From assembly GCA_947259495.1 (NCBI GenBank), contig CAMYLV010000001.1, forward strand, positions 1-64,000: a DNA stretch of 64,000 bases, given 5' to 3'. Each line of letters opens with the position of its first letter. Position 1 is the first letter of the stretch. The translations under genes and the position numbers were made by a program. The notes under the pieces were generated by a model. It saw nothing but the letters and a program-made list of their open reading frames with translations, made no database searches and had not been told where the DNA came from. The stretch is from an uncultured Desulfobacterales bacterium (GTDB lineage: Bacteria > Desulfobacterota > Desulfobacteria > Desulfobacterales > JAHEIW01). This document shows positions 1 to 64,000 of the stretch, one piece after another.

Positions 1-36
1 ACCGCACAATCTATCGTTCCACCGAATCGCACTGAT

Positions 37-74
37 AAAAAAACGGATTCGGCCAGTTGCTGAATCCGTTTTTT
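37..74 (-). terminator. Rho-independent terminator after tRNA-Leu
   Basis: A 14-nt arm (37-50) and a 13-nt arm (62-74) form a stem with a GATTC/GAATC core and A/T tracts on both outer sides, around an 11-nt loop. It lies just past the 3' end of the leftward tRNA-Leu. Because both strands end in a T-run after the stem, it could also work for rightward transcription entering from outside the window. Confidence 0.75.
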
Positions 75-82
75 ATGATTAA

Positions 83-169
83 TGGTGCCGAAGGCCGGAC
101 TTGAACCGGCACGGCTTTTGGCCACTACCCCCTCAAGATAGCGTGTCTACCAAGTTCCACCACTTCGGC
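83..169 (-). tRNA. tRNA-Leu (anticodon GAG)
   Basis: On the minus strand the 87-nt sequence folds as a class II tRNA. The acceptor stem GCCGAAG pairs with CTTCGGC, the discriminator is A, and CCA is encoded. The anticodon loop TTGAGGG puts GAG at positions 34-36. There is a long variable arm, and the T loop reads GGTTCAAGTCC. It decodes CUC/CUU leucine codons. It follows secG, an arrangement common in proteobacteria, and is followed by a terminator. Confidence 0.97.
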
Positions 170-202
170 AGTTCAATCAACCAATGAATTATGTGGCAAA
201 GT

Positions 203-610
203 TTATTCTGATTGCGCTGGTTTGGCCGGTGTCGCGCTTTCCTGTGAAGCGGCCTGCCCTTGAGTTGCCGGCGCTGATTGGGCCGGGGCCGAACTTTCCT
301 GCGGGGCGGCCTCGCTTTGGGCTGCCGGTGCCGATTGTTCAACCGGCGCGGGAGTTTGCTGCATGATCGAATCCGCCTGACGATGGCTCGACATGTATGC
401 CAGCGCCAGGGACGTGAGCATAAAAACGATTGCCGCAACGGTGGTGGCCTTGCTTAAAAAGGTCGAGGCCCCGGTACTGCCAAACAGGGTCTGACTGCCG
501 CCGCCGCCGAATGCGGCTCCCATATCGGCTCCTTTGCCGGTTTGAAGCAATACAATCATGATCAGGGCGATACATACGACAATATGAACGATGATAAATA
601 TCAGTGACAT
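203..610 (-). CDS. secG: Protein translocase subunit SecG
   Basis: SecG is the small accessory subunit of the SecYEG channel that helps SecA-driven export across the inner membrane. The 135-residue protein has two membrane segments (about 2-23 and 54-73) separated by the conserved cytosolic loop containing LLQTGKGADMG and a GGGGS stretch. Residues from about 75 to the end are low-complexity Ala/Gln/Ser/Pro with repeated SAPA/QS units; this makes it longer than E. coli SecG (110 residues) and is typical of deltaproteobacterial SecG tails. It lies downstream of tpiA and upstream of tRNA-Leu in the same direction. Confidence 0.95.
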   Translation of the reverse strand: MSLIFIIVHIVVCIALIMIVLLQTGKGADMGAAFGGGGSQTLFGSTGASTFLSKATTVAAIVFMLTSLALAYMSSHRQADSIMQQTPAPVEQSAPAAQSEAAPQESSAPAQSAPATQGQAASQESATPAKPAQSE

Positions 611-650
611 AATCTTTTCCTAAGCTATTTTTAAAATAGCTTAACGAATA

Positions 651-1409
651 TTATTTAAATTTTACAATCTGGCTGAACGATTCGGCGTCAAGACTGGCGC
701 CGCCTACCAGGGCACCGTCTATATCCGGCATTTTCATTAGCGCCGCGATGTTGTCCGGTTTGACACTGCCACCGTATAAAATCCGGATGGAGTCGGACAG
801 GGCATTGCCGAAATTTTTTTCTACCAGAGAGCGGATAAACTGATGGACCTCCTGGGCCTGATCATCGGTAGCGGTTTTACCGGTTCCGATGGCCCACACC
901 GGCTCATAGGCAATAACCAGCGTATTCAATTGATCTAAAACCAATCCTTCTAACCCTTTTTTAACCTGTTTGTCAAGTACGGAAAAGGTTTGTTCGGCCT
1001 CACGCTCTTTATCGGTTTCACCCACACAAAAGACCGGCTTGAGCTTCGTCTTGATGGCGGCCTGGATTTTTTTGTTGACGGTCTGATCGGTCTCGCCGAA
1101 ATATTGTCGCCGCTCGGAATGTCCAATGATGCAATACTCGCAGCCCACTGATTTTAACATGGGCGCCGATATTTCCCCGGTATAGGCGCCTTCAGCCTCC
1201 CAGTAAAGATTCTGAGCGCCCAGGGTCACCGGACCATTTTGGACGACCTCCCAAACCGCTGTGAGCGCTGTAAAGGTCGGGGCGATCATAATGTCGACAT
1301 CTGCCACCGACCGCACCTGCTGGTCCAGTTGCCGCGCCGTCTCGACTGACTCATTCGGGGTTTTATACATTTTCCAGTTTCCCGCTATCAGGGGTCTACG
1401 ATTTTTCAT
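651..1409 (-). CDS. tpiA: Triosephosphate isomerase
   Basis: This glycolytic/gluconeogenic enzyme interconverts dihydroxyacetone phosphate and glyceraldehyde 3-phosphate. The 252-residue length is normal for the TIM-barrel family. Visible active-site elements are the substrate-binding GNWKMYK near the N-terminus (Asn11, Lys13), the electrophilic histidine in IIGHSERR, the catalytic glutamate in AYEPVWAIGTG, and the phosphate-binding YGGSVKP near the C-terminus. It lies between gap and secG, all leftward. About 150 bp holding heptad repeats separate it from gap, so co-transcription with gap is likely but unproven. Confidence 0.97.
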   Translation of the reverse strand: MKNRRPLIAGNWKMYKTPNESVETARQLDQQVRSVADVDIMIAPTFTALTAVWEVVQNGPVTLGAQNLYWEAEGAYTGEISAPMLKSVGCEYCIIGHSERRQYFGETDQTVNKKIQAAIKTKLKPVFCVGETDKEREAEQTFSVLDKQVKKGLEGLVLDQLNTLVIAYEPVWAIGTGKTATDDQAQEVHQFIRSLVEKNFGNALSDSIRILYGGSVKPDNIAALMKMPDIDGALVGGASLDAESFSQIVKFK

Positions 1410-1423
1410 CGAGTTCCTCGATT

Positions 1424-1503
1424 CATAGTTCAGGGTTAAAGGGTTTAGGGTTCAGAGGTTCAAAGGCTCCGACCGTCCTAACCCCGAACCTTGAACCTTT
1501 AAT
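1424..1503. repeat. Inverted heptad array (GGTTCAA type)
   Basis: The left part (about 1428-1465) carries GTT cores at 1428, 1435, 1443, 1450 and 1458. The right part carries AACC cores at 1480, 1487 and 1494. The spacing is 7-8 nt in both, and the arms are imperfect reverse complements, so the region can fold into a long hairpin between gap and tpiA. The same unit recurs at 21951-22069. Confidence 0.7.
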
Positions 1504-1562
1504 TTGCCTATTTAATTATCAAAAAAAGTTATTTTGTAAAAAGGCACGATACGATTGATGCG

Positions 1563-2567
1563 TTATAACTGCGAACCCACCATACTAGCCAAATCTACCA
1601 TACGATGGGAGTAACCGGACTCATTATCATACCAGGAAAGCACCTTTACCATATTGCCGACAACATAGGTTGTGGGGGCATCGACGATTGAAGAAAATGA
1701 GGATCCGTTGAAGTCAACCGAAACCAGCGGTTCTTCACTATATCCCAGAATACCGGTCAGAGATTCTTCCGAAGCGGTCTTAAGGGCCGAATTAATTTCT
1801 GAGATGGTAATATCGGATTTTTCTACAGTTGCCACAAAATCCACAAGAGAGACATTGGGCGTCGGAACGCGGATGGCCAAACCGTTGAGCTTTCCGTCTA
1901 ATTCCGGCAATACCAGTGATACAGCTTTGGCCGCACCGGTAGTGGTAGGCACCATGGAAAGTGCGGCGGCTCGCGCGCGGCGCAAATCCTTGTGTGGGAA
2001 ATCCAGCAGGCGCTGATCACCGGTATAGGCGTGAATGGTGGTCATCAATCCGGTCTTTAAGCCAAAATTTTCCAATATTACTTTAGCTACCGGCGCAAGA
2101 CAGTTAGTCGTGCATGAGGCATTTGAAATGATATGATGCCGGCGTGGTTCATATTGATTTGAGTTGACTCCCATAACAATGGTGATATCCGGATCGCTGG
2201 CAGGAGCGGATATGATGACTTTTCGAGCTCCGGCCGTCAGATGTCCGACAGCGCCTTCGCGATCGCGAAACAACCCGGTGCATTCCGCTACAATATCGAC
2301 GCCTAATTCGCCCCAACCAATCTTGGCGGGCTCTTTGATGGATCGGATGGCAATTGATTCGTCGTCGACCTGCAGCCGGTCATCCCGGGCATCGACATCC
2401 ACACCGAATCTGCCGTGAACGGAATCATATTTAAGCAGATGAGCCATGGTGGCTGAATCTGCAAGGTCGTTGATGGCAACAACTTGAACTTCGGGATGGT
2501 TCCACGCGGCTCGAAAAACGATACGTCCGATCCTGCCGAACCCGTTAATACCCATTTTTATAGTCAT
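1563..2567 (-). CDS. gap: Glyceraldehyde-3-phosphate dehydrogenase, type I
   Basis: This enzyme oxidises and phosphorylates glyceraldehyde 3-phosphate to 1,3-bisphosphoglycerate with NAD+. The start at 2567 (MTIKMGINGFGRIGR) is chosen over an in-frame upstream codon because the Rossmann fold begins here and a GGAG Shine-Dalgarno lies about 7 nt upstream. The resulting 334-residue length is normal. The catalytic cysteine lies in SNASCTTNCLAP, and the C-terminal YDNESGYSHR motif is intact. Its ATG overlaps the stop of a decayed acetyltransferase gene (ATGA), implying former translational coupling. Confidence 0.96.
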   Translation of the reverse strand: MTIKMGINGFGRIGRIVFRAAWNHPEVQVVAINDLADSATMAHLLKYDSVHGRFGVDVDARDDRLQVDDESIAIRSIKEPAKIGWGELGVDIVAECTGLFRDREGAVGHLTAGARKVIISAPASDPDITIVMGVNSNQYEPRRHHIISNASCTTNCLAPVAKVILENFGLKTGLMTTIHAYTGDQRLLDFPHKDLRRARAAALSMVPTTTGAAKAVSLVLPELDGKLNGLAIRVPTPNVSLVDFVATVEKSDITISEINSALKTASEESLTGILGYSEEPLVSVDFNGSSFSSIVDAPTTYVVGNMVKVLSWYDNESGYSHRMVDLASMVGSQL

Positions 2568-2832
2568 ATTTGCTCCTTTAAATGTTTTACCATCACCAGC
2601 GCATCTTCGCCGGTATCTGGATAGTAATTGGGCATAGTACCCAGCGACTGAAAACATGCCTTCCAGTAAAGGGCAAAGGCCGCTTTATTCGTGGGACGCA
2701 CTTCAATATAAACCGCATAGACTTGTTTCTGTTTTGTGAGTCCGAAAATGACTTTCGGTGCCAGAACCGTTTAAACGGTTTGCGGTCGATGGTAAGGATT
2801 TCGTCTAAATCTTCGGGCGTTGCGGCTTCCAT
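2564..2832 (-). pseudogene. Decayed GNAT acetyltransferase (RimI-like) remnant
   Basis: Reading leftward from 2832, one frame gives MEAATPEDLDEIL followed by IDRKPF, resembling the start of RimI-type N-acetyltransferases. From about 2770 to 2564 a different frame gives YAVYIEVRPTNKAAFALY and then NYYPDTGEDALVMVKHL, which is the GNAT C-terminal region. The middle of the domain, including the acetyl-CoA-binding loop, is missing, and the two parts are out of frame. The remnant is about 270 bp against roughly 450-500 bp for an intact gene. Its TGA overlaps the gap start codon. Homology is judged from motifs only. Confidence 0.7.
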
Positions 2833-2850
2833 ATGCCAACCTGGCGTAAT

Positions 2851-3264
2851 CTAACTCCGCTTATTCCCTTTTAATATACTGCTTGCCAGGGAGATACTCT
2901 TTTTGCCGAATTCCTCCAATTTGACAGCCAGCGTGCTCAGGTCCATTTTGCTGCGGGTAGTGGCCGCCTGGATTAAAATTGGAAGATTGACGCCGGAGAT
3001 GACCTCAATACGCCCTTCTTCAAGAAATGAATAGCTTAAATTAGATGGGGTTCCACCAAACATATCGGTTAATATCAGGACGCCATCTTTAGATTTGACT
3101 TTTTTGATACCTTCGGCAATTTTGGCCCGCAAGACCTCGGCGCTCTCGGTCAGATCAATCGATACGGACACCAGGGCTTCAGGTTTGTTGCCGATGATAA
3201 ATTCAGCTGCTTCAATGAGCGCATCCCCCAATTGACTGTGCGTTACGATAACGATACCGATCAT
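2851..3264 (-). CDS. PTS system mannose-type EIIA domain protein
   Basis: This 137-residue protein is a stand-alone EIIA of the mannose/fructose-sorbose PTS family, which relays phosphate from HPr to a EIIB partner. The phosphorylated histidine is His9 in VTHSQLG, and the LTDMFGGTPSN motif near residue 66 is typical of the family. No EIIB, EIIC or EIID is in the window. Together with PtsN and RapZ directly upstream, this points to a regulatory phosphorelay rather than sugar uptake. It is the last intact gene of the sigma-54 block before the decayed acetyltransferase. Confidence 0.9.
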   Translation of the reverse strand: MIGIVIVTHSQLGDALIEAAEFIIGNKPEALVSVSIDLTESAEVLRAKIAEGIKKVKSKDGVLILTDMFGGTPSNLSYSFLEEGRIEVISGVNLPILIQAATTRSKMDLSTLAVKLEEFGKKSISLASSILKGNKRS

Positions 3265-3390
3265 AGTACTCCTTAAAAATGCCTAAAATAAACAAATAAT
3301 ACAGATCTCACGCAAAGGCGCCCCGGTCGGATTTCCCGGACCGACAGGGCAAGCAAAGACGCCAATACTTTTTTTAAAGAAAGCTTCAAG

Positions 3391-4263
3391 CTATGCGGGC
3401 TGATCTATATCCCGATGAACAATTTCAATTTGATCTTTTGTTTTACGGATGTGATCAAATAGGGCGCCTGCAATGGTCACCGAACGGTGGCGGCCGCCGG
3501 TGCAGCCGACGCCAAGCGTTAAATAGGCTTTGCCTTCTTTTTCATACATGGGTATCAGATAGTCAAGCAATTCCATATATTTATTTAGAAAAGTCTGGCT
3601 ATCTGGCTGGTTTAAAATAAAATTTTTTATTTTAGCATTTTTGCCATCCAAATGTTTTAATTCTGAAACGAAATAAGGGTTTACCAAAAAGCGCACATCG
3701 ATGATAAGGTCGGCATCGTGGGGAATCCCGTATTTAAAACCGAACGAGACGACTTGAATACGCATCGATGCCTTGACCTTACTCTTGCTGGCGATTTCCA
3801 TTATACTGGCTTTGAGTTCATGGACCGTATAATTGGACGTGTCGATGATTTTATCGGAAACTGCCCGTAAATCGTTGAGTTGCTTCTTTTCAGCCCGGAT
3901 ACCTTCCAGAAGGCTTTTGCTCTGCTGTGATAGCGGATGTTGTCTACGGGTGGTGCTGTAGCGCTGCACCAGAATATCTTCTTGAGCTTCCAGAAAAAGG
4001 ATCTCAAACGCATAACCCTCTTTTTTGAGAGATTCAAAAACGGCGCTATATTCTGAAAGAAATCCTTTTTCCCGCAAGTCCATTACCAGGGCTATCCCGG
4101 CGATTCCTGTATCACTTTCAATGGGTAATTCCAGAAATTTGGGAAGGAGGGCGACCGGCATGTTATCAACGCAGTAAAAGCCGGCATCCTCAAATGCTGC
4201 CATGGCCGTACTTTTTCCGGAGCCCGATAGGCCGGTTATAATGATGATAATTAGCTGTTTCAC
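3391..4263 (-). CDS. rapZ: RNase adapter protein RapZ (nucleotide-binding)
   Basis: This is a P-loop protein of the RapZ/YvcJ family; in E. coli RapZ delivers small RNAs of the glmS circuit to RNase E. The 290-residue protein has a Walker A motif GLSGSGKS at residues 11-18 and the conserved C-terminal GCTGGRHRSV, a signature of the RapZ C-terminal domain. It lies downstream of ptsN as in many proteobacteria. Whether it controls GlmS here cannot be told, because no GlmY/GlmZ-like RNA is visible. Confidence 0.94.
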   Translation of the reverse strand: MKQLIIIIITGLSGSGKSTAMAAFEDAGFYCVDNMPVALLPKFLELPIESDTGIAGIALVMDLREKGFLSEYSAVFESLKKEGYAFEILFLEAQEDILVQRYSTTRRQHPLSQQSKSLLEGIRAEKKQLNDLRAVSDKIIDTSNYTVHELKASIMEIASKSKVKASMRIQVVSFGFKYGIPHDADLIIDVRFLVNPYFVSELKHLDGKNAKIKNFILNQPDSQTFLNKYMELLDYLIPMYEKEGKAYLTLGVGCTGGRHRSVTIAGALFDHIRKTKDQIEIVHRDIDQPA

Positions 4264-4360
4264 TCTAAAAAATTTTGAAGCTGCGCTTCATCAGGCGTAA
4301 TAAAAATCATTTATTCTCGATAAGTTATAAAATTTTAAAAGCGTACATGATCGATGTGGC

Positions 4361-4819
4361 TTAGAACTCTTCATCCTCCTGTTTGATGATTTCAAATAAT
4401 TCATCACGATCGGCTGCATTCAGCAGACGCTCTTTGAAGTGGTCATTTTTAAGAATTCTTGAGATTCGGGCTAAAAGTTTCAGATGAAGACCGGTTGAGT
4501 CCTCGGGCGTGATCAGGACAAAAAAGATGTGGGTCGGTTCTCCATCGATGGACTCAAAATTAATGCCGTTACGACTCAAACCAAATCCAAGTACCAGTGA
4601 CTCAAGATCTTTAATTTTACCATGCGGGATGCCAATCCCACCGCCGATACCGGTGCTTCCGAGCCGTTCTCTTTCCATGAGCACCCGTACCAGATCTTCA
4701 GAATTCAGACCGGTGCTGCTGGCCAATGGGACGACCAACTCCTCAAGAATTCCTTTTTTGTTCTGCGATTTTAGGTCATCTAAAATCGCTTCTTTGGACA
4801 TGACTTCGAGGATTTTCAT
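4361..4819 (-). CDS. ptsN: Nitrogen-PTS EIIA protein PtsN
   Basis: This is a regulatory EIIA of the fructose/nitrogen type, phosphorylated by NPr to signal nitrogen, carbon and potassium status. The 152-residue single domain has the phosphorylatable His66 in GGIGIPHGKI. It sits between hpf and rapZ in the conserved rpoN-hpf-ptsN-rapZ order. The ATG at 4819 follows a short AT-rich leader with no strong Shine-Dalgarno, so expression probably depends on the upstream operon. Confidence 0.94.
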   Translation of the reverse strand: MKILEVMSKEAILDDLKSQNKKGILEELVVPLASSTGLNSEDLVRVLMERERLGSTGIGGGIGIPHGKIKDLESLVLGFGLSRNGINFESIDGEPTHIFFVLITPEDSTGLHLKLLARISRILKNDHFKERLLNAADRDELFEIIKQEDEEF

Positions 4820-4964
4820 ATTAAACCCGTAAGCTTATTTTTAAGCATTACCGTCTTTGCGTGATATATGTGTGAGATTAGGATTAAAATAAAATAGAAT
4901 CGGGCAGCGCGTTATACCACCTTTGGACAATTGCGGCAATTAAAACCCGCTACCCGCTAAGAGG

Positions 4965-5498
4965 TTAGCTGCTTGGTTGAATCAATCCATAATGGCCGTC
5001 TTTACGTCGATACAGAACATTGACCTGATCTGAAAGGGCATTGGTAAAGACTAAGAAATTATCATCTAGCAGGTCCAGCTGCAAGGCCGCCTCTTCGACA
5101 TCCATCGGTTTATATTCGATGTGTTTAATTCGAATGTGGCTTTCCCGTTCTTCTTCGGCCCCACTGATTTCTGTTTCTAAAATGCCTTTGTTCCTGGATT
5201 TGTTATTGCTTCGGCGCTCCCTGATTTTTTCTTTACTTTTCTTTATCTGTTTCTCCAGTTTATCTAGAACCATATCAATTGCCGAGTACATATCAACAGT
5301 TTCTTCTTTGCCATTTATCGCCAAACGGTCTCCGATAATATTAATTTCAGCCATATGTCGAAATTTTTCGACTGATAAAACCACATTGGCTTCGCCTGGA
5401 TTATCAAGTAAACGATCAAACCGATCAAGCTTATCCTGAACATATGACTTTAAGGTATCGGAAGAGTCGAGGTTTTTAAATGTTACCGATGTCTGCAT
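4965..5498 (-). CDS. hpf: Ribosome hibernation promoting factor, long form
   Basis: HPF binds the 30S decoding region and drives ribosome dimerisation in stationary phase. The 177 residues identify the long form. The N-terminal ribosome-binding domain covers about 1-100. After a charged linker with RERRSNNKSR comes the C-terminal dimerisation domain (about 125-177), with KPMDVEEAALQ and LYRRKDGHYGLI. A strong GGGGG-containing Shine-Dalgarno precedes the ATG, 11 nt past the rpoN stop, so translation coupled to rpoN is likely. Confidence 0.95.
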   Translation of the reverse strand: MQTSVTFKNLDSSDTLKSYVQDKLDRFDRLLDNPGEANVVLSVEKFRHMAEINIIGDRLAINGKEETVDMYSAIDMVLDKLEKQIKKSKEKIRERRSNNKSRNKGILETEISGAEEERESHIRIKHIEYKPMDVEEAALQLDLLDDNFLVFTNALSDQVNVLYRRKDGHYGLIQPSS

Positions 5499-5509
5499 AC
5501 GAACCCCCC

Positions 5510-6946
5510 CTAAATTTGTTTGCGTTTGTTTGATGGCAACACTTTGAGCATTTCACGATATTTCGCAACGGTTCGACGTGCGATGTGAATCTCATGGTCT
5601 TGTTTTAAAAGTTGTGAAATTTTATCATCACTGTGCGGCTTTTTAGGATCTTCAGCCGCAATGATTTGCTTGATTTTTTCCTGAACACTGGCGGATGCAA
5701 TATCGCCTCCATGCGACCGCCTGATGGAACTATTAAAAAAGTATTTTAACTCAAAAATACCCTGCGGGGTGAAAGCGTATTTATTGGTTGTAACGCGGCT
5801 AATAGTGGATTCGTGCATGCTGATATCCTGAGCCACATCTCTGAGCACCATCGGTTTCAAGCAGGCGATCCCTTTTTCAAAAAATTCCCGTTGAAATTTC
5901 AAAATGCTTTCCATAACCTTGTAAATTGTTTTTTGACGCTGATGGATGCTTTTTATCAGCCAGGCCGCTGATCGGATTTTGTTCTGGATGTAATCTTCGG
6001 CCTCCCCTGAAATTTTTTTGCCCCGACTGATGGTTTTTTTATAGAATGAATTGACGCGCAGTTTGGGCATCCCGTCATCATTGAGCATAATCACAAAATC
6101 GTCTTCCAGCTTATAGACGTAAATGTCCGGATTGATATATTGAGGTGTTTCTTCACTAAATTGGCGGCCGGGTTTGGGCTCGAATGCCTTAATGATGTTG
6201 ACCGTCGAAACCACCTCGTCCATGTTTATTTTTAATGCTTTACAGATACCTTTATAATTCTTTTTCTCCAGATCATGAAGATGATTGCTGATAATTTCAC
6301 AAACAATTGTATTTTCGAACCCAAAATGCCTGGCCTGAATAAGCAAACACTCTTTGAGATCTCGGGCGCATACACCAATCGGGTCAAAAGATTGCATCTG
6401 GAGCAGCGTCTGTTCAACCACCTCAACAGTTGTGCTGCTCATGACAGCGATTTCTTCAGCGGTACTGTCCAAAAAACCGTCTGCGTTGAGGTTGCCCACG
6501 ATTTGGCTGGCGACGGCTTCTTCTTTGCGATTGGGTTTGATCATCAGAAACTGCCACAACAGATGATCGCGTAAGGATTTTTTGGGTGCGATAAAGGCTT
6601 CAAAGCGCGGCGCGTCTCTATTTTCGGCCTCATAGCTTGAGCGGCCGGGTGTATTGTATTCCCCCAGATAGTTGCTCCAGTCAATGTCGTCGTGAATTTT
6701 TTCGTCAATCGTGACTTCTTCTGTCTGGGTTGATTCTTCAGATGGCTTTTCAGACTGTTCCGGCAAATTTTCGTCTGCGGCACTTTCCTGAACTTCTTCG
6801 AGTGCCGGATTTTCTTCAAGCTCCTGGCGGATGGTATCCAGTAGTTCCAAACGGGAAAGCTGCAGCAGTTTAATGGCCATCTGCAGCTGGGGTGTCATGA
6901 TAAGCTGCTGTGTTAATTTGAGTTGTTGTCTTAATTCAAGTGCCAT
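5510..6946 (-). CDS. rpoN: RNA polymerase sigma-54 factor
   Basis: Sigma-54 directs RNA polymerase to -24/-12 promoters and needs AAA+ enhancer-binding activators. The 478-residue protein has the Gln/Leu-rich region I at residues 1-50 (LTQQLIMTPQLQ), an acidic region II (about 52-90), a core-binding domain, a helix-turn-helix around 360-400, and the RpoN box ARRTVAKYREML near residue 460. It starts one base past lptB and is followed closely by hpf. No activator gene lies in the window. Confidence 0.97.
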   Translation of the reverse strand: MALELRQQLKLTQQLIMTPQLQMAIKLLQLSRLELLDTIRQELEENPALEEVQESAADENLPEQSEKPSEESTQTEEVTIDEKIHDDIDWSNYLGEYNTPGRSSYEAENRDAPRFEAFIAPKKSLRDHLLWQFLMIKPNRKEEAVASQIVGNLNADGFLDSTAEEIAVMSSTTVEVVEQTLLQMQSFDPIGVCARDLKECLLIQARHFGFENTIVCEIISNHLHDLEKKNYKGICKALKINMDEVVSTVNIIKAFEPKPGRQFSEETPQYINPDIYVYKLEDDFVIMLNDDGMPKLRVNSFYKKTISRGKKISGEAEDYIQNKIRSAAWLIKSIHQRQKTIYKVMESILKFQREFFEKGIACLKPMVLRDVAQDISMHESTISRVTTNKYAFTPQGIFELKYFFNSSIRRSHGGDIASASVQEKIKQIIAAEDPKKPHSDDKISQLLKQDHEIHIARRTVAKYREMLKVLPSNKRKQI

Positions 6947-6947
6947 T

Positions 6948-7670
6948 TTATAATTTAAACTCGTCTCCTAAATATACGCGACATGCGGCTTCACTGTTTG
7001 CAATTTTATCCGGACTTCCGGATTCGATGACCTTTCCGTCACACAGTATGTATGCCCTGTCACAGACCCCCAGCGTATCTCTGACATTATGATCGGAAAT
7101 GAGAATTCCGATTCCGCGTCTTTTCAAATGTTCGATTATATTAATAATATCATTAACCGCCAAGGGATCTACACCGGCAAATGGTTCGTCCAGAAGCATA
7201 AATGAAGGATTTGTGGCAAGTGACCGCGTAATTTCAAGCCGCCTTTTCTCTCCACCTGAGAGCAGACTGGCTCTTTGATCGGAGAGATGTCTGATGCCCA
7301 GCTCTTCAAGAAGCATATCAGCACGTTCATCCCGCTCAGAATTAGAAATCGGTAGAATTTCAAGAATCGCCATTACGTTTTGTTTTACAGACAACTTTCG
7401 GAAGATTGATGTGTCCTGGGGAAGATATCCGACACCCTTGCGAGATCGAATATGCATAGGGTAATCAGTTATATCTTCATCGTCAAGCAGCACATTTCCC
7501 CCATCAGGTTTGACCAATCCTACCGTCATATAAAAGGTCGTGGTCTTGCCTGCCCCATTGGGACCGAGCAAACCGACAACATCGCCACTTCCTATATCCA
7601 GGCTGACAGAATTTACCACCTGGCGCCCACCATATTTCTTAATCAGATTTTGAAGATACAAAGTTGTCAT
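6948..7670 (-). CDS. lptB: Lipopolysaccharide export ABC ATPase LptB
   Basis: LptB is the ATPase of the LptB2FG complex that drives lipopolysaccharide to the outer membrane. The start MTTLYLQNL at 7670 fits the family; longer in-frame readings add 28 non-homologous residues. The 240-residue protein shows Walker A GPNGAGKTT, the ABC signature LSGGEKRRLEI, and Walker B LLDEPFAGVDPLAV. LptF and LptG are not in the window, so they must be elsewhere. Only a weak ribosome site is visible before the ATG. Confidence 0.95.
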   Translation of the reverse strand: MTTLYLQNLIKKYGGRQVVNSVSLDIGSGDVVGLLGPNGAGKTTTFYMTVGLVKPDGGNVLLDDEDITDYPMHIRSRKGVGYLPQDTSIFRKLSVKQNVMAILEILPISNSERDERADMLLEELGIRHLSDQRASLLSGGEKRRLEITRSLATNPSFMLLDEPFAGVDPLAVNDIINIIEHLKRRGIGILISDHNVRDTLGVCDRAYILCDGKVIESGSPDKIANSEAACRVYLGDEFKL

Positions 7671-7845
7671 TTTTTTGATTCGATTCAAGCAAGGCAAGCA
7701 GCTATAACGCCACGATAATGCTGTTTCAATACGCCGCCCGCGGTGCTGGACCAAACTATCTCATTTTAGATGAGTTGCACGAAAATTGCAAGTATAACAA
7801 ATGGTCCGGACAAAGCCGATTAGCTTTCATTTTGTTTACGATTAA

Positions 7846-8409
7846 TCAGGGTTGAAAGATGGCCTTGACCCTGCTTTCCCCCCTGCTTTCGACTGTTATG
7901 GTGCCGTTTGACTGCTGCAGTGTGAATTTCGGTCCGGTAATCAAATGACCATCGCGGGTCACGCGGGACGGTTCGCCGGTAAGGACAAGAACCGCTGATT
8001 TTATAGTATATTCAGCTGTATCCGCCTCAGCTAGTATATTTTCGGTTTCGATTTTTACACGCCCGCTGGCCATGATTTTGCGGATGGTTTCAGTTTTTGA
8101 GGCGCCGTCTTTATTGTTTACGGTATCCGGATTATAAAAAATTTTAAGGCGGTCTGCGGTGAGTACAGCACCGGCCTGCATGGCTTTAACGTTTCCGATA
8201 AAGTCGATTTCAGCGGCATCAACCCTAACAATGAGTTTATCGGCCGTAATCCGAATCTTTTTCGTTTCAGAATTTTTGACTGTTTGATCGGTGCGCTCGT
8301 TTGCCGCTGCGATCTGCAGTGTCCAAATAACCGCGGCCACGATGATCGGTATCTGCAAGGCGTTAATCCAGCGGAATCGTTGGCCGAATCTAAAGTGTAA
8401 AATCTTCAT
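7846..8409 (-). CDS. lptA: Lipopolysaccharide transport periplasmic protein LptA
   Basis: LptA is the periplasmic OstA-fold bridge that carries lipopolysaccharide between LptC and LptD. The start MKILHFRFGQ at 8409 overlaps the end of lptC by 20 bp; a longer in-frame reading to 8463 would lie within lptC. A signal-like hydrophobic segment (about residues 17-35) precedes the beta-jellyroll region containing RITADKLIVRVD and later MASGRVKIETE and AEYTIKSAVLVL. The 187-residue length is normal. Position between lptC and lptB supports the call. Confidence 0.88.
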   Translation of the reverse strand: MKILHFRFGQRFRWINALQIPIIVAAVIWTLQIAAANERTDQTVKNSETKKIRITADKLIVRVDAAEIDFIGNVKAMQAGAVLTADRLKIFYNPDTVNNKDGASKTETIRKIMASGRVKIETENILAEADTAEYTIKSAVLVLTGEPSRVTRDGHLITGPKFTLQQSNGTITVESRGESRVKAIFQP

Positions 8410-8971
8410 CAATTGTGGTTGCAACCCCGCCTTCCAGCGTGAGTCTTTTGGCGTCCAGATCAAATGATAATGACTCGGCCGCCAATTGGGCTGCCGCGCC
8501 GGAAATCGTTACCGGGGATTTCGAATATAGCACGCGTCGGCTGTGGACGTAGCTCAGATTTTCAGCCAACAGTTTGTATTCTTTGTTTTTTAACACAACA
8601 TGGCCGGAAACATCGATGTCACTTGAATCGGTTTTGAGGATGCCTTGATCGGCTGTCAGAATAATTTCACTTTTATCTTTGAGAAAAAACGTAACCTTTA
8701 CATCTTTCAGGATTACTTGACGGGTCTTATCCATATAGTGGCCTGAACTGGCCTCAAGACTCCATTCCTTTTTTCCGTCACGCGTGGCCGTTTGGTGTAT
8801 TTTACTGATCGACAGCGTTGCATCCGATACATCCGATCCCGCTACCGGCTCCACGACTTTTGAATCCGACCGAAAACCGATATAAATTGCTATAACGGTG
8901 CCCAGGGCAATTATGATCGTCGCCAGCAGTATGATTTTTATTTTTCTGGGCTTTTTATATGTAGCTGCCAT
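8390..8971 (-). CDS. lptC: Lipopolysaccharide export protein LptC
   Basis: LptC is the bitopic inner-membrane protein that receives lipopolysaccharide from LptB2FG and passes it to LptA. The 193-residue protein has a basic N-terminus and one membrane anchor (about 12-32), then an OstA-like periplasmic domain with KEWSLEASSGHYMD, LTADQGILKTDSSDIDVSGHV and LSYVHSRRVLYS. It is the first gene of the leftward block. The divergent M23 peptidase gene begins about 230 bp away, so promoters for both sides should lie in 8972-9203. Confidence 0.92.
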   Translation of the reverse strand: MAATYKKPRKIKIILLATIIIALGTVIAIYIGFRSDSKVVEPVAGSDVSDATLSISKIHQTATRDGKKEWSLEASSGHYMDKTRQVILKDVKVTFFLKDKSEIILTADQGILKTDSSDIDVSGHVVLKNKEYKLLAENLSYVHSRRVLYSKSPVTISGAAAQLAAESLSFDLDAKRLTLEGGVATTIDEDFTL

Positions 8972-9203
8972 GATTATTTAACGAGACGGCCGGGTTTTAT
9001 TGCGCGGCAAACAGCGTATCAAATGCGCCCGACATCTTTCCGAATTGAAAACGCTCGTATTTTAAAATGATGAGGAAAAAATTTAGCTTGAGCACCGTCA
9101 AAAGTCAAGAAACGAAAAGAGGCCTTGATTCTCCATGTTTGACCTGTTATTTAAACTGGTTATTTATTGCGATTGAATGGAGTGTAACCTTTTGAAAGAA
9201 AAA

Positions 9204-10577
9204 ATGAAACGTAAAAAACGAGGGTTGCTAATAATTGCAGGCCTCATCATATTGTTGCCCGTTGTCTGGTTTTTGCTGGTTCGGTTCGAAGGCCGGGACC
9301 CCGAACTTGTTTTGGAACTTGCATCGCCGTATATCGGAAAGTCGCATGCTTTTTCCATCTCCTTCGCCGACGCCCAAAGCGGTCTGAGGAAAATTTGGGC
9401 CGCTATGGTCAAAGACGGCAAAGAGGTGGTCCTGGTTGACACCGACTTTCCTTCCGCCGGGATTCTGAGTGGCGGGGAGCTCAAAACCCAAACGCTGAAA
9501 ATCCCTTTTGAACCCGCAAAATATCAATTATCCGACGGAGAGGCCATCCTGCGGCTGGCGGTCTGGGATTATTCGTGGCGGGGTTGGTGGAAAGGCAATC
9601 GGGTCTATATCGAAAAGAACCTGATCATTGATACGCAGCCACCGAAAATTGAAGTACTCAGTACTGTTCACAATTTGACGCAGGGCGGCTCGGGGCTTGT
9701 TATTTTCCGTGCGTCAGAAGATTCTCACCAAAACGGTGTTCAAGTCGGCGACAATTTTTTCCCTGCGCATGCCGGCTACTATAAAGACACCCGCATTCGA
9801 ATGGCTTTCATCGGATTGGGCTATCAGCAGGGTCCGGAGACCCGGATTTTCGTCAGGGCCTTTGATGAAGCCGGCAATAGCGCCGAGGCCGGGATAAACC
9901 ACTACATTCGCAAAAAAGCTTTTAAAAAGGATAACATCCGCATTTCGGACCGGTTTTTAAACCGCAAGATACCCGAATTTAAGACTGTCGCCAACCTGCA
10001 ACCCACCGGCTCACTGGTGGACAAATTCATTAAGATCAATCGGGATTTGCGTCACGCCAATTATGAACAACTAACCGGGCTGGTGCAAACAACCGCAGCG
10101 GTTAAACACTGGGAAGGCGCGTTTTTACGAATGACCGGATCGGCGAATCAGGCGGGTTTTGCCGACCATCGCGTCTATGAGTACAATGGCAAAATCATTG
10201 ACCGTCAGGTCCACCTGGGAATCGATCTGGCGTCGGTCACCCATGCTCCGGTTCCGGCGGCCAATAGCGGAATCGTCATTTTTAGCGGAGATCTGGGCAT
10301 TTATGGCAAAACAGTGCTCATCGATCATGGGTTCGGGCTGTTTAGCATGTATGCCCACCTGAATGCCAGTGACGTGCGCAAAGACCAGCAGGTGTCAAAG
10401 GGCGAGACACTCGGCCGCACAGGCAGCACCGGGCTTGCGGGCGGGGACCATCTGCATTTCAGCGTCCTGGTCCACAACACCTTTGTGAATCCGATCGAAT
10501 GGTGGGATGCAGCCTGGATAAGAAATAATGTGACAACCAAGATCGAAGCAGCACCGGCTGCGCCGGCCGGAAAATAA
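9204..10577 (+). CDS. Membrane-anchored M23 (LytM-type) metallopeptidase
   Basis: This is a predicted peptidoglycan endopeptidase or LytM-type activator facing the periplasm. The start at 9204 (MKRKKRGLL) is preferred because a GAAAG site lies upstream; an ATG at 9177 has none. A basic N-terminus and one membrane segment (about 6-24) precede about 300 residues of uncharacterised beta-rich region. The C-terminal M23 domain (about 345-440) has the zinc ligands in HLGIDLAS (HxxxD) and DHLHFSV (HxH), plus MYAHLNASDVRKDQ. Both sites are intact, so catalysis is plausible. A C-terminal Ala/Pro tail ends the protein. Confidence 0.9.
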   Translation: MKRKKRGLLIIAGLIILLPVVWFLLVRFEGRDPELVLELASPYIGKSHAFSISFADAQSGLRKIWAAMVKDGKEVVLVDTDFPSAGILSGGELKTQTLKIPFEPAKYQLSDGEAILRLAVWDYSWRGWWKGNRVYIEKNLIIDTQPPKIEVLSTVHNLTQGGSGLVIFRASEDSHQNGVQVGDNFFPAHAGYYKDTRIRMAFIGLGYQQGPETRIFVRAFDEAGNSAEAGINHYIRKKAFKKDNIRISDRFLNRKIPEFKTVANLQPTGSLVDKFIKINRDLRHANYEQLTGLVQTTAAVKHWEGAFLRMTGSANQAGFADHRVYEYNGKIIDRQVHLGIDLASVTHAPVPAANSGIVIFSGDLGIYGKTVLIDHGFGLFSMYAHLNASDVRKDQQVSKGETLGRTGSTGLAGGDHLHFSVLVHNTFVNPIEWWDAAWIRNNVTTKIEAAPAAPAGK

Positions 10578-10586
10578 TCACAAAAC

Positions 10587-10617
10587 GGGTACCCGATACC
10601 CATTACCGAATACCGAA
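10587..10617. repeat. Heptad array (xxxTACC), upstream of thpR
   Basis: TACC cores occur at 10590, 10597, 10604 and 10611, exactly 7 nt apart, in the 44-bp space between the M23 gene and thpR. The array runs to within a few bases of the thpR start, leaving no recognisable Shine-Dalgarno. Confidence 0.65.
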
Positions 10618-10621
10618 CTGT

Positions 10622-11197
10622 ATGATGAGTGAACCCTTTCGTGCCTTTGTTGCCATTGATCTGCCTGAAAGCGTTCGGTCTTCCCTCGGAGCGGCTCAGG
10701 AAACACTTAAATCATACGGGTTTCGCGTCAAATGGGTGCGGCCGGAAAGCATTCACCTGACGCTCAAGTTTTTAGGCAACCTCGATGCGGCTCGGACCGA
10801 TCTAGTCGTGAACGCGATGACCCTGGCGGCAAGAGGCTTTGCCGCACTGTCTCTGGCCGCCAGTGGTATCGGTGTATTCCCAAATGCCAGGCGACCGCGC
10901 GTCATATGGATCGGCCTTGGCGGACAGCTGGAACTGCTGAAAAGCTTGCAGCAGACGCTTGATGCGCATCTGGCGGATCTGGGTTTCCCCGGGGAATCCC
11001 GCCCATTTAAAGGTCATTTGACCTTAGGCCGAGTTAAAGGAAAAATTGCTGCCGGTCGCATGCAGACAGCGCTTGATAAATTAGAAACGTTTGAATCCGA
11101 AGGATTTGAGGTCAGCCGGATCATTTTGTTTAAAAGCGAGTTGCGGCCGAGCGGGGCGATTTATTCGCAGGTGAAGCAGGTTTCTTTCGGATTGTGA
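10622..11197 (+). CDS. thpR: RNA 2',3'-cyclic phosphodiesterase (2'-5' RNA ligase family)
   Basis: This family hydrolyses RNA 2',3'-cyclic phosphates to 2'-phosphates and can ligate tRNA halves in vitro. The 191-residue 2H-fold protein carries both signature motifs, HLTLKFLG near residue 45 and HLTLGRVK near residue 134, giving the two catalytic histidines. The N-terminus RAFVAIDLPE is typical. Start is at one of two adjacent ATGs (10622 or 10625); neither has a good ribosome site. It lies 80 bp upstream of recA and is probably co-transcribed with it. Confidence 0.93.
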   Translation: MMSEPFRAFVAIDLPESVRSSLGAAQETLKSYGFRVKWVRPESIHLTLKFLGNLDAARTDLVVNAMTLAARGFAALSLAASGIGVFPNARRPRVIWIGLGGQLELLKSLQQTLDAHLADLGFPGESRPFKGHLTLGRVKGKIAAGRMQTALDKLETFESEGFEVSRIILFKSELRPSGAIYSQVKQVSFGL

Positions 11198-11277
11198 CGC
11201 GTGTCAGGCATTGAGACAATTCATTTTTACATTTGGTTCAGTAATGACAACCACCATCAAGCCAGGAGGAGGGCTTT

Positions 11278-12333
11278 ATGACGATTTCACCGGATAAAGA
11301 AAAAGCATTGGAAACGGCGATGTCCCAGGTTGAGCGCCAGTTCGGCAAGGGGGCCATTATGAAACTGGGGAGTCGTCCGGTAGTCGACGTACCGGTTATC
11401 TCTACCGGTTCGCTTGCCCTTGACAAAGCACTGGGAATCGGCGGTTTGCCCCGTGGTAGAGTGATTGAAATTTACGGACCCGAGGCATCCGGCAAAACCA
11501 CCCTTGCCCTTCATGCACTCGCTGAAGCGCAGAAAAAGGATGGTATTGCAGCATTCATAGATGCTGAACATGCCCTTGACACGGTATATGCCAAAAAACT
11601 CGGTGTCAATTGCGATGACCTGCTCGTCGCCCAGCCTGACACCGGTGAGCAGGCACTTGAAATTGCCGATATGCTGGTCCGAAGCGGTGCCCTTGACATT
11701 GTCGTTATTGACTCGGTGGCCGCACTGGTGCCGCGCGCTGAAATTGAGGGCGAAATGGGTGATTCCCATATGGGGCTGCAGGCCCGGCTGATGTCTCAGG
11801 CCATGCGAAAGCTAACCGGGACAATCAGCAAAACCATGACATCCATTATTTTCATTAACCAGATTCGGATGAAAATAGGGGTGATGTTCGGCAATCCGGA
11901 GACAACGACCGGTGGCAATGCCCTCAAATTCTATTCCTCTGTGCGGCTGGACATCCGGCGAATCGGAGCGATCAAGGACGGACAGGAGGTTGTGGGGAAC
12001 CGCACGCGGGTTCGGGTGGTCAAAAACAAGATGGCGCCGCCGTTTACCGATGCCGAATTTGACATCATCTATGGGGAGGGTATTTCAAAATACGGGGATT
12101 TAATTGACATGGGTGTCGAAGCCGGCATTATCGAAAAAAGCGGGTCCTGGTACTCACATGGCGGCGAACGCATCGGGCAGGGCCGGGAAAACGTTAAAAG
12201 ATTTTTAAAGGACAACCCCGATCTTTTTAAGGCGATGTCTCTTAAAGTTAGAGAAACACTGGGGCTTTCGGAAGCCAAAACATCCGATGCCGAAAAAGAA
12301 GAAGCAGAAAAAAATAAGAAAGCAAAGGCTTAA
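11278..12333 (+). CDS. recA: Recombinase RecA
   Basis: RecA is the DNA-dependent ATPase for strand exchange and SOS co-protease. The 351-residue protein has Walker [10 protein letters not shown], Walker B in [17 protein letters not shown], the L1/L2 DNA-binding loops around [11 protein letters not shown] and [11 protein letters not shown], and a Lys/Glu-rich tail. The start has a strong GGAGG about 8 nt upstream. No CTGT-N8-ACAG LexA box is visible in 11198-11277. alaS follows directly, and no recX lies between them. Confidence 0.98.
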
Positions 12334-12346
12334 ATGGGAGATGTGC

Positions 12347-14974
12347 ATGACGGGGAATGAGATTCGCGCTCAATTTTTACACTATTTTGAGAAACACGAT
12401 CATCGAATCGTTCGCAGCTCATCATTGGTCCCCCAGGATGACCCCACGTTGCTGTTTATCAATGCCGGCATGGTGCAATTTAAGCGCGTATTTCTGGGTG
12501 AGGACAAAAGAGATTATGTCCGGGCAACCACTTCGCAGAAATGTGTTCGGGCCGGGGGCAAGCATAATGATCTGGAAAATGTCGGTTATACCGCCCGGCA
12601 TCACACCTTTTTTGAGATGCTGGGCAACTTTTCTTTTGGCGATTATTTTAAAGAAGGGGCGATTGATTTCGCCTGGGATTTGTTGACCAACGGCTATGGC
12701 CTGCCGGAAGACAAGCTGTACGGATCCATTTACCTCGATGATGATGAAGCTTACGCGCTCTGGCGCGAAAATATCGGCCTGCCCGACGAGCGTATTGTCA
12801 GGTTCGGAGAAGCGGATAATTTCTGGTCCATGGGCGATACCGGCCCCTGCGGCCCCTGTTCTGAGATTCTGATCGACCGCGGCGAGCAATACGGATGCGG
12901 CAAACCCGATTGTGCGGTGGGCTGTGAGTGCGATCGCTATCTTGAAATCTGGAATCTGGTGTTCATGCAATTTAATCGCGATGCGTCTGGCAAGATGACA
13001 CCTCTGCCAAAACCCAGCATCGATACCGGCATGGGACTTGAACGCGTCGTTTCGATCATTCAGAATGTGGCCACCAACTTTGACACGGACCTCATCCGCC
13101 CCATTATCGGGGAGACGGAGCGTCTGGCCGAAAGGAAATTCGGTGAATCCAGTTCAACGGATGTGGCCATGAAGGTTATTGCGGATCACAGCCGGGCGGC
13201 GGCCTTTCTGATCGGCGACGGCATTCTGCCTGCCAATGAGGGCCGGGGATATGTTTTACGCCGTATTTTACGCCGGGCGATTCGTTACGGCCGCAACATT
13301 GGCCTGAAGCGGCCGTTTCTGCACAAGACCGCAGGGGTGGTGTTTGATATCATGAAACCGGCTTATCCCGAACTCTCTGAAGCCGCGGCCTTCATCACCA
13401 ATATAATTGAAAATGAAGAGATTCGATTCTTAGAAACCTTAGACACCGGTATGAGATTGTTAAACGACACCCTTTCTGAGATCAAGGCCGGCGGTGAAAC
13501 CCAGGTGCCCGGCGATGTAATTTTTAAGCTCTATGACACGTACGGATTTCCGGTCGATATCGTCCGCGATGTGGTTCGCGATGAAAACATGAGCCTTGAC
13601 ATGGCGGGATTTGACCATTTCATGGATGAGCAGCGTGCTCGATCCCGCTCCGTCGCCACCTTTGCCACCCTCGGCGAAGCCTATAAGAAGTTGTCGACTC
13701 AGGGATTCAAACCGCAATTTCGCGGTTACGAGATGCTCACCGCCGAATCTCAGGTGATGCTCCTGGTGCAAGATGGCACTGATGTGCCTGAAGCCACAGC
13801 GGGCCAGGAGATTGACCTGGTTAGCGCGGAAACCCCGTTTTACGCGGAGGCCGGCGGCCAGGTCGGTGATAGCGGAAAAATTACCGCTAAAAATTTTGAA
13901 ATGGCGGTGACCGATACGATCAAGGACCCCACCGGAATCGTGATCCACAGGGGTAAGGTCATATCCGGAAAAATAAAACAGGGCCAGAAAATAACGCTTC
14001 GTGTTGATGGGGCCAAACGTGCGGCAACCGCACTGAATCATACTGCCACGCACATCCTGCATGCAGTTTTGCGCGAGGTTCTCGGTGAGCATGTCAAACA
14101 GGCCGGATCGCTGGTTGCACCGGATCGATTGCGCTTTGATTTTACCCATTTTTCTCAGGTGGATCGCGCGACGCTGACTGAAATCGAAACCCTTGTGAAT
14201 CGCCGCATCCGTGAGAACGTTCCCACGCATACCGAAGAAATGGAAGCCGAAGCGGCCTTTAAATCAGGGGCCACCGCGCTTTTTGAAGAAAAATACGGTG
14301 ACCGTGTTCGGGTGGTTGCTCTGTCCGATTTCAGCAAAGAACTTTGCGGTGGTACGCATACCGCTAAAACCGGCGACATCGGACTTTTCAAAATTGTCAG
14401 TGAATCCAGTATCGCCTCCGGGGTGAGGCGCATTGAAGCTTTAACCGGAGAAGGTGCACTGCAATACGTTCAGAAGACGTCCAGACTGCTGGAAGACACC
14501 GCTCATCTGGTCAGAGATAAACCGGAGACCTTACCATCAAAGCTCCAAAAGATGCTCGGTGAACATAAGGCGCTCGAAAAAACGATTGATCGGCTAAAGG
14601 CTCAAATTGCTTCAGACTCGGCCGATATCGGCGGCGGGGCCGTTGAGTCTATCAACGATACGAATGTTTTGATCCAACAGGTGACGGTGGACAATCCGGC
14701 TGCGCTCAGAGATCTGGCAGACCGACTTAAAGACAAGATTAAATCCGGTATTGTGGTGATGGGAAGTGTTAACGGTCCAAAAGCTTTTTTGATCGTGGGG
14801 GTGACCAAAGACCTCACCGATCGCTTTCATGCCGGAGATATCATTAGACAAATTGCACCGATTGTTGGGGGTGGCGGTGGCGGACGGCCGGATCTGGCTC
14901 AGGCCGGCGGTACCCGGCCCGCAAAGCTGGATCAGGCGCTAAAAGAAGCCCACAAAGTCATCTCAAACAGCTAA
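12347..14974 (+). CDS. alaS: Alanine-tRNA ligase
   Basis: This enzyme charges tRNA-Ala and edits mis-acylated products. The start at 12347 (MTGNEIRAQFLHYF) is chosen because GGAG at 12337-12340 has correct spacing; an earlier in-frame codon lies inside recA. The 875-residue protein has the class II catalytic core (about 1-440), the editing domain with zinc ligands in NHTATHILH and CGGTH, and a C-terminal DHHA1 domain with a glycine-rich GGGGGGRPDLAQAGG. It is complete and lies 13 bp past recA. Confidence 0.97.
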   Translation: MTGNEIRAQFLHYFEKHDHRIVRSSSLVPQDDPTLLFINAGMVQFKRVFLGEDKRDYVRATTSQKCVRAGGKHNDLENVGYTARHHTFFEMLGNFSFGDYFKEGAIDFAWDLLTNGYGLPEDKLYGSIYLDDDEAYALWRENIGLPDERIVRFGEADNFWSMGDTGPCGPCSEILIDRGEQYGCGKPDCAVGCECDRYLEIWNLVFMQFNRDASGKMTPLPKPSIDTGMGLERVVSIIQNVATNFDTDLIRPIIGETERLAERKFGESSSTDVAMKVIADHSRAAAFLIGDGILPANEGRGYVLRRILRRAIRYGRNIGLKRPFLHKTAGVVFDIMKPAYPELSEAAAFITNIIENEEIRFLETLDTGMRLLNDTLSEIKAGGETQVPGDVIFKLYDTYGFPVDIVRDVVRDENMSLDMAGFDHFMDEQRARSRSVATFATLGEAYKKLSTQGFKPQFRGYEMLTAESQVMLLVQDGTDVPEATAGQEIDLVSAETPFYAEAGGQVGDSGKITAKNFEMAVTDTIKDPTGIVIHRGKVISGKIKQGQKITLRVDGAKRAATALNHTATHILHAVLREVLGEHVKQAGSLVAPDRLRFDFTHFSQVDRATLTEIETLVNRRIRENVPTHTEEMEAEAAFKSGATALFEEKYGDRVRVVALSDFSKELCGGTHTAKTGDIGLFKIVSESSIASGVRRIEALTGEGALQYVQKTSRLLEDTAHLVRDKPETLPSKLQKMLGEHKALEKTIDRLKAQIASDSADIGGGAVESINDTNVLIQQVTVDNPAALRDLADRLKDKIKSGIVVMGSVNGPKAFLIVGVTKDLTDRFHAGDIIRQIAPIVGGGGGGRPDLAQAGGTRPAKLDQALKEAHKVISNS

Positions 14975-15151
14975 ATTAGGCCCTTAATGGATGTCGGCGC
15001 CAATGGCTGTCTCTGAGACATCGATCAAATCCAGCGCCGGAATCGGTTATGAGAATCTTGAGGCGGAATGAATGCGAAGGTGCGTTTTTAAGATGGGTGC
15101 TCAGGAGCGTCCCTCTGAATAATTACCTAATTCTATTTATTGAAGAGCCCG

Positions 15152-15985
15152 TCACGATCTGTTTTGCAATACATCAATCATCGTGTAGACAATCCCGGCT
15201 GCGCCTTCGTTGACTCTGGCGTTTAGGTACTGGATGGCATCCAATGTGCCTCTGGCATAGACATCACGGCCATTGACATTGTGAGTGAATTCAAAGCAAA
15301 CGGTTTTGTCAGCGGAATTTAGGGTATAGGTGTGCCAGCCATGGCCGGCCAGATAGTTTTGCGGGACCCCCCATTGGGTTGCTTGAATTTTGGGATCCCG
15401 CTCTTTAGCAATCTGATCCTCGCCAAAGCGCAAACCCATTTGATTGAAATATCGAACCATGGCCCTGGCGGTGCCGCTGGTGTCTGCTTTCCCTAGCTGG
15501 TGGCTCTCCTTAATTTCCAGAGAATAGCCTTCAAACAGACCTTGAAAGTTTTGGGCGGCAAACTCCATCATGGCCTGAAAACCGACGATTTGTTTTGCCA
15601 TATTCGGCGCAATGACCGCCGCTATGGATGATGCCTGCACAGTCGCCTCCAGTTGACTGCGATCGCCACCGGTAGTGCCCATGACAAACGGTAATTGATA
15701 TTGACAATAAAATTTGGCATTGGCGTTGACCGCTGACGGGTGGGTATAATCGACGCTGATAAAAGGGCCTTCCGCCTGGACGATTTCTTCAATGACCTGG
15801 GCCCTTATTTCCGGCTTCAGCAGACGAATGGAAAGCGTTTCGAGCTTATGCTCGGCTGCCTGGATTTCCGGACCGGTCAGTGAACAGGCTACAAGCGCAT
15901 AGCGCTCATCCGCTATAACGTGCTGGGCCACATTTACGGCCATATTACCAGGGATTCCGTTGACCATCACTTTGATGCGACTCAT
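15152..15985 (-). CDS. dapB: 4-hydroxy-tetrahydrodipicolinate reductase, plant-type
   Basis: DapB reduces hydroxy-tetrahydrodipicolinate to tetrahydrodipicolinate in lysine/diaminopimelate synthesis. The 277-residue protein aligns by eye with the plant-type subfamily: N-terminal VMVNGIPGNMA (nucleotide loop), DYTHPSAVNAN, PFVMGTTGGDR, and a substrate-binding KESHQLGKADTSGTA. The bacterial core motif GxxGxMG is altered to GIPGNMA. It is convergent with alaS and is not clustered with other dap genes. Enzyme identity is likely; the subfamily is a judgement from motifs without an alignment. Confidence 0.85.
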   Translation of the reverse strand: MSRIKVMVNGIPGNMAVNVAQHVIADERYALVACSLTGPEIQAAEHKLETLSIRLLKPEIRAQVIEEIVQAEGPFISVDYTHPSAVNANAKFYCQYQLPFVMGTTGGDRSQLEATVQASSIAAVIAPNMAKQIVGFQAMMEFAAQNFQGLFEGYSLEIKESHQLGKADTSGTARAMVRYFNQMGLRFGEDQIAKERDPKIQATQWGVPQNYLAGHGWHTYTLNSADKTVCFEFTHNVNGRDVYARGTLDAIQYLNARVNEGAAGIVYTMIDVLQNRS

Positions 15986-16014
15986 TTTTTCCTCCCTTTA
16001 ATTTTTTTATCTCA

Positions 16015-17739
16015 TCAATCTTTGTGTTTTTCAATATTCGCCGTTGGGTCGTGCTGGCCGATCGAATTCATAAGGTCGCAAAGTATCGGCAAAGTCTTGT
16101 GTTCATTTTGCTTAAGGTTGTCTCTGAGGGTTCGAAGGGCCGTCGGGATGTATTTTTCAAAATGGGGCTTTCGCCTGACGCGGGTCAAATACCCAAAAGC
16201 CCCCAGAATCTGAAGATTGCGTGTCAGACAGCAAAACCGATAGCATTGGCGGAATTGGGCAGCCCCAATGGTCATCTGCCCTGCCAGTTGTTGCAGGCAA
16301 TATTCGAGAAGCCGGGATTGGATGTCCGGCGGCAAATCGACATAAGGATCAATCAGCAGGGATGCCAGATCATATTGCAGGGGGCCCATACGAGCGCCCT
16401 GAAAATCGATAAGATACATGCCGGAATTTTTAATCATAATGTTTCGTGACTGAAAATCGCGATGCATAAGGCCCTGTATACTATGCTGCAGCGCATTTTC
16501 AGCCAGAAATTCAAATTCTGTTTCAAAATCGGCAAAATGATAATTTAATCCAAGGTATTTATTTAAAAAAGCATCCACAAAATAGCGGCATTCATTTTCC
16601 AGAATCAGCGACTTACTATAGCGGGGTGTTTGGTAGCACCAGGCCGCATCGAATTGATTGGCACCGTCAGTGGAAAAATTGATGAGCAGCTGAATCACGG
16701 ATTGATACAGGCCGATAATCTTTTTGAAATCCCTGGTCTGGTTCACGGCTGTCTGCAAATCAAGATCTCCAAGATCCTCGACAAACACATAACCGGAAAG
16801 GGTATCTCCGTCGTAGATTTGCGGTACCGGCAGGCCTCTTTTGAAAAGGTGACGGCCGATGTTGAGAAATGCATCTGACGCATCAATCTGATTCTTTTCC
16901 TTAATGCCGTGATCCGCTAAAATCATCGATTTTTGATTCATTTTTAAACGAAACCACTGCCGATCAGATCCGTCGCCTTTGAGGCGCTGTTGATGGGGAA
17001 TATCAAAGACCACATCGGGAAAGGCGCGCCGATAAACACGAGGTGCCATGGTGTCAAATACGGCTGCCTTGTATCGCTCGGCGGTACCGATATCTTTCCA
17101 GTAGGCGTTTTCGGCGATATAGGCTTTGATTTTTACCCCTTTCGCGATCATGCGGCTGTAGGCATCAATACTGCTCGCGGGTATTTTATCTGGTATATAG
17201 TCAAGCATGACTGGATTCAGCACTTGAATGCCCGTAAAGGTGAGGGCCGGCAAGGCCGCTTGATTTGCATCCGCCGCGCTGTGGATAAATCCGTTGACAA
17301 AACCAGCGGTATCGCATGTAACGCTGTTAAATTCCGAATCATCTGCCAGCACGAGCGTGACCGGATACGGATGCCGACAATGAAAATCATAAACGGGTTT
17401 AAAATCAATGGTCGCTACGATATCGGCGTTAACCACCATAAAGGGCTGATCGTCCCAGAAATCTTTTACGTTTTTGATGGCCCCGCCCGTTCCTAAAATG
17501 CGCGGTTCATATCTCGTTTGGACGGGAATCGCATAACTTTGCCTTGCGACAAACCGCTCGATTTGATCGTGCAGATGATGGGTATTGATCATAACCGCCG
17601 TACAACCGGCTTCAATTAGTTTGGCGATGGTGATATCCAGAAGTGTTCTGCCCGAGACGGTGAAAAGCGGTTTGGGTGTATGGTCCGTAAAGGGGCGCAG
17701 CCGCGTTCCCAGGCCCGCTGCCAGGATCAGTGCTTTCAT
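16015..17739 (-). CDS. Fused MurU-type nucleotidyltransferase and AmgK-type sugar kinase
   Basis: Two enzymes are joined in one 574-residue chain. Residues 1-230 are a sugar-phosphate nucleotidyltransferase with AAGLGTRLRPFTDHTPKPL at the start and VVNADIVATIDF as the metal-binding region. Residues about 250-560 are an aminoglycoside-phosphotransferase-like kinase with GDGSDRQWFRL, catalytic HRDFQSRNIM and metal-binding DFQGARMGP. This matches MurU plus AmgK, which in Pseudomonas phosphorylate MurNAc at C1 and convert it to UDP-MurNAc, bypassing de novo synthesis. The fusion order is MurU then AmgK. Mannose or another sugar cannot be ruled out as substrate. Confidence 0.85.
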   Translation of the reverse strand: MKALILAAGLGTRLRPFTDHTPKPLFTVSGRTLLDITIAKLIEAGCTAVMINTHHLHDQIERFVARQSYAIPVQTRYEPRILGTGGAIKNVKDFWDDQPFMVVNADIVATIDFKPVYDFHCRHPYPVTLVLADDSEFNSVTCDTAGFVNGFIHSAADANQAALPALTFTGIQVLNPVMLDYIPDKIPASSIDAYSRMIAKGVKIKAYIAENAYWKDIGTAERYKAAVFDTMAPRVYRRAFPDVVFDIPHQQRLKGDGSDRQWFRLKMNQKSMILADHGIKEKNQIDASDAFLNIGRHLFKRGLPVPQIYDGDTLSGYVFVEDLGDLDLQTAVNQTRDFKKIIGLYQSVIQLLINFSTDGANQFDAAWCYQTPRYSKSLILENECRYFVDAFLNKYLGLNYHFADFETEFEFLAENALQHSIQGLMHRDFQSRNIMIKNSGMYLIDFQGARMGPLQYDLASLLIDPYVDLPPDIQSRLLEYCLQQLAGQMTIGAAQFRQCYRFCCLTRNLQILGAFGYLTRVRRKPHFEKYIPTALRTLRDNLKQNEHKTLPILCDLMNSIGQHDPTANIEKHKD

Positions 17740-17774
17740 ATTTCCGCTCTATGGTGCAAAGTCAGGGTTATAGC

Positions 17775-20393
17775 CTATTGAAGTGCCTTTAAGGACTTTT
17801 GAAGGGCTTTAGCGTAGAATTCAATTTTTTCAGAATTGTCAGAACCCTTTATGCCTTTGCTGGTAAAAAAATCGATTGCATTTTGAAAACTGACTTTAGA
17901 GAGTGCTTCCGGAAGAACGATCTCATGTCGCTTATACATGCGATTTCCATTGGTTAGAATTTTTTTGAGACGATCCTTGGCCTCGATTGATATTTTGGAG
18001 TTGTGCTGCAAAAAGCTTAAAACAATCCAGTATGATTCAAAGTATGTTTTTAAAAAAATAGAGAAAAGTCTTAGTTTCCGAAAGCCCGATGAGGTTACAT
18101 TATAGGTGTCCGGTATGGTTTGATGAGGCATTAATACGGCATCGTCAATAAAGGCTTTAATGCTTTTGCGCACCATAAATTCAGGTGATTTTTCTAAATC
18201 GTAAGCAAATTCGAATTTGAAGAAATTTTGCAGGAATCGGTAATCTGCATGCAGATCGGCCGCCGAGAATTGAAAGGCATCTTTTTCAAGGATGGCCAGT
18301 GCGGTAAACGCAGCTGGAATGAATAAGGCAATACAATTATTTTTATAATATTCCAGAGAGGGCCGTTTGCCGGCGTTGACCAGATAGTTCCTTTCGGAAT
18401 ATGGAATGCCCTTGTCCTTTGAAACCGGTTCGATGAATTTGCCTTGAACAAAAGCATCTAACGCGTGCTCAATTGCGCGACCATGGTCCAGGATCAGCGT
18501 ATCAGCCAATTTGGCTTCCTGGGTGGCCAAATATGTTATGTAGGTTTCGACAATCGACATAATCTGGCCGTAAGAAAACCGCTCCCTGGAGCAGTTCAAA
18601 ATGGCACTGGCGACCAGTCCATAAGCTGTGACAACGGCGCCCCGATTAATGGCGTTGATGATGCGGTAACCGAGATTGCGGCAAAGGGCATTTTGTTCCT
18701 TCGGTTTCATTTGAGCCAGCGGGGTGCCCAATTGGCCAAGCAATTCATTCATGGATAAAGGGTCATTAAATTGAATGTAAATTTTGCCATAGCGCTTTGT
18801 TAAAAATTTTCTGGCTTTGATAACGCCTTTGAGCGTTTCCGGTTGTTTTTTGACGCCCTCCAGTTCCTGCAAATACGATTTCTCCTCCAGCACTCTGTCG
18901 TAGCCTATGTATATCGGCACAATGATCATATCCTCACAGGCGCCGTTTTTAAAGGCGTTGAGAAGGATGGAAAGCAGACCCAATTTCGGCATTAATAATT
19001 TGCCGGTTCGGCTGCGGCCGCCTTCAATGAATTGTTCGATGTTATGTCCTTCTTCCAGCAGCTTATGGATGTATTCGGCAAAAACTTTTGAATACAATAC
19101 TGCACCGCGAAAGCTACGACGAATGAAAAAGGCGCCGCCGCTGCGAAACAGCGTCCCCATAGGCCAAAATGACAGGTTTTTGCCGGCTGCGACCAAGGGG
19201 ACCGGCATATTATTATGATACAGCAGGTAGGACAGGATCAGGTAATCGATATGACTTTTGTGGCAGGGAATGAGGATCAAAGGTCCCTTTAAGGCCAGCC
19301 GTTTAACTTTATTCAAGGCATTATTATTGATGGAGACGCCGTCAAACATAGTGCGAATAATCCATCCGACGATTGCTGAAAAAACTTTGATATAAGCCGG
19401 ATTATAACCGGCCGCAATTTCTTCAATATAGGCATCTGCCTTTTTTCGGACTTCATGAATCGGGATGTTACGGTTTTTCGCATAGGTATCCATGAATTGT
19501 TGAAACCGTTGGCCGGTCAGAATACTTTCCTTTAATTCCAGACTGGTCTTAAGGGTCGGCCCGGTTATACTTTGACGGTGACGGTTGAGCTGAACCAGCA
19601 AATTGCGCCGGAGCATCAGCGACTGATATTCAATCGGCTGGTTTCGAATCGACTCATTTTGCAGATACTGCTTCAGGTTCACCGGTTCGGATACCTCGAC
19701 GAAGACTTTGCCGGGATTCTTAAACAATGTAAACAGACTTCGGATTCTGCCAGGTTTATCTTCAGACCCGAAAAAAATGTCGGTTAGGGTGGGTATCGAT
19801 CGATGTGGGTTTTTGCTGAAAAACATCAGTTGCGGAACGATATATATTGTCTGTTCGGTCGATTTTTGCACTTCAATCAAATATTGAATCGGGTCAGTCT
19901 CAGCCTTGACAAAGCGCCGGTAAAATCCTTTTTTACCCACCAGAAATAGCATGCCGGCTTTGTTTTCGAGAAGGGCTTTGCGGATATAGCCGCTTTTGTA
20001 GGGACTTGGAAACTTGCGCCAGTGAATAAAGAAATCGATATGCGCCAGCAATATTTGTATCAGACGCGAAACCGGCTGCCAGAAATAGACTTGATAATCA
20101 AATCCGATTTGCGGATACGGCAAGTTTTTTTTTTGATAGCGGATGTAATAAAACAGATATTCAAAATAGCTTTTAAATTTGGTTGTGTAGACGACAACTG
20201 CGTCGTCTTCAATTCGCTGCAACACAGCGGTTTGATCTTTATCCATTTTGATGCCGGAATAGAACAACCGCAGAAGAAGTGAAGCAACCTTTCCAAGCGT
20301 GTCCGGCAGGTAGCAGCTGTAATGGTTGTGCGTACCGTCGAGCACCCTGCTTTTCCAACTGCTCGATTTCCGACCTCGTTTTGCTGCCATCAA
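17775..20393 (-). CDS. plsB: Glycerol-3-phosphate 1-O-acyltransferase PlsB
   Basis: PlsB acylates glycerol 3-phosphate at position 1 in the first step of phospholipid synthesis, at the inner membrane. The 872-residue protein is of PlsB length. The acyltransferase domain holds the HxxxxD motif HKSHID near residue 379, followed by the FIRRSFRGA and FIEGGRSRTGKL blocks that bind glycerol 3-phosphate. The N-terminal 330 residues and C-terminal helical region match the PlsB layout. The upstream neighbour MurU-AmgK starts 36 bp past its stop. Confidence 0.94.
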   Translation of the reverse strand: MMAAKRGRKSSSWKSRVLDGTHNHYSCYLPDTLGKVASLLLRLFYSGIKMDKDQTAVLQRIEDDAVVVYTTKFKSYFEYLFYYIRYQKKNLPYPQIGFDYQVYFWQPVSRLIQILLAHIDFFIHWRKFPSPYKSGYIRKALLENKAGMLFLVGKKGFYRRFVKAETDPIQYLIEVQKSTEQTIYIVPQLMFFSKNPHRSIPTLTDIFFGSEDKPGRIRSLFTLFKNPGKVFVEVSEPVNLKQYLQNESIRNQPIEYQSLMLRRNLLVQLNRHRQSITGPTLKTSLELKESILTGQRFQQFMDTYAKNRNIPIHEVRKKADAYIEEIAAGYNPAYIKVFSAIVGWIIRTMFDGVSINNNALNKVKRLALKGPLILIPCHKSHIDYLILSYLLYHNNMPVPLVAAGKNLSFWPMGTLFRSGGAFFIRRSFRGAVLYSKVFAEYIHKLLEEGHNIEQFIEGGRSRTGKLLMPKLGLLSILLNAFKNGACEDMIIVPIYIGYDRVLEEKSYLQELEGVKKQPETLKGVIKARKFLTKRYGKIYIQFNDPLSMNELLGQLGTPLAQMKPKEQNALCRNLGYRIINAINRGAVVTAYGLVASAILNCSRERFSYGQIMSIVETYITYLATQEAKLADTLILDHGRAIEHALDAFVQGKFIEPVSKDKGIPYSERNYLVNAGKRPSLEYYKNNCIALFIPAAFTALAILEKDAFQFSAADLHADYRFLQNFFKFEFAYDLEKSPEFMVRKSIKAFIDDAVLMPHQTIPDTYNVTSSGFRKLRLFSIFLKTYFESYWIVLSFLQHNSKISIEAKDRLKKILTNGNRMYKRHEIVLPEALSKVSFQNAIDFFTSKGIKGSDNSEKIEFYAKALQKSLKALQ

Positions 20394-20890
20394 CCTAACC
20401 TTTTCCTTTTGTAAGCACCTACGGCCCTTGATTTCGAATTAAAGCTAACGGTGATCTAATCAGGGTGAAGGCCGATTCGTTCTACTCGGATTTCGGAGGA
20501 TTGAATGTTGGAGTTTGTCTGAGTATTCACATGTCTTATGTACTTGCGTGGACAATAAAATTAAAAATTAACAAAATAAATGCTGCTTTGCAATATTTTA
20601 TTGGTCTGCGCCTCTTTAAAAATCATAAAATAAACTTGTGAAAATAAACACGTTATGTTAGCTATATTTTGCAAAATTGCGGTATGCTTCTCAAACACTA
20701 CTTCCCGGTCGCCCGTGCTGCTATCCATCATTGGATGTGCGTTTTGGGACCGCAATTGAAAGGATGATTTTTGCGATAACGGCTAATTTTTATTTGACGC
20801 TATGAACGAAACATACTAATAACAATTTGTTAAGCCATCTCATCTATGGAACCGATTTTAAGCTTTAAGTGAAAGGAGGTAAATTCGAAT
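20394..20890. other. Intergenic region upstream of divergent plsB and small membrane protein
   Basis: This 497-bp AT-rich space separates divergent genes. No convincing coding sequence is seen; a 64-codon leftward reading has no motif and no ribosome site. It should contain promoters for both neighbours. One candidate rightward promoter is given separately. Confidence 0.5.
20794..20822 (+). promoter_or_regulatory. Candidate sigma-70 promoter of the 94-residue protein
   Basis: A -35 element TTGACG (20794-20799) and a -10 element TAATAA (20817-20822) are separated by 17 bp, about 70 bp before the start codon at 20891. Match to consensus is moderate. Confidence 0.4.
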
Positions 20891-21175
20891 ATGAAAACTT
20901 TAATTGGTGGCGCGATCGCAGCGGCACTGGGCCTCGTTGGTCTTGTCATCTGGTGGGGACAATTTCTAATGGTTTTGGCCGGGATCGTCCCTGCGATGCT
21001 TTTGCTGGGTGGCGCTTTGGCCGTCTATTTAGGTTTTGATGAACTTAAAGATTCGTGGAACCCGGATGAAACTGCCGAATCATCCCCCGCAAGTGGTGAA
21101 GGTGAAGAAGTCGAAAAATATAAAAAAGAAATCGATGAACTCAAAGAGGAGATCAAAACGCTAAAGGACGATTAG
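20891..21175 (+). CDS. Small two-segment membrane protein with coiled-coil tail
   Basis: I do not recognise a named family. The 94-residue protein has two hydrophobic segments (about 4-24 and 27-48) with a short turn, then an acidic linker, then a highly charged coiled-coil tail (about 74-94) of KKEIDELKEEIKTLKDD type. The gene looks real: a near-consensus AAAGGAGGT lies 9-10 nt upstream, there is a promoter candidate, and a strong terminator follows. The tail should face the cytoplasm if both ends are inside. Function is unknown. Confidence 0.8.
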   Translation: MKTLIGGAIAAALGLVGLVIWWGQFLMVLAGIVPAMLLLGGALAVYLGFDELKDSWNPDETAESSPASGEGEEVEKYKKEIDELKEEIKTLKDD

Positions 21176-21197
21176 TTGCATTTGGGTTAGAATTTAT

Positions 21198-21229
21198 CAG
21201 AGCCCGGCATGCAGACATGCCGGGCTCTG
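21198..21229. terminator. Terminator between the small membrane protein and convergent rnhA
   Basis: A perfect 14-bp stem (21198-21211 with 21216-21229, CAGAGCCCGG core) around a 4-nt loop lies between convergent genes. A short T-rich stretch follows on the plus strand (TGTTTGTT). It may serve both genes. Confidence 0.75.
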
Positions 21230-21234
21230 TTTGT

Positions 21235-21879
21235 TCACACATTGAAAACATGGTTCTTGATTGCAGATGTCGCCAAAAAGTCTGCGCGTTCATTGTCTTT
21301 ATGGCCGGCGTGGCCTTTTACCTTGATAATCCTTATATTCTCAAATTTTCCCATCGTTTTCTTAATCGATTCTACCAGCACCTTATTGGCTCTGGCTTTC
21401 CAGCCAAGCGCCAGAACACCATACGCGTAACGGCTGTCCGTAAAGATCTGCACCGGAAGCGCCGTATTTTTCAAAGCTTGCAATCCCGCCTGGATCGCTT
21501 TGAGTTCGGCAATATTATTGGTTGCCTGGCCGATATATTCTGAAATTTCTTTTTCATGATGACCAAAGCGCAAGATAACACCAATTCCAGACGGACCTGG
21601 ATTCCCGGCGGAAGCGCCGTCCGTGAAAATTTGGATTCCTTCCGGGTCGACGTTTTCATCCGCCTCTAATTTCTTAAGGGGCAGGTGTGTTTTAAACGGC
21701 TTGCTATCCAGCGATTTAAGATTGCCCTTGCGGACCCAGTATTCATGGGCCTGGTCCAGCTGATATTTAATCAAGACTTTGCCGTTTTGTTCAATCGGGC
21801 TTCCGGATCGATCGACGGCAAGCCAGACCTTGTTTTTTTTGAAGCGCATGCGCTTCCATTCTGTTTTGTCTGTTACCAA
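21235..21879 (-). CDS. Ribonuclease H family protein with N-terminal extension
   Basis: RNase HI cleaves the RNA strand of RNA-DNA hybrids. The catalytic domain (about 80-210) keeps the acidic residues in FTDGASAGNPG, NNIAELKAI, FTDSRYAYG and NERADFLA, so it should be active. The chain is 214 residues, about 60 longer than E. coli RnhA. The extra 75 N-terminal residues (basic start, KVWLAVDRSG) do not obviously form the viroplasmin-type hybrid-binding domain. Start may be at 21879 or at a Met ten codons later. Confidence 0.88.
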   Translation of the reverse strand: MVTDKTEWKRMRFKKNKVWLAVDRSGSPIEQNGKVLIKYQLDQAHEYWVRKGNLKSLDSKPFKTHLPLKKLEADENVDPEGIQIFTDGASAGNPGPSGIGVILRFGHHEKEISEYIGQATNNIAELKAIQAGLQALKNTALPVQIFTDSRYAYGVLALGWKARANKVLVESIKKTMGKFENIRIIKVKGHAGHKDNERADFLATSAIKNHVFNV

Positions 21880-21950
21880 AATGAATCTCTTAAGGTTGCC
21901 CGATACTGCAAGCTAAAATTAACATAAAAGGCGATCGGCTTCTGTTACCA

Positions 21951-22069
21951 GGTTCAAGGTTCAACCTTCAAAGGTTTTGCGGTTCAATAACTGCTGGTTG
22001 CACTTAATCTGACACGCGTAACCCGCAACCCCAACCCTGAACTCTGAACCTTTGAACCCAGAACCCTTC
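21951..22069. repeat. Inverted heptad array (GGTTCAA type), second copy
   Basis: The left arm (21951-21987) has GGTT(C) cores at 21951, 21958, 21973 and 21981. The right arm (22027-22069) has AAC(C) cores at 22027, 22033, 22040, 22047, 22055 and 22062. The arms are imperfect reverse complements about 40 bp apart. The array lies between rnhA and the stop of the NamZ gene and matches the unit seen at 1424-1503. Confidence 0.7.
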
Positions 22070-23243
22070 ATTTGTACAGATGAAACCCCCGACTGATATC
22101 TAAAAACTCTTCCAGCTCGGCCTGCCAGGATTCTGCTATGGTTTCGACCGGTTCCATGTTTTCAAGGCGCTTGCGTATTGTACGGTCCCCGACGATCAAA
22201 TCGATCGGCAGTCGCCGGGTTTCGTATTCATACGGCGGCTGTTTCCATTCGAAGGTTTCTTTATGATGAAAGATGACCGCCTGCAGCAAGCGCAGGCTGG
22301 TCTCATAGGGCCGGAATTCATCCGGGTGGGTGATATGAATTTGAAAACCCTGGCACGGTTGCGCCTGCCATTTGTTTGCGGTGGGCTCAAAGACAACCGA
22401 TCTGAGGACAATGCCCGGAATCGATTCGCTGCCGATGGTGGAAATGATTTTCGCAGCGTTTAGATACGGAGCGCCAAAAAGCTCAAAGGGTAGGGTGGTT
22501 CCCCGACCCTCGGAAACATTGGTACCTTCCCAAAGAACCTGTCCCGGATAGACCATGACTGAAATAGGGTTGGGCAGGTTGGGGGAGGGGGCAACCCATG
22601 GAAGCCCCGTCTGCGGGAAAAACATCGACCGCTGCCAGCCCTTCATGGGGATGATCTCGAGATCACAGCCAATTTCAAAGTGCTCATTGAAGAGCTTTGC
22701 CAGCTCCCCGATGGTCAGTGCATGTCGCATGGGCAGTGCATAGCGACCCACAAATGAACGGTAATTTGGCTTCAGGCAGTTGCCCTCGACCATTCGGCCG
22801 TTAATTGGATTGGGCCGGTCGAGTATCACCACTTTTTTATGCAGCGCTTTAGCCGCTTCAAGGCAATAAGACAGGGTGTATATAAAAGTGTAAACACGGG
22901 TGCCGACGTCTTGCAGATCTACGAGAAGCACATCTACAGGATCAAGCATTGCTTTTGTGGGGGCACGTGTTTTTCCATAAAGGCTGTAGACCGGTAGATT
23001 CAAAACCGGATCAACTCCATCCGCCGATTCGATCATGTTATCCTGTTTTTCAGCAAAAAAACCGTGTTGTGGCGAATACAGCGCTGTCAGTTTGCCCGGG
23101 AAGTGCTGCTGAATAAGTAAACGGGTGTGATTGTAACTGCAATCCACGGAAGCCGGATTACACAAAAGCCCCAGTCGGGCGTTAGCAACCCATTTTGGCG
23201 GCGATTCTAAAAATCTCACCAATCCGGTTTGTACGGTTTCCAA
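22068..23243 (-). CDS. DUF1343 family exo-beta-N-acetylmuramidase (NamZ-type)
   Basis: The 391-residue protein belongs to the DUF1343 family. B. subtilis NamZ of this family releases terminal MurNAc from peptidoglycan chains. Family landmarks are LGLLCNPASVDCSY, LYSPQHGFFAE, LVDLQDVGTRVYTFIYT, LDRPNPINGR and WEGTNVSEGRGTTLPFE. Start is a TTG at 23243, chosen because GGGGGTG lies about 8 nt upstream and no in-frame ATG fits. No signal peptide is evident, so it may act in the cytoplasm on imported fragments. A MurU-AmgK fusion 5 kb away could use its product. Confidence 0.86.
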   Translation of the reverse strand: METVQTGLVRFLESPPKWVANARLGLLCNPASVDCSYNHTRLLIQQHFPGKLTALYSPQHGFFAEKQDNMIESADGVDPVLNLPVYSLYGKTRAPTKAMLDPVDVLLVDLQDVGTRVYTFIYTLSYCLEAAKALHKKVVILDRPNPINGRMVEGNCLKPNYRSFVGRYALPMRHALTIGELAKLFNEHFEIGCDLEIIPMKGWQRSMFFPQTGLPWVAPSPNLPNPISVMVYPGQVLWEGTNVSEGRGTTLPFELFGAPYLNAAKIISTIGSESIPGIVLRSVVFEPTANKWQAQPCQGFQIHITHPDEFRPYETSLRLLQAVIFHHKETFEWKQPPYEYETRRLPIDLIVGDRTIRKRLENMEPVETIAESWQAELEEFLDISRGFHLYK

Positions 23244-23533
23244 AAGGCACCCCCTTGTCTTAAAAAAAACATGACCTTTTCACCGTGTTATAGTTAGGCA
23301 TTCCCTATTATTAGCATAGTAAGACATATATCAAAAGTGAAAAAGCTTGACATTACAGGTAATAATTCTTACAAAAACAGGCTCTTTTCGATTTCGTCGT
23401 GCGAAACGATGCGCGGATATTCGGCGGCGATCAGCGAACGATAAAAGCATTAAGTCCGCACAGCGATCCACACATAAACTTTACGGCCGAAGCGAGCCTT
23501 TGGTGCTCGATTCGATGCTTGAGCGGTTGACCG

Positions 23534-24247
23534 GTGAACATCGAACTAAAAGGTGTTGTCATTATCGTCGGTAACTATGGAAGCGGTAAGACCGAAGTCG
23601 CGATTAACCTGGCGGTGCACCATAAACGCGCCGGGAGAGACGTTCGAATTGCCGATCTTGATCTGGTGAATCCGTATTTTCGAACGCGTGAGGCCAGAGG
23701 GCCGCTTTCAGAAATGGGAATTGATGTCGTTTTGCCGGCGGAGCAATACCTGCAGGCTGATCTTCCGATTCTAAGCCCTGAGGTGGCCGGGATGATCCGC
23801 CAACCCGGTCAACTGGCACTGCTGGATGTCGGCGGTGATGATGTGGGCGCGACCATTCTGGCGACACTTGAAGATGAATTTAAAGGAAAAGCACCCCGGG
23901 TTTTGCAGGTTGTCAATCCGTTAAGGCCGTTCACTGAAACCCGCGAGGGCTGCCTTAAAGTCCGGCACGCGATTGAGAAAGCTTCCAAGTTGGCTGTTAA
24001 CGGCATTATCGGCAATGCGAATCTCATTGATGAAACCGTACCTGATAATATTTATGACGGCTACGCTTTTGTACACGATTTGTCTGAACACAGCGAGTTG
24101 CCGCTTGAATTTATTACCGTCACACGGGCGCTGATGCCGTCTATCGATATTCATCGCTTTGCATGCCCGGTCCTGCCGATTGACAGGCAACTGGTTCCGC
24201 CCTGGCAAAAACCCGTTCAATTCAGTGAATTGGATGCATCCGAGTGA
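23534..24247 (+). CDS. P-loop ATPase (CooC/MinD-like) of the oxidoreductase operon
   Basis: This 237-residue nucleotide-binding protein has Walker A GNYGSGKTE near residue 13 and, near residue 40, ADLDLVNPYFRTRE; LLDVGGDDVG near residue 96 serves as Walker B. It resembles the SIMIBI group of ParA/CooC-like ATPases often labelled cobyrinate synthase, but lacks a glutamine amidotransferase domain. Start is GTG at 23534 with a weak ribosome site. It is 38 bp upstream of the ferredoxin subunit of a 2-oxoacid oxidoreductase. A role in assembling or regulating that enzyme is inference. Confidence 0.8.
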   Translation: MNIELKGVVIIVGNYGSGKTEVAINLAVHHKRAGRDVRIADLDLVNPYFRTREARGPLSEMGIDVVLPAEQYLQADLPILSPEVAGMIRQPGQLALLDVGGDDVGATILATLEDEFKGKAPRVLQVVNPLRPFTETREGCLKVRHAIEKASKLAVNGIIGNANLIDETVPDNIYDGYAFVHDLSEHSELPLEFITVTRALMPSIDIHRFACPVLPIDRQLVPPWQKPVQFSELDASE

Positions 24248-24285
24248 TGGTTGTGATTTAATACTTAGAGGAGGATTTGTTATTT

Positions 24286-24519
24286 ATGGCATATGAGCAT
24301 TCAGTTGATAACAATCGATGCAAGGGGTGCGGATTGTGTGTAACCGTATGCCCCAAAAATGTCTTGGAGATTTCCAACGAGGTCAACGCCAAAGGCTATT
24401 TTCCGGCGTATCAGGCGCGTTCTGAAGATTGTATTTTTTGTGCGTTGTGCTGCACAATGTGTCCGGATGTCGCCATAACGATCAGCGAAATTGAAGAAGA
24501 AGCGGCAGCCAAAAAATAA
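24286..24519 (+). CDS. 2-oxoacid:ferredoxin oxidoreductase, ferredoxin (delta) subunit
   Basis: This is a 77-residue two-cluster ferredoxin that passes electrons from the thiamine site to external ferredoxin. The cluster motifs are CKGCGLCVTVCPK (about 14-26) and CIFCALCCTMCPD (about 49-61), each supplying ligands for [4Fe-4S]. The ATG at 24286 is preferred over a TTG nine bases earlier because GAGGAGG lies about 11 nt upstream of the ATG. It is followed after 12 bp by the alpha subunit. Confidence 0.92.
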   Translation: MAYEHSVDNNRCKGCGLCVTVCPKNVLEISNEVNAKGYFPAYQARSEDCIFCALCCTMCPDVAITISEIEEEAAAKK

Positions 24520-24531
24520 TCGGAGGAATAT

Positions 24532-25605
24532 ATGGGAAAAGTTTTAATGAAAGGCAATGAGGCCATTGGAGAGGCCGCTATCCGGGCCGGTTGTTTGAAT
24601 TATTTTGCCTATCCAATCACACCCCAGTCTGAAGTTGCTGAATATCTCTCGCGCCGTTTGCCCGAAGCAGGCGGTGTGTTTCTGCAGGGTGAAAGCGAAG
24701 TGGCGGTATCTTACATGATTTTTGGCGCTGCTGCTTGCGGGGAGCGCGTCTTTACCACTTCATCCAGCCCCGGCATCAGTCTGATGAGTGAAGGCATCAG
24801 TTACATCACAGCGGGCCAGTGTCCGGCGGTATTTGTCAACATCATGCGCGGCGGGCCGGGCTTGGGCGGAATTCTGCCTTCCCAGGCCGACTATATGCAA
24901 TCCGTAAAAGGGGGCGGGCACGGCGATTATAAGCTGCTGGTCATGGCCCCGGCCAGTGTCCAGGAAGCCGTCGAGATGATGATGAGCGCATTTGCTCTGG
25001 CCGAAAAGTACCGCAACCCGGTAATGATCCTGGGAGACGGGCTCATCGGTCAGATGATGGAGCCGGTTGAATTCCCGGACGCTCTCAAAGCTGAACCATC
25101 AAACAAAGACGAATGGGCCACGAACGGCATGGCCACCCGTAACAGCAATCAGCGCAACCTGGTTAAAACGCTCTATCTGGATCCAGAGGAACTCAATTCC
25201 CACAATTTAATGTTACGCGCCAAGTATGCGCAAATGGAGCAGGAAGAAGTGCGCTATGAGGCTTATAATGTCGATGAAGATTACAGTCTGCTCATTGTCA
25301 GCTACGGTACCATGAGTCGTGTTTGCCGCACCGCTATTGATAATTTAAAAGATCAAGGCGTTGAAATCGGCATGATTCGGCCGCAGACGCTCTTTCCGTT
25401 TCCCAAAACCGCCATTTACGACGCGGCCGGTAAAAAGAGCTGCCGGGCGGTGCTGTGTGTAGAAATGTGCATGGGGCAGATGGTGGAAGATGTGGAGCGC
25501 AGCGTTTCCGGCCAGCGGCCGGTGCATTGGTATGGCAAATGCGGCGGTGAAGTTCCCACACCCGAGGAGGTCATGGAGGAAGTTAACAAACTGGCCAATC
25601 CATAA
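24532..25605 (+). CDS. vorB: 2-oxoacid:ferredoxin oxidoreductase alpha subunit (VorB-type)
   Basis: This is the pyrimidine-binding core subunit that, with the beta subunit, decarboxylates 2-oxoacids and transfers the acyl group to CoA. The 357-residue protein has the conserved AYPITPQSEVAEYL, ESEVAVSYMIFGAAACG and TTSSSPGISLMSEG blocks, with an additional C-terminal domain ending in KCGGEVPTPEEV. Sequence flavour is closest to branched-chain 2-oxoisovalerate (Vor) enzymes, but 2-oxoglutarate (Kor) cannot be excluded. The beta and gamma subunits follow. Confidence 0.88.
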   Translation: MGKVLMKGNEAIGEAAIRAGCLNYFAYPITPQSEVAEYLSRRLPEAGGVFLQGESEVAVSYMIFGAAACGERVFTTSSSPGISLMSEGISYITAGQCPAVFVNIMRGGPGLGGILPSQADYMQSVKGGGHGDYKLLVMAPASVQEAVEMMMSAFALAEKYRNPVMILGDGLIGQMMEPVEFPDALKAEPSNKDEWATNGMATRNSNQRNLVKTLYLDPEELNSHNLMLRAKYAQMEQEEVRYEAYNVDEDYSLLIVSYGTMSRVCRTAIDNLKDQGVEIGMIRPQTLFPFPKTAIYDAAGKKSCRAVLCVEMCMGQMVEDVERSVSGQRPVHWYGKCGGEVPTPEEVMEEVNKLANP

Positions 25606-25652
25606 TCTGTCGTGCTGTAATTTCCTTGATTTGAGAAATTAGGAGAAAATAA

Positions 25653-26429
<777 letters not shown>

Positions 26430-26483
26430 TAAATAGCGGTGTGTTTAGACAGCAAACCGCAGGCAGTATGAAGGTTGCGATTT

Positions 26484-26525
26484 ACAGTAAACCCTAAGCA
26501 GTAAGCAGCATGCTGTGTGCAGTGA
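26484..26525. repeat. Degenerate heptad array between beta and gamma subunits
   Basis: Six consecutive 7-nt units fit in register: ACAGTAA, ACCCTAA, GCAGTAA, GCAGCAT, GCTGTGT, GCAGTGA. They lie in a 178-bp gap inside the oxidoreductase operon. The match is weaker than in the hisC-cmk array. Confidence 0.5.
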
Positions 26526-26607
26526 TTAGCGGCTGATGCAATAGACGGACTTTCTGTGATTATTATTTACGGCATTTTTCCGGCTGTCTGCTTAAGAGGG
26601 AGGTACC

Positions 26608-27144
26608 ATGCAAAATGAAGTCCAATTTGCCGGGTTTGGCGGCCAGGGAATTATGTTAATGGGTCAGATTCTGGCAGAAGCCGCCATGCAACAGGGCTAT
26701 GAAGTTGTCTGGATTCCGTCTTACGGTCCGGAAATGCGGGGTGGCACCGCCTATTGCACAGTGGTTGCCAGTGACCGGCCCATCGGCTCTCCGATTATTC
26801 GGTACCCGAAACATTTGGTGGCCATGAATCGGCCTTCTCTTGAAAAATTTGCCCCGACTGTAAAATCCGGTGGCACGGTCTTTATCAACAGCTCCATGAT
26901 ATCGATAGATGCCGGGCGGGATGATGTAGATGTTATCAAAGTCCCTATTATCGAAATTGCAAAGGAGCTGGGAAATGTCAAAGCCGCCAATATCGTAGCC
27001 CTGGCAGCATTTGTCAGTCGCAGCCAGGTAGTCGATTTTGAACTGCTGCGTGAATCGGTGAAAGCAAAATTTGCCAGAAAAGAAAAGCTGATACCGCTTA
27101 ACATGAAAGCCTTAGAGGCAGGCAAAAAAGCGGCAATGGTTTAA
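26608..27144 (+). CDS. vorC: 2-oxoacid:ferredoxin oxidoreductase gamma subunit
   Basis: This 178-residue gamma subunit belongs to the catalytic complex. The family N-terminus FAGFGGQGIMLMGQILAEAA and the SYGPEMRGGTAYC block are intact. The start has a strong GGGAGG about 7 nt upstream. It lies 178 bp after the beta subunit; the gap contains heptad repeats and might carry a promoter or an RNA-processing site. All four subunits of the complex are therefore in one direction. Confidence 0.92.
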   Translation: MQNEVQFAGFGGQGIMLMGQILAEAAMQQGYEVVWIPSYGPEMRGGTAYCTVVASDRPIGSPIIRYPKHLVAMNRPSLEKFAPTVKSGGTVFINSSMISIDAGRDDVDVIKVPIIEIAKELGNVKAANIVALAAFVSRSQVVDFELLRESVKAKFARKEKLIPLNMKALEAGKKAAMV

Positions 27145-27147
27145 GGA

Positions 27148-27238
27148 CGTTGCGCGTTCTGCGTTGCCAAGTACGAGCATCGCGGTTTTTGTATTTTTGA
27201 ACCCGTCTCTCGCAATCCGGAATCCAAATCGCAAACTC
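27148..27238. repeat. Short heptad arrays upstream of hisC
   Basis: Units CGTTGCG, CGTTCTG, CGTTGCC (27148-27168) are followed about 40 bp later by CGCAATC, CGGAATC and related units (27211-27238). The right part reaches to within 10 bp of the hisC ATG. No good ribosome site remains in front of hisC. Confidence 0.5.
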
Positions 27239-27245
27239 AAGAAAA

Positions 27246-28340
27246 ATGAAACTGAAAGTTCCCGATTACCTGTCACTGATTAAGCCTTATGTGCCCGGCA
27301 AGTTGATCGAGGCCGTACAGCGCGAATACGGGGTCGACCATACCATTAAACTGGCCTCCAATGAAAATCCGCTGGGCCCCTCTCCCATGGCTGTTGAAGC
27401 CATCCGGCAGGCATTGGATGAGTTGCACCGCTATCCGGATGCCCGCGGTTACAAACTGACCCTGGCGATCGCTGAACAATATCATATCGATCCCGTCAGC
27501 ATTGTTTTGGGAAACGGATCTGATGACATTATCGCTTTGCTTGCAAGTGTTTTGTTAAGACCGGCCGATGAGGTGATTTTACCGCAACCCTCCTTCCTTT
27601 TTTATGAAATCGCGCTCCGCAGCATGGGCGCACGGCCGGTTTGGGTACCCTTAAAATCGTTTAACACCGATCTGGCGGGAATGATTGAAAAAATCAGTCC
27701 CAAAACCCGGATGATCTTTTTAAATGTTCCCCACAATCCTGCCGGTACCATCATTTCTAAATCCGATTTTGAAGATTTTATCGCGCAGATACCATCGCAG
27801 ATCGTCACTGTGCTGGATGAAGCCTATATCGAGTTTGTCAAAGAACCGGACTGCGCCAATAGTTTCGAATTTTTGCACAGCGATAAAGCGATTGTTGGAA
27901 TGCGCACTTTTTCGAAGGCCTTTGGGTTAGCCGGGCTTCGCGTGGGTTACGGCGCGATGCCGCCTGTTTTGGCCGAACTGCTTCACAGGGTCAGACAGCC
28001 CTTTAATGTGAATGTGCTTGCTCAGGTGGCAGCAAAAGCCGCTCTTAAGGATTCAAAATTCCTGGAGAAAACCCTCCAGCTGGTTCATACGGAACTTGAA
28101 TTTATTTATACGGCCCTCGACAGCCTTGAAGTGCCTTATATCCGATCCGAAGCCAACTTCTTTATGGTTGAGGTTGGTGGCGGCGGTCAAACCGCGGATG
28201 ACATCTTTAAAAAGCTACTGCCACTGGGTGTTATTGTGCGGCCCATGACATCTTACGGATACCCGCAGCATATTCGTGTCAGTATCGGGAAACATGAAGA
28301 AAATATCCGTTTTATAGAGGCACTCGAGCAAGCTATTTAA
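27246..28340 (+). CDS. hisC: Histidinol-phosphate aminotransferase
   Basis: HisC transfers the amino group from glutamate to imidazole acetol phosphate in histidine synthesis; some also handle aromatic amino acids. The 364-residue fold-type I PLP enzyme has SNENPLGPSPMAVEA near residue 38, the PLP aspartate region LDEAYIEFV, and the Schiff-base lysine in RTFSKAFGLAGLRVGY. Other his genes are not nearby. Start ATG at 27246 lacks a clear Shine-Dalgarno, being preceded by heptad repeats. Confidence 0.93.
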   Translation: MKLKVPDYLSLIKPYVPGKLIEAVQREYGVDHTIKLASNENPLGPSPMAVEAIRQALDELHRYPDARGYKLTLAIAEQYHIDPVSIVLGNGSDDIIALLASVLLRPADEVILPQPSFLFYEIALRSMGARPVWVPLKSFNTDLAGMIEKISPKTRMIFLNVPHNPAGTIISKSDFEDFIAQIPSQIVTVLDEAYIEFVKEPDCANSFEFLHSDKAIVGMRTFSKAFGLAGLRVGYGAMPPVLAELLHRVRQPFNVNVLAQVAAKAALKDSKFLEKTLQLVHTELEFIYTALDSLEVPYIRSEANFFMVEVGGGGQTADDIFKKLLPLGVIVRPMTSYGYPQHIRVSIGKHEENIRFIEALEQAI

Positions 28341-28358
28341 ATCGGAGATGTCGCATGT

Positions 28359-28552
28359 CAGGTTTCAGTGTTCAGGTGTCAGTTAACAGATAACAGAGCA
28401 CAGAAAACAGAAGTCAGAAATCAGAGGTCAGGAGACAGAAAACAGAAGACAGAAAACAGAAGTCAGAGTGTTGGGTTTTATTATTGTCCACGGCTTGGTG
28501 TATTTCGTTTTTTTCTGTCCTCTGTCGTCTGACCTCTGTCGTCTGACATCTG
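28359..28552. repeat. Inverted heptad array (CAGxxxx), 16 units plus reverse arm
   Basis: From 28359 to 28470, sixteen consecutive 7-nt units all begin with CAG in exact register (16 x 7 = 112 nt). After a 40-bp spacer, 28515-28552 holds six CTG cores exactly 7 nt apart (28515, 28522, 28529, 28536, 28543, 28550). This is the reverse complement unit, so the arms can pair. The array fills the hisC-cmk gap and ends at the cmk Shine-Dalgarno. Confidence 0.85.
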
Positions 28553-28559
28553 GAGGATT

Positions 28560-29228
28560 ATGAAGAAGCTATTGATCACCATCGATGGCCCGGCCGGCGC
28601 CGGTAAAACCAGTGTCAGCCGCGCTCTTGCGGAACGCCTGGGGTATCGGTATATCGATACCGGCGCCCTTTATCGGGGCGTCGCCTATGAAGTAAAACGC
28701 CAGGGTATCGATCCTGAAAATGACGTTGACCTGGCGGCCCTTTGCAGCCGGCTTCAGCTTGTTTTTAAACAAAAGGCTAATGAGCTGCGGCTTTATTCGG
28801 GCAGCACTGACATTACCGATCGCATTCGTACCCCCGAAATCAGCATGCTCGCATCGGCCGTTTCTGCAAAATCGCTGGTTCGAGACTATCTTTTGGACGT
28901 GCAAAAGGATATTGGGCGTCAGAAAGCGGCAGTCTTTGAAGGACGAGATATGGGAACCGTAGTTTTTCCGGCTGCGGATGTTAAATTTTTTCTGGATGCA
29001 TCCTCTCAGACCCGCGCCCAGCGACGTTATCAGGAAATAAAATCCAATTCCAATCAGTCGCTGAAGCAGGTTGAAAAGGATATGCAGCGCCGCGATCGCG
29101 ATGACAGCACCCGAAGCCTGGCGCCACTTAAGCCGGCAGATGACGCAATTATTATTGATTCCACAGACTTATCTATACAGGAAGTCGTGGATTCAATGCT
29201 GTCGTACATCGCCCGGAGAAAGGGGTAG
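28560..29228 (+). CDS. cmk: Cytidylate kinase
   Basis: Cmk phosphorylates CMP and dCMP for nucleotide recycling. The 222-residue P-loop kinase has GPAGAGKTS at 10-18, the YIDTGALYRGVA block, the CMP-binding FEGRDMGTVVFPAAD, and the LID with QRRYQEI and MQRRDRDDSTRSLAPLKPA. The start has GGAGG six nt upstream, directly after the heptad array. It lies upstream of rpsA, a conserved pairing in proteobacteria. Confidence 0.96.
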   Translation: MKKLLITIDGPAGAGKTSVSRALAERLGYRYIDTGALYRGVAYEVKRQGIDPENDVDLAALCSRLQLVFKQKANELRLYSGSTDITDRIRTPEISMLASAVSAKSLVRDYLLDVQKDIGRQKAAVFEGRDMGTVVFPAADVKFFLDASSQTRAQRRYQEIKSNSNQSLKQVEKDMQRRDRDDSTRSLAPLKPADDAIIIDSTDLSIQEVVDSMLSYIARRKG

Positions 29229-29325
29229 AACATGGGTTCTTTTCAAACCTAACCGCAACAGCTGTAGATTGAAAAAAAATAAATTAAGGATTGCTTTTTT
29301 TTCCTATTCTGTTAGATATATAGGC

Positions 29326-29350
29326 TTGTACCGCCAATAGCGCGGTACAA
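29326..29350 (+). other. Leader hairpin upstream of rpsA
   Basis: A perfect 9-bp inverted repeat (TTGTACCGC at 29326-29334, GCGGTACAA at 29342-29350) with a 7-nt loop lies 30 bp before rpsA. No T-run follows, so a terminator is unlikely. It may be a translational control structure in the S1 leader. Confidence 0.5.
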
Positions 29351-29379
29351 TAAAATGGGCTAAGGGGGATTAATTTTTC

Positions 29380-31230
29380 ATGACTGACGAAACAAACAAG
29401 GATGAAACCCAAAATGAAGTACAAGCTGAGCTTTCCGCTGATGGCGCGGATGAACAACCGGATGCCGGCGCCGGCAATCAAACTCAAGCGGAAACGCCTC
29501 AAGCAGACGAATCATTAAAGGGCGCATCCGAAGAGAGTACACCAGAACCGGCGGAAAGCATGACAAGCGTGATGGACATGTACGAAGAAAGCTTCAAACG
29601 TTTTGCCGAAGGCGAAGTGGTCAACGGCCGGATCATTTCAATAGACAAGGACCATGTTCTGATAGATATCGGCTACAAGTCTGAAGGTCAGGTAAGGATT
29701 GAAGAATTTTTAGATGAGAACGGCGATCTCACCGCAAAAATCGGTGATGCCATCGAAGTCATGGTTGAATGGTGGGACGATGAGGAGGAGCGCGTCCTGC
29801 TGTCAAAAGATAAAGCCGCTAATATAAAGGTCTGGGAGGCAATTAAAAATTCCTATGATGAAGAGGGTACCGTCAAAGGGACAATTACCAACCGGGTTAA
29901 AGGCGGGTTTTCTGTTGACATTGGCGTCCCGGCTTTTTTGCCCGGGTCACAGGCGGACCTGCGACCGATTCGGAATCTGGATGACATGGTCGGCAAGGAA
30001 TTTGATTTCAAAATTCTAAAATACAATCGCAAGCGCAGCAATATTGTCCTCTCGCGACGGGCGATATTGGAAAAAGAACTGGAGAAAAAGCGCTCCGCTA
30101 CCCTGGCGACGATTGTAGAAGGCAAGGTCGTCGAAGGCGCCGTCAAAAATATTACCGAATATGGTGTGTTCGTGGATCTGGGCGGCCTTGACGGCCTGCT
30201 TCACATTACCGATATCTCATGGGGTCGGGTAAAGCATCCTTCCGAGCTTTTTTCAATTGGTGACCCCATCACGGTTAAGATTCTAAATCTGGATCTGGAA
30301 AATGAAAGAGTCTCTTTGGGTATGAAACAGCTCAATGAAGACCCGTGGACCACCGCAGCCGAAAAATATGCGGTGAGTTCACGCGTGACGGGAAAGGTCG
30401 TGAGCCTGACAGACTATGGCGCTTTTGTCGAACTTGAGGAAGGCATCGAGGGCCTGATTCATGTTTCGGAAATGTCATGGACCCGCAAAATTAGACATCC
30501 ATCCAAGGTTGTATCCGTCGGAGAATTGGTGGAAGCTGTGGTGCTGGATATCAAACCTGACAGCCGCAGGATTTCTCTGGGCATGAAACAGGTTGTTCCG
30601 AATCCCTGGGATGTGATTAGTGAGAAATACCCGATCGGCACGACCATCGAAGGAAAAATTAAAAACATCACTGATTTCGGGCTGTTTATCGGTATTGACG
30701 AAGGCATTGATGGACTGGTTCATATCTCTGATATATCCTGGACGAAAAGAATCAAGCATCCCTCGGAGCTGTATCAGAAGGGAGATGTTGTTCAGGCCAT
30801 CGTGTTGGATATCGAAAAAGGGAACGAGCGGTTTTCGCTGGGCATTAAACAGTTGCAGGACGATCCCTGGGCGACAGTCGCCGAAAGGTACAATGTCGGG
30901 AAGGAAATAACCGGAACTGTCACCAATCTGACGGATTTTGGAATATTTGTTGAGCTGGAAGAAGGAATTGAGGGGCTGGTTCACGTATCAGAAATCAGCA
31001 AAGAAAAGATAAAAACACCGTTGGAAAAATTTAAAATTGGCGATGTTATCACCGCGCGAGTGATGAATATCAACAGTGATGAAAGGCGGATCGGCCTATC
31101 CATTAAACGCATGGAAATCGAAGACGAACAAAATTTACTCAGCGATTACGTCAACAATATGGGGCAGGCCACCTCTAGCTTTGGAGAGATTTTACGCGAG
31201 AATTTACAAGAGAAGCTGAACGAAGATTAA
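29380..31230 (+). CDS. rpsA: 30S ribosomal protein S1
   Basis: S1 binds mRNA and helps initiation on weak ribosome sites. The 616-residue protein has an acidic N-terminal stretch (1-60) followed by six S1 OB-fold repeats, seen from recurring GLVHISDISW-like, YGVFVDLGGLDGLLH and SLGMKQL blocks. About 60 extra N-terminal residues rich in Glu/Ala/Gln are longer than in E. coli S1. Start has AAGGGGG about 12 nt upstream. It follows cmk and ends at a strong terminator. Confidence 0.96.
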   Translation: MTDETNKDETQNEVQAELSADGADEQPDAGAGNQTQAETPQADESLKGASEESTPEPAESMTSVMDMYEESFKRFAEGEVVNGRIISIDKDHVLIDIGYKSEGQVRIEEFLDENGDLTAKIGDAIEVMVEWWDDEEERVLLSKDKAANIKVWEAIKNSYDEEGTVKGTITNRVKGGFSVDIGVPAFLPGSQADLRPIRNLDDMVGKEFDFKILKYNRKRSNIVLSRRAILEKELEKKRSATLATIVEGKVVEGAVKNITEYGVFVDLGGLDGLLHITDISWGRVKHPSELFSIGDPITVKILNLDLENERVSLGMKQLNEDPWTTAAEKYAVSSRVTGKVVSLTDYGAFVELEEGIEGLIHVSEMSWTRKIRHPSKVVSVGELVEAVVLDIKPDSRRISLGMKQVVPNPWDVISEKYPIGTTIEGKIKNITDFGLFIGIDEGIDGLVHISDISWTKRIKHPSELYQKGDVVQAIVLDIEKGNERFSLGIKQLQDDPWATVAERYNVGKEITGTVTNLTDFGIFVELEEGIEGLVHVSEISKEKIKTPLEKFKIGDVITARVMNINSDERRIGLSIKRMEIEDEQNLLSDYVNNMGQATSSFGEILRENLQEKLNED

Positions 31231-31237
31231 TCAAAAC

Positions 31238-31289
31238 TTCCGTCCGGGCGAAAACAGGGTTACCCTATCGTCCGGGCGGAATTTTTTTA
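31238..31289 (+). terminator. Rho-independent terminator after rpsA
   Basis: A 13-bp stem with two G-T wobbles (31238-31250 with 31269-31281) encloses a nested AGGGT/ACCCT hairpin and is followed by a run of T. It also overlaps the end of the convergent tsaC-like gene. Confidence 0.85.
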
Positions 31290-31895
31290 TTCAAAAATAC
31301 TGACATCCCCCGCCCCTCTGCGGATTACCTCCGGTACGTCATCGATTAAAGAAATGACGCTTGACGGCCTCCCCGGCGCGACATCTCCATCAATTACCAA
31401 ATCAATGCGGCTTCTAAAGACGTCGTGAATCAGGGAGGCATCGTTTACGATGCTGCCGTCGGGCATCGTCGCGCTTGTGGTGATAATGGGGTTTCCCAGA
31501 CCCTTTACCAGTTCGAGGCATATTTTATGATCCGGCACACGAATGCCGGCGGTTTTGCGCTTGGTCAGCATGATCTTGGGGACCAGTTTAGAACCCTCCA
31601 ATATGAAAGTGTAGGGGCCCGGTAATAATCTTCTCATGGTCTTGTAGGCATAATTGGATACTTTGGCATAATAGCTGATGTTTTTGAGTCCTGAGCAAAT
31701 AAAGCTGAAGGGCTTGCTTTTATTTCGCTGTTTCAACTGGTAGATTCTTTCAATGGCTTTTTTATTGAGGATATCACAGCCGATGCCGTAAATGGTGTCG
31801 GTCGGATATACGACGATGCCGCCTCTTGTCAGAATATCGACTGCTTTTTGAATGAGCCGATTCTGGGGGTTTAGGGAATTTATTTTAATCAGCAT
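31287..31895 (-). CDS. Sua5/YrdC/YciO family protein (threonylcarbamoyl-AMP synthase-like)
   Basis: This 202-residue protein is of the YrdC fold. TsaC members make threonylcarbamoyl-AMP for t6A37 tRNA modification; the closely related YciO members are less understood. Visible are VVYPTDTIYGIGCD, the KxR-type region LKQRNKSKPFSFIC, and TAGIRVPDH followed by IITTSATMPDG. KPFSFIC is a YciO-like variant of the usual KRP..pl pattern. It is convergent with rpsA. The TsaC activity is uncertain; a second Sua5 elsewhere would favour YciO. Confidence 0.8.
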   Translation of the reverse strand: MLIKINSLNPQNRLIQKAVDILTRGGIVVYPTDTIYGIGCDILNKKAIERIYQLKQRNKSKPFSFICSGLKNISYYAKVSNYAYKTMRRLLPGPYTFILEGSKLVPKIMLTKRKTAGIRVPDHKICLELVKGLGNPIITTSATMPDGSIVNDASLIHDVFRSRIDLVIDGDVAPGRPSSVISLIDDVPEVIRRGAGDVSIFE

Positions 31896-32208
31896 ATATT
31901 TGCGACTTTGTCTGTTTTTTATTGAAAACTGTTTCGCGAAGTTATTTTAAAAAAATGACAGAATTCCTTAACTTTAGTCGCTTTAGATCACTTTTAACAT
32001 TAGCGCATTTGCTTTAATGTATTCAGGAGATTGCTTTTATTATGCCACCGGGCCTATTGTCAAGGCGGCAAATAAAAGGATTGCTAAAGCCGATGGGTTT
32101 TGCTATTCGGATGCCTATCGCAAAAGGGCTGGAAACAAAACATAACCACGAAGAGCACAAAGATGGAATCTTTTAAAAATTTTCAAACGAGGATAGCGGA
32201 GGAAACGT
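31896..32208. other. Intergenic region upstream of guaB and tsaC-like gene
   Basis: This 313-bp divergent spacer is AT-rich with no convincing coding sequence. A degenerate stretch near 32141-32165 resembles the CCACGAAGAGCAC short-repeat type. I see no purine riboswitch core. Promoters for both sides are expected. Confidence 0.4.
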
Positions 32209-33672
32209 ATGCCCAAAATACCGCCAGAAGAGGCCTATTCTTTTGATGATGTTCTACTTATTCCTAATTATTCTGATGTGTTGCCCAAAGATGTCAATGT
32301 CAGCAGCCGCCTGACGCGCAACATCAGTTTGAACATACCGATTGTCAGCGCGGCCATGGATACCGTGACAGAAGGGGACACAGCCATCAGTATCGCCCGT
32401 GAAGGCGGCATGGGTTTTATTCACCGCAACATGAGCATCGAAAGCCAGGCCATGGAGGTCGACAAAGTCAAGAAATCTGAAAGCGGGATGATTGTCGATC
32501 CGGTCACGATAAACCCTGAGCAGAAAGTGGGGGAAGTGCTGAAATTGATGGAAAAATACCGTATTTCGGGGGTGCCGGTGACTAAAGGAGAGCAACTGGT
32601 GGGAATTGTTACCAACCGGGATTTACGATTTGAGACCGATCTCGATAAAAATGTGTCAGATGTGATGACCAAAGATAACCTGATAACGGTTTCTGAAGGT
32701 ATTGGCCTGGATGAATCGAAAAAGCTGTTGCATCGGCACCGCATTGAAAAACTTCTGGTCGTCGACTCAAAAGGGCGTCTGACCGGCTTAATTACCATTA
32801 AAGACATTGAGAAATTAAAAAAATATCCCCATTCATGTAAGGACAGGCTGGGTCGGCTGCGGGTCGGTGCGGCAGTGGGGGTGGGGCTGGACATGGAAGA
32901 GCGCACAGCCGCGCTCTTAGAAGCCGGCGCCGATGTGATATTGATTGATACTTCTCATGGACATACTGAAAATGTGCTTACCGCCGTACAAAAACTCAAG
33001 GGCAATCATAAAGACCTTGAACTGATCGCCGGCAACGTGGGTACCGCCAAAGGCGCAGAAGATTTGATCAATGCCGGCGTCGATGGCGTTAAAATTGGCA
33101 TCGGCCCGGGTTCCATCTGCACGACCCGAATCGTTGCCGGAATCGGTGTGCCGCAGTTTACCGCCATCATGAATTGTCGGGCGGTAGGCGCCAAAAGCGG
33201 TGTTCCCTTGATTGCAGATGGCGGCATCCGCTTTTCCGGTGATATCACCAAGGCGATCGGCGCCGGCGCGCATGCAATCATGATCGGGGGCCTGTTTGCC
33301 GGCACGGAGGAAACGCCGGGAGAACAAATCTTTTTTCAGGGTCGCAGCTATAAAGTATACCGCGGCATGGGCTCCATCGAGGCCATGAAAAAAGGGAGCA
33401 AAGACCGCTATTATCAATCCGAAAAAGCCGAAGAGGACAAACTGGTCCCGGAAGGCATTGTGGGCCGAGTACCGTATCGGGGCTCCCTGTCCGGAACCAT
33501 TTTTCAACTGGTCGGCGGATTGAAGGCCGGTATGGGTTATGTCGGCTGTCGCACCCTGGAAGAGCTGCGCGAAAAGGCCCGTTTCGTTAAAGTCAGCGCT
33601 GCGGGAATGCGTGAAAGCCATGTGCACGATGTGATTATTACCAAGGAGGCGCCGAACTATTCGCTCGAATAG
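32209..33672 (+). CDS. guaB: Inosine-5'-monophosphate dehydrogenase
   Basis: GuaB oxidises IMP to XMP with NAD+, the committed step of GMP synthesis. The 487-residue protein has the catalytic TIM barrel split by two CBS domains (about 95-205, with [16 protein letters not shown]). The catalytic cysteine lies in [13 protein letters not shown], and the flap has [12 protein letters not shown]. The C-terminal [14 protein letters not shown] is typical. No guaA is adjacent. GGAGG lies upstream of the ATG. Confidence 0.97.
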
Positions 33673-34077
33673 AGGCTTGTATTATCTTATAAAATTAGAG
33701 CCGGTCATGTCATTTTCTTTCAGGTGATATGAATTTTAAAGTGCCGGTGACCCGATATTGGGACAAAACCGACATAATTTGCCAGCTCGAATACATAGGT
33801 GTCAATCATCCCCAATATCGGGTCAATGTATCCCTTATGGGTAAATCATCTGCATATCGCCTCCAGAAAATAACATGCCCTTGAGCAACTTCGGCGCATG
33901 CAACATCTGAGCGCAATTAATCTCGGTCCGGGCAAATATTTATCGGAAATAGAGCATCGAAAAAAAAAATCAACTATGATATATATAATAACGCCTTGCC
34001 CATTTGCCCTCACAAATGTTTGATCTTTATTTAGCTGGTGCTTTTCAACCCACATTCAATTTTGAAACGAGTGATGC
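33673..34077. other. Intergenic region between guaB and dnaE
   Basis: These 405 bp have no convincing coding sequence. A perfect 14-bp inverted repeat (see next entry) is the main feature. Remaining sequence is AT-rich, with several AT-only stretches near 33960-34000. Confidence 0.45.
33749..33824. repeat. Perfect 14-bp inverted repeat with 48-bp spacer
   Basis: GACCCGATATTGGG (33749-33762) is exactly reverse-complemented at 33811-33824. The two arms are separated by 48 bp. No T-run follows either arm. It could be a paired protein-binding site or the ends of a small element. Confidence 0.75.
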
Positions 34078-37000
34078 ATGACTGAAGCCATACCCGATTT
34101 TGTTCATCTGCATGTTCATACCCAGTACAGTCTTTTGGACGGCGCCATCCGCATCAATGACCTTTTACGGCGTGCAGCTGAATTCGATATGAAAGCCGTA
34201 AGCGTGACCGATCATGGAACGATGTTCGGCGCCGTAGAATTCTATCAAAAAGCCAGCGCGGCAGGTATAAAACCGATTATCGGCTGTGAGATCTATGTAG
34301 CCCCCAGGACCCGTTATGATAAAACGCCATTGGACAACAAAGAACTTTCGCATTTAATTTTGCTGGCCAAGAATGAAGAAGGCTATCGCAACCTGTGCAA
34401 ACTAGCGACCACAGCGCAGCTTGACGGATTTTATTATAAGCCGCGCATTGATAAGCAAGTTCTCAAAGATTGTAGCCGGGGGTTGATCGGTTTAACGGCC
34501 TGCTTGCATGGCGAGGTTCCGCGCCGAATCCAGCAGGGCAACATCGATCGGGCTGAAGAAACGGCCCGCGAATATTGTAACATTTTCGGGGAGAACAATT
34601 TTTTTCTGGAAGTGCAAAACAACGGTATCGCAGAACAGGAACTGGTCAATCAAGCACTGCTGGACATCAGCCAGCGGTTGTCGATTCCTTTGGTGGCCAG
34701 CAACGATTGTCATTATCTAAGCAAAACAGACGTCAGGGCCCATGATGTCCTGTTATGCATTCAAACCGGTAAAACCATTGAAGATAACGAACGCCTCAAG
34801 TTTCGCACCGATCAGCTCTACTTCAAGTCGAAAGCTGAAATGCATGCTACCTTCAAAGACTATCCAGGGGCGCTCAGCAATACGGTGGATATTGCCGCCC
34901 GCTGTAATATTGGCTTTGATTTCAATACCTATCATTTTCCCCGATTTGCCGATGCTTCGGAGCTGAGCAGCGACACCCTTTTCACTCAAAAAGTTCAGCA
35001 GGGTTTTGAGTTGCGCATGCAGCGCCTCAAAGAAAAGAATCCTCAAATTGATGAAGCGCTTTATCACGAGCGCCTGGCGTATGAAATGTCGGTCATACAG
35101 GATATGGGATTCTCGGGTTATTTTTTAATCGTGGCCGATTTTATCCGTTATGCCAAAGAAAACAACATACCGGTGGGTCCCGGGCGGGGCTCGGCCGCCG
35201 GCAGCCTGGTTGCCTACAGCCTGGGAATTACCGATCTGGACCCCATTTTCCACGGTCTGATCTTTGAGCGCTTTTTAAACCCGGCCCGTAAAAGCATGCC
35301 CGATATTGATGTCGATTTTTGCATCGACGGGCGGGAAGATGTTTATAAATATGTTGTCGATAAGTACGGAGGCGGAGATTACGTTGCCCAGATCATTACA
35401 TTCGGAAAACTGAAAACCCGGGCCGTCATTCGGGATGTCGGGCGGGCTCTGAATATCCCGTTAGCCGAGGTGGATGCCATCGCCAAAATGGTTCCCGACA
35501 TTTTAAATATCAGCCTCGACGAAGCCCTAAAACGGGAGCCTCGTTTGCTCGAGCTGGCGCGCCAAAAGCCCGAAATCGATGAACTCATCAATATCTGTCG
35601 GGTGCTTGAAGGCCTTCCGCGACATGCGTCGACCCATGCGGCCGGTGTGGTTATCGCCGACCAGCCTTTGGTTAATTACATGCCGCTTTACCGTGGTAAA
35701 AAGGGTGAAGTGGTGACGCAGTACGACATGAAGATCGTAGAGAAAATCGGATTGGTTAAGTTTGATTTTTTGGGCCTGCGGAACCTGACGGTGATCGCCA
35801 ATACCCTTGCGCTTTTGGCCAGTCAGGGGCGCACCCCGCCGGATTTAGATAATATCGAATTGACCGATGCCGATACCTATCGTCTGCTTTCCGCCGGCGA
35901 CACCACCGGGGTCTTTCAGCTCGAGAGCTCGGGCATGAAGGATTTGCTGGTGCGCCTCAAGCCGGGAACCTTTGACGATGTGATTGCGCTGGTAGCGCTC
36001 TACCGTCCGGGACCGATGGAAAGCGGAATGATTGACGACTATGTGGCCCGCAAACACGGCCGTGAGAAGGTGGAATATCTGTTACCGCAGCTGGAGCCGA
36101 TTTTAAAAGAAACCTACGGCGTGATCGTCTATCAGGAACAGGTGATGAAAATTGCCAGTGATCTCGCCAATTATTCCATGGCAGAAGCCGATGATCTGCG
36201 CAAGGCAATGGGAAAGAAAATCCCGGCCATTATGGCTAAGCACCGGGAGCGCTTTGTGAACGGCGCTTCCGGAAACGAGATTGCCGCCGAGCAAGCCGCG
36301 CCGATTTTTAGTCTGATGGAAAAATTCGGCGGTTATGGATTCAATAAATCCCACAGCGCGGCCTATGCACTGATTGCCTATCAAACGGCTTACCTCAAGA
36401 CCCATTTCCCGGTCGAATTTATGGCCTCCTTGCTGACCAGTGAAATGCATTCCACCGACGGTGTGGTAAAATATATTGTCGAGTGTCGCAATCACGGTAT
36501 CGCCGTCTTGCCGCCGGATATCAATTACAGCCAGAAAGGCTTTGCCGTTGATGGCGAAAAGATTCGCTTCGGTCTGGTGGCAGTGAAAAATGTGGGTGAA
36601 GCCGCGATCGAAGCTATCGTCGAATCCCGCGGCGATAATGCTTTTGCGTCACTTTTTGATTTTTGTGAGCGGGTGGATCTAAAAAAAGTGAACAAGCGCG
36701 TCATCGAGTCATTGATAAAATGCAGCGCTTTTGATTCCACCGGTGCCAGGCGCTCTCAAATGATGGCGGCTTTGGAAGAGGCCCTGGATTACGGTCAGCG
36801 GGTGCAAAAGGAACGACTGGATCCGCAGATCGGTCTGTTCGACGGTGCCGTAAATCCGCAGGTCATCAATGCACCGAGCTTGCCTGACATCGAGGAGTGG
36901 TCGGAAAATCAGCGTCTGGCATTTGAAAAAGAATCCCTCGGGTTTTACGTTAGCGGACATCCCTTGAAACGCTATTCGAATTTGCTTGATAAATTTACCA

Positions 37001-37602
37001 ATGCCAATGCGATCTCAATTAAAGAATTAAAAAATGGAAATGCGGTCCGAATCGGCGGGTTGATTCGTAGCACTAAGATTATCAAGACCAAAAGAGGGGA
37101 TTTGATGGCTTTTGTGACGATCGAAGACCTGCACGGTGCGGTCGAGGCCACGGTTTTCTCGCGGGTGTACACCAGCGTGAGTGATCTGTTGGTTGAGGAT
37201 AAGGCCATTTTTATTCAGGGACAGGTTCAAAAAGACGAGCAGTCCGTAAAAATATTGGCTGAAAAAGTGGTTGCCATGGACAAGGCAGAAGAAACCTGGA
37301 CAGCCAGCATCCATTTTAAAGTGGAAATTTCCCGCACCGATCGCTCAGCACTTGTCAGGCTTCATGAGATATTTAAAAAGCACACGGGCAGCTGTCAGGC
37401 TTACCTGCATTTGTGCAGCGCCGACAATACCGACGCCATTATCGCCCTGCCCAATTCGATGAAATTAAGGGCTGGCGGCGCTTTGATGCGGGAAGTGAAT
37501 GAATTGCTGGGCTACAATGCCGTTGAGACCTTGTGCATGTCGGCCAAAACGGAACCCAAACGAAACAATTATCATTCACAGCGGTTTCGTAACGGCAGGT
37601 AA
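34078..37602 (+). CDS. dnaE: DNA polymerase III alpha subunit
   Basis: This is the replicative polymerase. The 1174-residue DnaE1-type protein has an N-terminal PHP domain (HLHVHTQYSLLDGAI, VTDHGTMFG), the polymerase palm acidic motif near MPDIDVDFCIDGRED, and PGRGSAAGSLVAYSLGI. It continues through the fingers (RHASTHAAGVVI), the helix-hairpin-helix region and a C-terminal OB fold (IGGLIRSTKIIKTKRGDLMAFVTIEDL). Length and motif order are normal; no intein is seen. Confidence 0.97.
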   Translation: MTEAIPDFVHLHVHTQYSLLDGAIRINDLLRRAAEFDMKAVSVTDHGTMFGAVEFYQKASAAGIKPIIGCEIYVAPRTRYDKTPLDNKELSHLILLAKNEEGYRNLCKLATTAQLDGFYYKPRIDKQVLKDCSRGLIGLTACLHGEVPRRIQQGNIDRAEETAREYCNIFGENNFFLEVQNNGIAEQELVNQALLDISQRLSIPLVASNDCHYLSKTDVRAHDVLLCIQTGKTIEDNERLKFRTDQLYFKSKAEMHATFKDYPGALSNTVDIAARCNIGFDFNTYHFPRFADASELSSDTLFTQKVQQGFELRMQRLKEKNPQIDEALYHERLAYEMSVIQDMGFSGYFLIVADFIRYAKENNIPVGPGRGSAAGSLVAYSLGITDLDPIFHGLIFERFLNPARKSMPDIDVDFCIDGREDVYKYVVDKYGGGDYVAQIITFGKLKTRAVIRDVGRALNIPLAEVDAIAKMVPDILNISLDEALKREPRLLELARQKPEIDELINICRVLEGLPRHASTHAAGVVIADQPLVNYMPLYRGKKGEVVTQYDMKIVEKIGLVKFDFLGLRNLTVIANTLALLASQGRTPPDLDNIELTDADTYRLLSAGDTTGVFQLESSGMKDLLVRLKPGTFDDVIALVALYRPGPMESGMIDDYVARKHGREKVEYLLPQLEPILKETYGVIVYQEQVMKIASDLANYSMAEADDLRKAMGKKIPAIMAKHRERFVNGASGNEIAAEQAAPIFSLMEKFGGYGFNKSHSAAYALIAYQTAYLKTHFPVEFMASLLTSEMHSTDGVVKYIVECRNHGIAVLPPDINYSQKGFAVDGEKIRFGLVAVKNVGEAAIEAIVESRGDNAFASLFDFCERVDLKKVNKRVIESLIKCSAFDSTGARRSQMMAALEEALDYGQRVQKERLDPQIGLFDGAVNPQVINAPSLPDIEEWSENQRLAFEKESLGFYVSGHPLKRYSNLLDKFTNANAISIKELKNGNAVRIGGLIRSTKIIKTKRGDLMAFVTIEDLHGAVEATVFSRVYTSVSDLLVEDKAIFIQGQVQKDEQSVKILAEKVVAMDKAEETWTASIHFKVEISRTDRSALVRLHEIFKKHTGSCQAYLHLCSADNTDAIIALPNSMKLRAGGALMREVNELLGYNAVETLCMSAKTEPKRNNYHSQRFRNGR

Positions 37603-37646
37603 TATCTCATTAGCGTTCACCTTAAAATTTGAAGATTGAGGACATA

Positions 37647-39020
37647 ATGACGGATAATGACCTTACCGTTTATCCGATTCTGCTTGCCGGGGGGACGGGC
37701 ACCCGGCTATGGCCTGTTTCCCGAGAGCTGTACCCCAAACAGCTGGTCAAGTTTGCCGGTGAAGACTCTCTGCTCCAGAGCACCATTAAGCGCCTGCCGC
37801 CGGTGCTCGACCCAGAATATGTTAAAGTCGTATGCGGTCAGCGGCATTTTCATGAAACGGCCAAACACATTGAAAACCTTGGCCTCAAAGCGGAAGGCAA
37901 GTTGATATGCGAGCCCAGCGGTCGCAACACGGCCCCGGCGATTTTACTGGCGGTACTGCATATCCTGGCGGCCGAAAAAGATGCGGTTTTATGTATTTTT
38001 CCGGCCGATCATATCATTCAAAATCCTGATGCCTTCCACGACCGGCTCAAAGCGGCCATTGCACTGGCCAGTGATGGCTATGTCGTTACTTTCGGCATTC
38101 AGCCCCATTATCCTGAAACCGGATACGGTTATGTCGAGGGCGGAAAAAAGGTGTCCCGCGGTGCTCTGGCGCTCAGGCGATTCGTTGAGAAGCCGGATCT
38201 GACCACCGCCCAAAAATACATCAAGGCCGGTAATTTTTTCTGGAACAGCGGCATGTTTGCCTTTAAAGCCTCGGTCATTCTTGCCGAATTTAAAACCCAC
38301 CAGCCCGAACTGCTCAGAAATATGCAAGCGATTTTTGCGGTTGATAAATCCATCGCCAAGAAAGATTACGATCAGCTGGCTGATATTTCCATTGATTATG
38401 CAATTATGGAAAAAACAGCTATAGGTGTTGTGCTACCCTCTGATTTCGGCTGGAGCGATATTGGTTCCTGGAAATCGCTGTATGATTTTCGGGGAAAAGA
38501 TGCCGATAAAAACGTCATCGACGGGGACGTTATGGTGCAAGATACTCGCAACAGTCTAATCCTGAGCCACGACCGCCTGATCGCTGCCAATCACCTGCGG
38601 GATATGGTCGTGGTGGAAACGGCGGATTCGGTTTTCGTTTCCGATCTTGAAAACAGCCGGGATGTGAAATCCTTTGTCGCCAGGTTAAAGGACCAGGGGC
38701 GTAAGGAATTTCAGCGACATCGCTGCGTCTATCACCCCTGGGGCATAGTCAAGCTGCTCGAGCACGAAGATAACTATGCGGCCGCCGAGTTAACGGTTTA
38801 TCGCGGTGCTTCGTTCGAACTGCCGTCACAGACGAACTCAACCTATCATCTCTTGGTTCTCGATGGCCGGGCAAAGATTAGCACCGACTCTGAAGATAAA
38901 GAACTACGTTCGGGAGAGGCGATCACCTGCCACGCAACAGCAAAGGCCAATATCGAGAATGCCGCCAAAGCCGAGCTTCGTCTGATTCAAATCGAGCTTA
39001 CAAATGGGGCAGATGACTAG
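37647..39020 (+). CDS. Mannose-1-phosphate guanylyltransferase (ManC/CpsB-like, atypical cupin)
   Basis: This protein makes GDP-mannose for surface polysaccharides. The start at 37647 (MTDNDLTVYP) has GAGGA nine nt upstream; a TTG 18 bp earlier is less likely. Residues about 8-290 are the nucleotidyltransferase with LAGGTGTRLWPVSRE, CEPSGRNTAPAI, FPADHII and FVEKPD. The remainder is cupin-like but lacks the histidine cluster of the phosphomannose isomerase domain; the expected site reads LPSQTNSTYHLLVL. I infer guanylyltransferase activity only. It follows dnaE by 44 bp. Confidence 0.85.
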   Translation: MTDNDLTVYPILLAGGTGTRLWPVSRELYPKQLVKFAGEDSLLQSTIKRLPPVLDPEYVKVVCGQRHFHETAKHIENLGLKAEGKLICEPSGRNTAPAILLAVLHILAAEKDAVLCIFPADHIIQNPDAFHDRLKAAIALASDGYVVTFGIQPHYPETGYGYVEGGKKVSRGALALRRFVEKPDLTTAQKYIKAGNFFWNSGMFAFKASVILAEFKTHQPELLRNMQAIFAVDKSIAKKDYDQLADISIDYAIMEKTAIGVVLPSDFGWSDIGSWKSLYDFRGKDADKNVIDGDVMVQDTRNSLILSHDRLIAANHLRDMVVVETADSVFVSDLENSRDVKSFVARLKDQGRKEFQRHRCVYHPWGIVKLLEHEDNYAAAELTVYRGASFELPSQTNSTYHLLVLDGRAKISTDSEDKELRSGEAITCHATAKANIENAAKAELRLIQIELTNGADD

Positions 39021-39050
39021 AAGCCATTTCAAAATCCCGTTCCAGCCGAT

Positions 39051-39659
39051 TTAATAATTGTCATACATTCTAATTATCTCACCGGTTCCTTTCCCTTCAA
39101 CACTTCTAACATAACCATTTATCACTTTTCTCATCGGAATTGGATTATGGCCAGGGAAATAGGCCTCATATTTTTCGACGGCATCTTCAACCAGTCCCGA
39201 TGAAACCGCATTGATTCTAAGTTCATTTTTTAACTCCAAGGCTGCTGCCTTGACAAAACTGTGAATTCCTCCATTTACCATGGCAGCACTTGTCGTCATT
39301 GCCACGGGATAATCTGCCAGGATCCCGGTCGTCAGGGTACAAGATCCTCCAGTGTTCAGGTAATCCTTTCCAATTCTGACAAGATTGACTTGTCCCATTA
39401 ACTTACTTTTTAGTCCTATGTAGAAATCGTCTTCTGCCAAGGAATCAAACGGTGCCCATTTGGCTTCTCCGGCGATACATAGAATTGCATCAATTTTTCC
39501 GATGGAATCAAACATAGCTTTAATGGACTTAGAATCCGCAATATCGACTGTGACATCGCCAGAATTTCGCCCGGCGATAACAATTTCATGTTTCTTTGAG
39601 AAATGTGCACTCACTTTTTTGCCAATGGTACCTTTGCCACCAATTATCAATAGTTTCAT
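39051..39659 (-). CDS. Short-chain dehydrogenase-like protein, atypical active site
   Basis: This 202-residue protein starts at ATG 39659 with AAGGAG five nt upstream. A Rossmann fold is shown by IIGGKGTIGKKVSAHF, and by VDIADSKSI and ILCIAGEAKW. The catalytic Tyr-x-x-x-Lys pair of classical short-chain dehydrogenases is not at its usual place: the segment reads TSAAMVNGGIHSFVKAAALEL. It is convergent with the ManC-like gene. Substrate is unknown, and it may be a non-catalytic or divergent member. Confidence 0.75.
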   Translation of the reverse strand: MKLLIIGGKGTIGKKVSAHFSKKHEIVIAGRNSGDVTVDIADSKSIKAMFDSIGKIDAILCIAGEAKWAPFDSLAEDDFYIGLKSKLMGQVNLVRIGKDYLNTGGSCTLTTGILADYPVAMTTSAAMVNGGIHSFVKAAALELKNELRINAVSSGLVEDAVEKYEAYFPGHNPIPMRKVINGYVRSVEGKGTGEIIRMYDNY

Positions 39660-39723
39660 ATTCACTCCTTTTTATTATCATGGTTTTATTTTTCCGCCAT
39701 TATCTAAATTTTGTACGAGTCCT

Positions 39724-39777
39724 CCAGAGGCGGACAAGTCGGAGGCTTTCATATTCTCATTAATTTTCATGCAAGAT
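39724..39777. repeat. Two short repeat boxes shared with 60074-60247
   Basis: A 29-bp box (39724-39752; CCAGAGGCGGAC start) matches 60219-60247 at 26 of 29 positions. A 19-bp box (39759-39777; ATTAATTTTC start) matches 60074-60092 exactly but reverse-complemented. Both loci are intergenic. Confidence 0.65.
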
Positions 39778-39794
39778 CCAGATATTAATTGGCA

Positions 39795-40796
39795 TTAACG
39801 CGTAAGCGCATATGCCTCGGCGGCCTCCTGGTAGAGAAGATCTTCTTGGCCAAGGTAACGGGGGGAGAAATGGAAAATGGTAAACTGCCGGGCGCCGCAT
39901 CTGGCCGCTATCTCACCGGCCTGCCGGGCGGTGAGGTGATGTTTTTCAGCGGCAAGATTTCGCTGAGCATCCAGAAAGGCAGCCTCGATGAAAATGTGAT
40001 CTGAATCCTTCGCCAGGGAAATAATTTTTTCCGCATTTGCGGGACTGTAAGCCACATCGGCAATGTAACTGATCTTCTGTCCCGGGGTGACCATGGCAAT
40101 CTGGTTGGCCAGTTCGCCCAGCGGAAAAGGCCGTATCGGGCCGGAGCTCAATTTAACTTCAAATTCCGATGCCGGATGCGTACCTGAATACAGGGCCTGT
40201 TTGAAATCATTCAGCCATGGGCCGGTTTGCAGCTCCAGCGCGTTGAGCGCATCTTTGTTGATATTGACATGAAAATGCTCTTTGATGGCCAGCCCCAGAC
40301 AGGGGATGCCGTGATCTAAGACGGCAGCGGAGATCCTAAAAGCAGGTGTGTCAATCAATATGTCTTTGAAAGGATGCTTTTCGGCCTTGTCGGCCGGCAT
40401 GAATTCATTCTGGCAGCGGTACGCTCTGGTCAGCAGGTAATCACGATGGATTTCCGTCAGATGCAGCCTCAGGCGATATTGATAATTTTCGACCAGATTC
40501 CATGAATAGGCGGCCAATTTGCCTTCAACGTTTTTCAAAAAATTGCGGGGTCCAAACAGGTGCAGATTTTTTTCACGGCCTAATGCCAGGCGCAGGATAC
40601 GGTCAAAACCGATAAAATGATCCATGTGCGTGTGGGAGACAAACACATGGCTGATTTTGAGAATGTCCCGGGATGTCAGGGCCTGATTGTCGCCGAGGTC
40701 GAATAGAATGGCTTGATTTTCAAAAAGAAAAGGAATGAAGAGGCCGGGATCTTCAAATGGCCCATTGATGAGTCGGGGATTAAAACGAGGGCGCAT
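39795..40796 (-). CDS. RNase Z-like metallo-beta-lactamase-fold hydrolase
   Basis: The 333-residue protein has the metal-binding HTHMDHFIGFD (HxHxDH) near residue 56 and other family features: LFDLGDNQALT near the start, DHGIPCLGLAI, YIADVAY, and HHLTARQAGEIAARCG followed by FHFSPRY, as in RNase Z/ElaC. RNase Z matures tRNA 3' ends. The length and loop composition are slightly atypical, so a relative with another phosphodiester substrate is possible. Its ATG overlaps the stop of the upstream gene (TAATG). Confidence 0.8.
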   Translation of the reverse strand: MRPRFNPRLINGPFEDPGLFIPFLFENQAILFDLGDNQALTSRDILKISHVFVSHTHMDHFIGFDRILRLALGREKNLHLFGPRNFLKNVEGKLAAYSWNLVENYQYRLRLHLTEIHRDYLLTRAYRCQNEFMPADKAEKHPFKDILIDTPAFRISAAVLDHGIPCLGLAIKEHFHVNINKDALNALELQTGPWLNDFKQALYSGTHPASEFEVKLSSGPIRPFPLGELANQIAMVTPGQKISYIADVAYSPANAEKIISLAKDSDHIFIEAAFLDAQRNLAAEKHHLTARQAGEIAARCGARQFTIFHFSPRYLGQEDLLYQEAAEAYALTR

Positions 40797-41218
40797 TATG
40801 CGGGCAGAAATTTTTTGATTTGCTGATGAATATTTAAATAAATGTCTTCGTCGGAACCATAAATATCCACAATGTCTTTATGGTTAAGGAGCTTTTCGAT
40901 GATAAAAGCCGTCAGGAACAAGCTGACCACATGGGGCTGGGGAACCAGGTTTCGAATAGGGGATACCTGATAGTCGATCTCAAAGTCATCCGCACGACCT
41001 AATTTTTCCAGGCAAAGCTTGATTTGATCTTCCAAGGCGTTTTTGTTGGTGGTTTCCACCAGACGGGCATCAACGAGTTTCATTGCAATCGCATTGGACA
41101 GGGGATCGATACAATCTTTGATCGAATTAATGGCAAGCCTGCGGGTACGCTCTTTTTGAGATTCGATTTTGGAAAGGATATTGGCTTCACGCGTACTGGG
41201 CCGAAATACTTTTGCCAT
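40796..41218 (-). CDS. Conserved hypothetical protein, translationally coupled to RNase Z-like gene
   Basis: I do not recognise a family. The 140-residue soluble protein has a basic start (AKVFRPSTREA), a helical middle, and a C-terminal half with PQPHVVSLFLTAFIIEKLL and DIVDIYGSDEDIYLNI. No signal peptide or membrane segment is seen. The TAATG overlap with the RNase Z-like gene argues for a joint role. The ribosome site GGTGG precedes the start. Confidence 0.75.
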   Translation of the reverse strand: MAKVFRPSTREANILSKIESQKERTRRLAINSIKDCIDPLSNAIAMKLVDARLVETTNKNALEDQIKLCLEKLGRADDFEIDYQVSPIRNLVPQPHVVSLFLTAFIIEKLLNHKDIVDIYGSDEDIYLNIHQQIKKFLPA

Positions 41219-41357
41219 ACTACCACCTTATATTTAGAGTCACTGTAAAGTTCAATTCAGCGAAAATATAATAGGTAACGCAGCCGTTTGCAAGGAAAAT
41301 ATTATGTGGATATCCGCCACCCAGCCGCTTTTCTCTGTACTCTGTTTCCTGAAATTT

Positions 41358-43076
41358 CTAAACGGCATCCTCAATAATCAACTGGATAGTCTTACTCGCG
41401 TTCCAGCGATTCCAGCGTAGCCGGAATGCAAGGCGGGCAAATGCCGTTTCAGTCAGCAGGTTCTCTGCGGCATTGAAACAAATGGCATTAATGGATTTAT
41501 ACGACTGTTCGGTACCCTGGGCCAGCACCATTTTGCGATGGTTTTTACCAACTATTTTTGATGACAATACTTTTATGTTACTCGCCATGAACAGGGGTTC
41601 CGGGTTTTGGATGCCAAAAGGGCTGATATTTTCGATTTCATCAATCAGTTTTGCCGATATGTCATCAAAATCAATCTCGGTGTCGATGGTCAGTTTCGGA
41701 GTTTGGGCATCGGGCTGAGACATTCGCTTAACCGCTTTTTCAAAGGCCTGTTGAAATTCAATTAAATTCTCAGCCTTGATGGTCAAACCGGCTGCCATTG
41801 AATGGCCACCGAAATCTTCCAGTAAGTGCCGGCAGGTCCGTAAAGCTTCGTATAGATCCAGGCCGGGAATACTGCGGGCGGATCCTTTGCCAAGTTTTTC
41901 TTTAACGGCAACCAGCACAACCGGCCGGTAATATATATCGACGATACGGGAAGCCACGATTCCCAAAACGCCCAGGTGCCATCCCGAATTCCAGCTTACC
42001 AAAGAATGCGTTTTTAATGGTTCCGGATGATGCGCCAAATCGGTTAAAATCGCATTCAGGATTGATTGTTCCAGTTCCTGCCGCCGGAGGTTGAATTTGT
42101 TGAGGGTTTGCGCCAGTTGCCTTGCTGTGGTGGTGTCTTCGGTTGTCAGTAGTTGCAGCGCCAGGCAAGCATGGTCCATTCGTCCGGCGGCGTTCAAGCG
42201 CGGAACAAGTCTGAAGGCAACATCTTCTGTAGTTATCGGCTGCTGTGAAATACCGGCGACCGCTCGCAGCGCTTTAATCCCCGGTCGTATTGCTGAATTG
42301 ATCAGGTCCAGTCCTGTTTTTGTGAAGATACGATTTTCGGTAATCAGGGGGACCATATCGCCGATGGTGCCTAAGGCAACCAGGTCGCAAAAATTCTTGA
42401 GATTGGGTTGGGGGCGATCTTTCCAAAAGTTCTGCTCGCGCAAGTGTTTTCTTAAAGCGATAACAAGGGCAAAAGCGACGCCCACACCCGCCAGTGCGTC
42501 CATGCCGGCAGAGCAATCGGAACGTTTGGGGTTTAGCACAGCGACGGCCGGCGGAATTTTTTCAGAAATTTGGTGATGATCGGTTACGACAACATCGATT
42601 CCCGATTTGGCGGCAGCGGCAAGGGCATCGGTGCTGCCGGAACCGCAATCAGCGGTGATAATCAACTGGACCTGTTTGGGAAGAGCGTATTTTTCGATAT
42701 GGCGCGGTTGCAGGCTGTAACCTTCTTTAATACGATGGGGGATATAGGTGGATACATTGGCGCTAACACCCTGCAAAAATTCTAACAGTACGGCTGTGGC
42801 GCTAATTCCGTCTATGTCGTAATCACCGAAGATCAGGATTTTTTCCTTATCTCTAATGGCCCGGCAGATCCGATTCACGGCGGCATCCATGTCTTTGAGG
42901 GCAAAAGGCGGGCGCATCTGATTGAGTGAGATTGTCAGAAAGCTTGAAGCTTCTGCGGCGGATGTCAGGTTGCGGTTGATCAGAACAGCTGCGGTGACCG
43001 GATGGCAATGCAGACGGAAACTCATTTGTTTTACCCGATCGGCGTCCGGATGCAATAGATCCCATTTTTTCTTCAT
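41358..43076 (-). CDS. recJ: Single-stranded-DNA-specific exonuclease RecJ
   Basis: RecJ degrades 5' single-stranded DNA in recombination and mismatch repair. The 572-residue DHH/DHHA1 protein has motif I FGDYDIDGISATAVL, motif III VVTDHHQIS (DHH), and the C-terminal DHHA1 segment with RSIPGLDLYEAL and GGHSMAAGL (GGH). The domain layout and length match the family. It is divergent from the DUF4911 gene and miaB. Confidence 0.95.
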   Translation of the reverse strand: MKKKWDLLHPDADRVKQMSFRLHCHPVTAAVLINRNLTSAAEASSFLTISLNQMRPPFALKDMDAAVNRICRAIRDKEKILIFGDYDIDGISATAVLLEFLQGVSANVSTYIPHRIKEGYSLQPRHIEKYALPKQVQLIITADCGSGSTDALAAAAKSGIDVVVTDHHQISEKIPPAVAVLNPKRSDCSAGMDALAGVGVAFALVIALRKHLREQNFWKDRPQPNLKNFCDLVALGTIGDMVPLITENRIFTKTGLDLINSAIRPGIKALRAVAGISQQPITTEDVAFRLVPRLNAAGRMDHACLALQLLTTEDTTTARQLAQTLNKFNLRRQELEQSILNAILTDLAHHPEPLKTHSLVSWNSGWHLGVLGIVASRIVDIYYRPVVLVAVKEKLGKGSARSIPGLDLYEALRTCRHLLEDFGGHSMAAGLTIKAENLIEFQQAFEKAVKRMSQPDAQTPKLTIDTEIDFDDISAKLIDEIENISPFGIQNPEPLFMASNIKVLSSKIVGKNHRKMVLAQGTEQSYKSINAICFNAAENLLTETAFARLAFRLRWNRWNASKTIQLIIEDAV

Positions 43077-43250
43077 GGACGGCCCTATATCCTATAAGCG
43101 ACGGTTGAACAACCCATAATTGAGAATCCCCCTTCAGTTGATTTTTATTGCAAATAAAGGGGATGTGGTTATTATTTCTAGCACGTTCCTTAAAACCTTC
43201 ATTTTGAACTGGTTAGCCGTGTTGGTCGTTACCTATCAGCCGGCAGGCAT

Positions 43251-43357
43251 ATAGAGGTTGTAAAAAAACGTTCCGTTATTCTGACGTTTTTTTCTATAAC
43301 CACTTATACCCCAATTCCGTATATCGGAATATTAATATGGAAAGCGGTATAAGCAGG
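43251..43357 (+). repeat. 105-bp double-hairpin repeat, copy A
   Basis: The first hairpin has arms rich in AAAAAACGTT and AACGTTTTTT, with GGTTGT/ATAACC outside. The second has arms CTTATACC and GGTATAAG, with ATTCCG/CGGAAT inside. It is nearly identical along its length to copy B (54498-54606) and matches copy C (48533-48634) in reverse. Its end overlaps the start of the next gene. Confidence 0.85.
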
Positions 43358-43627
43358 TTTCGGGCTAAATACTTTTGTGACAACAGAAAGCTTTTGAAAT
43401 CGATAATACAGCATTACCGGGTCGATCGCAGCGAAATCGCTTTTATCAAGTTTATCTTTGAAGCGTATGACGGTATTGCTACGTTGCGAACAATCGATCC
43501 ACAAAAAGGCATCATTTTGTTTTATATTGCGCCGGGTTGCCAGCAACAGTTCCAAAAAATTTTGCTGGATCTTTCGGAACAGATCTTGATTCGGCCGCTA
43601 AAAGCAATGCCTTCAGAATGTGGCTAA
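43337..43627 (+). CDS. DUF4911-like protein
   Basis: This 96-residue protein resembles the DUF4911 family, whose members often precede miaB in deltaproteobacteria. The conserved block is YRVDRSEIAFIKFIFEAYDG followed by ATLRTIDP and IAPGCQQQF. The apparent ATG at 43337 lies inside repeat copy A and has only a weak GGAA site, so the true start might be downstream at a non-ATG codon. It ends 34 bp before miaB. Function is unknown; association with tRNA modification is inference. Confidence 0.75.
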   Translation: MESGISRFRAKYFCDNRKLLKSIIQHYRVDRSEIAFIKFIFEAYDGIATLRTIDPQKGIILFYIAPGCQQQFQKILLDLSEQILIRPLKAMPSECG

Positions 43628-43661
43628 TCAGCGTCAATCAAAATGAGGATGCCGTTTTCAG

Positions 43662-45080
43662 ATGAATCCAAAACGCCTTTATCTTCATACCATTGGCTGC
43701 CAGATGAATGTATACGATTCAGAGCAAATTGCCATGCAGCTGGCAGCCGTCGGATATGAACAGACCGCATCGATGGACGGAGCGGATTTGATTATTGTCA
43801 ATACCTGTACCGTCAGGGCCAAAGCCGAGCAGAAAGCGTTCAGCCTTTTGGGGCGGCTGGCGAAGATGAAGCGTCATAAAAAACGACTGATTATCGGCGT
43901 CGCCGGTTGTGTGGCCCAGCAGGAAGGCCAAAGGATTATGGAGCGCATGCCCGCTGTAGACCTTGTTTTTGGGACCCAGGCGATTGACAGGCTCCCGCAC
44001 CTGATCCAACAAATCGAAGCCCGGCGTTGCCGCATCGTTGATGTTGACATGGTTGTAACCCCGGATATCCCTGAATCGCTTGTTGGATCGCAGGATCAAT
44101 CGCATGTATCCAAATTCGTCACGATTATGCGGGGATGCGACAACTATTGCGCCTATTGTGTCGTTCCCTTCGTGCGCGGCAGAGAAACGAGCCGCAAACC
44201 CGAAAGTATCATTAGCGAAATCAAGGCGCTGGTAGACAATGGTGTGAAAGAAGTCACCCTGTTGGGACAAAATGTCAACAGCTATGGAAAAAACCAGGAC
44301 CTGTGCTCTTTTCCAGAGCTCTTAGCGATGATAAACGAGATCGAGGGGCTTTCACGTATTCGGTTTACCACGTCCCATCCAAAGGATCTGGGACCCGATC
44401 TGATCCTGGCCTTTCGGAATATTGCCAAACTGTGTTCCCATATTCATTTGCCGGTTCAATCCGGCTCCAACAGGGTTTTAAAGCGCATGAACCGCAATTA
44501 TACCCGGGAGCAGTACCTTGACAAAGTAGCCGAACTACGGGATACTTGTCCACAGATAGCCATCACATCGGATATTATCGTCGGCTTTCCCGGGGAAGGT
44601 GAGACCGATTTTGAACAAACGTTGCAACTGGTCAAAACGGTCCAATTTGACGGACTATTTGCCTTTCAATATTCTGATCGACCACCTGCGCCTGCTGTTA
44701 AACTGCCTGAGAAGATATCAGAAGCGATCATCAGTAACCGACTGCAAGCTGTTTTGGCCTTTCAGGATAAATTGACCCGAAGTAAAAATCAGCAATTGGT
44801 CGGGTCTACTCAGTGGGTTTTGACCGATGGATTAAGCAAAAAACAGGCGGCCGGTAACCCGGCTGGCAGCAACCAAGAGCTGCAGTGGACCGGTCGCACG
44901 TCCACCAATAAGATCGTCAATTTTTATGTAGATGAGTCTACGGCTGACAACCAAAATTTGATCGGCAAACTGGTTGGCGTCCATATCGATAAAGGCTATT
45001 CCCACTCGTTGTCTGGCAGAGCGATAAACCTCGAACCCTCATGGCGGGGGTTGAAAGGAGTTGAAAATTATGCTGCATAA
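43662..45080 (+). CDS. miaB: tRNA-2-methylthio-N6-dimethylallyladenosine synthase
   Basis: MiaB is a radical-SAM methylthiotransferase that modifies A37 of tRNAs reading UNN codons. The 472-residue protein has the N-terminal UPF0004 domain with cysteines in GCQMN, NTCTVRAKA and GVAGCVAQ, the radical-SAM motif GCDNYCAYC near residue 155, and a C-terminal TRAM domain (about 375-445). It is complete. The downstream gene overlaps by 11 bp. Confidence 0.96.
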   Translation: MNPKRLYLHTIGCQMNVYDSEQIAMQLAAVGYEQTASMDGADLIIVNTCTVRAKAEQKAFSLLGRLAKMKRHKKRLIIGVAGCVAQQEGQRIMERMPAVDLVFGTQAIDRLPHLIQQIEARRCRIVDVDMVVTPDIPESLVGSQDQSHVSKFVTIMRGCDNYCAYCVVPFVRGRETSRKPESIISEIKALVDNGVKEVTLLGQNVNSYGKNQDLCSFPELLAMINEIEGLSRIRFTTSHPKDLGPDLILAFRNIAKLCSHIHLPVQSGSNRVLKRMNRNYTREQYLDKVAELRDTCPQIAITSDIIVGFPGEGETDFEQTLQLVKTVQFDGLFAFQYSDRPPAPAVKLPEKISEAIISNRLQAVLAFQDKLTRSKNQQLVGSTQWVLTDGLSKKQAAGNPAGSNQELQWTGRTSTNKIVNFYVDESTADNQNLIGKLVGVHIDKGYSHSLSGRAINLEPSWRGLKGVENYAA

Positions 45081-45567
45081 GGTGAGCATTGCGGGTTTGA
45101 CTATGGATCCAGCCTCGAACACGCCGATTATCATATTGAAATCAGAAGAAACGGATCAGGCGATTCCGATATGGATCGGTTTGCTTGAAGCGACCTCAAT
45201 AGCGTCGGCCCTCCAAAAGATAAAATATGAACGTCCGATGACCCACGATCTATTCAAAAATTTTACCGATCTTTTGTCCATTTCAATCACAAAAATCGAG
45301 GTTTGTGACTTAAAGGATAATACGTTTTTCGCTAAAATTTATTTTATTTCCAAAGATGGTAAGTTTAAAATGGATGCGCGACCGAGCGATGCGATTGCAC
45401 TGGCGCTGCGATTTGATGCGCCGATTTACGTGGCGGATGAGGTCATGCAAAAGTCCAAAATCGGAGACGGTGAAGCTGAAGTTTTGGATACCAGCGAAGA
45501 AGGCAAAAAATGGGCTGATTATCTGGAAAGCCTCTCACCGGAAGATTTCGGTAAATTTAAAATTTAG
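45070..45567 (+). CDS. Bifunctional nuclease family protein (DUF151)
   Basis: Members of the bifunctional nuclease (BFN/DUF151) family cleave RNA and DNA in vitro. The 165-residue protein starts at ATG 45070, with GGAG nine nt upstream and overlapping the miaB end. The family blocks are IIILKSEETDQAIPIWIGLLEA, RPMTHDLF, and KMDARPSDAIALALRFDAPIYV. A charged tail ends it. Coupling with miaB suggests an RNA-related role. Confidence 0.9.
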   Translation: MLHKVSIAGLTMDPASNTPIIILKSEETDQAIPIWIGLLEATSIASALQKIKYERPMTHDLFKNFTDLLSISITKIEVCDLKDNTFFAKIYFISKDGKFKMDARPSDAIALALRFDAPIYVADEVMQKSKIGDGEAEVLDTSEEGKKWADYLESLSPEDFGKFKI

Positions 45568-46181
45568 CGGTCTGATAGTAAAAATGCAAACATTGAATCC
45601 AATTGTTCGGCCTTTATTTTTCAAGGATATCTGTCCGTTATATCGAGACCTCTTTTCCCGAAGCGAAAAAAAATAATCTAACGCTGCAGCTTTGCTGCAG
45701 CCCTTGCTTATTTGATCGCTATACCCACCATTTTCATTCTGTTAGAAAATTCCAAAAAACTGACGATTTTACACATTTTGTTTAGCGAATAAAATTGTTG
45801 ATAACGTGTTGATAACCATGAATCTATCTATAATTTTTAAGAAAATTTTCGGCTTTGATAAACTGTTAAAATAAATGGATATAATTTCCCATATGATCTA
45901 AATTTAAAATATTTCAGATAGATGCACATTGTTGATAACTCTGTTCGGCCTAATTTGAAAAACAGGTATAATCCCATTTGACATCAGCGCCAATTTGGCC
46001 AAATATGAAATAACTCGGGCGCAGCAGTCGAAGGGCTGTTGAAACGGCCTATAATACCTACATGTTGTGGTTTGCAGGAAAGGCGACACAATATATTGTT
46101 GACCTTGTGCCTTATTTTGGACCATAGTATTTAGAGTTTCAGCTAAATTTTAACCACCTAATTATTTTTAAGGAAGGTATC
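45568..46181. other. 614-bp intergenic region before response regulator
   Basis: No convincing coding sequence. Near the start, GCTGCAGC-TTT-GCTGCAGC (45683-45701) forms a perfect 8-bp hairpin but has no T-run. A second feature is the palindrome ATTTGGCCAAAT at 45993-46004, beside a TTGACA (45978-45983) and AATATG (46002-46007) spaced 18 bp; this could be a promoter with an overlapping operator. The middle is strongly AT-rich. Confidence 0.45.
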
Positions 46182-46553
46182 ATGTGCACGATTTTGGTGA
46201 TTGATGATGAAAAAGGTATTTTGCATGTGATCCGAGAGGCATTAACACGTTTTGGCCATGACGTTGAAACAGCGCTCGACGGGATTGAAGGTATTCAAAA
46301 ATTTGATGATGGCAGCTACGATATGGTGATTACCGATCTGCGCATGCCAGGCATCGATGGCAAAGGAGTGGTTGCGCATATTCGCGCTTCCTGCAATAAT
46401 GCCATACCGATTATCGGTATTTCAGGTACGCCCTGGCAGATTCAGGACTCAGGTTTTGATGCGATCCTGGTCAAACCGTTTCCGCTTCTGGATCTGGTGG
46501 AGTCGGTCAAAAAGCTGGCAACGATCCCGCTCAAAACCGCCATGAGTGCCTGA
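46182..46553 (+). CDS. Single-domain response regulator (CheY-like)
   Basis: The 123-residue receiver domain stands alone with no output domain. It has the acidic pair in VIDDEKG, the phospho-accepting aspartate in MVITDLRMPG (about residue 51), and the conserved lysine in LVKPFP. It probably passes phosphate in a relay or binds a partner. The nearest kinase is the hybrid histidine kinase 2 kb downstream on the other strand; pairing is speculative. AAGGAAGG precedes the ATG. Confidence 0.92.
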   Translation: MCTILVIDDEKGILHVIREALTRFGHDVETALDGIEGIQKFDDGSYDMVITDLRMPGIDGKGVVAHIRASCNNAIPIIGISGTPWQIQDSGFDAILVKPFPLLDLVESVKKLATIPLKTAMSA

Positions 46554-46593
46554 GGAATTTTCTCGGTCAAGAGCCTCTGCAGTAAAAAATATC

Positions 46594-46628
46594 AGCCGCT
46601 TGACTCTCTGAGATCAGCGGCTTTTTTA
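46594..46628 (+). terminator. Rho-independent terminator after response regulator
   Basis: AGCCGCT (46594-46600) pairs with AGCGGCT (46616-46622) around a 15-nt loop and is followed by TTTTTTA. It lies 40 bp past the stop. Confidence 0.75.
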
Positions 46629-46668
46629 TTCATTTCTGAAGCGGCCCCCCGGACAGGCCCGTTTCATA

Positions 46669-47871
46669 TTATGCGGGCGTAAATTTTCCATTTTCATATA
46701 TCGTGACTTTTTTACCGGATTTTAAAAGGGCGACCACTTGTTTCCGTTCTGTGTTGACAAAATCCCAGTGTAAGGCCGAATCGTTAAATCCCAGTTTGCG
46801 CTTCATCTGCTCTGTCAGTTCTATGGGCTTGCCGGAATACGTATTCGAATAGGAAGATCCCAACGCAATGTGACAGTTACCGTATTTGCCGCCGTAGTTT
46901 TCATCATAGAGGGTGTTGGCCATAAAACTGTTGATGCGTGAAAATCGCTTGTCGGTTAATGAAAACTCCCCCAGGCGACCGGCACCTTTATCCATTCCCA
47001 GCTGCTGGCGGACAAAGGATTGGCCCTTTTCAGCGGTAATTTTGACCAATCGGCCATCTTTAAATTTCAGGCGAACGCCGCGCACATAATTGCCGCTGCG
47101 ATAGGAGGGTTGGTCCGCGTAATAAGTGCCCTGCGTTCCCCGCCAATCCGGTGAGACGAATATTTCAAAACTGGGAATATTACGACCGGATATACCGACC
47201 CAGCGCCTACTGTCTCCCAGTGAAATGTGCAGGTTTACATTTTCAGATGACACCAGCAAAGCTGTTACCGGCAACCGGTTGAGCCAGCGCTTAATGGCTT
47301 GCGCTTGCTTAAAGACGCGCTGCCATTCAGTCACCGGAGATGCCGCATTTAGAAAACAGGCCCTGGCGACCTGAGCGGCATAGGCTTTTTGACTGATGCG
47401 TGCATGTTTCGCGAGCTGAGCGGTCGGCAAAATGCACAACGTCCAGCTAAATTTTCCCTGGGCTTCTCTTTTATCGAGCAAATCGCGCAGTTTCTTTTTG
47501 GAAAGAACCGCCTTTGCGATTCTTTTTGGATCAATTTTCGCCAGATGGGTCATCGATTCGGGCGCGTAAAGCGATATGCTGCCATTGATACGAGTAAACA
47601 AATTTTCTTCACCGGGAGGGATATAAACCAGTTGTTTGCTGTTGGCCAGCGTATAAAAATCGTACTCCATCGTGGCGGTGGGGTTTAACCGCAACAACGG
47701 ATGCGCACCGGTTTCGAGCAATCTGGCGTACAGAATTTCGGCCAAGCGGATGGCCGCCAGATCGAAGCGCACAAGGACGATGTCGTTTCTGGCAATACGG
47801 CGGGATTTAGCGGTCTGAAGGCCCCACAATAAAACATCGGCGTAGTGGTTGAGTTGTTTTTCGGTGAGCAC
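46669..47871 (-). CDS. M29 family aminopeptidase
   Basis: This is a cobalt/zinc-dependent exopeptidase family (thermophilic aminopeptidase T-type). The 400-residue protein has N-terminal ALLVSSENVNLHISLGDSRR in the middle region and C-terminal metal-site blocks: NCHIALGSSYSNTY and SALHWDFVNTERKQV. The Glu/His set in the C-terminal half looks intact. It is cytoplasmic, with no signal peptide. It stands alone, convergent with the response regulator. Confidence 0.85.
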   Translation of the reverse strand: MLTEKQLNHYADVLLWGLQTAKSRRIARNDIVLVRFDLAAIRLAEILYARLLETGAHPLLRLNPTATMEYDFYTLANSKQLVYIPPGEENLFTRINGSISLYAPESMTHLAKIDPKRIAKAVLSKKKLRDLLDKREAQGKFSWTLCILPTAQLAKHARISQKAYAAQVARACFLNAASPVTEWQRVFKQAQAIKRWLNRLPVTALLVSSENVNLHISLGDSRRWVGISGRNIPSFEIFVSPDWRGTQGTYYADQPSYRSGNYVRGVRLKFKDGRLVKITAEKGQSFVRQQLGMDKGAGRLGEFSLTDKRFSRINSFMANTLYDENYGGKYGNCHIALGSSYSNTYSGKPIELTEQMKRKLGFNDSALHWDFVNTERKQVVALLKSGKKVTIYENGKFTPA

Positions 47872-47897
47872 GTTTCCCCTCCTGTGTTTGGCACTTG

Positions 47898-47946
47898 CTT
47901 CCGGTACCGGGCGGCTGGCTTCTGACAGCTCGCTACTGGCTGCTGT
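47898..47946. repeat. Heptad array upstream of the M29 gene
   Basis: Seven consecutive 7-nt units fit in register (CTTCCGG, TACCGGG, CGGCTGG, CTTCTGA, CAGCTCG, CTACTGG, CTGCTGT). They lie 27 bp upstream of the M29 start codon (leftward). Confidence 0.45.
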
Positions 47947-48059
47947 TTCTGAGATGCATGTCTGACTTAGGTTAAAATCAGGTTTTTCCCCTGAAAATTG
48001 AATCAGGTTTAAAATTCAAAAATTTACAGCCGACAAGCAGCCAGATGCCGGTAACGGCC

Positions 48060-48311
48060 TTATGATTCTTCTTTTAAAAAAAGGTCATGATACTCTGTGT
48101 CGGTCAGATGCTCTTTGAGCAGGCGGGTCATCATGTTAAATACTTCGGACAGTTCATCCTCAGACAGGCGCTTTATAAGGGTCTTCATCAAACGGTCATC
48201 CGAGAATTTCTGAAGGAAATAGACCACTGTATTTTCATCGGTCTCGCGATCCGCACCAAAGCCCACCAGACCATCATATGTTTCCACAAAATTATGTGCG
48301 TGAAGCTTCAT
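48060..48311 (-). CDS. Small conserved cytoplasmic protein
   Basis: I recognise no named family with certainty. The 83-residue soluble protein begins MKLHAHNFVETYDGLVGFG and continues VVYFLQKFSDDRLMKTLIKRLS and TDTEYHDLFLKEES. The regular helix-rich composition and a GGTGGACG site before the ATG support a real gene. It is flanked on both sides by repeat-rich non-coding sequence. No motif indicates its role. Confidence 0.75.
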   Translation of the reverse strand: MKLHAHNFVETYDGLVGFGADRETDENTVVYFLQKFSDDRLMKTLIKRLSEDELSEVFNMMTRLLKEHLTDTEYHDLFLKEES

Positions 48312-48653
48312 CGTCCACCTGCACCTTCCTGAGAAAAAGATTGAATAAATGCACCCGACTTGCTTTAGGCGGATGGGCCCACTGGCGAATTGTCTTGCAT
48401 AAAAAAGATATCTTTATGATTCATAATTGAAAAAAACATGAGGGTCAATATAGCTTCTATATTGGCGCGTCAGGTGAAAAAGCAAGCGCTTTGAAAGGGC
48501 TTCTATAGACTTATTTTTCGCATATGGGCAAGTTATACCGTTTTCCATAATAATGTTCCGGAATAAGGAAGTGTGGCATAGGGGGTTGTAGAAAGAAACG
48601 TTTGAATACCGGACGTTTTTTTGACAATCCCTCTAACAGGAGGGGGGAGCGTT
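48312..48653. other. 342-bp intergenic region with repeat copy C
   Basis: The left half (48312-48532) shows no gene or clear signal. The right half holds the third copy of the double-hairpin repeat (next entry), ending about 20 bp before the histidine-kinase stop codon. Confidence 0.5.
48533..48634 (-). repeat. 105-bp double-hairpin repeat, copy C (reverse)
   Basis: Read on the minus strand this matches copies A and B: the TTATACC-type arm end, an internal ATTCCGG-type part, and then GGTTGTAGAAAG, ACGT(T) and ACGTTTTTTT hairpin arms ending in ACAATCCC. It is more diverged than A and B, with substitutions in the second hairpin. Confidence 0.7.
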
Positions 48654-50429
48654 TCAATTTAGCCGATTTTGATCCAGGACATTACGGATGGTGGTGGCCA
48701 GATCATTTTTTATAACCGGTTTCATGACAAACTTCTGGATACCCATTGACAGTGCTTTTTCTTCGGTGATGTCTTCGTTAAAACCGGTGCACAAAATCAC
48801 GGGCAGGTCAGGTTTGATGTCCAACAATTTTTGAGCCAGTTCATCGCCGGTCATATATGGCATGGTCATGTCCGTGATCACCAGGTCATAATTTTGTGGA
48901 TCTTTCGAAAATTCTTTCAGCGCTTCGACGCTATCCGTTCGGGCAGTGACCTGATAGCCCAAATTTTCAAGCATCTGTCGCTCCATGGCAATGATTTGCT
49001 CTTCGTCATCGATGAGAAGGATGCGTTCGGTGCCCTTTTCCGCGCCATTGACGGGTTCAAATTCTGTTTGGACATCTCCATCCTCGACCACCGGCAGATA
49101 AACCGTGAAGATCGTTCCTTTTCCCGGCGAGCTGGCAGCGGTGATATCACCCCGGTGGTTTTTAACGATACCATGAATGACCGATAACCCCAGCCCGGTT
49201 CCTTTACCCTGTTCTTTGGTGGTATAGTAGGGTTCAAAAATCCTGTCGAGCACGGAAGCATCCATGCCGCAGCCTTCATCTTTAACCAGTAGCTGCAAAT
49301 GATTACCGGGCTGCATTCCGATCTTTTGAATGGTTTGTTCATAGCCGACATGCACCTCCTTCATGCTGACTTCGAGCTTGCCGCCCTTATCCTGCATCGC
49401 ATGATAGGCGTTGGTGCACAGATTCATAATGACCTGATGGATTTGGGTGGCATCTCCCATTACCGGGGCACATTCTTCATCGATGTTGTGCACAATTTCG
49501 ATAGACGCCGGAATCGATGCGCGCAATAGTTTGAGAGCCTCTTTTATGATCTGTTGAACCTTTACGGGTTTGCGTTCCTGGCCGCTTTGCCGACTGAACG
49601 TTAGAATTTGCTGGACCAGATCCTTGGCGCGGTTGGCGGCTTTAAGAATTTCTCCAAGGTTGTTATGCGCCACACTGTCTTCAAGCACTTCATCCATGGT
49701 CAATTCAGTATATCCGACGATCGGAAATAAGATATTATTAAAATCATGTGCAATACCACCTGCCAGGGTGCCGATTGCTTGGATCTTGAGGACCTGTTGC
49801 AATTGGCGTTCATATTTGGCCAGGGCCTGGGTCCGCTCTTCGACCATTTTTTCAAGGAGTTCATTTTGATTGCGCAGCAGCGAATAAAACTCGAGGCTCT
49901 CCAGGGCATTGGCCGTATTGAGCAATATAATCGATAACAGGGTCAGAGAAGTGTCCGGGATTTTACTGTTTTTTTCAGGCAGCAACCCAATGTACATACC
50001 CCGGATACGCGAGTAGGTGGCAATAACATGTAAAACAAATTTTCGACTGTGATCCCGGGAGGATATCAAAACGCCGCGCTTTTCTCTGATGGCCCAGGCA
50101 AAATAGCCTTTTTCGATCATGTGATCGACTTCTGCTTTGATATATTTTTTCAAATGGCTCGCATTGCATACAGCTAAATCAAAATTGGAACTTTCCTGGT
50201 CCACTAGATAGAACGCGTTAGCTTCAAAAGGAATCAGATGGCTGATCCGCTTATCAGCTTCCTGCAAAATATGTTTGGGGCCGTAGCCCTTATTAATATT
50301 TTCTTGGAAATCACCCAGCGACAGGGCCATTTCGAGCGCGTTTTGGATAAAACGTCGATTTTCTTCAAGATAATCGATGCGGGTCAGGAGCTTGTCAGCA
50401 TCCATTTGTATGGTGGCAGCTTTATTCAT
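48654..50429 (-). CDS. Hybrid sensor histidine kinase with C-terminal receiver
   Basis: This 591-residue signalling protein has an N-terminal GAF-like sensor (about 30-185), a coiled coil, and a HisKA/HATPase core. The phosphorylated histidine is in GGIAHDFNNIL. The ATPase has NLCTNAYHAM, DEGCGMD and GTGLGLSVIHG. A C-terminal receiver (about 470-591) has LIDDEEQ, TDMTMPYMTG and a KPVIK lysine. No membrane segment is seen, so it is a cytoplasmic sensor. Its start is 8 bp from the HDOD gene, indicating co-transcription. Confidence 0.93.
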   Translation of the reverse strand: MNKAATIQMDADKLLTRIDYLEENRRFIQNALEMALSLGDFQENINKGYGPKHILQEADKRISHLIPFEANAFYLVDQESSNFDLAVCNASHLKKYIKAEVDHMIEKGYFAWAIREKRGVLISSRDHSRKFVLHVIATYSRIRGMYIGLLPEKNSKIPDTSLTLLSIILLNTANALESLEFYSLLRNQNELLEKMVEERTQALAKYERQLQQVLKIQAIGTLAGGIAHDFNNILFPIVGYTELTMDEVLEDSVAHNNLGEILKAANRAKDLVQQILTFSRQSGQERKPVKVQQIIKEALKLLRASIPASIEIVHNIDEECAPVMGDATQIHQVIMNLCTNAYHAMQDKGGKLEVSMKEVHVGYEQTIQKIGMQPGNHLQLLVKDEGCGMDASVLDRIFEPYYTTKEQGKGTGLGLSVIHGIVKNHRGDITAASSPGKGTIFTVYLPVVEDGDVQTEFEPVNGAEKGTERILLIDDEEQIIAMERQMLENLGYQVTARTDSVEALKEFSKDPQNYDLVITDMTMPYMTGDELAQKLLDIKPDLPVILCTGFNEDITEEKALSMGIQKFVMKPVIKNDLATTIRNVLDQNRLN

Positions 50430-50436
50430 TATAAGG

Positions 50437-51660
50437 TTAAATGTCCAGTAAAGATTCTAGTGCAAAATATTGATGGGTTGCCTGTTTGGTAATCACATCA
50501 AAACAGCTCGGTGACAGTTCCAGGCTTTCCCAGGCGGCAACGTCCAGTGGTGGTACAAAACGTTCACCGCTGGTACCAATTCCCAGTCCGTTTGTTATAA
50601 TATCCGCCAGATGAACCAGGGTGGCGGGTAACGGTTGCTGGGCTTTCTGGGGGCTATGATGGAAAAAAACATTGTTTTCCAGAACCATGGGCAGTTTCCA
50701 TTGCTGTAACAGATGCTTGACCAGATGCGTATGGTTACAGCCTAAATAATCCGTTTCTTGCATGTACAGCAGCATTTCTGAAGATCGCGCGCGGCTCAAT
50801 ATATTGCGGGATTCATTAGGAAAATTCCTATAGAGAATCAGCCGACCCAGATCATGCAGCAGCCCAGAGACAAACAGCTGTTCTGTCTGAGGCATGTTTT
50901 TGTGCGCGGCCAAAATTCGTGAAATGATACCGCATGCTAGACTGTGTCTCAGAAAGGAGTACATGCTCAGGATCTCCTTTGGAATTTTGCTAAACTGTGA
51001 GATCAAACTGATGCCGAGCGCCAGCCCGGAAATTTCGCGCGTGCCGATCAATGTGACCGCCAGCGATATTTTGTCGATTTTGGATGGGAACCCGTAAAAG
51101 GGCGAATTCACAATTTTTAGCAGCAGGGCGGTTAAACTCGGACTGCGCTGAACCACCTGCGCTATATCTTCTGCCGATGACAATGGATTGGCAATAACCT
51201 CATTTAATTCAAAAACGATGGAAGGTATCTCCGGCAGCGAAATATTTTTGTTTTTCAGTTTAAGCAGAAAATCTCTACCATTTGCCTTTTGCTGGCTGTC
51301 AACTTCCGCCAGATCGATCATTTTTTCATTATCAGAAAAATTGTGTTTGCTGCGAAACTCGACAGAAATTCGAAAAATTTCTTTGATTGCCGGATGCTCT
51401 AAATCAACATGACGAAACAGGCTCGCGGTGTTTTCTTTGATTTTTTCAATTCGTTCCGGACTTGCGGAGTCGGCGGAAACATTTTTGTTACGATTGTTTC
51501 CCTGGATATTGACTTCAGTAACTCCCCATATCTTGAAAATTCGGATATGAGACGATTCGATTTTTTTATCTTTTTTCAGAAGCAGTCGTCCATTGACATC
51601 CCTGACCTCCTCATCCAGGATCATGCCCGGTATTAGATCGTTAATGTGAGTAAGGCCCAT
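50437..51660 (-). CDS. HDOD domain signalling protein
   Basis: The 407-residue protein has a short N-terminal region (VNGRLLLKKDKKI) and an HDOD domain (about 135-340), a degenerate HD-type fold found in signalling proteins. The motif SGLLHDLGRLILYRN keeps HD-like residues. HDOD proteins often act as effectors in two-component or cyclic-di-GMP networks. It is the upstream partner of the hybrid kinase and starts the operon. Confidence 0.87.
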   Translation of the reverse strand: MGLTHINDLIPGMILDEEVRDVNGRLLLKKDKKIESSHIRIFKIWGVTEVNIQGNNRNKNVSADSASPERIEKIKENTASLFRHVDLEHPAIKEIFRISVEFRSKHNFSDNEKMIDLAEVDSQQKANGRDFLLKLKNKNISLPEIPSIVFELNEVIANPLSSAEDIAQVVQRSPSLTALLLKIVNSPFYGFPSKIDKISLAVTLIGTREISGLALGISLISQFSKIPKEILSMYSFLRHSLACGIISRILAAHKNMPQTEQLFVSGLLHDLGRLILYRNFPNESRNILSRARSSEMLLYMQETDYLGCNHTHLVKHLLQQWKLPMVLENNVFFHHSPQKAQQPLPATLVHLADIITNGLGIGTSGERFVPPLDVAAWESLELSPSCFDVITKQATHQYFALESLLDI

Positions 51661-51972
51661 TTGACGTGACTCCAGCTGTTAGCAAACAATCGAATAGTTC
51701 TTTATCATATTAAAATTATATAGAATGTTTTATATTACCGTCTGTGCAGCCGCCGGGATCGATCCAATTTGTCCCTGTGGCGCTATTAATGATTATCGTC
51801 TTACTGGTGCATAACTTAAGGAAAAATAAGAAAAATCGGACCTTTCGTAAATTTTAAGCATGGCCGTATGTGTGCGGGGCCCATTTCAATCCCGGAAAAC
51901 AGGGGTGAGATGTGTTCAGGGAAAAGCAGCAGGCGATGACAGTGGCCTGGAGTCCGTCCTTGCCGAGTTCTG
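51661..51972. other. 312-bp intergenic region
   Basis: I see no convincing gene, repeat or clear terminator here. It separates the leftward HDOD-kinase operon from the leftward alpha/beta hydrolase, so it should hold the HDOD promoter near its left end. Confidence 0.4.
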
Positions 51973-52788
51973 TTATTGCGCTGCAGGGGAGGTCAGGCGG
52001 TGTGCCAATTTTGCTATAGCAGTCAGGTAGTCCTGCAGGCCGTGCATGAAGATATCGTTGTGATTCGCTTCTGGGATTTTGAGCAGGGTTTTATCGGCTG
52101 CCGGGCATGTTTCAAACAGAAGCGCACCTTCATCGAAGGGGATGATATGATCCTGTTGGGCATGAATGATCAGCGTGGGCTTATGAAAATTACGGATTTT
52201 GTCAACGTTGCGAAATCCCTGGTCCTCCTCAAAGCCGATTTCGGCGGTATTGACGCCTAAAAGCTGCAGCAGCGGGGCAGTACTGGCAAATCCGCTTTCG
52301 ACAATCAGCCCATCGATTCGGGCGGGGTAATGAGATGCCAGTTCAAGTACGGATGCACTGCCGAGGGATCGGCCCATTAGCACCAGCGGGCCAGGGTAAC
52401 CGTTTTTTGCGAGCCATTGGTTTGCAAAGTCGAAAACAATATGGCAATCGCGCATCATGGCCGTTACGGTGGGCTGGCCGGTGGAACGACCGTAACCGCG
52501 ATAATCAACAGCCAAAAAGTTGATTCCCATTTGATTTGCGATTTGGCCGAAATCATCGTAATCTGCTACGATTTCGCCATTGCCGTGGAAAAAAAGGATG
52601 TTCGCGCCGGATTTTTCGGTCAGATGGAATCGGGCCCCGAGACCAATTTCAGCTTCAACCGGGATCATGATCAGGGTATCGTCCATTGCAGATTTCGATT
52701 GCCCGAACTCGGGCCGCGGATGAAACAGAACGTTCGATATGGCGGGTTGGTCCAAAAGCGAATAATTTATTTTTGAGATATCAATCAT
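51973..52788 (-). CDS. Alpha/beta hydrolase
   Basis: The 271-residue serine hydrolase has FFHGNGEIVADYDDF (oxyanion region), the nucleophile elbow LMGRSLGSASV (GxSxG), an acidic residue near IIHAQQDHIIPFDEG and histidine in EANHNDIF. Its ATG overlaps the end of the aldo/keto reductase (leftward). The substrate is unknown. The family resembles BAAT/lysophospholipase-like proteins. Confidence 0.85.
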   Translation of the reverse strand: MIDISKINYSLLDQPAISNVLFHPRPEFGQSKSAMDDTLIMIPVEAEIGLGARFHLTEKSGANILFFHGNGEIVADYDDFGQIANQMGINFLAVDYRGYGRSTGQPTVTAMMRDCHIVFDFANQWLAKNGYPGPLVLMGRSLGSASVLELASHYPARIDGLIVESGFASTAPLLQLLGVNTAEIGFEEDQGFRNVDKIRNFHKPTLIIHAQQDHIIPFDEGALLFETCPAADKTLLKIPEANHNDIFMHGLQDYLTAIAKLAHRLTSPAAQ

Positions 52789-53636
52789 CGGCGGTAGAAT
52801 GCCATCCTCCTGGCAATGGGCTTGAACACCTCTAATACACTTCGGTTCTCTTCTTCAGCAACCGGTTTTGCTGCGCGGCCGGTGTCGGCAAGGATTTTGA
52901 CTTCTGCAGGAGTTGTGCATCCCACAATGGCGACATCGATATCGCACGAAAGCGCATATTGTATCAGCGTTGCAGCTGTGATCTGCGCGTGCGGTAAAAG
53001 AAAATGGGAGGCGCCAAGAACTTTCATTCCGATAACGGCGATACCTTTTTTTCTGGCCGCCGGCAAGGTTTCGGTTAAAAATCCGCCTAAAATTCCCTCG
53101 ACCGGATTTACCGGCAGCATGACTGCATCAACCGGCCACTGATGGACCGCCTTTGTCAGGATGTGGGGAGCGTGATGTCCGGTTACGCCGATCGCTCGAA
53201 CTTTACCGGTGGCTTTGGCTTCAACAAAGGCTTCCAGGGCGCCGCCGACCTCCGAAATCATGGCGATATCGGCCGCTGTGCGGACATCATGAATTTGCCA
53301 CAGATCCAGGTAGTCGGTTTGCAGCCGCTGCAGGGATTGTTTCAGATCAGCCGCTGCGCCGCCTTTGTCACGACTGGCAGATTTGCTGGCCTGAAATATG
53401 CCAGCACGGATCTCCGGGTATTTTCCCCAGAGGCTGCCGTAATATAATTCGCTGTCGGCATAAACACGTGCTGAATCAAAATACGTTATTCCCTGATCGA
53501 TGGCTGCTTGTATGACTGCATGCGCCTCGCGTCCATGTCCGTGGGTGCGCAGGATGCCTTCACCGCCAAGACCCGTTCGGCTCACTGTTTGCTGAGTTTT
53601 TCCGAATAGACACTTTTGGATCTGCGTTTGGGTCAT
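52785..53636 (-). CDS. Aldo/keto reductase
   Basis: This NADPH-dependent TIM-barrel oxidoreductase has 283 residues. The catalytic Asp-Tyr-Lys-His set is present in YFDSARVYADSE, GIFQASKSAS and LWQIHDVRT. The C-terminus is atypical: several reductases carry longer ones. It is in the middle of a leftward cluster: agmatinase-like, this gene, then the hydrolase. The physiological substrate is unknown. Confidence 0.88.
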   Translation of the reverse strand: MTQTQIQKCLFGKTQQTVSRTGLGGEGILRTHGHGREAHAVIQAAIDQGITYFDSARVYADSELYYGSLWGKYPEIRAGIFQASKSASRDKGGAAADLKQSLQRLQTDYLDLWQIHDVRTAADIAMISEVGGALEAFVEAKATGKVRAIGVTGHHAPHILTKAVHQWPVDAVMLPVNPVEGILGGFLTETLPAARKKGIAVIGMKVLGASHFLLPHAQITAATLIQYALSCDIDVAIVGCTTPAEVKILADTGRAAKPVAEEENRSVLEVFKPIARRMAFYRR

Positions 53637-53649
53637 CGGGAGGTTCCTT

Positions 53650-54489
53650 TTAGGTAAGGCCCAGCGGTAATTCGAGCATGCGGGCGGCGACTTCTTTGAG
53701 GATTTTAACGGCCACCATCGCGGTAATTCCTGACGGATCTCGTTTGGGATTCAATTCGACGATGTCGGCGCCAGCGATCGGAGCCTGCAGTTGCTGGATC
53801 ATTTCAATCACCTGGCGGGTGCTCAATCCGCCGGGTTCATGATGAGAGACACCTGGGGCGAATGCCGGGTCAAGAACGTCCAGGTCAATTGAGAGATACA
53901 GCGGACCCGCCAACCGAGTGCTGGCTGCTTTTTCCAAATGCGGTATCGTGATCATTTCCACTCCAAAACGTTCAGCCTGCTGTTTCTGGTGCTGATTAAG
54001 CGCGCGAATACCGATCTGAACCAGGCGCGAGGCCAGCTTTTCTTCCATGATGCGCGCAAAGGAGCAGGCATGGGAGAAGCGGTTGTCGTCAAAGGTATCA
54101 TATAGGTCAGGGTGCGCATCCAGATGAACAATTTCAAGTCGGCCAAATTTTTTGTGAAAGGATCTCAAAATCGGATAGGTAATCGCATGATCGCCACCCA
54201 GAGAAATCAGGCGACAATCGCGGTTCAATATTTCGCTGATGGTTGCTTCAATGTTTTCAATGGCATCCGATTCGCCGTTGATGTCCATGTCACCGAGGTC
54301 AATAAAATCAGTTCGGGCTGCCAGATCGATGCCCGATTCGGAGCACAAATTGCCGGCACCGGAATTCATGACATCCCGGATTTGAGCAGGCGCCCGGGCG
54401 GCGCCGAGCATAAATGACGAATAAGCATCGAACGGGATTCCGACGACCGCGACCATTCCGGGTTTTAACGTATCAGGATGTTTTATCAT
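53650..54489 (-). CDS. Agmatinase / ureohydrolase family protein
   Basis: These Mn2+-dependent enzymes cleave agmatine or related guanidino compounds to urea. The 279-residue protein has all metal ligands: SLGGDHAITYP, HLDAHPDLYD and LSIDLDVLDPAFAPG. The length is slightly short compared with E. coli SpeB (306). It lies 13 bp upstream of the aldo/keto reductase. Substrate is not fixed by sequence; agmatine is likely, guanidinobutyrate or formimino-glutamate possible. Confidence 0.87.
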   Translation of the reverse strand: MIKHPDTLKPGMVAVVGIPFDAYSSFMLGAARAPAQIRDVMNSGAGNLCSESGIDLAARTDFIDLGDMDINGESDAIENIEATISEILNRDCRLISLGGDHAITYPILRSFHKKFGRLEIVHLDAHPDLYDTFDDNRFSHACSFARIMEEKLASRLVQIGIRALNQHQKQQAERFGVEMITIPHLEKAASTRLAGPLYLSIDLDVLDPAFAPGVSHHEPGGLSTRQVIEMIQQLQAPIAGADIVELNPKRDPSGITAMVAVKILKEVAARMLELPLGLT

Positions 54490-54497
54490 TTAATCTT

Positions 54498-54606
54498 ATA
54501 GTGGTTGTCAAAAAACGTTCTGTTATTCCAACGTTTTTTTCTACAACCACTTATACCCCAATTCCGTAATGGGGTGTTTTTAACCATGAAAAGCGGTATA
54601 AACAGC
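54498..54606 (+). repeat. 105-bp double-hairpin repeat, copy B
   Basis: This is the near-identical partner of copy A. The first hairpin is GTGGTTGT/ACAACCAC with CAAAAAACGTT and AACGTTTTTTT inner arms. The second has TTATACC/GGTATAA arms. It lies upstream of the agmatinase gene (leftward) and downstream of the DUF1566 gene. Confidence 0.88.
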
Positions 54607-54626
54607 TGGGATGCAGCACCAGCGGG

Positions 54627-55145
54627 TTACTGCTGCAGGGAGCGTACCGGCAGCACGCGGCAGGCTTTGTTGTTATGCAAGCTCACGGTGAATGCGCTCC
54701 CCAGGTTGAAGTCGAAGGCCAGCGGTAGTCCTAAAGCCATATCCGACGTCCAAACCAGAATACAGCTGAGCCGGATCTGGGGAACAATCTTGACCGGATG
54801 GCCGCAAAGCGTTTGATATCCCTGATATTTGGGATCCTCTACAAAAAGGCTTTGCAGTTCCGAGATTGTCGGCAGACGCCAGTTATCATACAACTGCGGG
54901 ATGGTGTCCGCAAAATCATCTGCCAGCCAGCCTTGAATCTGGTTCCAGAAGATATCGGCCTGATTATCTGTTTTGGCCCACATGAGCCCGAGTTTGCGAT
55001 CGGTGACGGTTCCGTTGCCATGGTCAATAAAACGCTGTTCGGCCAGGGCAAAATCATAAAAGCCGGTCATCATCAGCAGCAACAGGATGGCTCCACAGGC
55101 CAGTGTTCTGAACACGGTTTTATTCATAACGATTGGCGGCATCAA
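54627..55145 (-). CDS. Exported DUF1566 (Lcl C-terminal-like) protein
   Basis: The 172-residue protein starts either at 55145 or at MNKTVFRTL (55127); both lack a clear ribosome site. A signal peptide (hydrophobic ALACGAILLLLMM region, then ALAEQ) precedes a domain with GTVTDRKLGLMWAKTD, WRLPTISELQSLF, and VWTSDMALG. This matches DUF1566, found in bacterial surface proteins. Ligand and role are unknown. It is bracketed by repeat copy B and the orphan binding protein gene. Confidence 0.8.
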   Translation of the reverse strand: MMPPIVMNKTVFRTLACGAILLLLMMTGFYDFALAEQRFIDHGNGTVTDRKLGLMWAKTDNQADIFWNQIQGWLADDFADTIPQLYDNWRLPTISELQSLFVEDPKYQGYQTLCGHPVKIVPQIRLSCILVWTSDMALGLPLAFDFNLGSAFTVSLHNNKACRVLPVRSLQQ

Positions 55146-55333
55146 ACGGGATGTTAGATTTGGCAGCGCCTATCAACGCCTGCCGCGTATAAACTGTTGA
55201 AGATTAGTAAAGAACGCTGTGCGTGTCAACCCGCAGTAGATGGCAGCCTCCGACTTGAGCAAAATTATAGTAATCGGCGATCTCGACATCAATTTTTCTC
55301 AGAAGCGTTCGTAGGTTGAAACCGGCGACCGCT

Positions 55334-56179
55334 TCAGGGCCGATGGGGCAGGAATCCGAATTTTTTATAAATATCCTGTCCAACGGGTGAAAGAATAAAA
55401 TCGATAAATTTTTGGGCGTTTTGCGGATGCGAAGAATTTTTTAGGCCGCAAATATAATAATTGATTTCATCTCTCTGATCAAGCTCGGCGCCGGGTTCGA
55501 TCACATCGAATGCCAGTCGGTTTGTTTGGGCCTGCACGGCTTCCGTCACCCAGACCGGGCCGACGTCCACCGTCCTTTTTTCAATGCGCAACGGTGTTTC
55601 CCGATGATGGACAAGGGTAAGAATCGTTGTACCTTCAGCCCGTTTTTCATCCATAATGCGTTTGACAAGTTCATTTCCGCCCGCCCGGCGGTACATGTCG
55701 ATGATGTGATAGGCAATATCTTCGTTTTCAGGGTCCGGCTGTGAGATGCGGACATCATCTCCTGACAGGTCACGCACCGTTGTAATGTTTGCTGGATTGC
55801 CTCGGGGGACCATTAGCGTCAAGCGGTTGTGCAAATATGGTTTTTCGTCTTTTGGCCGGATATGCCCGTACTCTGTCAGAATTTGCATGGCCTTCTGATT
55901 AACAGAGCTGTAAACGTCCGGATAGACGTTAAAGGGTTTGTTTCGCCACAGGGCACCTTTAGCCAGTATTTGCTTGAGTTCCAGACCCGGCGGAAGCGTT
56001 TCATAGAATATTTTTTTTATTTCCGGATATCGGGCCTTAAAAGCCGAGATGATATCGGGCATGGCCATGAATTGATTGCCCGCCATGAAAAGAACCAGGT
56101 CGGCCTCTGCGGCAATATCCAGGTGATGAAGATCATCAGCTCGATTTGCCGGAATGACGGGAAGGGCGCGTTTGCTCAT
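55334..56179 (-). CDS. Orphan periplasmic-binding-protein-like domain, no signal peptide
   Basis: The 281-residue protein resembles extracellular solute-binding proteins of the ModA/phosphonate-type fold: ADLVLFMAGNQFMAM, YPEIKKIFYETLPPG and HPQNAQKFIDFILSPVGQ near the end. The N-terminus MSKRALPVIPANRADDLHH has no signal peptide or lipobox, and no permease or ATPase is adjacent. It may act as a cytoplasmic sensor or be a decayed importer subunit. Ligand unknown. Confidence 0.7.
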   Translation of the reverse strand: MSKRALPVIPANRADDLHHLDIAAEADLVLFMAGNQFMAMPDIISAFKARYPEIKKIFYETLPPGLELKQILAKGALWRNKPFNVYPDVYSSVNQKAMQILTEYGHIRPKDEKPYLHNRLTLMVPRGNPANITTVRDLSGDDVRISQPDPENEDIAYHIIDMYRRAGGNELVKRIMDEKRAEGTTILTLVHHRETPLRIEKRTVDVGPVWVTEAVQAQTNRLAFDVIEPGAELDQRDEINYYICGLKNSSHPQNAQKFIDFILSPVGQDIYKKFGFLPHRP

Positions 56180-56195
56180 AGCTGAGATCCTTTAT

Positions 56196-57419
56196 CTATT
56201 TTATTTTCAACTTCGACCTGACGACAATTTCCGAGTGCAATGTGCGGTGAACCGGACAGCGGTCGGCAATTTGCAACAGTCGCTTCTTTTGCTGATCATC
56301 AAGTACACCGGCTAAATCAATTTCACAGTCAAATTGGTCCAGCTGGCCTTCTTTTGTTTGACAGGTATCACAATCGGCGGCATCAATTTTTTTATGGTTT
56401 AATTGAACGGTGACGGCATCCAGCGGCCATTGCTTGCGATCTGAATACATGCGCAGGGTCATGGCTTTGCAGGTTCCCAGGGCAGCCATCAAAAGATCAT
56501 AAGGAGCCGGGCCCAAATCGGTTCCGCCCATCGACTGAGGCTCATCGGCGACCAGACTGTGACCTGCTGCCATAATATCTGTAACATATCCGGACTTCCC
56601 AATTCGAGTGGTCACCTGGTTTTGGGCATCATCACTAGTCGATTGGTCTTTGTGAGAACCATTGACATACTTACCGGCCCAGGCCGCGATTACTGCGCCG
56701 GCATACAGCGAATCCGCTTGATGGGAAAGCAGGTGGTCGGCCTTATCAAGGGAAATAAAGCTTTTGGGATGCCGGGCAGCCTGAAAAATCTTGGCGGCAT
56801 TTTCAATCCCAACGGTTTCATCAATCGGTGAATGTAAAACCAGCAGCGCTTTGTTTAGCTCTTTTAGTGCTGCTTTCATATTGACAAACTGCAAATCGTC
56901 TAAAAACTGTTTTTTAAGCTTAAAGGTTCTACCGGCCAGGTTGACCTCGGCCTCGCCGCGGCTTTGAATGATCGGGGCTGCGCTGCCAAGGGTCTGAGTC
57001 ACATGCCGGGGGTCGGCCGGAGCGGCAATGGTAACTACTGCCGTTGAAGAGGAAATGCGAGCAGCAGCCTGCAGCACAGCCGCGCCTCCGAATGAATGGC
57101 CAATTAATATTTTAGGTGCTTCATAGTTGGATTTTAAGAAATCGGCGGCACCAATCAGATCATCAACGTTTGAAGAAAAATTGGTATCGGCAAAGTCCCC
57201 TTCACTTTCCCCCAGTCCCGTAAAATCAAAGCGCAACACTGCGATGCCTGCGCGGTTGAGTGCCCGACTGATGTGGGCAATGGCCTTGATGTTTTTGGAG
57301 CAGGTAAAGCAATGCGCAAACAGGGCGTAAGCCGCCGGTTTGCCGGCGACGGGCAAATCGAGCCTGGCCGAAAGCACCTGACCGTCGCTGTTTTCGAACT
57401 CGAGTTTTTTAAATTGCAT
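56196..57419 (-). CDS. Fused alpha/beta hydrolase and OsmC-like protein
   Basis: Residues 1-260 form an alpha/beta hydrolase with LFAHCFTCSKNIKA and LIGHSFGGAAV (GxSxG). Residues about 275-407 form an OsmC/Ohr domain with redox-type cysteines in GTCKAMTLRM and RCPVHRTL. The start MQFKKLEF at 57419 has AGGA seven nt upstream. The combination is known in other bacteria and suggests handling of peroxides or esters. It lies 120 bp past the selenoprotein stop. Confidence 0.87.
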   Translation of the reverse strand: MQFKKLEFENSDGQVLSARLDLPVAGKPAAYALFAHCFTCSKNIKAIAHISRALNRAGIAVLRFDFTGLGESEGDFADTNFSSNVDDLIGAADFLKSNYEAPKILIGHSFGGAAVLQAAARISSSTAVVTIAAPADPRHVTQTLGSAAPIIQSRGEAEVNLAGRTFKLKKQFLDDLQFVNMKAALKELNKALLVLHSPIDETVGIENAAKIFQAARHPKSFISLDKADHLLSHQADSLYAGAVIAAWAGKYVNGSHKDQSTSDDAQNQVTTRIGKSGYVTDIMAAGHSLVADEPQSMGGTDLGPAPYDLLMAALGTCKAMTLRMYSDRKQWPLDAVTVQLNHKKIDAADCDTCQTKEGQLDQFDCEIDLAGVLDDQQKKRLLQIADRCPVHRTLHSEIVVRSKLKIK

Positions 57420-57442
57420 AATCGTTCCTTTTTTTAGCTTAG

Positions 57443-57533
57443 CCACAGACGCCCACGGACATCCACAGACGATTTTTTGGATCGAAGATGTCGCTTTCCC
57501 AAATTGTTTGTGTGCGTCTGTGCGGGTCCGTGG
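57443..57533. repeat. Inverted decamer array (CCACAGACGC type)
   Basis: CCACAGACGC, CCACGGACAT and CCACAGACGA are in exact 10-nt register at 57443-57472. After a 41-bp spacer, GCGTCTGTGC and GGGTCCGTGG (57514-57533) give the reverse-complement unit. The array fills the gap between the OsmC fusion gene and the selenoprotein. Confidence 0.75.
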
Positions 57534-57538
57534 CTAAT

Positions 57539-58399
57539 TCATTTTTCTTCATTTGGCTCATAGTCGACAATGGCCGGCGGCTGCAGGCGATGATCTTCGA
57601 GCATTTTAAAGGCGGCTTCGATAACCGCGTGCTGCCTTGCGGGGTCTTCGGGCGCATCCAGTGGATACCCGTGACGGAAAGGGACGACCAGCGCGCGCGG
57701 CGGGCGTACTTTTTCGGCCACTTTGCGCAACAATTGAATCGCCACCGTAGAGATACCCTGACGCTCCAGTTCCGCAGCCACCAGACCCACGGTCTGGTTG
57801 CAAACCGGTCAGACCGGAATTAACATTGCCACATCGACGCCGTCGTCTTTCAGCAGCTTCAGCACCGCGGGGACGGTTTTTTTAATAAGGCGCCCGGGCG
57901 CGGTAATCGATCCCATAAACGACAGGTGCCGGTGGTTCAGCGAGCCGATACGCCCCTTTTTTTTTAATTCCCGCATGCGGCTAATGGGAAAAGCCAGATT
58001 GGGATCTTTACGGATTCCGGAATGGTCGAAAATATCACTGCGATGCGTGTCGATCAAACCGGCGACATCAATATCCGATGGAATTTCACGAAAACTGTAA
58101 TCACCACCCCGAATCGATTTATCAAACGGCGCTTGATCGGCTGTGATGAAACCCGAGCTCGAAATCAGGGTGAGCCGACAATCCTTTAACGGCTTTTGCA
58201 ACGGTACCCATGGAACCGGGTCGATGCGCCGCCAGGGGTAGGTTTTTAGAAACAACCGATACTTAATCGGAAACTCGCTCAGATCGCCCAATTTAAATAA
58301 TCTTCCTTTAGAAGGTTTATCAGCACCTGCGCTACCGAAACCACTTGAGGCCAGGCGCATTTTCAAGATTTGACCTATGTCATTTCGTTCAATATCCAA
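57539..58399 (-). CDS. Selenoprotein of the GrdB/PrdB reductase family
   Basis: I read this as one 286-residue protein with selenocysteine at residue 197, where an in-frame TGA (57811-57809) interrupts the frame. The two flanking parts are each open, in the same frame, and both belong to the glycine/betaine/sarcosine/D-proline reductase selenoprotein B family. Around the site the sequence is MLIPV-U-PVCNQTVGLVA, giving the UxxC redox motif known in this family. The hairpin described next could be its SECIS. The start is a TTG at 58399, uncertain; an ATG at 58360 is possible. No glycine/sarcosine reductase partners are nearby. Confidence 0.8.
57780..57811 (-). promoter_or_regulatory. UGA codon and candidate bacterial SECIS hairpin
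   Basis: After TGA (57811-57809), 10 nt follow before ACCAGACC (57798-57791), a GTG loop (57790-57788) and GGTCTGGT (57787-57780). This is a perfect 8-bp stem. The apical loop begins 19 nt past the UGA with a G at its first position. Bacterial SECIS elements are known to need a small loop with a G at position 1-2, about 16-37 nt past UGA. Confidence 0.72.
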
Positions 58400-58545
58400 C
58401 TCAACTAATTTTCACTTTAAAATATTGCAATATAAGGCACTTGAAGATATGAGTCCAGTTTAATTTACTTCTAAGACGACCTTTAGTCGCGTTTGTCGCT
58501 GAAAAAAACCATCCAATCTATTCATCCAGGGAGAAAAATTCAGCG

Positions 58546-58570
58546 ATTAAATGAATTTCATTCATTAAAT
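58546..58570. promoter_or_regulatory. Operator-like inverted repeat before liv promoter
   Basis: ATTAAATGAAT and ATTCATTAAAT (58546-58556, 58560-58570) are imperfect 11-bp arms with one mismatch around a 3-nt spacer, ending 7 bp before the -35 box of the liv promoter. Confidence 0.5.
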
Positions 58571-58577
58571 TAATGGG

Positions 58578-58606
58578 TTGACATTCAAAAACCCAATCGA
58601 TATATT
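58578..58606 (+). promoter_or_regulatory. Sigma-70-type promoter of liv operon
   Basis: TTGACA (58578-58583) and TATATT (58601-58606) are separated by 17 bp, about 185 bp upstream of the livK start. This is a near-consensus pair. Confidence 0.7.
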
Positions 58607-58791
58607 CGCGTCGGTAAGGCGTCGACCGGAATCAAGTAATGCTTGGCTTGATGACGGCAGTAAAATCAATCCTTTGCTATCTTTAGCGTTGAACATTCTG
58701 TGTACTTAAGGATCGCGGTTTGACATAACCGATTATGCTGTGATCTCCTAACCCATAACCCATTTTCAGCGAGAAAAAGGAGGGTTTAACC

Positions 58792-60066
58792 ATGACTGCA
58801 AAGAATATGAAAATGCTCATCATCTTCTTACTTGCCATTTTTCTAATCCTGCCGGCAAACACGGCCCTGGCGGAGGAAAAGCCCATCGTCATTGGTGCAC
58901 CGCTTTCAACCGCCTTTCTTTATGGATGGGGTGCTGAAAGAGCTCTAATCCTGGCGGTTGAGGAAATCAATGCCGCCGGCGGCGTTAACGTGGGCGGCAA
59001 AAAACGTCCACTCAAGTTGGAGGTCATCGATACGCGGGATCTGGAGCCGGGCGTTCCAGTGAGCGAGGCTCTTTTGGCTGTCGAAAAGCTGATTCTGGAT
59101 ATAAAAGCCGATTTTATCGTGGGCGGACCGGTTCGTTCCGAGGCTGCCCTGGCCGCTATGCCGCTATTAAGCAAATATAAAAAAGTGTCGATCCTGACGA
59201 CCGGCGTATTAACGCCCAAATATCATGCGCTGGTGGCCAAGGAATATGACAAATACAAATATTGTTTCCGGATCCATGGTGAGGCCAAAAACCTGGTGGG
59301 CGAGATGTTTGCAAACTTCACCGAATTGAAGGAAAAGTACGGTTTCAATAACCTTTTTATCATTGCCCAGGATGTCTCCCATGCGCGCGGAGCGGCCAAA
59401 GTCATGAACGCAGTCGCCACTAAAAAGGGGTGGAATGTTACCGGAGTGGAGATTTATCCCACCGGCGCGACCGACTTTTCAATGGGATTGCTCAAAGCTA
59501 AAAACAGCAAAACCGAAATTATCAATATCTGGATGGATATGCCGGAAAGCGCCATTTTGCTTAAACAATGGTATGAAATGAAAATTCCGGCTTTACCGTT
59601 CGGTTCCACCCTGGCGGCCGCCGAGCAGCCCGGTTTCTGGAAGGCCACCGACGGCAAAGGTGAATATACGCTTTGCAATGTGGTCAACGCCGGCAATGCA
59701 CCTTCCGATGCGACGCCCTGGACCATGAAATTTTACAACGCTTACGAAAAACGGTGGAACGTTGCGCCCGAGGGCTTAGGGTGCTCCAGCAGTTATATGG
59801 CCATTTATGTTTTGCGGGATGCCATCGAACGTGCCGGCAGCCTTGAATCGGATAAGGTCGTGGTTGAGCTGGAAAAAACCGATGTTATGGGCGTTTACGG
59901 GCGCTTGAAATTTGATCCCAAAAGCCACCAGGTCATTCCGGCCAAAACGCCTGAAGAAGGAGCGGTGGGCAGCATCCTGCAGTGGCAGGACGGCAAGCGG
60001 GTCGTGGTCTATCCCAAAAGTATCGCCAAGGGCAGTATTCAGCTGCCGCCATGGATGAAAAAATAA
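58792..60066 (+). CDS. livK: Branched-chain amino-acid-type ABC substrate-binding protein
   Basis: The 424-residue protein has a signal peptide (basic start, hydrophobic IIFLLAIFLILP, cleavage near ALAEE) and a Peripla_BP_6 domain with PIVIGAPLSTAFLYGWG and VGGPVRSEAALAAMP. This is the first gene of the liv operon, followed by two permeases and two ATPases. LivK-type receptors in anaerobes bind many organic acids, so leucine should not be assumed. The start has AAAGGAGG ~8 nt upstream. Confidence 0.9.
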   Translation: MTAKNMKMLIIFLLAIFLILPANTALAEEKPIVIGAPLSTAFLYGWGAERALILAVEEINAAGGVNVGGKKRPLKLEVIDTRDLEPGVPVSEALLAVEKLILDIKADFIVGGPVRSEAALAAMPLLSKYKKVSILTTGVLTPKYHALVAKEYDKYKYCFRIHGEAKNLVGEMFANFTELKEKYGFNNLFIIAQDVSHARGAAKVMNAVATKKGWNVTGVEIYPTGATDFSMGLLKAKNSKTEIINIWMDMPESAILLKQWYEMKIPALPFGSTLAAAEQPGFWKATDGKGEYTLCNVVNAGNAPSDATPWTMKFYNAYEKRWNVAPEGLGCSSSYMAIYVLRDAIERAGSLESDKVVVELEKTDVMGVYGRLKFDPKSHQVIPAKTPEEGAVGSILQWQDGKRVVVYPKSIAKGSIQLPPWMKK

Positions 60067-60426
60067 TACCTGAATCTTGCATGAAAATTAATGCGAAGTT
60101 GAGATTAAATTTAAAAATAGCAAGTTAAACAAATTATAGAAGAACAATAAAATACCTGTTCGGTATACAGGATAATAATCATTTTATCGCATTAATTTTC
60201 ATCCTCTGGGCGAGCCCGCCAGAGGCGGACAGGCCGGAGGCTTCCATCTGCTGCGTAATTAAGGGCGAAGCATAGTTCACTATAGCTTCGCCCTGAACTG
60301 CCTGGCATATGAAAGCATCCAACTCGTGTAAAATCCAACTAATAACTTAGACCGATATGCGGGTTGAAGGCGCTGTCTGCGCTGCGCTTTCAACCCGATT
60401 CACGCCTGTTTTTCCCTGTTAGTACT
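60067..60426. other. livK-livH intergenic region with hairpins and repeat boxes
   Basis: A perfect 16-bp inverted repeat (60081-60096 and 60187-60202) encloses 90 bp. A 29-bp box at 60219-60247 matches 39724-39752. A hairpin with GGGCGAAGC/GCTTCGCCC arms lies at 60263-60293, and another with GGGTTGAA/TTTCAACCC-type arms at 60361-60395. No T-run follows either, so these could stabilise livK mRNA rather than end it. Confidence 0.6.
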
Positions 60427-61293
60427 ATGCAAATTTTGATTTACGGAACCATAAACAGTGTCGCCCTGGCGCTATTTGCCCTGGGTTTTGCGATGGTGTA
60501 CGGCGTCAGTCGTTTGCCGAATTTCGCCCACGGCGCCCTGTACGTGCTCAGCGGCTTTATTACCTGGACTTTTGTCAACTCGCTGGGGTTGAATTATTTT
60601 ATCAGCATCCTTCTGGCGATGTTTGTCACCGGAATTATCGGTGCCTTGATTTACCAGTTCGTGCTGATTCGTATCCGGGGTATGGAAATTTCGGAAATTA
60701 TGGCGACTTATGCCATCGGACTGGCCATTTTGGAGGGACTTCGCTGGGGCGGGTTCAGGGGCATGACTTATACCCTGCCGGCTTTTATCGAAGGCAGCAC
60801 GGAGATTGCCGGCATTTCGGTGGATTATCAGCGCTTGTTGGTCGTCGGTATCGGCGCGGCGGTGGTTGCGGTCTTATGGCTGTTTACCCACTATACAAGT
60901 CTCGGTTTGGCCCTGCGCGGAATGGCCCAGGACGAGCGCGCCGCCATGATGTTGGGTATCGATTCGGATCTGATGGCGCTGGCAGCCATGGGGTTTGGCT
61001 CCATGCTGGCCGCCCTGGCCGCCGTCTTGTTGCTTCCCCTGGGTAACATCGTCGTTGAAGCGGGCTATAACGTTCTCATTTTAGCGATTGCGGTTTGCAT
61101 TGTCGGCGGTTTAGGAAGCTGGATGGGTGCTGTGCTGGCCGCTTTCATCATCGGTTTCGCGCAAATTCTAACGGTGGTTTACCTGGGAGCCCATTACCAG
61201 ATGGTGGTAGCGCTGCTGGCTATCATCATAACGCTGATTTTAAGACCGTCCGGGCTGTTTGGACGCCAGAAAGAACTAGAAGAACGCGTATGA
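60427..61293 (+). CDS. livH: Branched-chain amino-acid-type ABC permease, LivH-like
   Basis: The 288-residue permease has about eight hydrophobic segments, with the LivH landmarks YGTINSVALALFALGFAMVYG and GVSRLPNFAHGALY, then MLGIDSDLMALAAMGFGS. The start at 60427 (MQILIYGT) is taken as the family N-terminus; a TTG 63 bp earlier would read through a hairpin. Its TGA overlaps the livM ATG. Confidence 0.9.
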   Translation: MQILIYGTINSVALALFALGFAMVYGVSRLPNFAHGALYVLSGFITWTFVNSLGLNYFISILLAMFVTGIIGALIYQFVLIRIRGMEISEIMATYAIGLAILEGLRWGGFRGMTYTLPAFIEGSTEIAGISVDYQRLLVVGIGAAVVAVLWLFTHYTSLGLALRGMAQDERAAMMLGIDSDLMALAAMGFGSMLAALAAVLLLPLGNIVVEAGYNVLILAIAVCIVGGLGSWMGAVLAAFIIGFAQILTVVYLGAHYQMVVALLAIIITLILRPSGLFGRQKELEERV

Positions 61294-62309
61294 AAGAATC
61301 AAGCGATCAACGCCGCAAGGAAAGGTTGGACCGGGGTATCAAGGTTCGTTCTGAAGGAATCTATGCCTTGATGTCCTGGCGCGAGCTGTCGTACTTGTTT
61401 TTACCCAGAGTCGTGCTGATCGGCGGTCTGTTGATTTTGCCGCTGGCGATGCCCTCCATGTACTGGCAACGGGTGATATCCATTGTCTGCATTTATGCCC
61501 TGCTGGCGTTGAGTTTCGATTTTCTGGCGCATTACGTGGGATTGGTGTCACTGGGCGGCGCATTTTTTATTGGAACGGGCAGCTATATTGCTGCCATTCT
61601 CAACACTTCGTTTGGATTACCACCCATTTTAACCATTCCGATTGCCACCTTGCTGGGCGCCGTTATATGTACCGTGCTTTTGCTTCCCTGTCTCCCGCTG
61701 CGGGGCGTCTATTTTGCGATTGTAACCCTGATGTATCCGCTGCTTTTAGCGCGTGTCATCGAAGCGCTCGATATCCTCGGCGGAACAGATGGGATTTTGG
61801 GCATCGAAAGTTTTGCCAATCGTTGGATGGAGCAATATTTCATTATTTTGATGGTCCTTTTTCTTCTTTTTGGAACCCGCCGACTGGTCAACCAGGATAT
61901 TGGTTTGGTTTTCAGAGCAGTTAAAGACAATGATCAATCGGTCAGGGCGTCGGGAATAAGCGTTACCTATTACAAAACGATAGCGGTATTTATCGCTTCC
62001 GGGATCGGTTGCCTGGCAGGCGCTTATCTGGTTCACCTGTATATGTGGGCCGGTCTGTCAACCCTGGCACTGGATTTTTCCATTCTGCCCATAGCAGCCA
62101 CCGTCATCGGCGGCTCCGGGACGCTGGTGGGACCGGTATTGGGCGCCTTCATTCTGGTGCCCATTTCAGAATTACTGCGGGCGTTCGGGACACTGCGTAT
62201 CGTATTTTATGCCCTGATTCTGCTGGGGTTCATTATCTTTCGCAGTGAAGGTATTATGGTCTACGGCCAACGCAAATACCATCAATTCGAAAAGTGGATC
62301 AAAGTATGA
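61290..62309 (+). CDS. livM: Branched-chain amino-acid-type ABC permease, LivM-like
   Basis: The 339-residue second permease starts at ATG 61290 (ATGA overlap with livH). After about 45 residues of hydrophilic N-terminus come multiple membrane segments with LSFDFLAHYVGLVSLGGAFF and GSYIAAILNTSFGLP, plus RAVKDNDQSVRASGIS as the ATPase-contact loop. This pairs with LivH to make the channel. Confidence 0.9.
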   Translation: MKESSDQRRKERLDRGIKVRSEGIYALMSWRELSYLFLPRVVLIGGLLILPLAMPSMYWQRVISIVCIYALLALSFDFLAHYVGLVSLGGAFFIGTGSYIAAILNTSFGLPPILTIPIATLLGAVICTVLLLPCLPLRGVYFAIVTLMYPLLLARVIEALDILGGTDGILGIESFANRWMEQYFIILMVLFLLFGTRRLVNQDIGLVFRAVKDNDQSVRASGISVTYYKTIAVFIASGIGCLAGAYLVHLYMWAGLSTLALDFSILPIAATVIGGSGTLVGPVLGAFILVPISELLRAFGTLRIVFYALILLGFIIFRSEGIMVYGQRKYHQFEKWIKV

Positions 62310-63100
62310 GCACATCAACAACACCGCTGCTGCAGATCAATCAGGTGACCAAAACCTTTGGGGGCATTTTCGCGTTAAATGAGGTCAGTTTCGATCTGCA
62401 CGAAGGTGAAATCTTAGGCATTATCGGCCCGAATGGGTCCGGCAAGACAACAATGGTGAACTGCATTACCGGCTTTATCGAGCTGAGTGCCGGTGAGGTT
62501 CGGTATCGGGGTAAACAAATCTCCGGCAAGCCGCCGCATAAGATCGCCGATATGGGAATCACGCGCACGTTTCAGATCATGCGTCCGTATTATAGCCTGC
62601 CGGCTTATAAAAATCTGGTGATCCCCCTTTTTTCTCCCAGGGCCAAACGTACCGGAGGCTGGCGGGGCGGCGGCAAACTGGGGGATCGCAATACGGTCAG
62701 TATCGATATTTTAGAAGAATTGGGTTTTGAACGAGAATCGTTTGTGCCTTACAAAAAGGCTTCCAATTTGCCCACCGGTTATCTGAAGCGCCTGGAGCTT
62801 GCCCGCTGTCTGGCGTTGAATCCGAAAATCATCATCTGTGATGAAGTCTTTTCGGGATTGAGCATGAGTGAAATCGCCAGCATGGTGCCGCTGGTGGAAC
62901 GTCTGCAGATGGAGGGCATCACCCTGATTATGATCGAACATCGCCTCAGGGAGTTGTTTCAGGTGGCCAATCGGATAATGGTCTTAAATTTTGGTGAAAA
63001 GCTCATCGAGGGCACCGCCGAAGAAGTCATGGCGGACGAAAGAGTAAAAGAGGCCTATTTCGGATCCGAGGAGGTTGAGGAGGTGATGGCGCATGCTTGA
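62306..63100 (+). CDS. livG: Branched-chain amino-acid-type ABC ATPase, LivG-like
   Basis: The 264-residue ATPase has Walker A GPNGSGKTT, a modified signature region (NLPTGYLKRLELARCLA in place of LSGGQ), and Walker B IIICDEVFSGLS. In the Walker B the usual DEP is DEV. It starts at ATG 62306 overlapping livM (ATGA) and is followed by livF with an 8-bp overlap. Confidence 0.9.
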   Translation: MSTSTTPLLQINQVTKTFGGIFALNEVSFDLHEGEILGIIGPNGSGKTTMVNCITGFIELSAGEVRYRGKQISGKPPHKIADMGITRTFQIMRPYYSLPAYKNLVIPLFSPRAKRTGGWRGGGKLGDRNTVSIDILEELGFERESFVPYKKASNLPTGYLKRLELARCLALNPKIIICDEVFSGLSMSEIASMVPLVERLQMEGITLIMIEHRLRELFQVANRIMVLNFGEKLIEGTAEEVMADERVKEAYFGSEEVEEVMAHA

Positions 63101-63842
63101 GGCAAGGCAGCTGATGGTATTTTATGAAAACATGCTGGCCCTCAATAACGTCAGCATCAGGTGTGAAGAAAATCAAATTGTCGGCGTCTTCGGCGCCAAC
63201 AGCGCCGGCAAGTCCACCCTGATGTATACCCTGTCGGGTATCATGGAAGATATTCGCAAAAAAGAAGAAATGGCCGGTGGTGAACGCATCAGTGTTCTGG
63301 GAGATATTACCTATTTGGGTGAAGGAATCATGGGCATGAAGCCCAGCAAAAGAGCGAAAAAGGGGATTGTGCTCTGCCCGGAAAGGCGCAGAATCTTTAA
63401 AGAGTGTAGCGTCCTGGAAAATCTGCGGATCGGGGGCTATCTGGCGACACCTGCCCAGGCCAAAGACACGCTGGAATATGTTTTTAATGTCTTTCCGGCT
63501 TTGCAAAAGCTTCAGAAAAGGATCGGCGGGTTTTTAAGCGGTGGAGAACAGCAGATGCTGGCCATTGGGCGTGCGCTCATGGCGCAACCGAAACTGTTGT
63601 TGCTCGATGAGCCCCTTTTAGGGCTGAGTCCTTTGATTCAGGCTGTTTTAGTGCGGGCAACCAGAGAAATTCGTGATGAAATGGGCATTTCGATTATTGT
63701 GACCGAGCAATACGCGCGCCCCGTTTTACCGATTGTGGACTATGCCTTTATTTTGGAAAACGGGACTGCGGTTTTAGAAGGAACCCGTGATGAGTTGATG
63801 GATAACCCGGATATCCGGTCGGCTTATTTCGGGATAAAGTGA
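63093..63842 (+). CDS. livF: Branched-chain amino-acid-type ABC ATPase, LivF-like
   Basis: The 249-residue second ATPase has a Walker A variant GANSAGKST, signature FLSGGEQQML and Walker B LLLLDEPLLGLSP. It completes a full LivHMGF set with livK. An ATG at 63093 overlaps the livG end. Confidence 0.92.
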   Translation: MLEARQLMVFYENMLALNNVSIRCEENQIVGVFGANSAGKSTLMYTLSGIMEDIRKKEEMAGGERISVLGDITYLGEGIMGMKPSKRAKKGIVLCPERRRIFKECSVLENLRIGGYLATPAQAKDTLEYVFNVFPALQKLQKRIGGFLSGGEQQMLAIGRALMAQPKLLLLDEPLLGLSPLIQAVLVRATREIRDEMGISIIVTEQYARPVLPIVDYAFILENGTAVLEGTRDELMDNPDIRSAYFGIK

Positions 63843-63875
63843 ACCATCCGACAGAGGGTTTTCGAGGAAAAGGGA

Positions 63876-64000
63876 ATGAGTGAAATTACGGCAACTTTGG
63901 AAAATGAGTTAACGTTTACGCGTTTCGATCAGATGAGTGAACGCTATCCGGATAACAACGCCGTTAATTATCTGGGACAGCACTTTTCATTTTCGCAAAT
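63876..64000 (+). CDS. Acyl-CoA ligase (AMP-forming), 5' part only
   Basis: This gene runs off the window. The 41 visible residues (MSEITATLENELTFTRF and then QMSERYPDNNAVNYLGQ) match the start of AMP-forming long-chain-type acyl-CoA ligases. ATG at 63876 has GAGGAAAAGGG upstream and lies 33 bp past livF, so it belongs to the liv operon. Identity beyond the superfamily is not decidable from this part. Confidence 0.7.
   Translation, partial: MSEITATLENELTFTRFDQMSERYPDNNAVNYLGQHFSFSQ

Follow-up and report, generated by a model that had tools for sequence, protein, structure and literature searches.

The window (the whole 64,000-nucleotide stretch of DNA that was analyzed) contains on its minus strand a reading frame, 58399-57542, that is open apart from a single TGA at 57811-57809 and ends with the TGA at 57541-57539. 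In a list of open reading frames (ORFs) the frame appears as two pieces, 57809-58399 (196 amino acids, with the C-terminus ...MLIPV) and 57539-57790, which share one frame and are separated by the internal TGA. The first-pass annotation had described this continuity across a TGA following MLIPV without stating the strand, and both the ORF list and the translation agree with it. The features of the locus are collected in Table 1.

Table 1. Features of the locus in window coordinates, with the strand and the basis or details of each assignment.
Feature	Position	Strand	Details
Putative PrdB-like selenoprotein gene	57539..58291	-	250 aa = 160 codons + predicted Sec UGA + 89 codons; stop TGA
Likely start codon TTG	58289..58291	-	AAAGGA about 12 nt upstream
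In-frame TGA, predicted to be read as selenocysteine	57809..57811	-	residue 161 of the 250-aa protein
Predicted UxxC redox motif, Sec-Pro-Val-Cys	57800..57811	-	no variation in either motif column across alignment A1 (16 sequences)
bSECIS-like hairpin, 8 bp stem	57780..57798	-	GUG loop at 57788-57790; fold, covariation, synonymous-recoding control
Gene for an alpha/beta hydrolase-OsmC fusion, probable operon partner	56196..57446	-	Pfam; next gene downstream
Divergent branched-chain-type ABC transporter genes, livKHMGF-like	58792..63842	+	LivK match PF13458; other Liv names by ORF inspection

The gene and its neighbors

The 196 codons first assigned to the part before the TGA are probably too many, and the start has been moved to the TTG at 58291. 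In the column of this codon six orthologues have either ATG (L025, L028, L029) or TTG (L026, L027, L030). All six have a stop within the 37 codons 5' of that column, and the translations of the six relatives 5' of it are mutually dissimilar. The distance from start to TGA is 160 codons in L074, L077 and L113, and it is the same in the window when counted from 58291. Because of these orthologue starts, common lengths and upstream stops, the likely protein is 250 residues long with selenocysteine (Sec) as residue 161, and the stretch of 36 codons ahead of 58291 is probably non-coding.

The hydrolase part of the downstream gene also lies directly downstream and on the same strand in seven of the nine other loci of the clade described below (L031, L074-L079). 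These seven all come from the order to which the window belongs and represent two families of it; the hydrolase neighbor is absent in L113 (genome G443) and L082, both from outside the order. The OsmC half is absent beside the hydrolase in L076, L078 and L079. This arrangement makes it probable that the selenoprotein gene and the alpha/beta hydrolase(-OsmC) gene that follows it are expressed together. The transporter arrangement is kept in L074, L075 and L077, is reduced to the LivK piece in L078 and is not found in L079; for L076 the comparison is limited by a short upstream sequence, and LivM identities were left out since the query frame was unclean. Between the selenoprotein and hydrolase genes, at 57444-57522, there is an inverted repeat of the 'CACAGACG' type with 18-nt arms that are 83% complementary, which we would guess to be a dispersed element.

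The TGA codon, its hairpin and the selenocysteine machinery

Homologs were found in 121 of the 389 genomes of the class. Among the 150 class matches listed (more exist, and rows of both the class and the phylum search were tallied by eye), 145 have one or more TGA codons inside the match, 139 have a single TGA as their only stop, and five have none. At the Sec column itself, TGA is present in all 31 loci first read, with the window and its paralog counted in, and in 15 of another 20 loci, a set into which the five rows without TGA were deliberately taken. The other five have Ser TCA (L054, L056), Cys TGC (L055), Thr ACT (L057) and Cys (L058), the last in a motif that lacks the second Cys. The phylum search covered 395 genomes, 66 of which have a match at E ≤ 1e-30; of its 81 rows, including the window, 80 have a TGA (one of them also a TAA) and one does not. 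In the loci from other genomes of the phylum (L084-L112) the column is TGA in 28 of 29, the exception being Gly GGA in L090. No match was returned in the class search for G270, a genome of the same genus that is 79% complete.

Orthologues at 64-79% identity that share the TGA occur at several taxonomic distances: within the window's own genus, in a different genus of its family, in a different family of its order, and as far away as G443, which belongs to a distant family of the phylum. The protein sequence is conserved 3' of the TGA, including the second Cys of the motif (alignment A1, 16 sequences), whose context in the window is P-U-P-V-C. A pattern-based scan returned a single relative, L082 (L082:5010-5870, in a Verrucomicrobiales MAG), which shares 62% identity; its Sec column reads Cys TGC, and it has no stop. 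By eye, an ORF flanking it resembles a large haem-binding-motif protein of that group, and transfer of the Cys relative between phyla is therefore possible. Aligning both halves with Sec and Cys homologs thus places the in-frame UGA where the first-pass annotation had put it, at a conserved Sec/Cys column of a UxxC motif that is TGA in most sequences and Cys in L082 and L055; forms with Ser, Thr or Gly exist as well.

Just 3' of the UGA the transcript can fold into a short hairpin whose GUG loop lies 18 nt from the UGA. This agrees with the bSECIS rule given in a review (PMC13188914), which places a G in the first two loop positions and the loop 16-37 nt after the UGA. The window fold has a z-score of -1.81, and 9 of 200 shuffled sequences were equally stable. 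The simple rule holds in 28 of 31 UGA windows, some of them via another fold (at least L030 and L047), and fails in three; it also holds in 2316 of 7287 control windows (31.8%). UGA windows fall among the most stable 5% of their own gene in 11 of 31 cases, with a median rank of 0.17; in most homologs, then, the stability of the hairpin is unremarkable. Since the simple rule is weak alone, covariation and synonymous recoding were used.

The covariation set comprised 46 TGA sequences, 44 of them distinct. Pairing is possible in 91.8% of the stem cells as against 74.6% after shuffling, double changes occur in six of the eight pairs, and there are 54 double-changed cells compared with 14.5 in the shuffles. 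The covariation score is 0.485, versus 0.156 for shuffled alignments and at most 0.082 for slid structures. On four measures none of 500 shuffles reached the observed value; for the number of double-changed pairs 14 of 500 did. Under synonymous recoding, with a null that counts the sequences as independent, the 46 sequences have a mean of 7.26 of 8 stem pairs, compared with 5.29 (sd 0.15) expected. The stem was defined from the fold of the window itself, and in 28 independent sequences that played no part in its definition the mean is 7.71, compared with 5.24 (sd 0.21). For the window alone, 4.6% of synonymous recodings have the full 8-pair stem. Rfam contributed no match of the SECIS type in the vicinity of the gene; its three matches, twice to a microRNA family and once to a snoRNA family, are far below the gathering scores.

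Homologs without Sec retain the hairpin to varying degrees. The Cys forms L082, L055 and L058 have 3, 5 and 6 of the 8 pairs, the Ser and Thr forms L056 and L057 have 7 each, and the Ser form L054 has all 8 (mean of the six, 6.0); the Gly form L090 likewise has all 8. Some of these homologs keep 7-8 pairs, and the link between hairpin and Sec is therefore not a clean one. It is possible that L054 and L056 (TCA), L090 (GGA) and L057 (ACT) are recent Sec losses with a relic SECIS, and relic SECIS-like structures in Sec-less relatives have been reported from other families (PMC1794560).

The genome from which the window comes (G000) is 97% complete in 69 contigs. The first-pass annotation had named the presence of selA, selB, selC and selD as a check, and all four were located: a tRNA-Sec with anticodon tca (UCA) at 75 bits, above the cut-off, SelB at 358 bits, SelA at 615 bits, and SelD at 359 bits. 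SelB was found in 323 of the 389 genomes of the class, and co-occurrence of SelB with the gene is uninformative because SelB is nearly everywhere in the class. The SelD gene (L020; G000:C2:224486-225409) has an in-frame TGA of its own in the context RTCG-U-AAK, and SelD is therefore probably a selenoprotein as well. The same genome has a second PrdB-like gene (L002; G000:C6:129850-130482), with TGA at the same column in the context PA-U-PYCC, which is on a different branch of the tree.

Relationship to PrdB and GrdB

The best NCBIfam match of the protein is the D-proline reductase subunit model TIGR04483 (PrdB; E 1.7e-38), at 132.4 bits against a cut-off of 300. It covers residues 63-269 of the frame as first translated and runs across the TGA, residue 197 of that frame, which confirms that the two halves belong to one domain; in the 250-residue protein the match covers residues 27-233, and the profile is 238 positions long. 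The clostridial PrdB is thus similar in length and alignable, and according to the same review also has a UxxC motif (PMC13188914), but the window protein is far below the equivalog cut-off. The selenoprotein B subfamily TIGR01918 scores 39.5 bits against a cut-off of 65.45, with profiles of 431-435 positions compared with a protein of 250. The Pfam family PF07355 (GRDB) is matched at 34.6-35.1 bits, above its gathering cut-off of 22, over the C-terminal part only (profile positions 202-344 of 347). The likeness to GrdB, GrdF and GrdH, the selenoprotein B of glycine, sarcosine and betaine reductase, which is described as having UxxC too (PMC13188914), is thus in the C-terminal domain; the difference is that roughly 200 positions at the start of the GrdB profiles have no counterpart in the window protein. 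All 20 of the PF07355 matches inspected, in the window (57821-58252) and at other loci, end at profile positions 344-347 of 347, immediately ahead of the Sec column, and the Pfam model may therefore have been built from proteins cut at the UGA. Neither the protein nor alignment A1 retrieved any PDB sequence at E ≤ 1.

The partner subunits of the known reductases were sought in G000 and in other genomes. G000 has no GrdE/PrdA-type gene detectable with PF09338, no match to the PrdA model TIGR04480 and no detectable GrdA (PF04723). The one positive genome is that of a relative, G221, which served as a positive control: it was the only one of 16 genomes with PF09338 and the only one of eight with GrdA, it was the only one of eight to match TIGR04480 (weakly and below the cut-off), and it matches the whole GRDB profile at 520 bits. 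Because the scores are below the PrdB and selenoprotein B cut-offs, and because neither GrdE/PrdA nor GrdA was found in G000, the window gene is classed on its predicted sequence as an orphan PrdB-like selenoprotein, neither GrdB nor PrdB proper. The GrdB/PrdB assignment of the first-pass annotation is therefore retained at the level of the domain (PF07355, TIGR04483); membership in either family proper is not, given the scores, the restriction to the C-terminal part of GrdB and the partners not found.

A tree of 47 rows separates the window gene and eight relatives from the rest by a branch that has 100/100 support. The 47 were kept from 52; L059, L060, L066, L067 and L068 were dropped as partial or redundant, L084 of G443, detected afterwards, is outside the tree, and the long branches L058, L062, L069 and L061 are uncertain in position. 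Three PrdB-like selenoproteins (L040, L041, L051) have an additional C-terminal stretch of about 165 amino acids, which in L040 has no Pfam match above the cut-off.

Sec-containing UxxC proteins called PrdB have been catalogued since 2005, and the window gene would be another of this known kind. Reports include 42 genes in a Sargasso Sea set (PMC1088965) and 235 Sec and 110 Cys homologs in the GOS data (PMC2398784), and proline reductase selenoproteins are listed for Anaeromyxobacter dehalogenans and a Geobacter (PMC1794560). As described, the marine metagenome family shares with the window protein the UxxC motif, a relation to pfam07355 and Sec at the first motif position. The likeness to the window clade is by description; the family is named there after D-proline reductase, and the passages describing it do not discuss partner genes. 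A literature search over titles and abstract openings returned no description of the orphan clade or of its hydrolase neighbor.

Alternative readings and interpretation

The UGA at 57811-57809 is most likely Sec, because the TGA column is conserved, the hairpin covaries, the Sec machinery is present and L082 has Cys at this position. Comparative evidence thus supports, with high confidence, the readthrough proposed by the first-pass annotation and a single selenoprotein of 250 residues. A pseudogene or a sequencing error, with the TGA as a nonsense mutation, would explain the broken frame and the two pieces from plain ORF calling, but the 64-79% identical orthologues have the same TGA from the same genus to a distant family of the phylum, the protein is conserved past it and the hairpin covaries. 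Since both the codon and the frame that follows it are conserved, we regard this explanation, the chance of which is practically nil, as refuted, and the first-pass annotation was right to call two genes or a pseudogene the wrong result of a plain gene caller. It is also improbable, if less extremely so, that the UGA is a regulated stop giving mainly a 160-residue product with a role of its own, readthrough with Sec being confined to conditions of ample selenium. UGA decoding competes with the release factor in bacteria, and a few Sec-less homologs retain the hairpin, both of which would suit such a stop; against it, conserved residues and the second Cys of the motif lie past the UGA, and the Cys form L082 has no stop.

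A different alternative concerns function, namely that the protein is a genuine D-proline reductase PrdB or a subunit of a glycine-reductase-type protein B, acting in Stickland-type reduction with a pyruvoyl partner. The rank of TIGR04483 among the NCBIfam matches and the PF07355 score above cut-off point in this direction, but 132 bits is far from the 300 needed, and PF09338, TIGR04480 and GrdA have no match in a genome 97% complete, although the G221 control was positive. We consider this very unlikely.

With the UGA read as Sec in an orphan PrdB-like protein, SelB carrying Sec-tRNA(UCA) would bind the hairpin just past the UGA and the ribosome would insert Sec rather than stop. Judging from the UxxC motif and the family, the selenol of U161 and the thiol of C164 would form a thioredoxin-like selenenyl-sulfide couple, which would reduce a small substrate or a partner. 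This relative of the PrdB/GrdB C-terminal domain would work with no pyruvoyl subunit, unlike D-proline and glycine reductase. A redox role of the protein is likely. That it works in partnership with the hydrolase is a tentative suggestion, and the likely co-expression hints faintly that an organic compound is processed reductively or detoxified. With a little more confidence, still short of calling it probable, we suggest that the clade of the window gene and its eight relatives is a distinct selenoenzyme, a PrdB/GrdB redox domain without pyruvoyl partner that acts with the alpha/beta hydrolase(-OsmC) on an organic substrate.

A gene that plain annotation splits or calls broken is thus very probably a whole selenoprotein. 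The PF09338 pyruvoyl partner family was not found in 15 of the 16 homolog-bearing genomes searched, which suggests that the label 'proline reductase PrdB' on a Sec gene does not necessarily mean a proline reductase.
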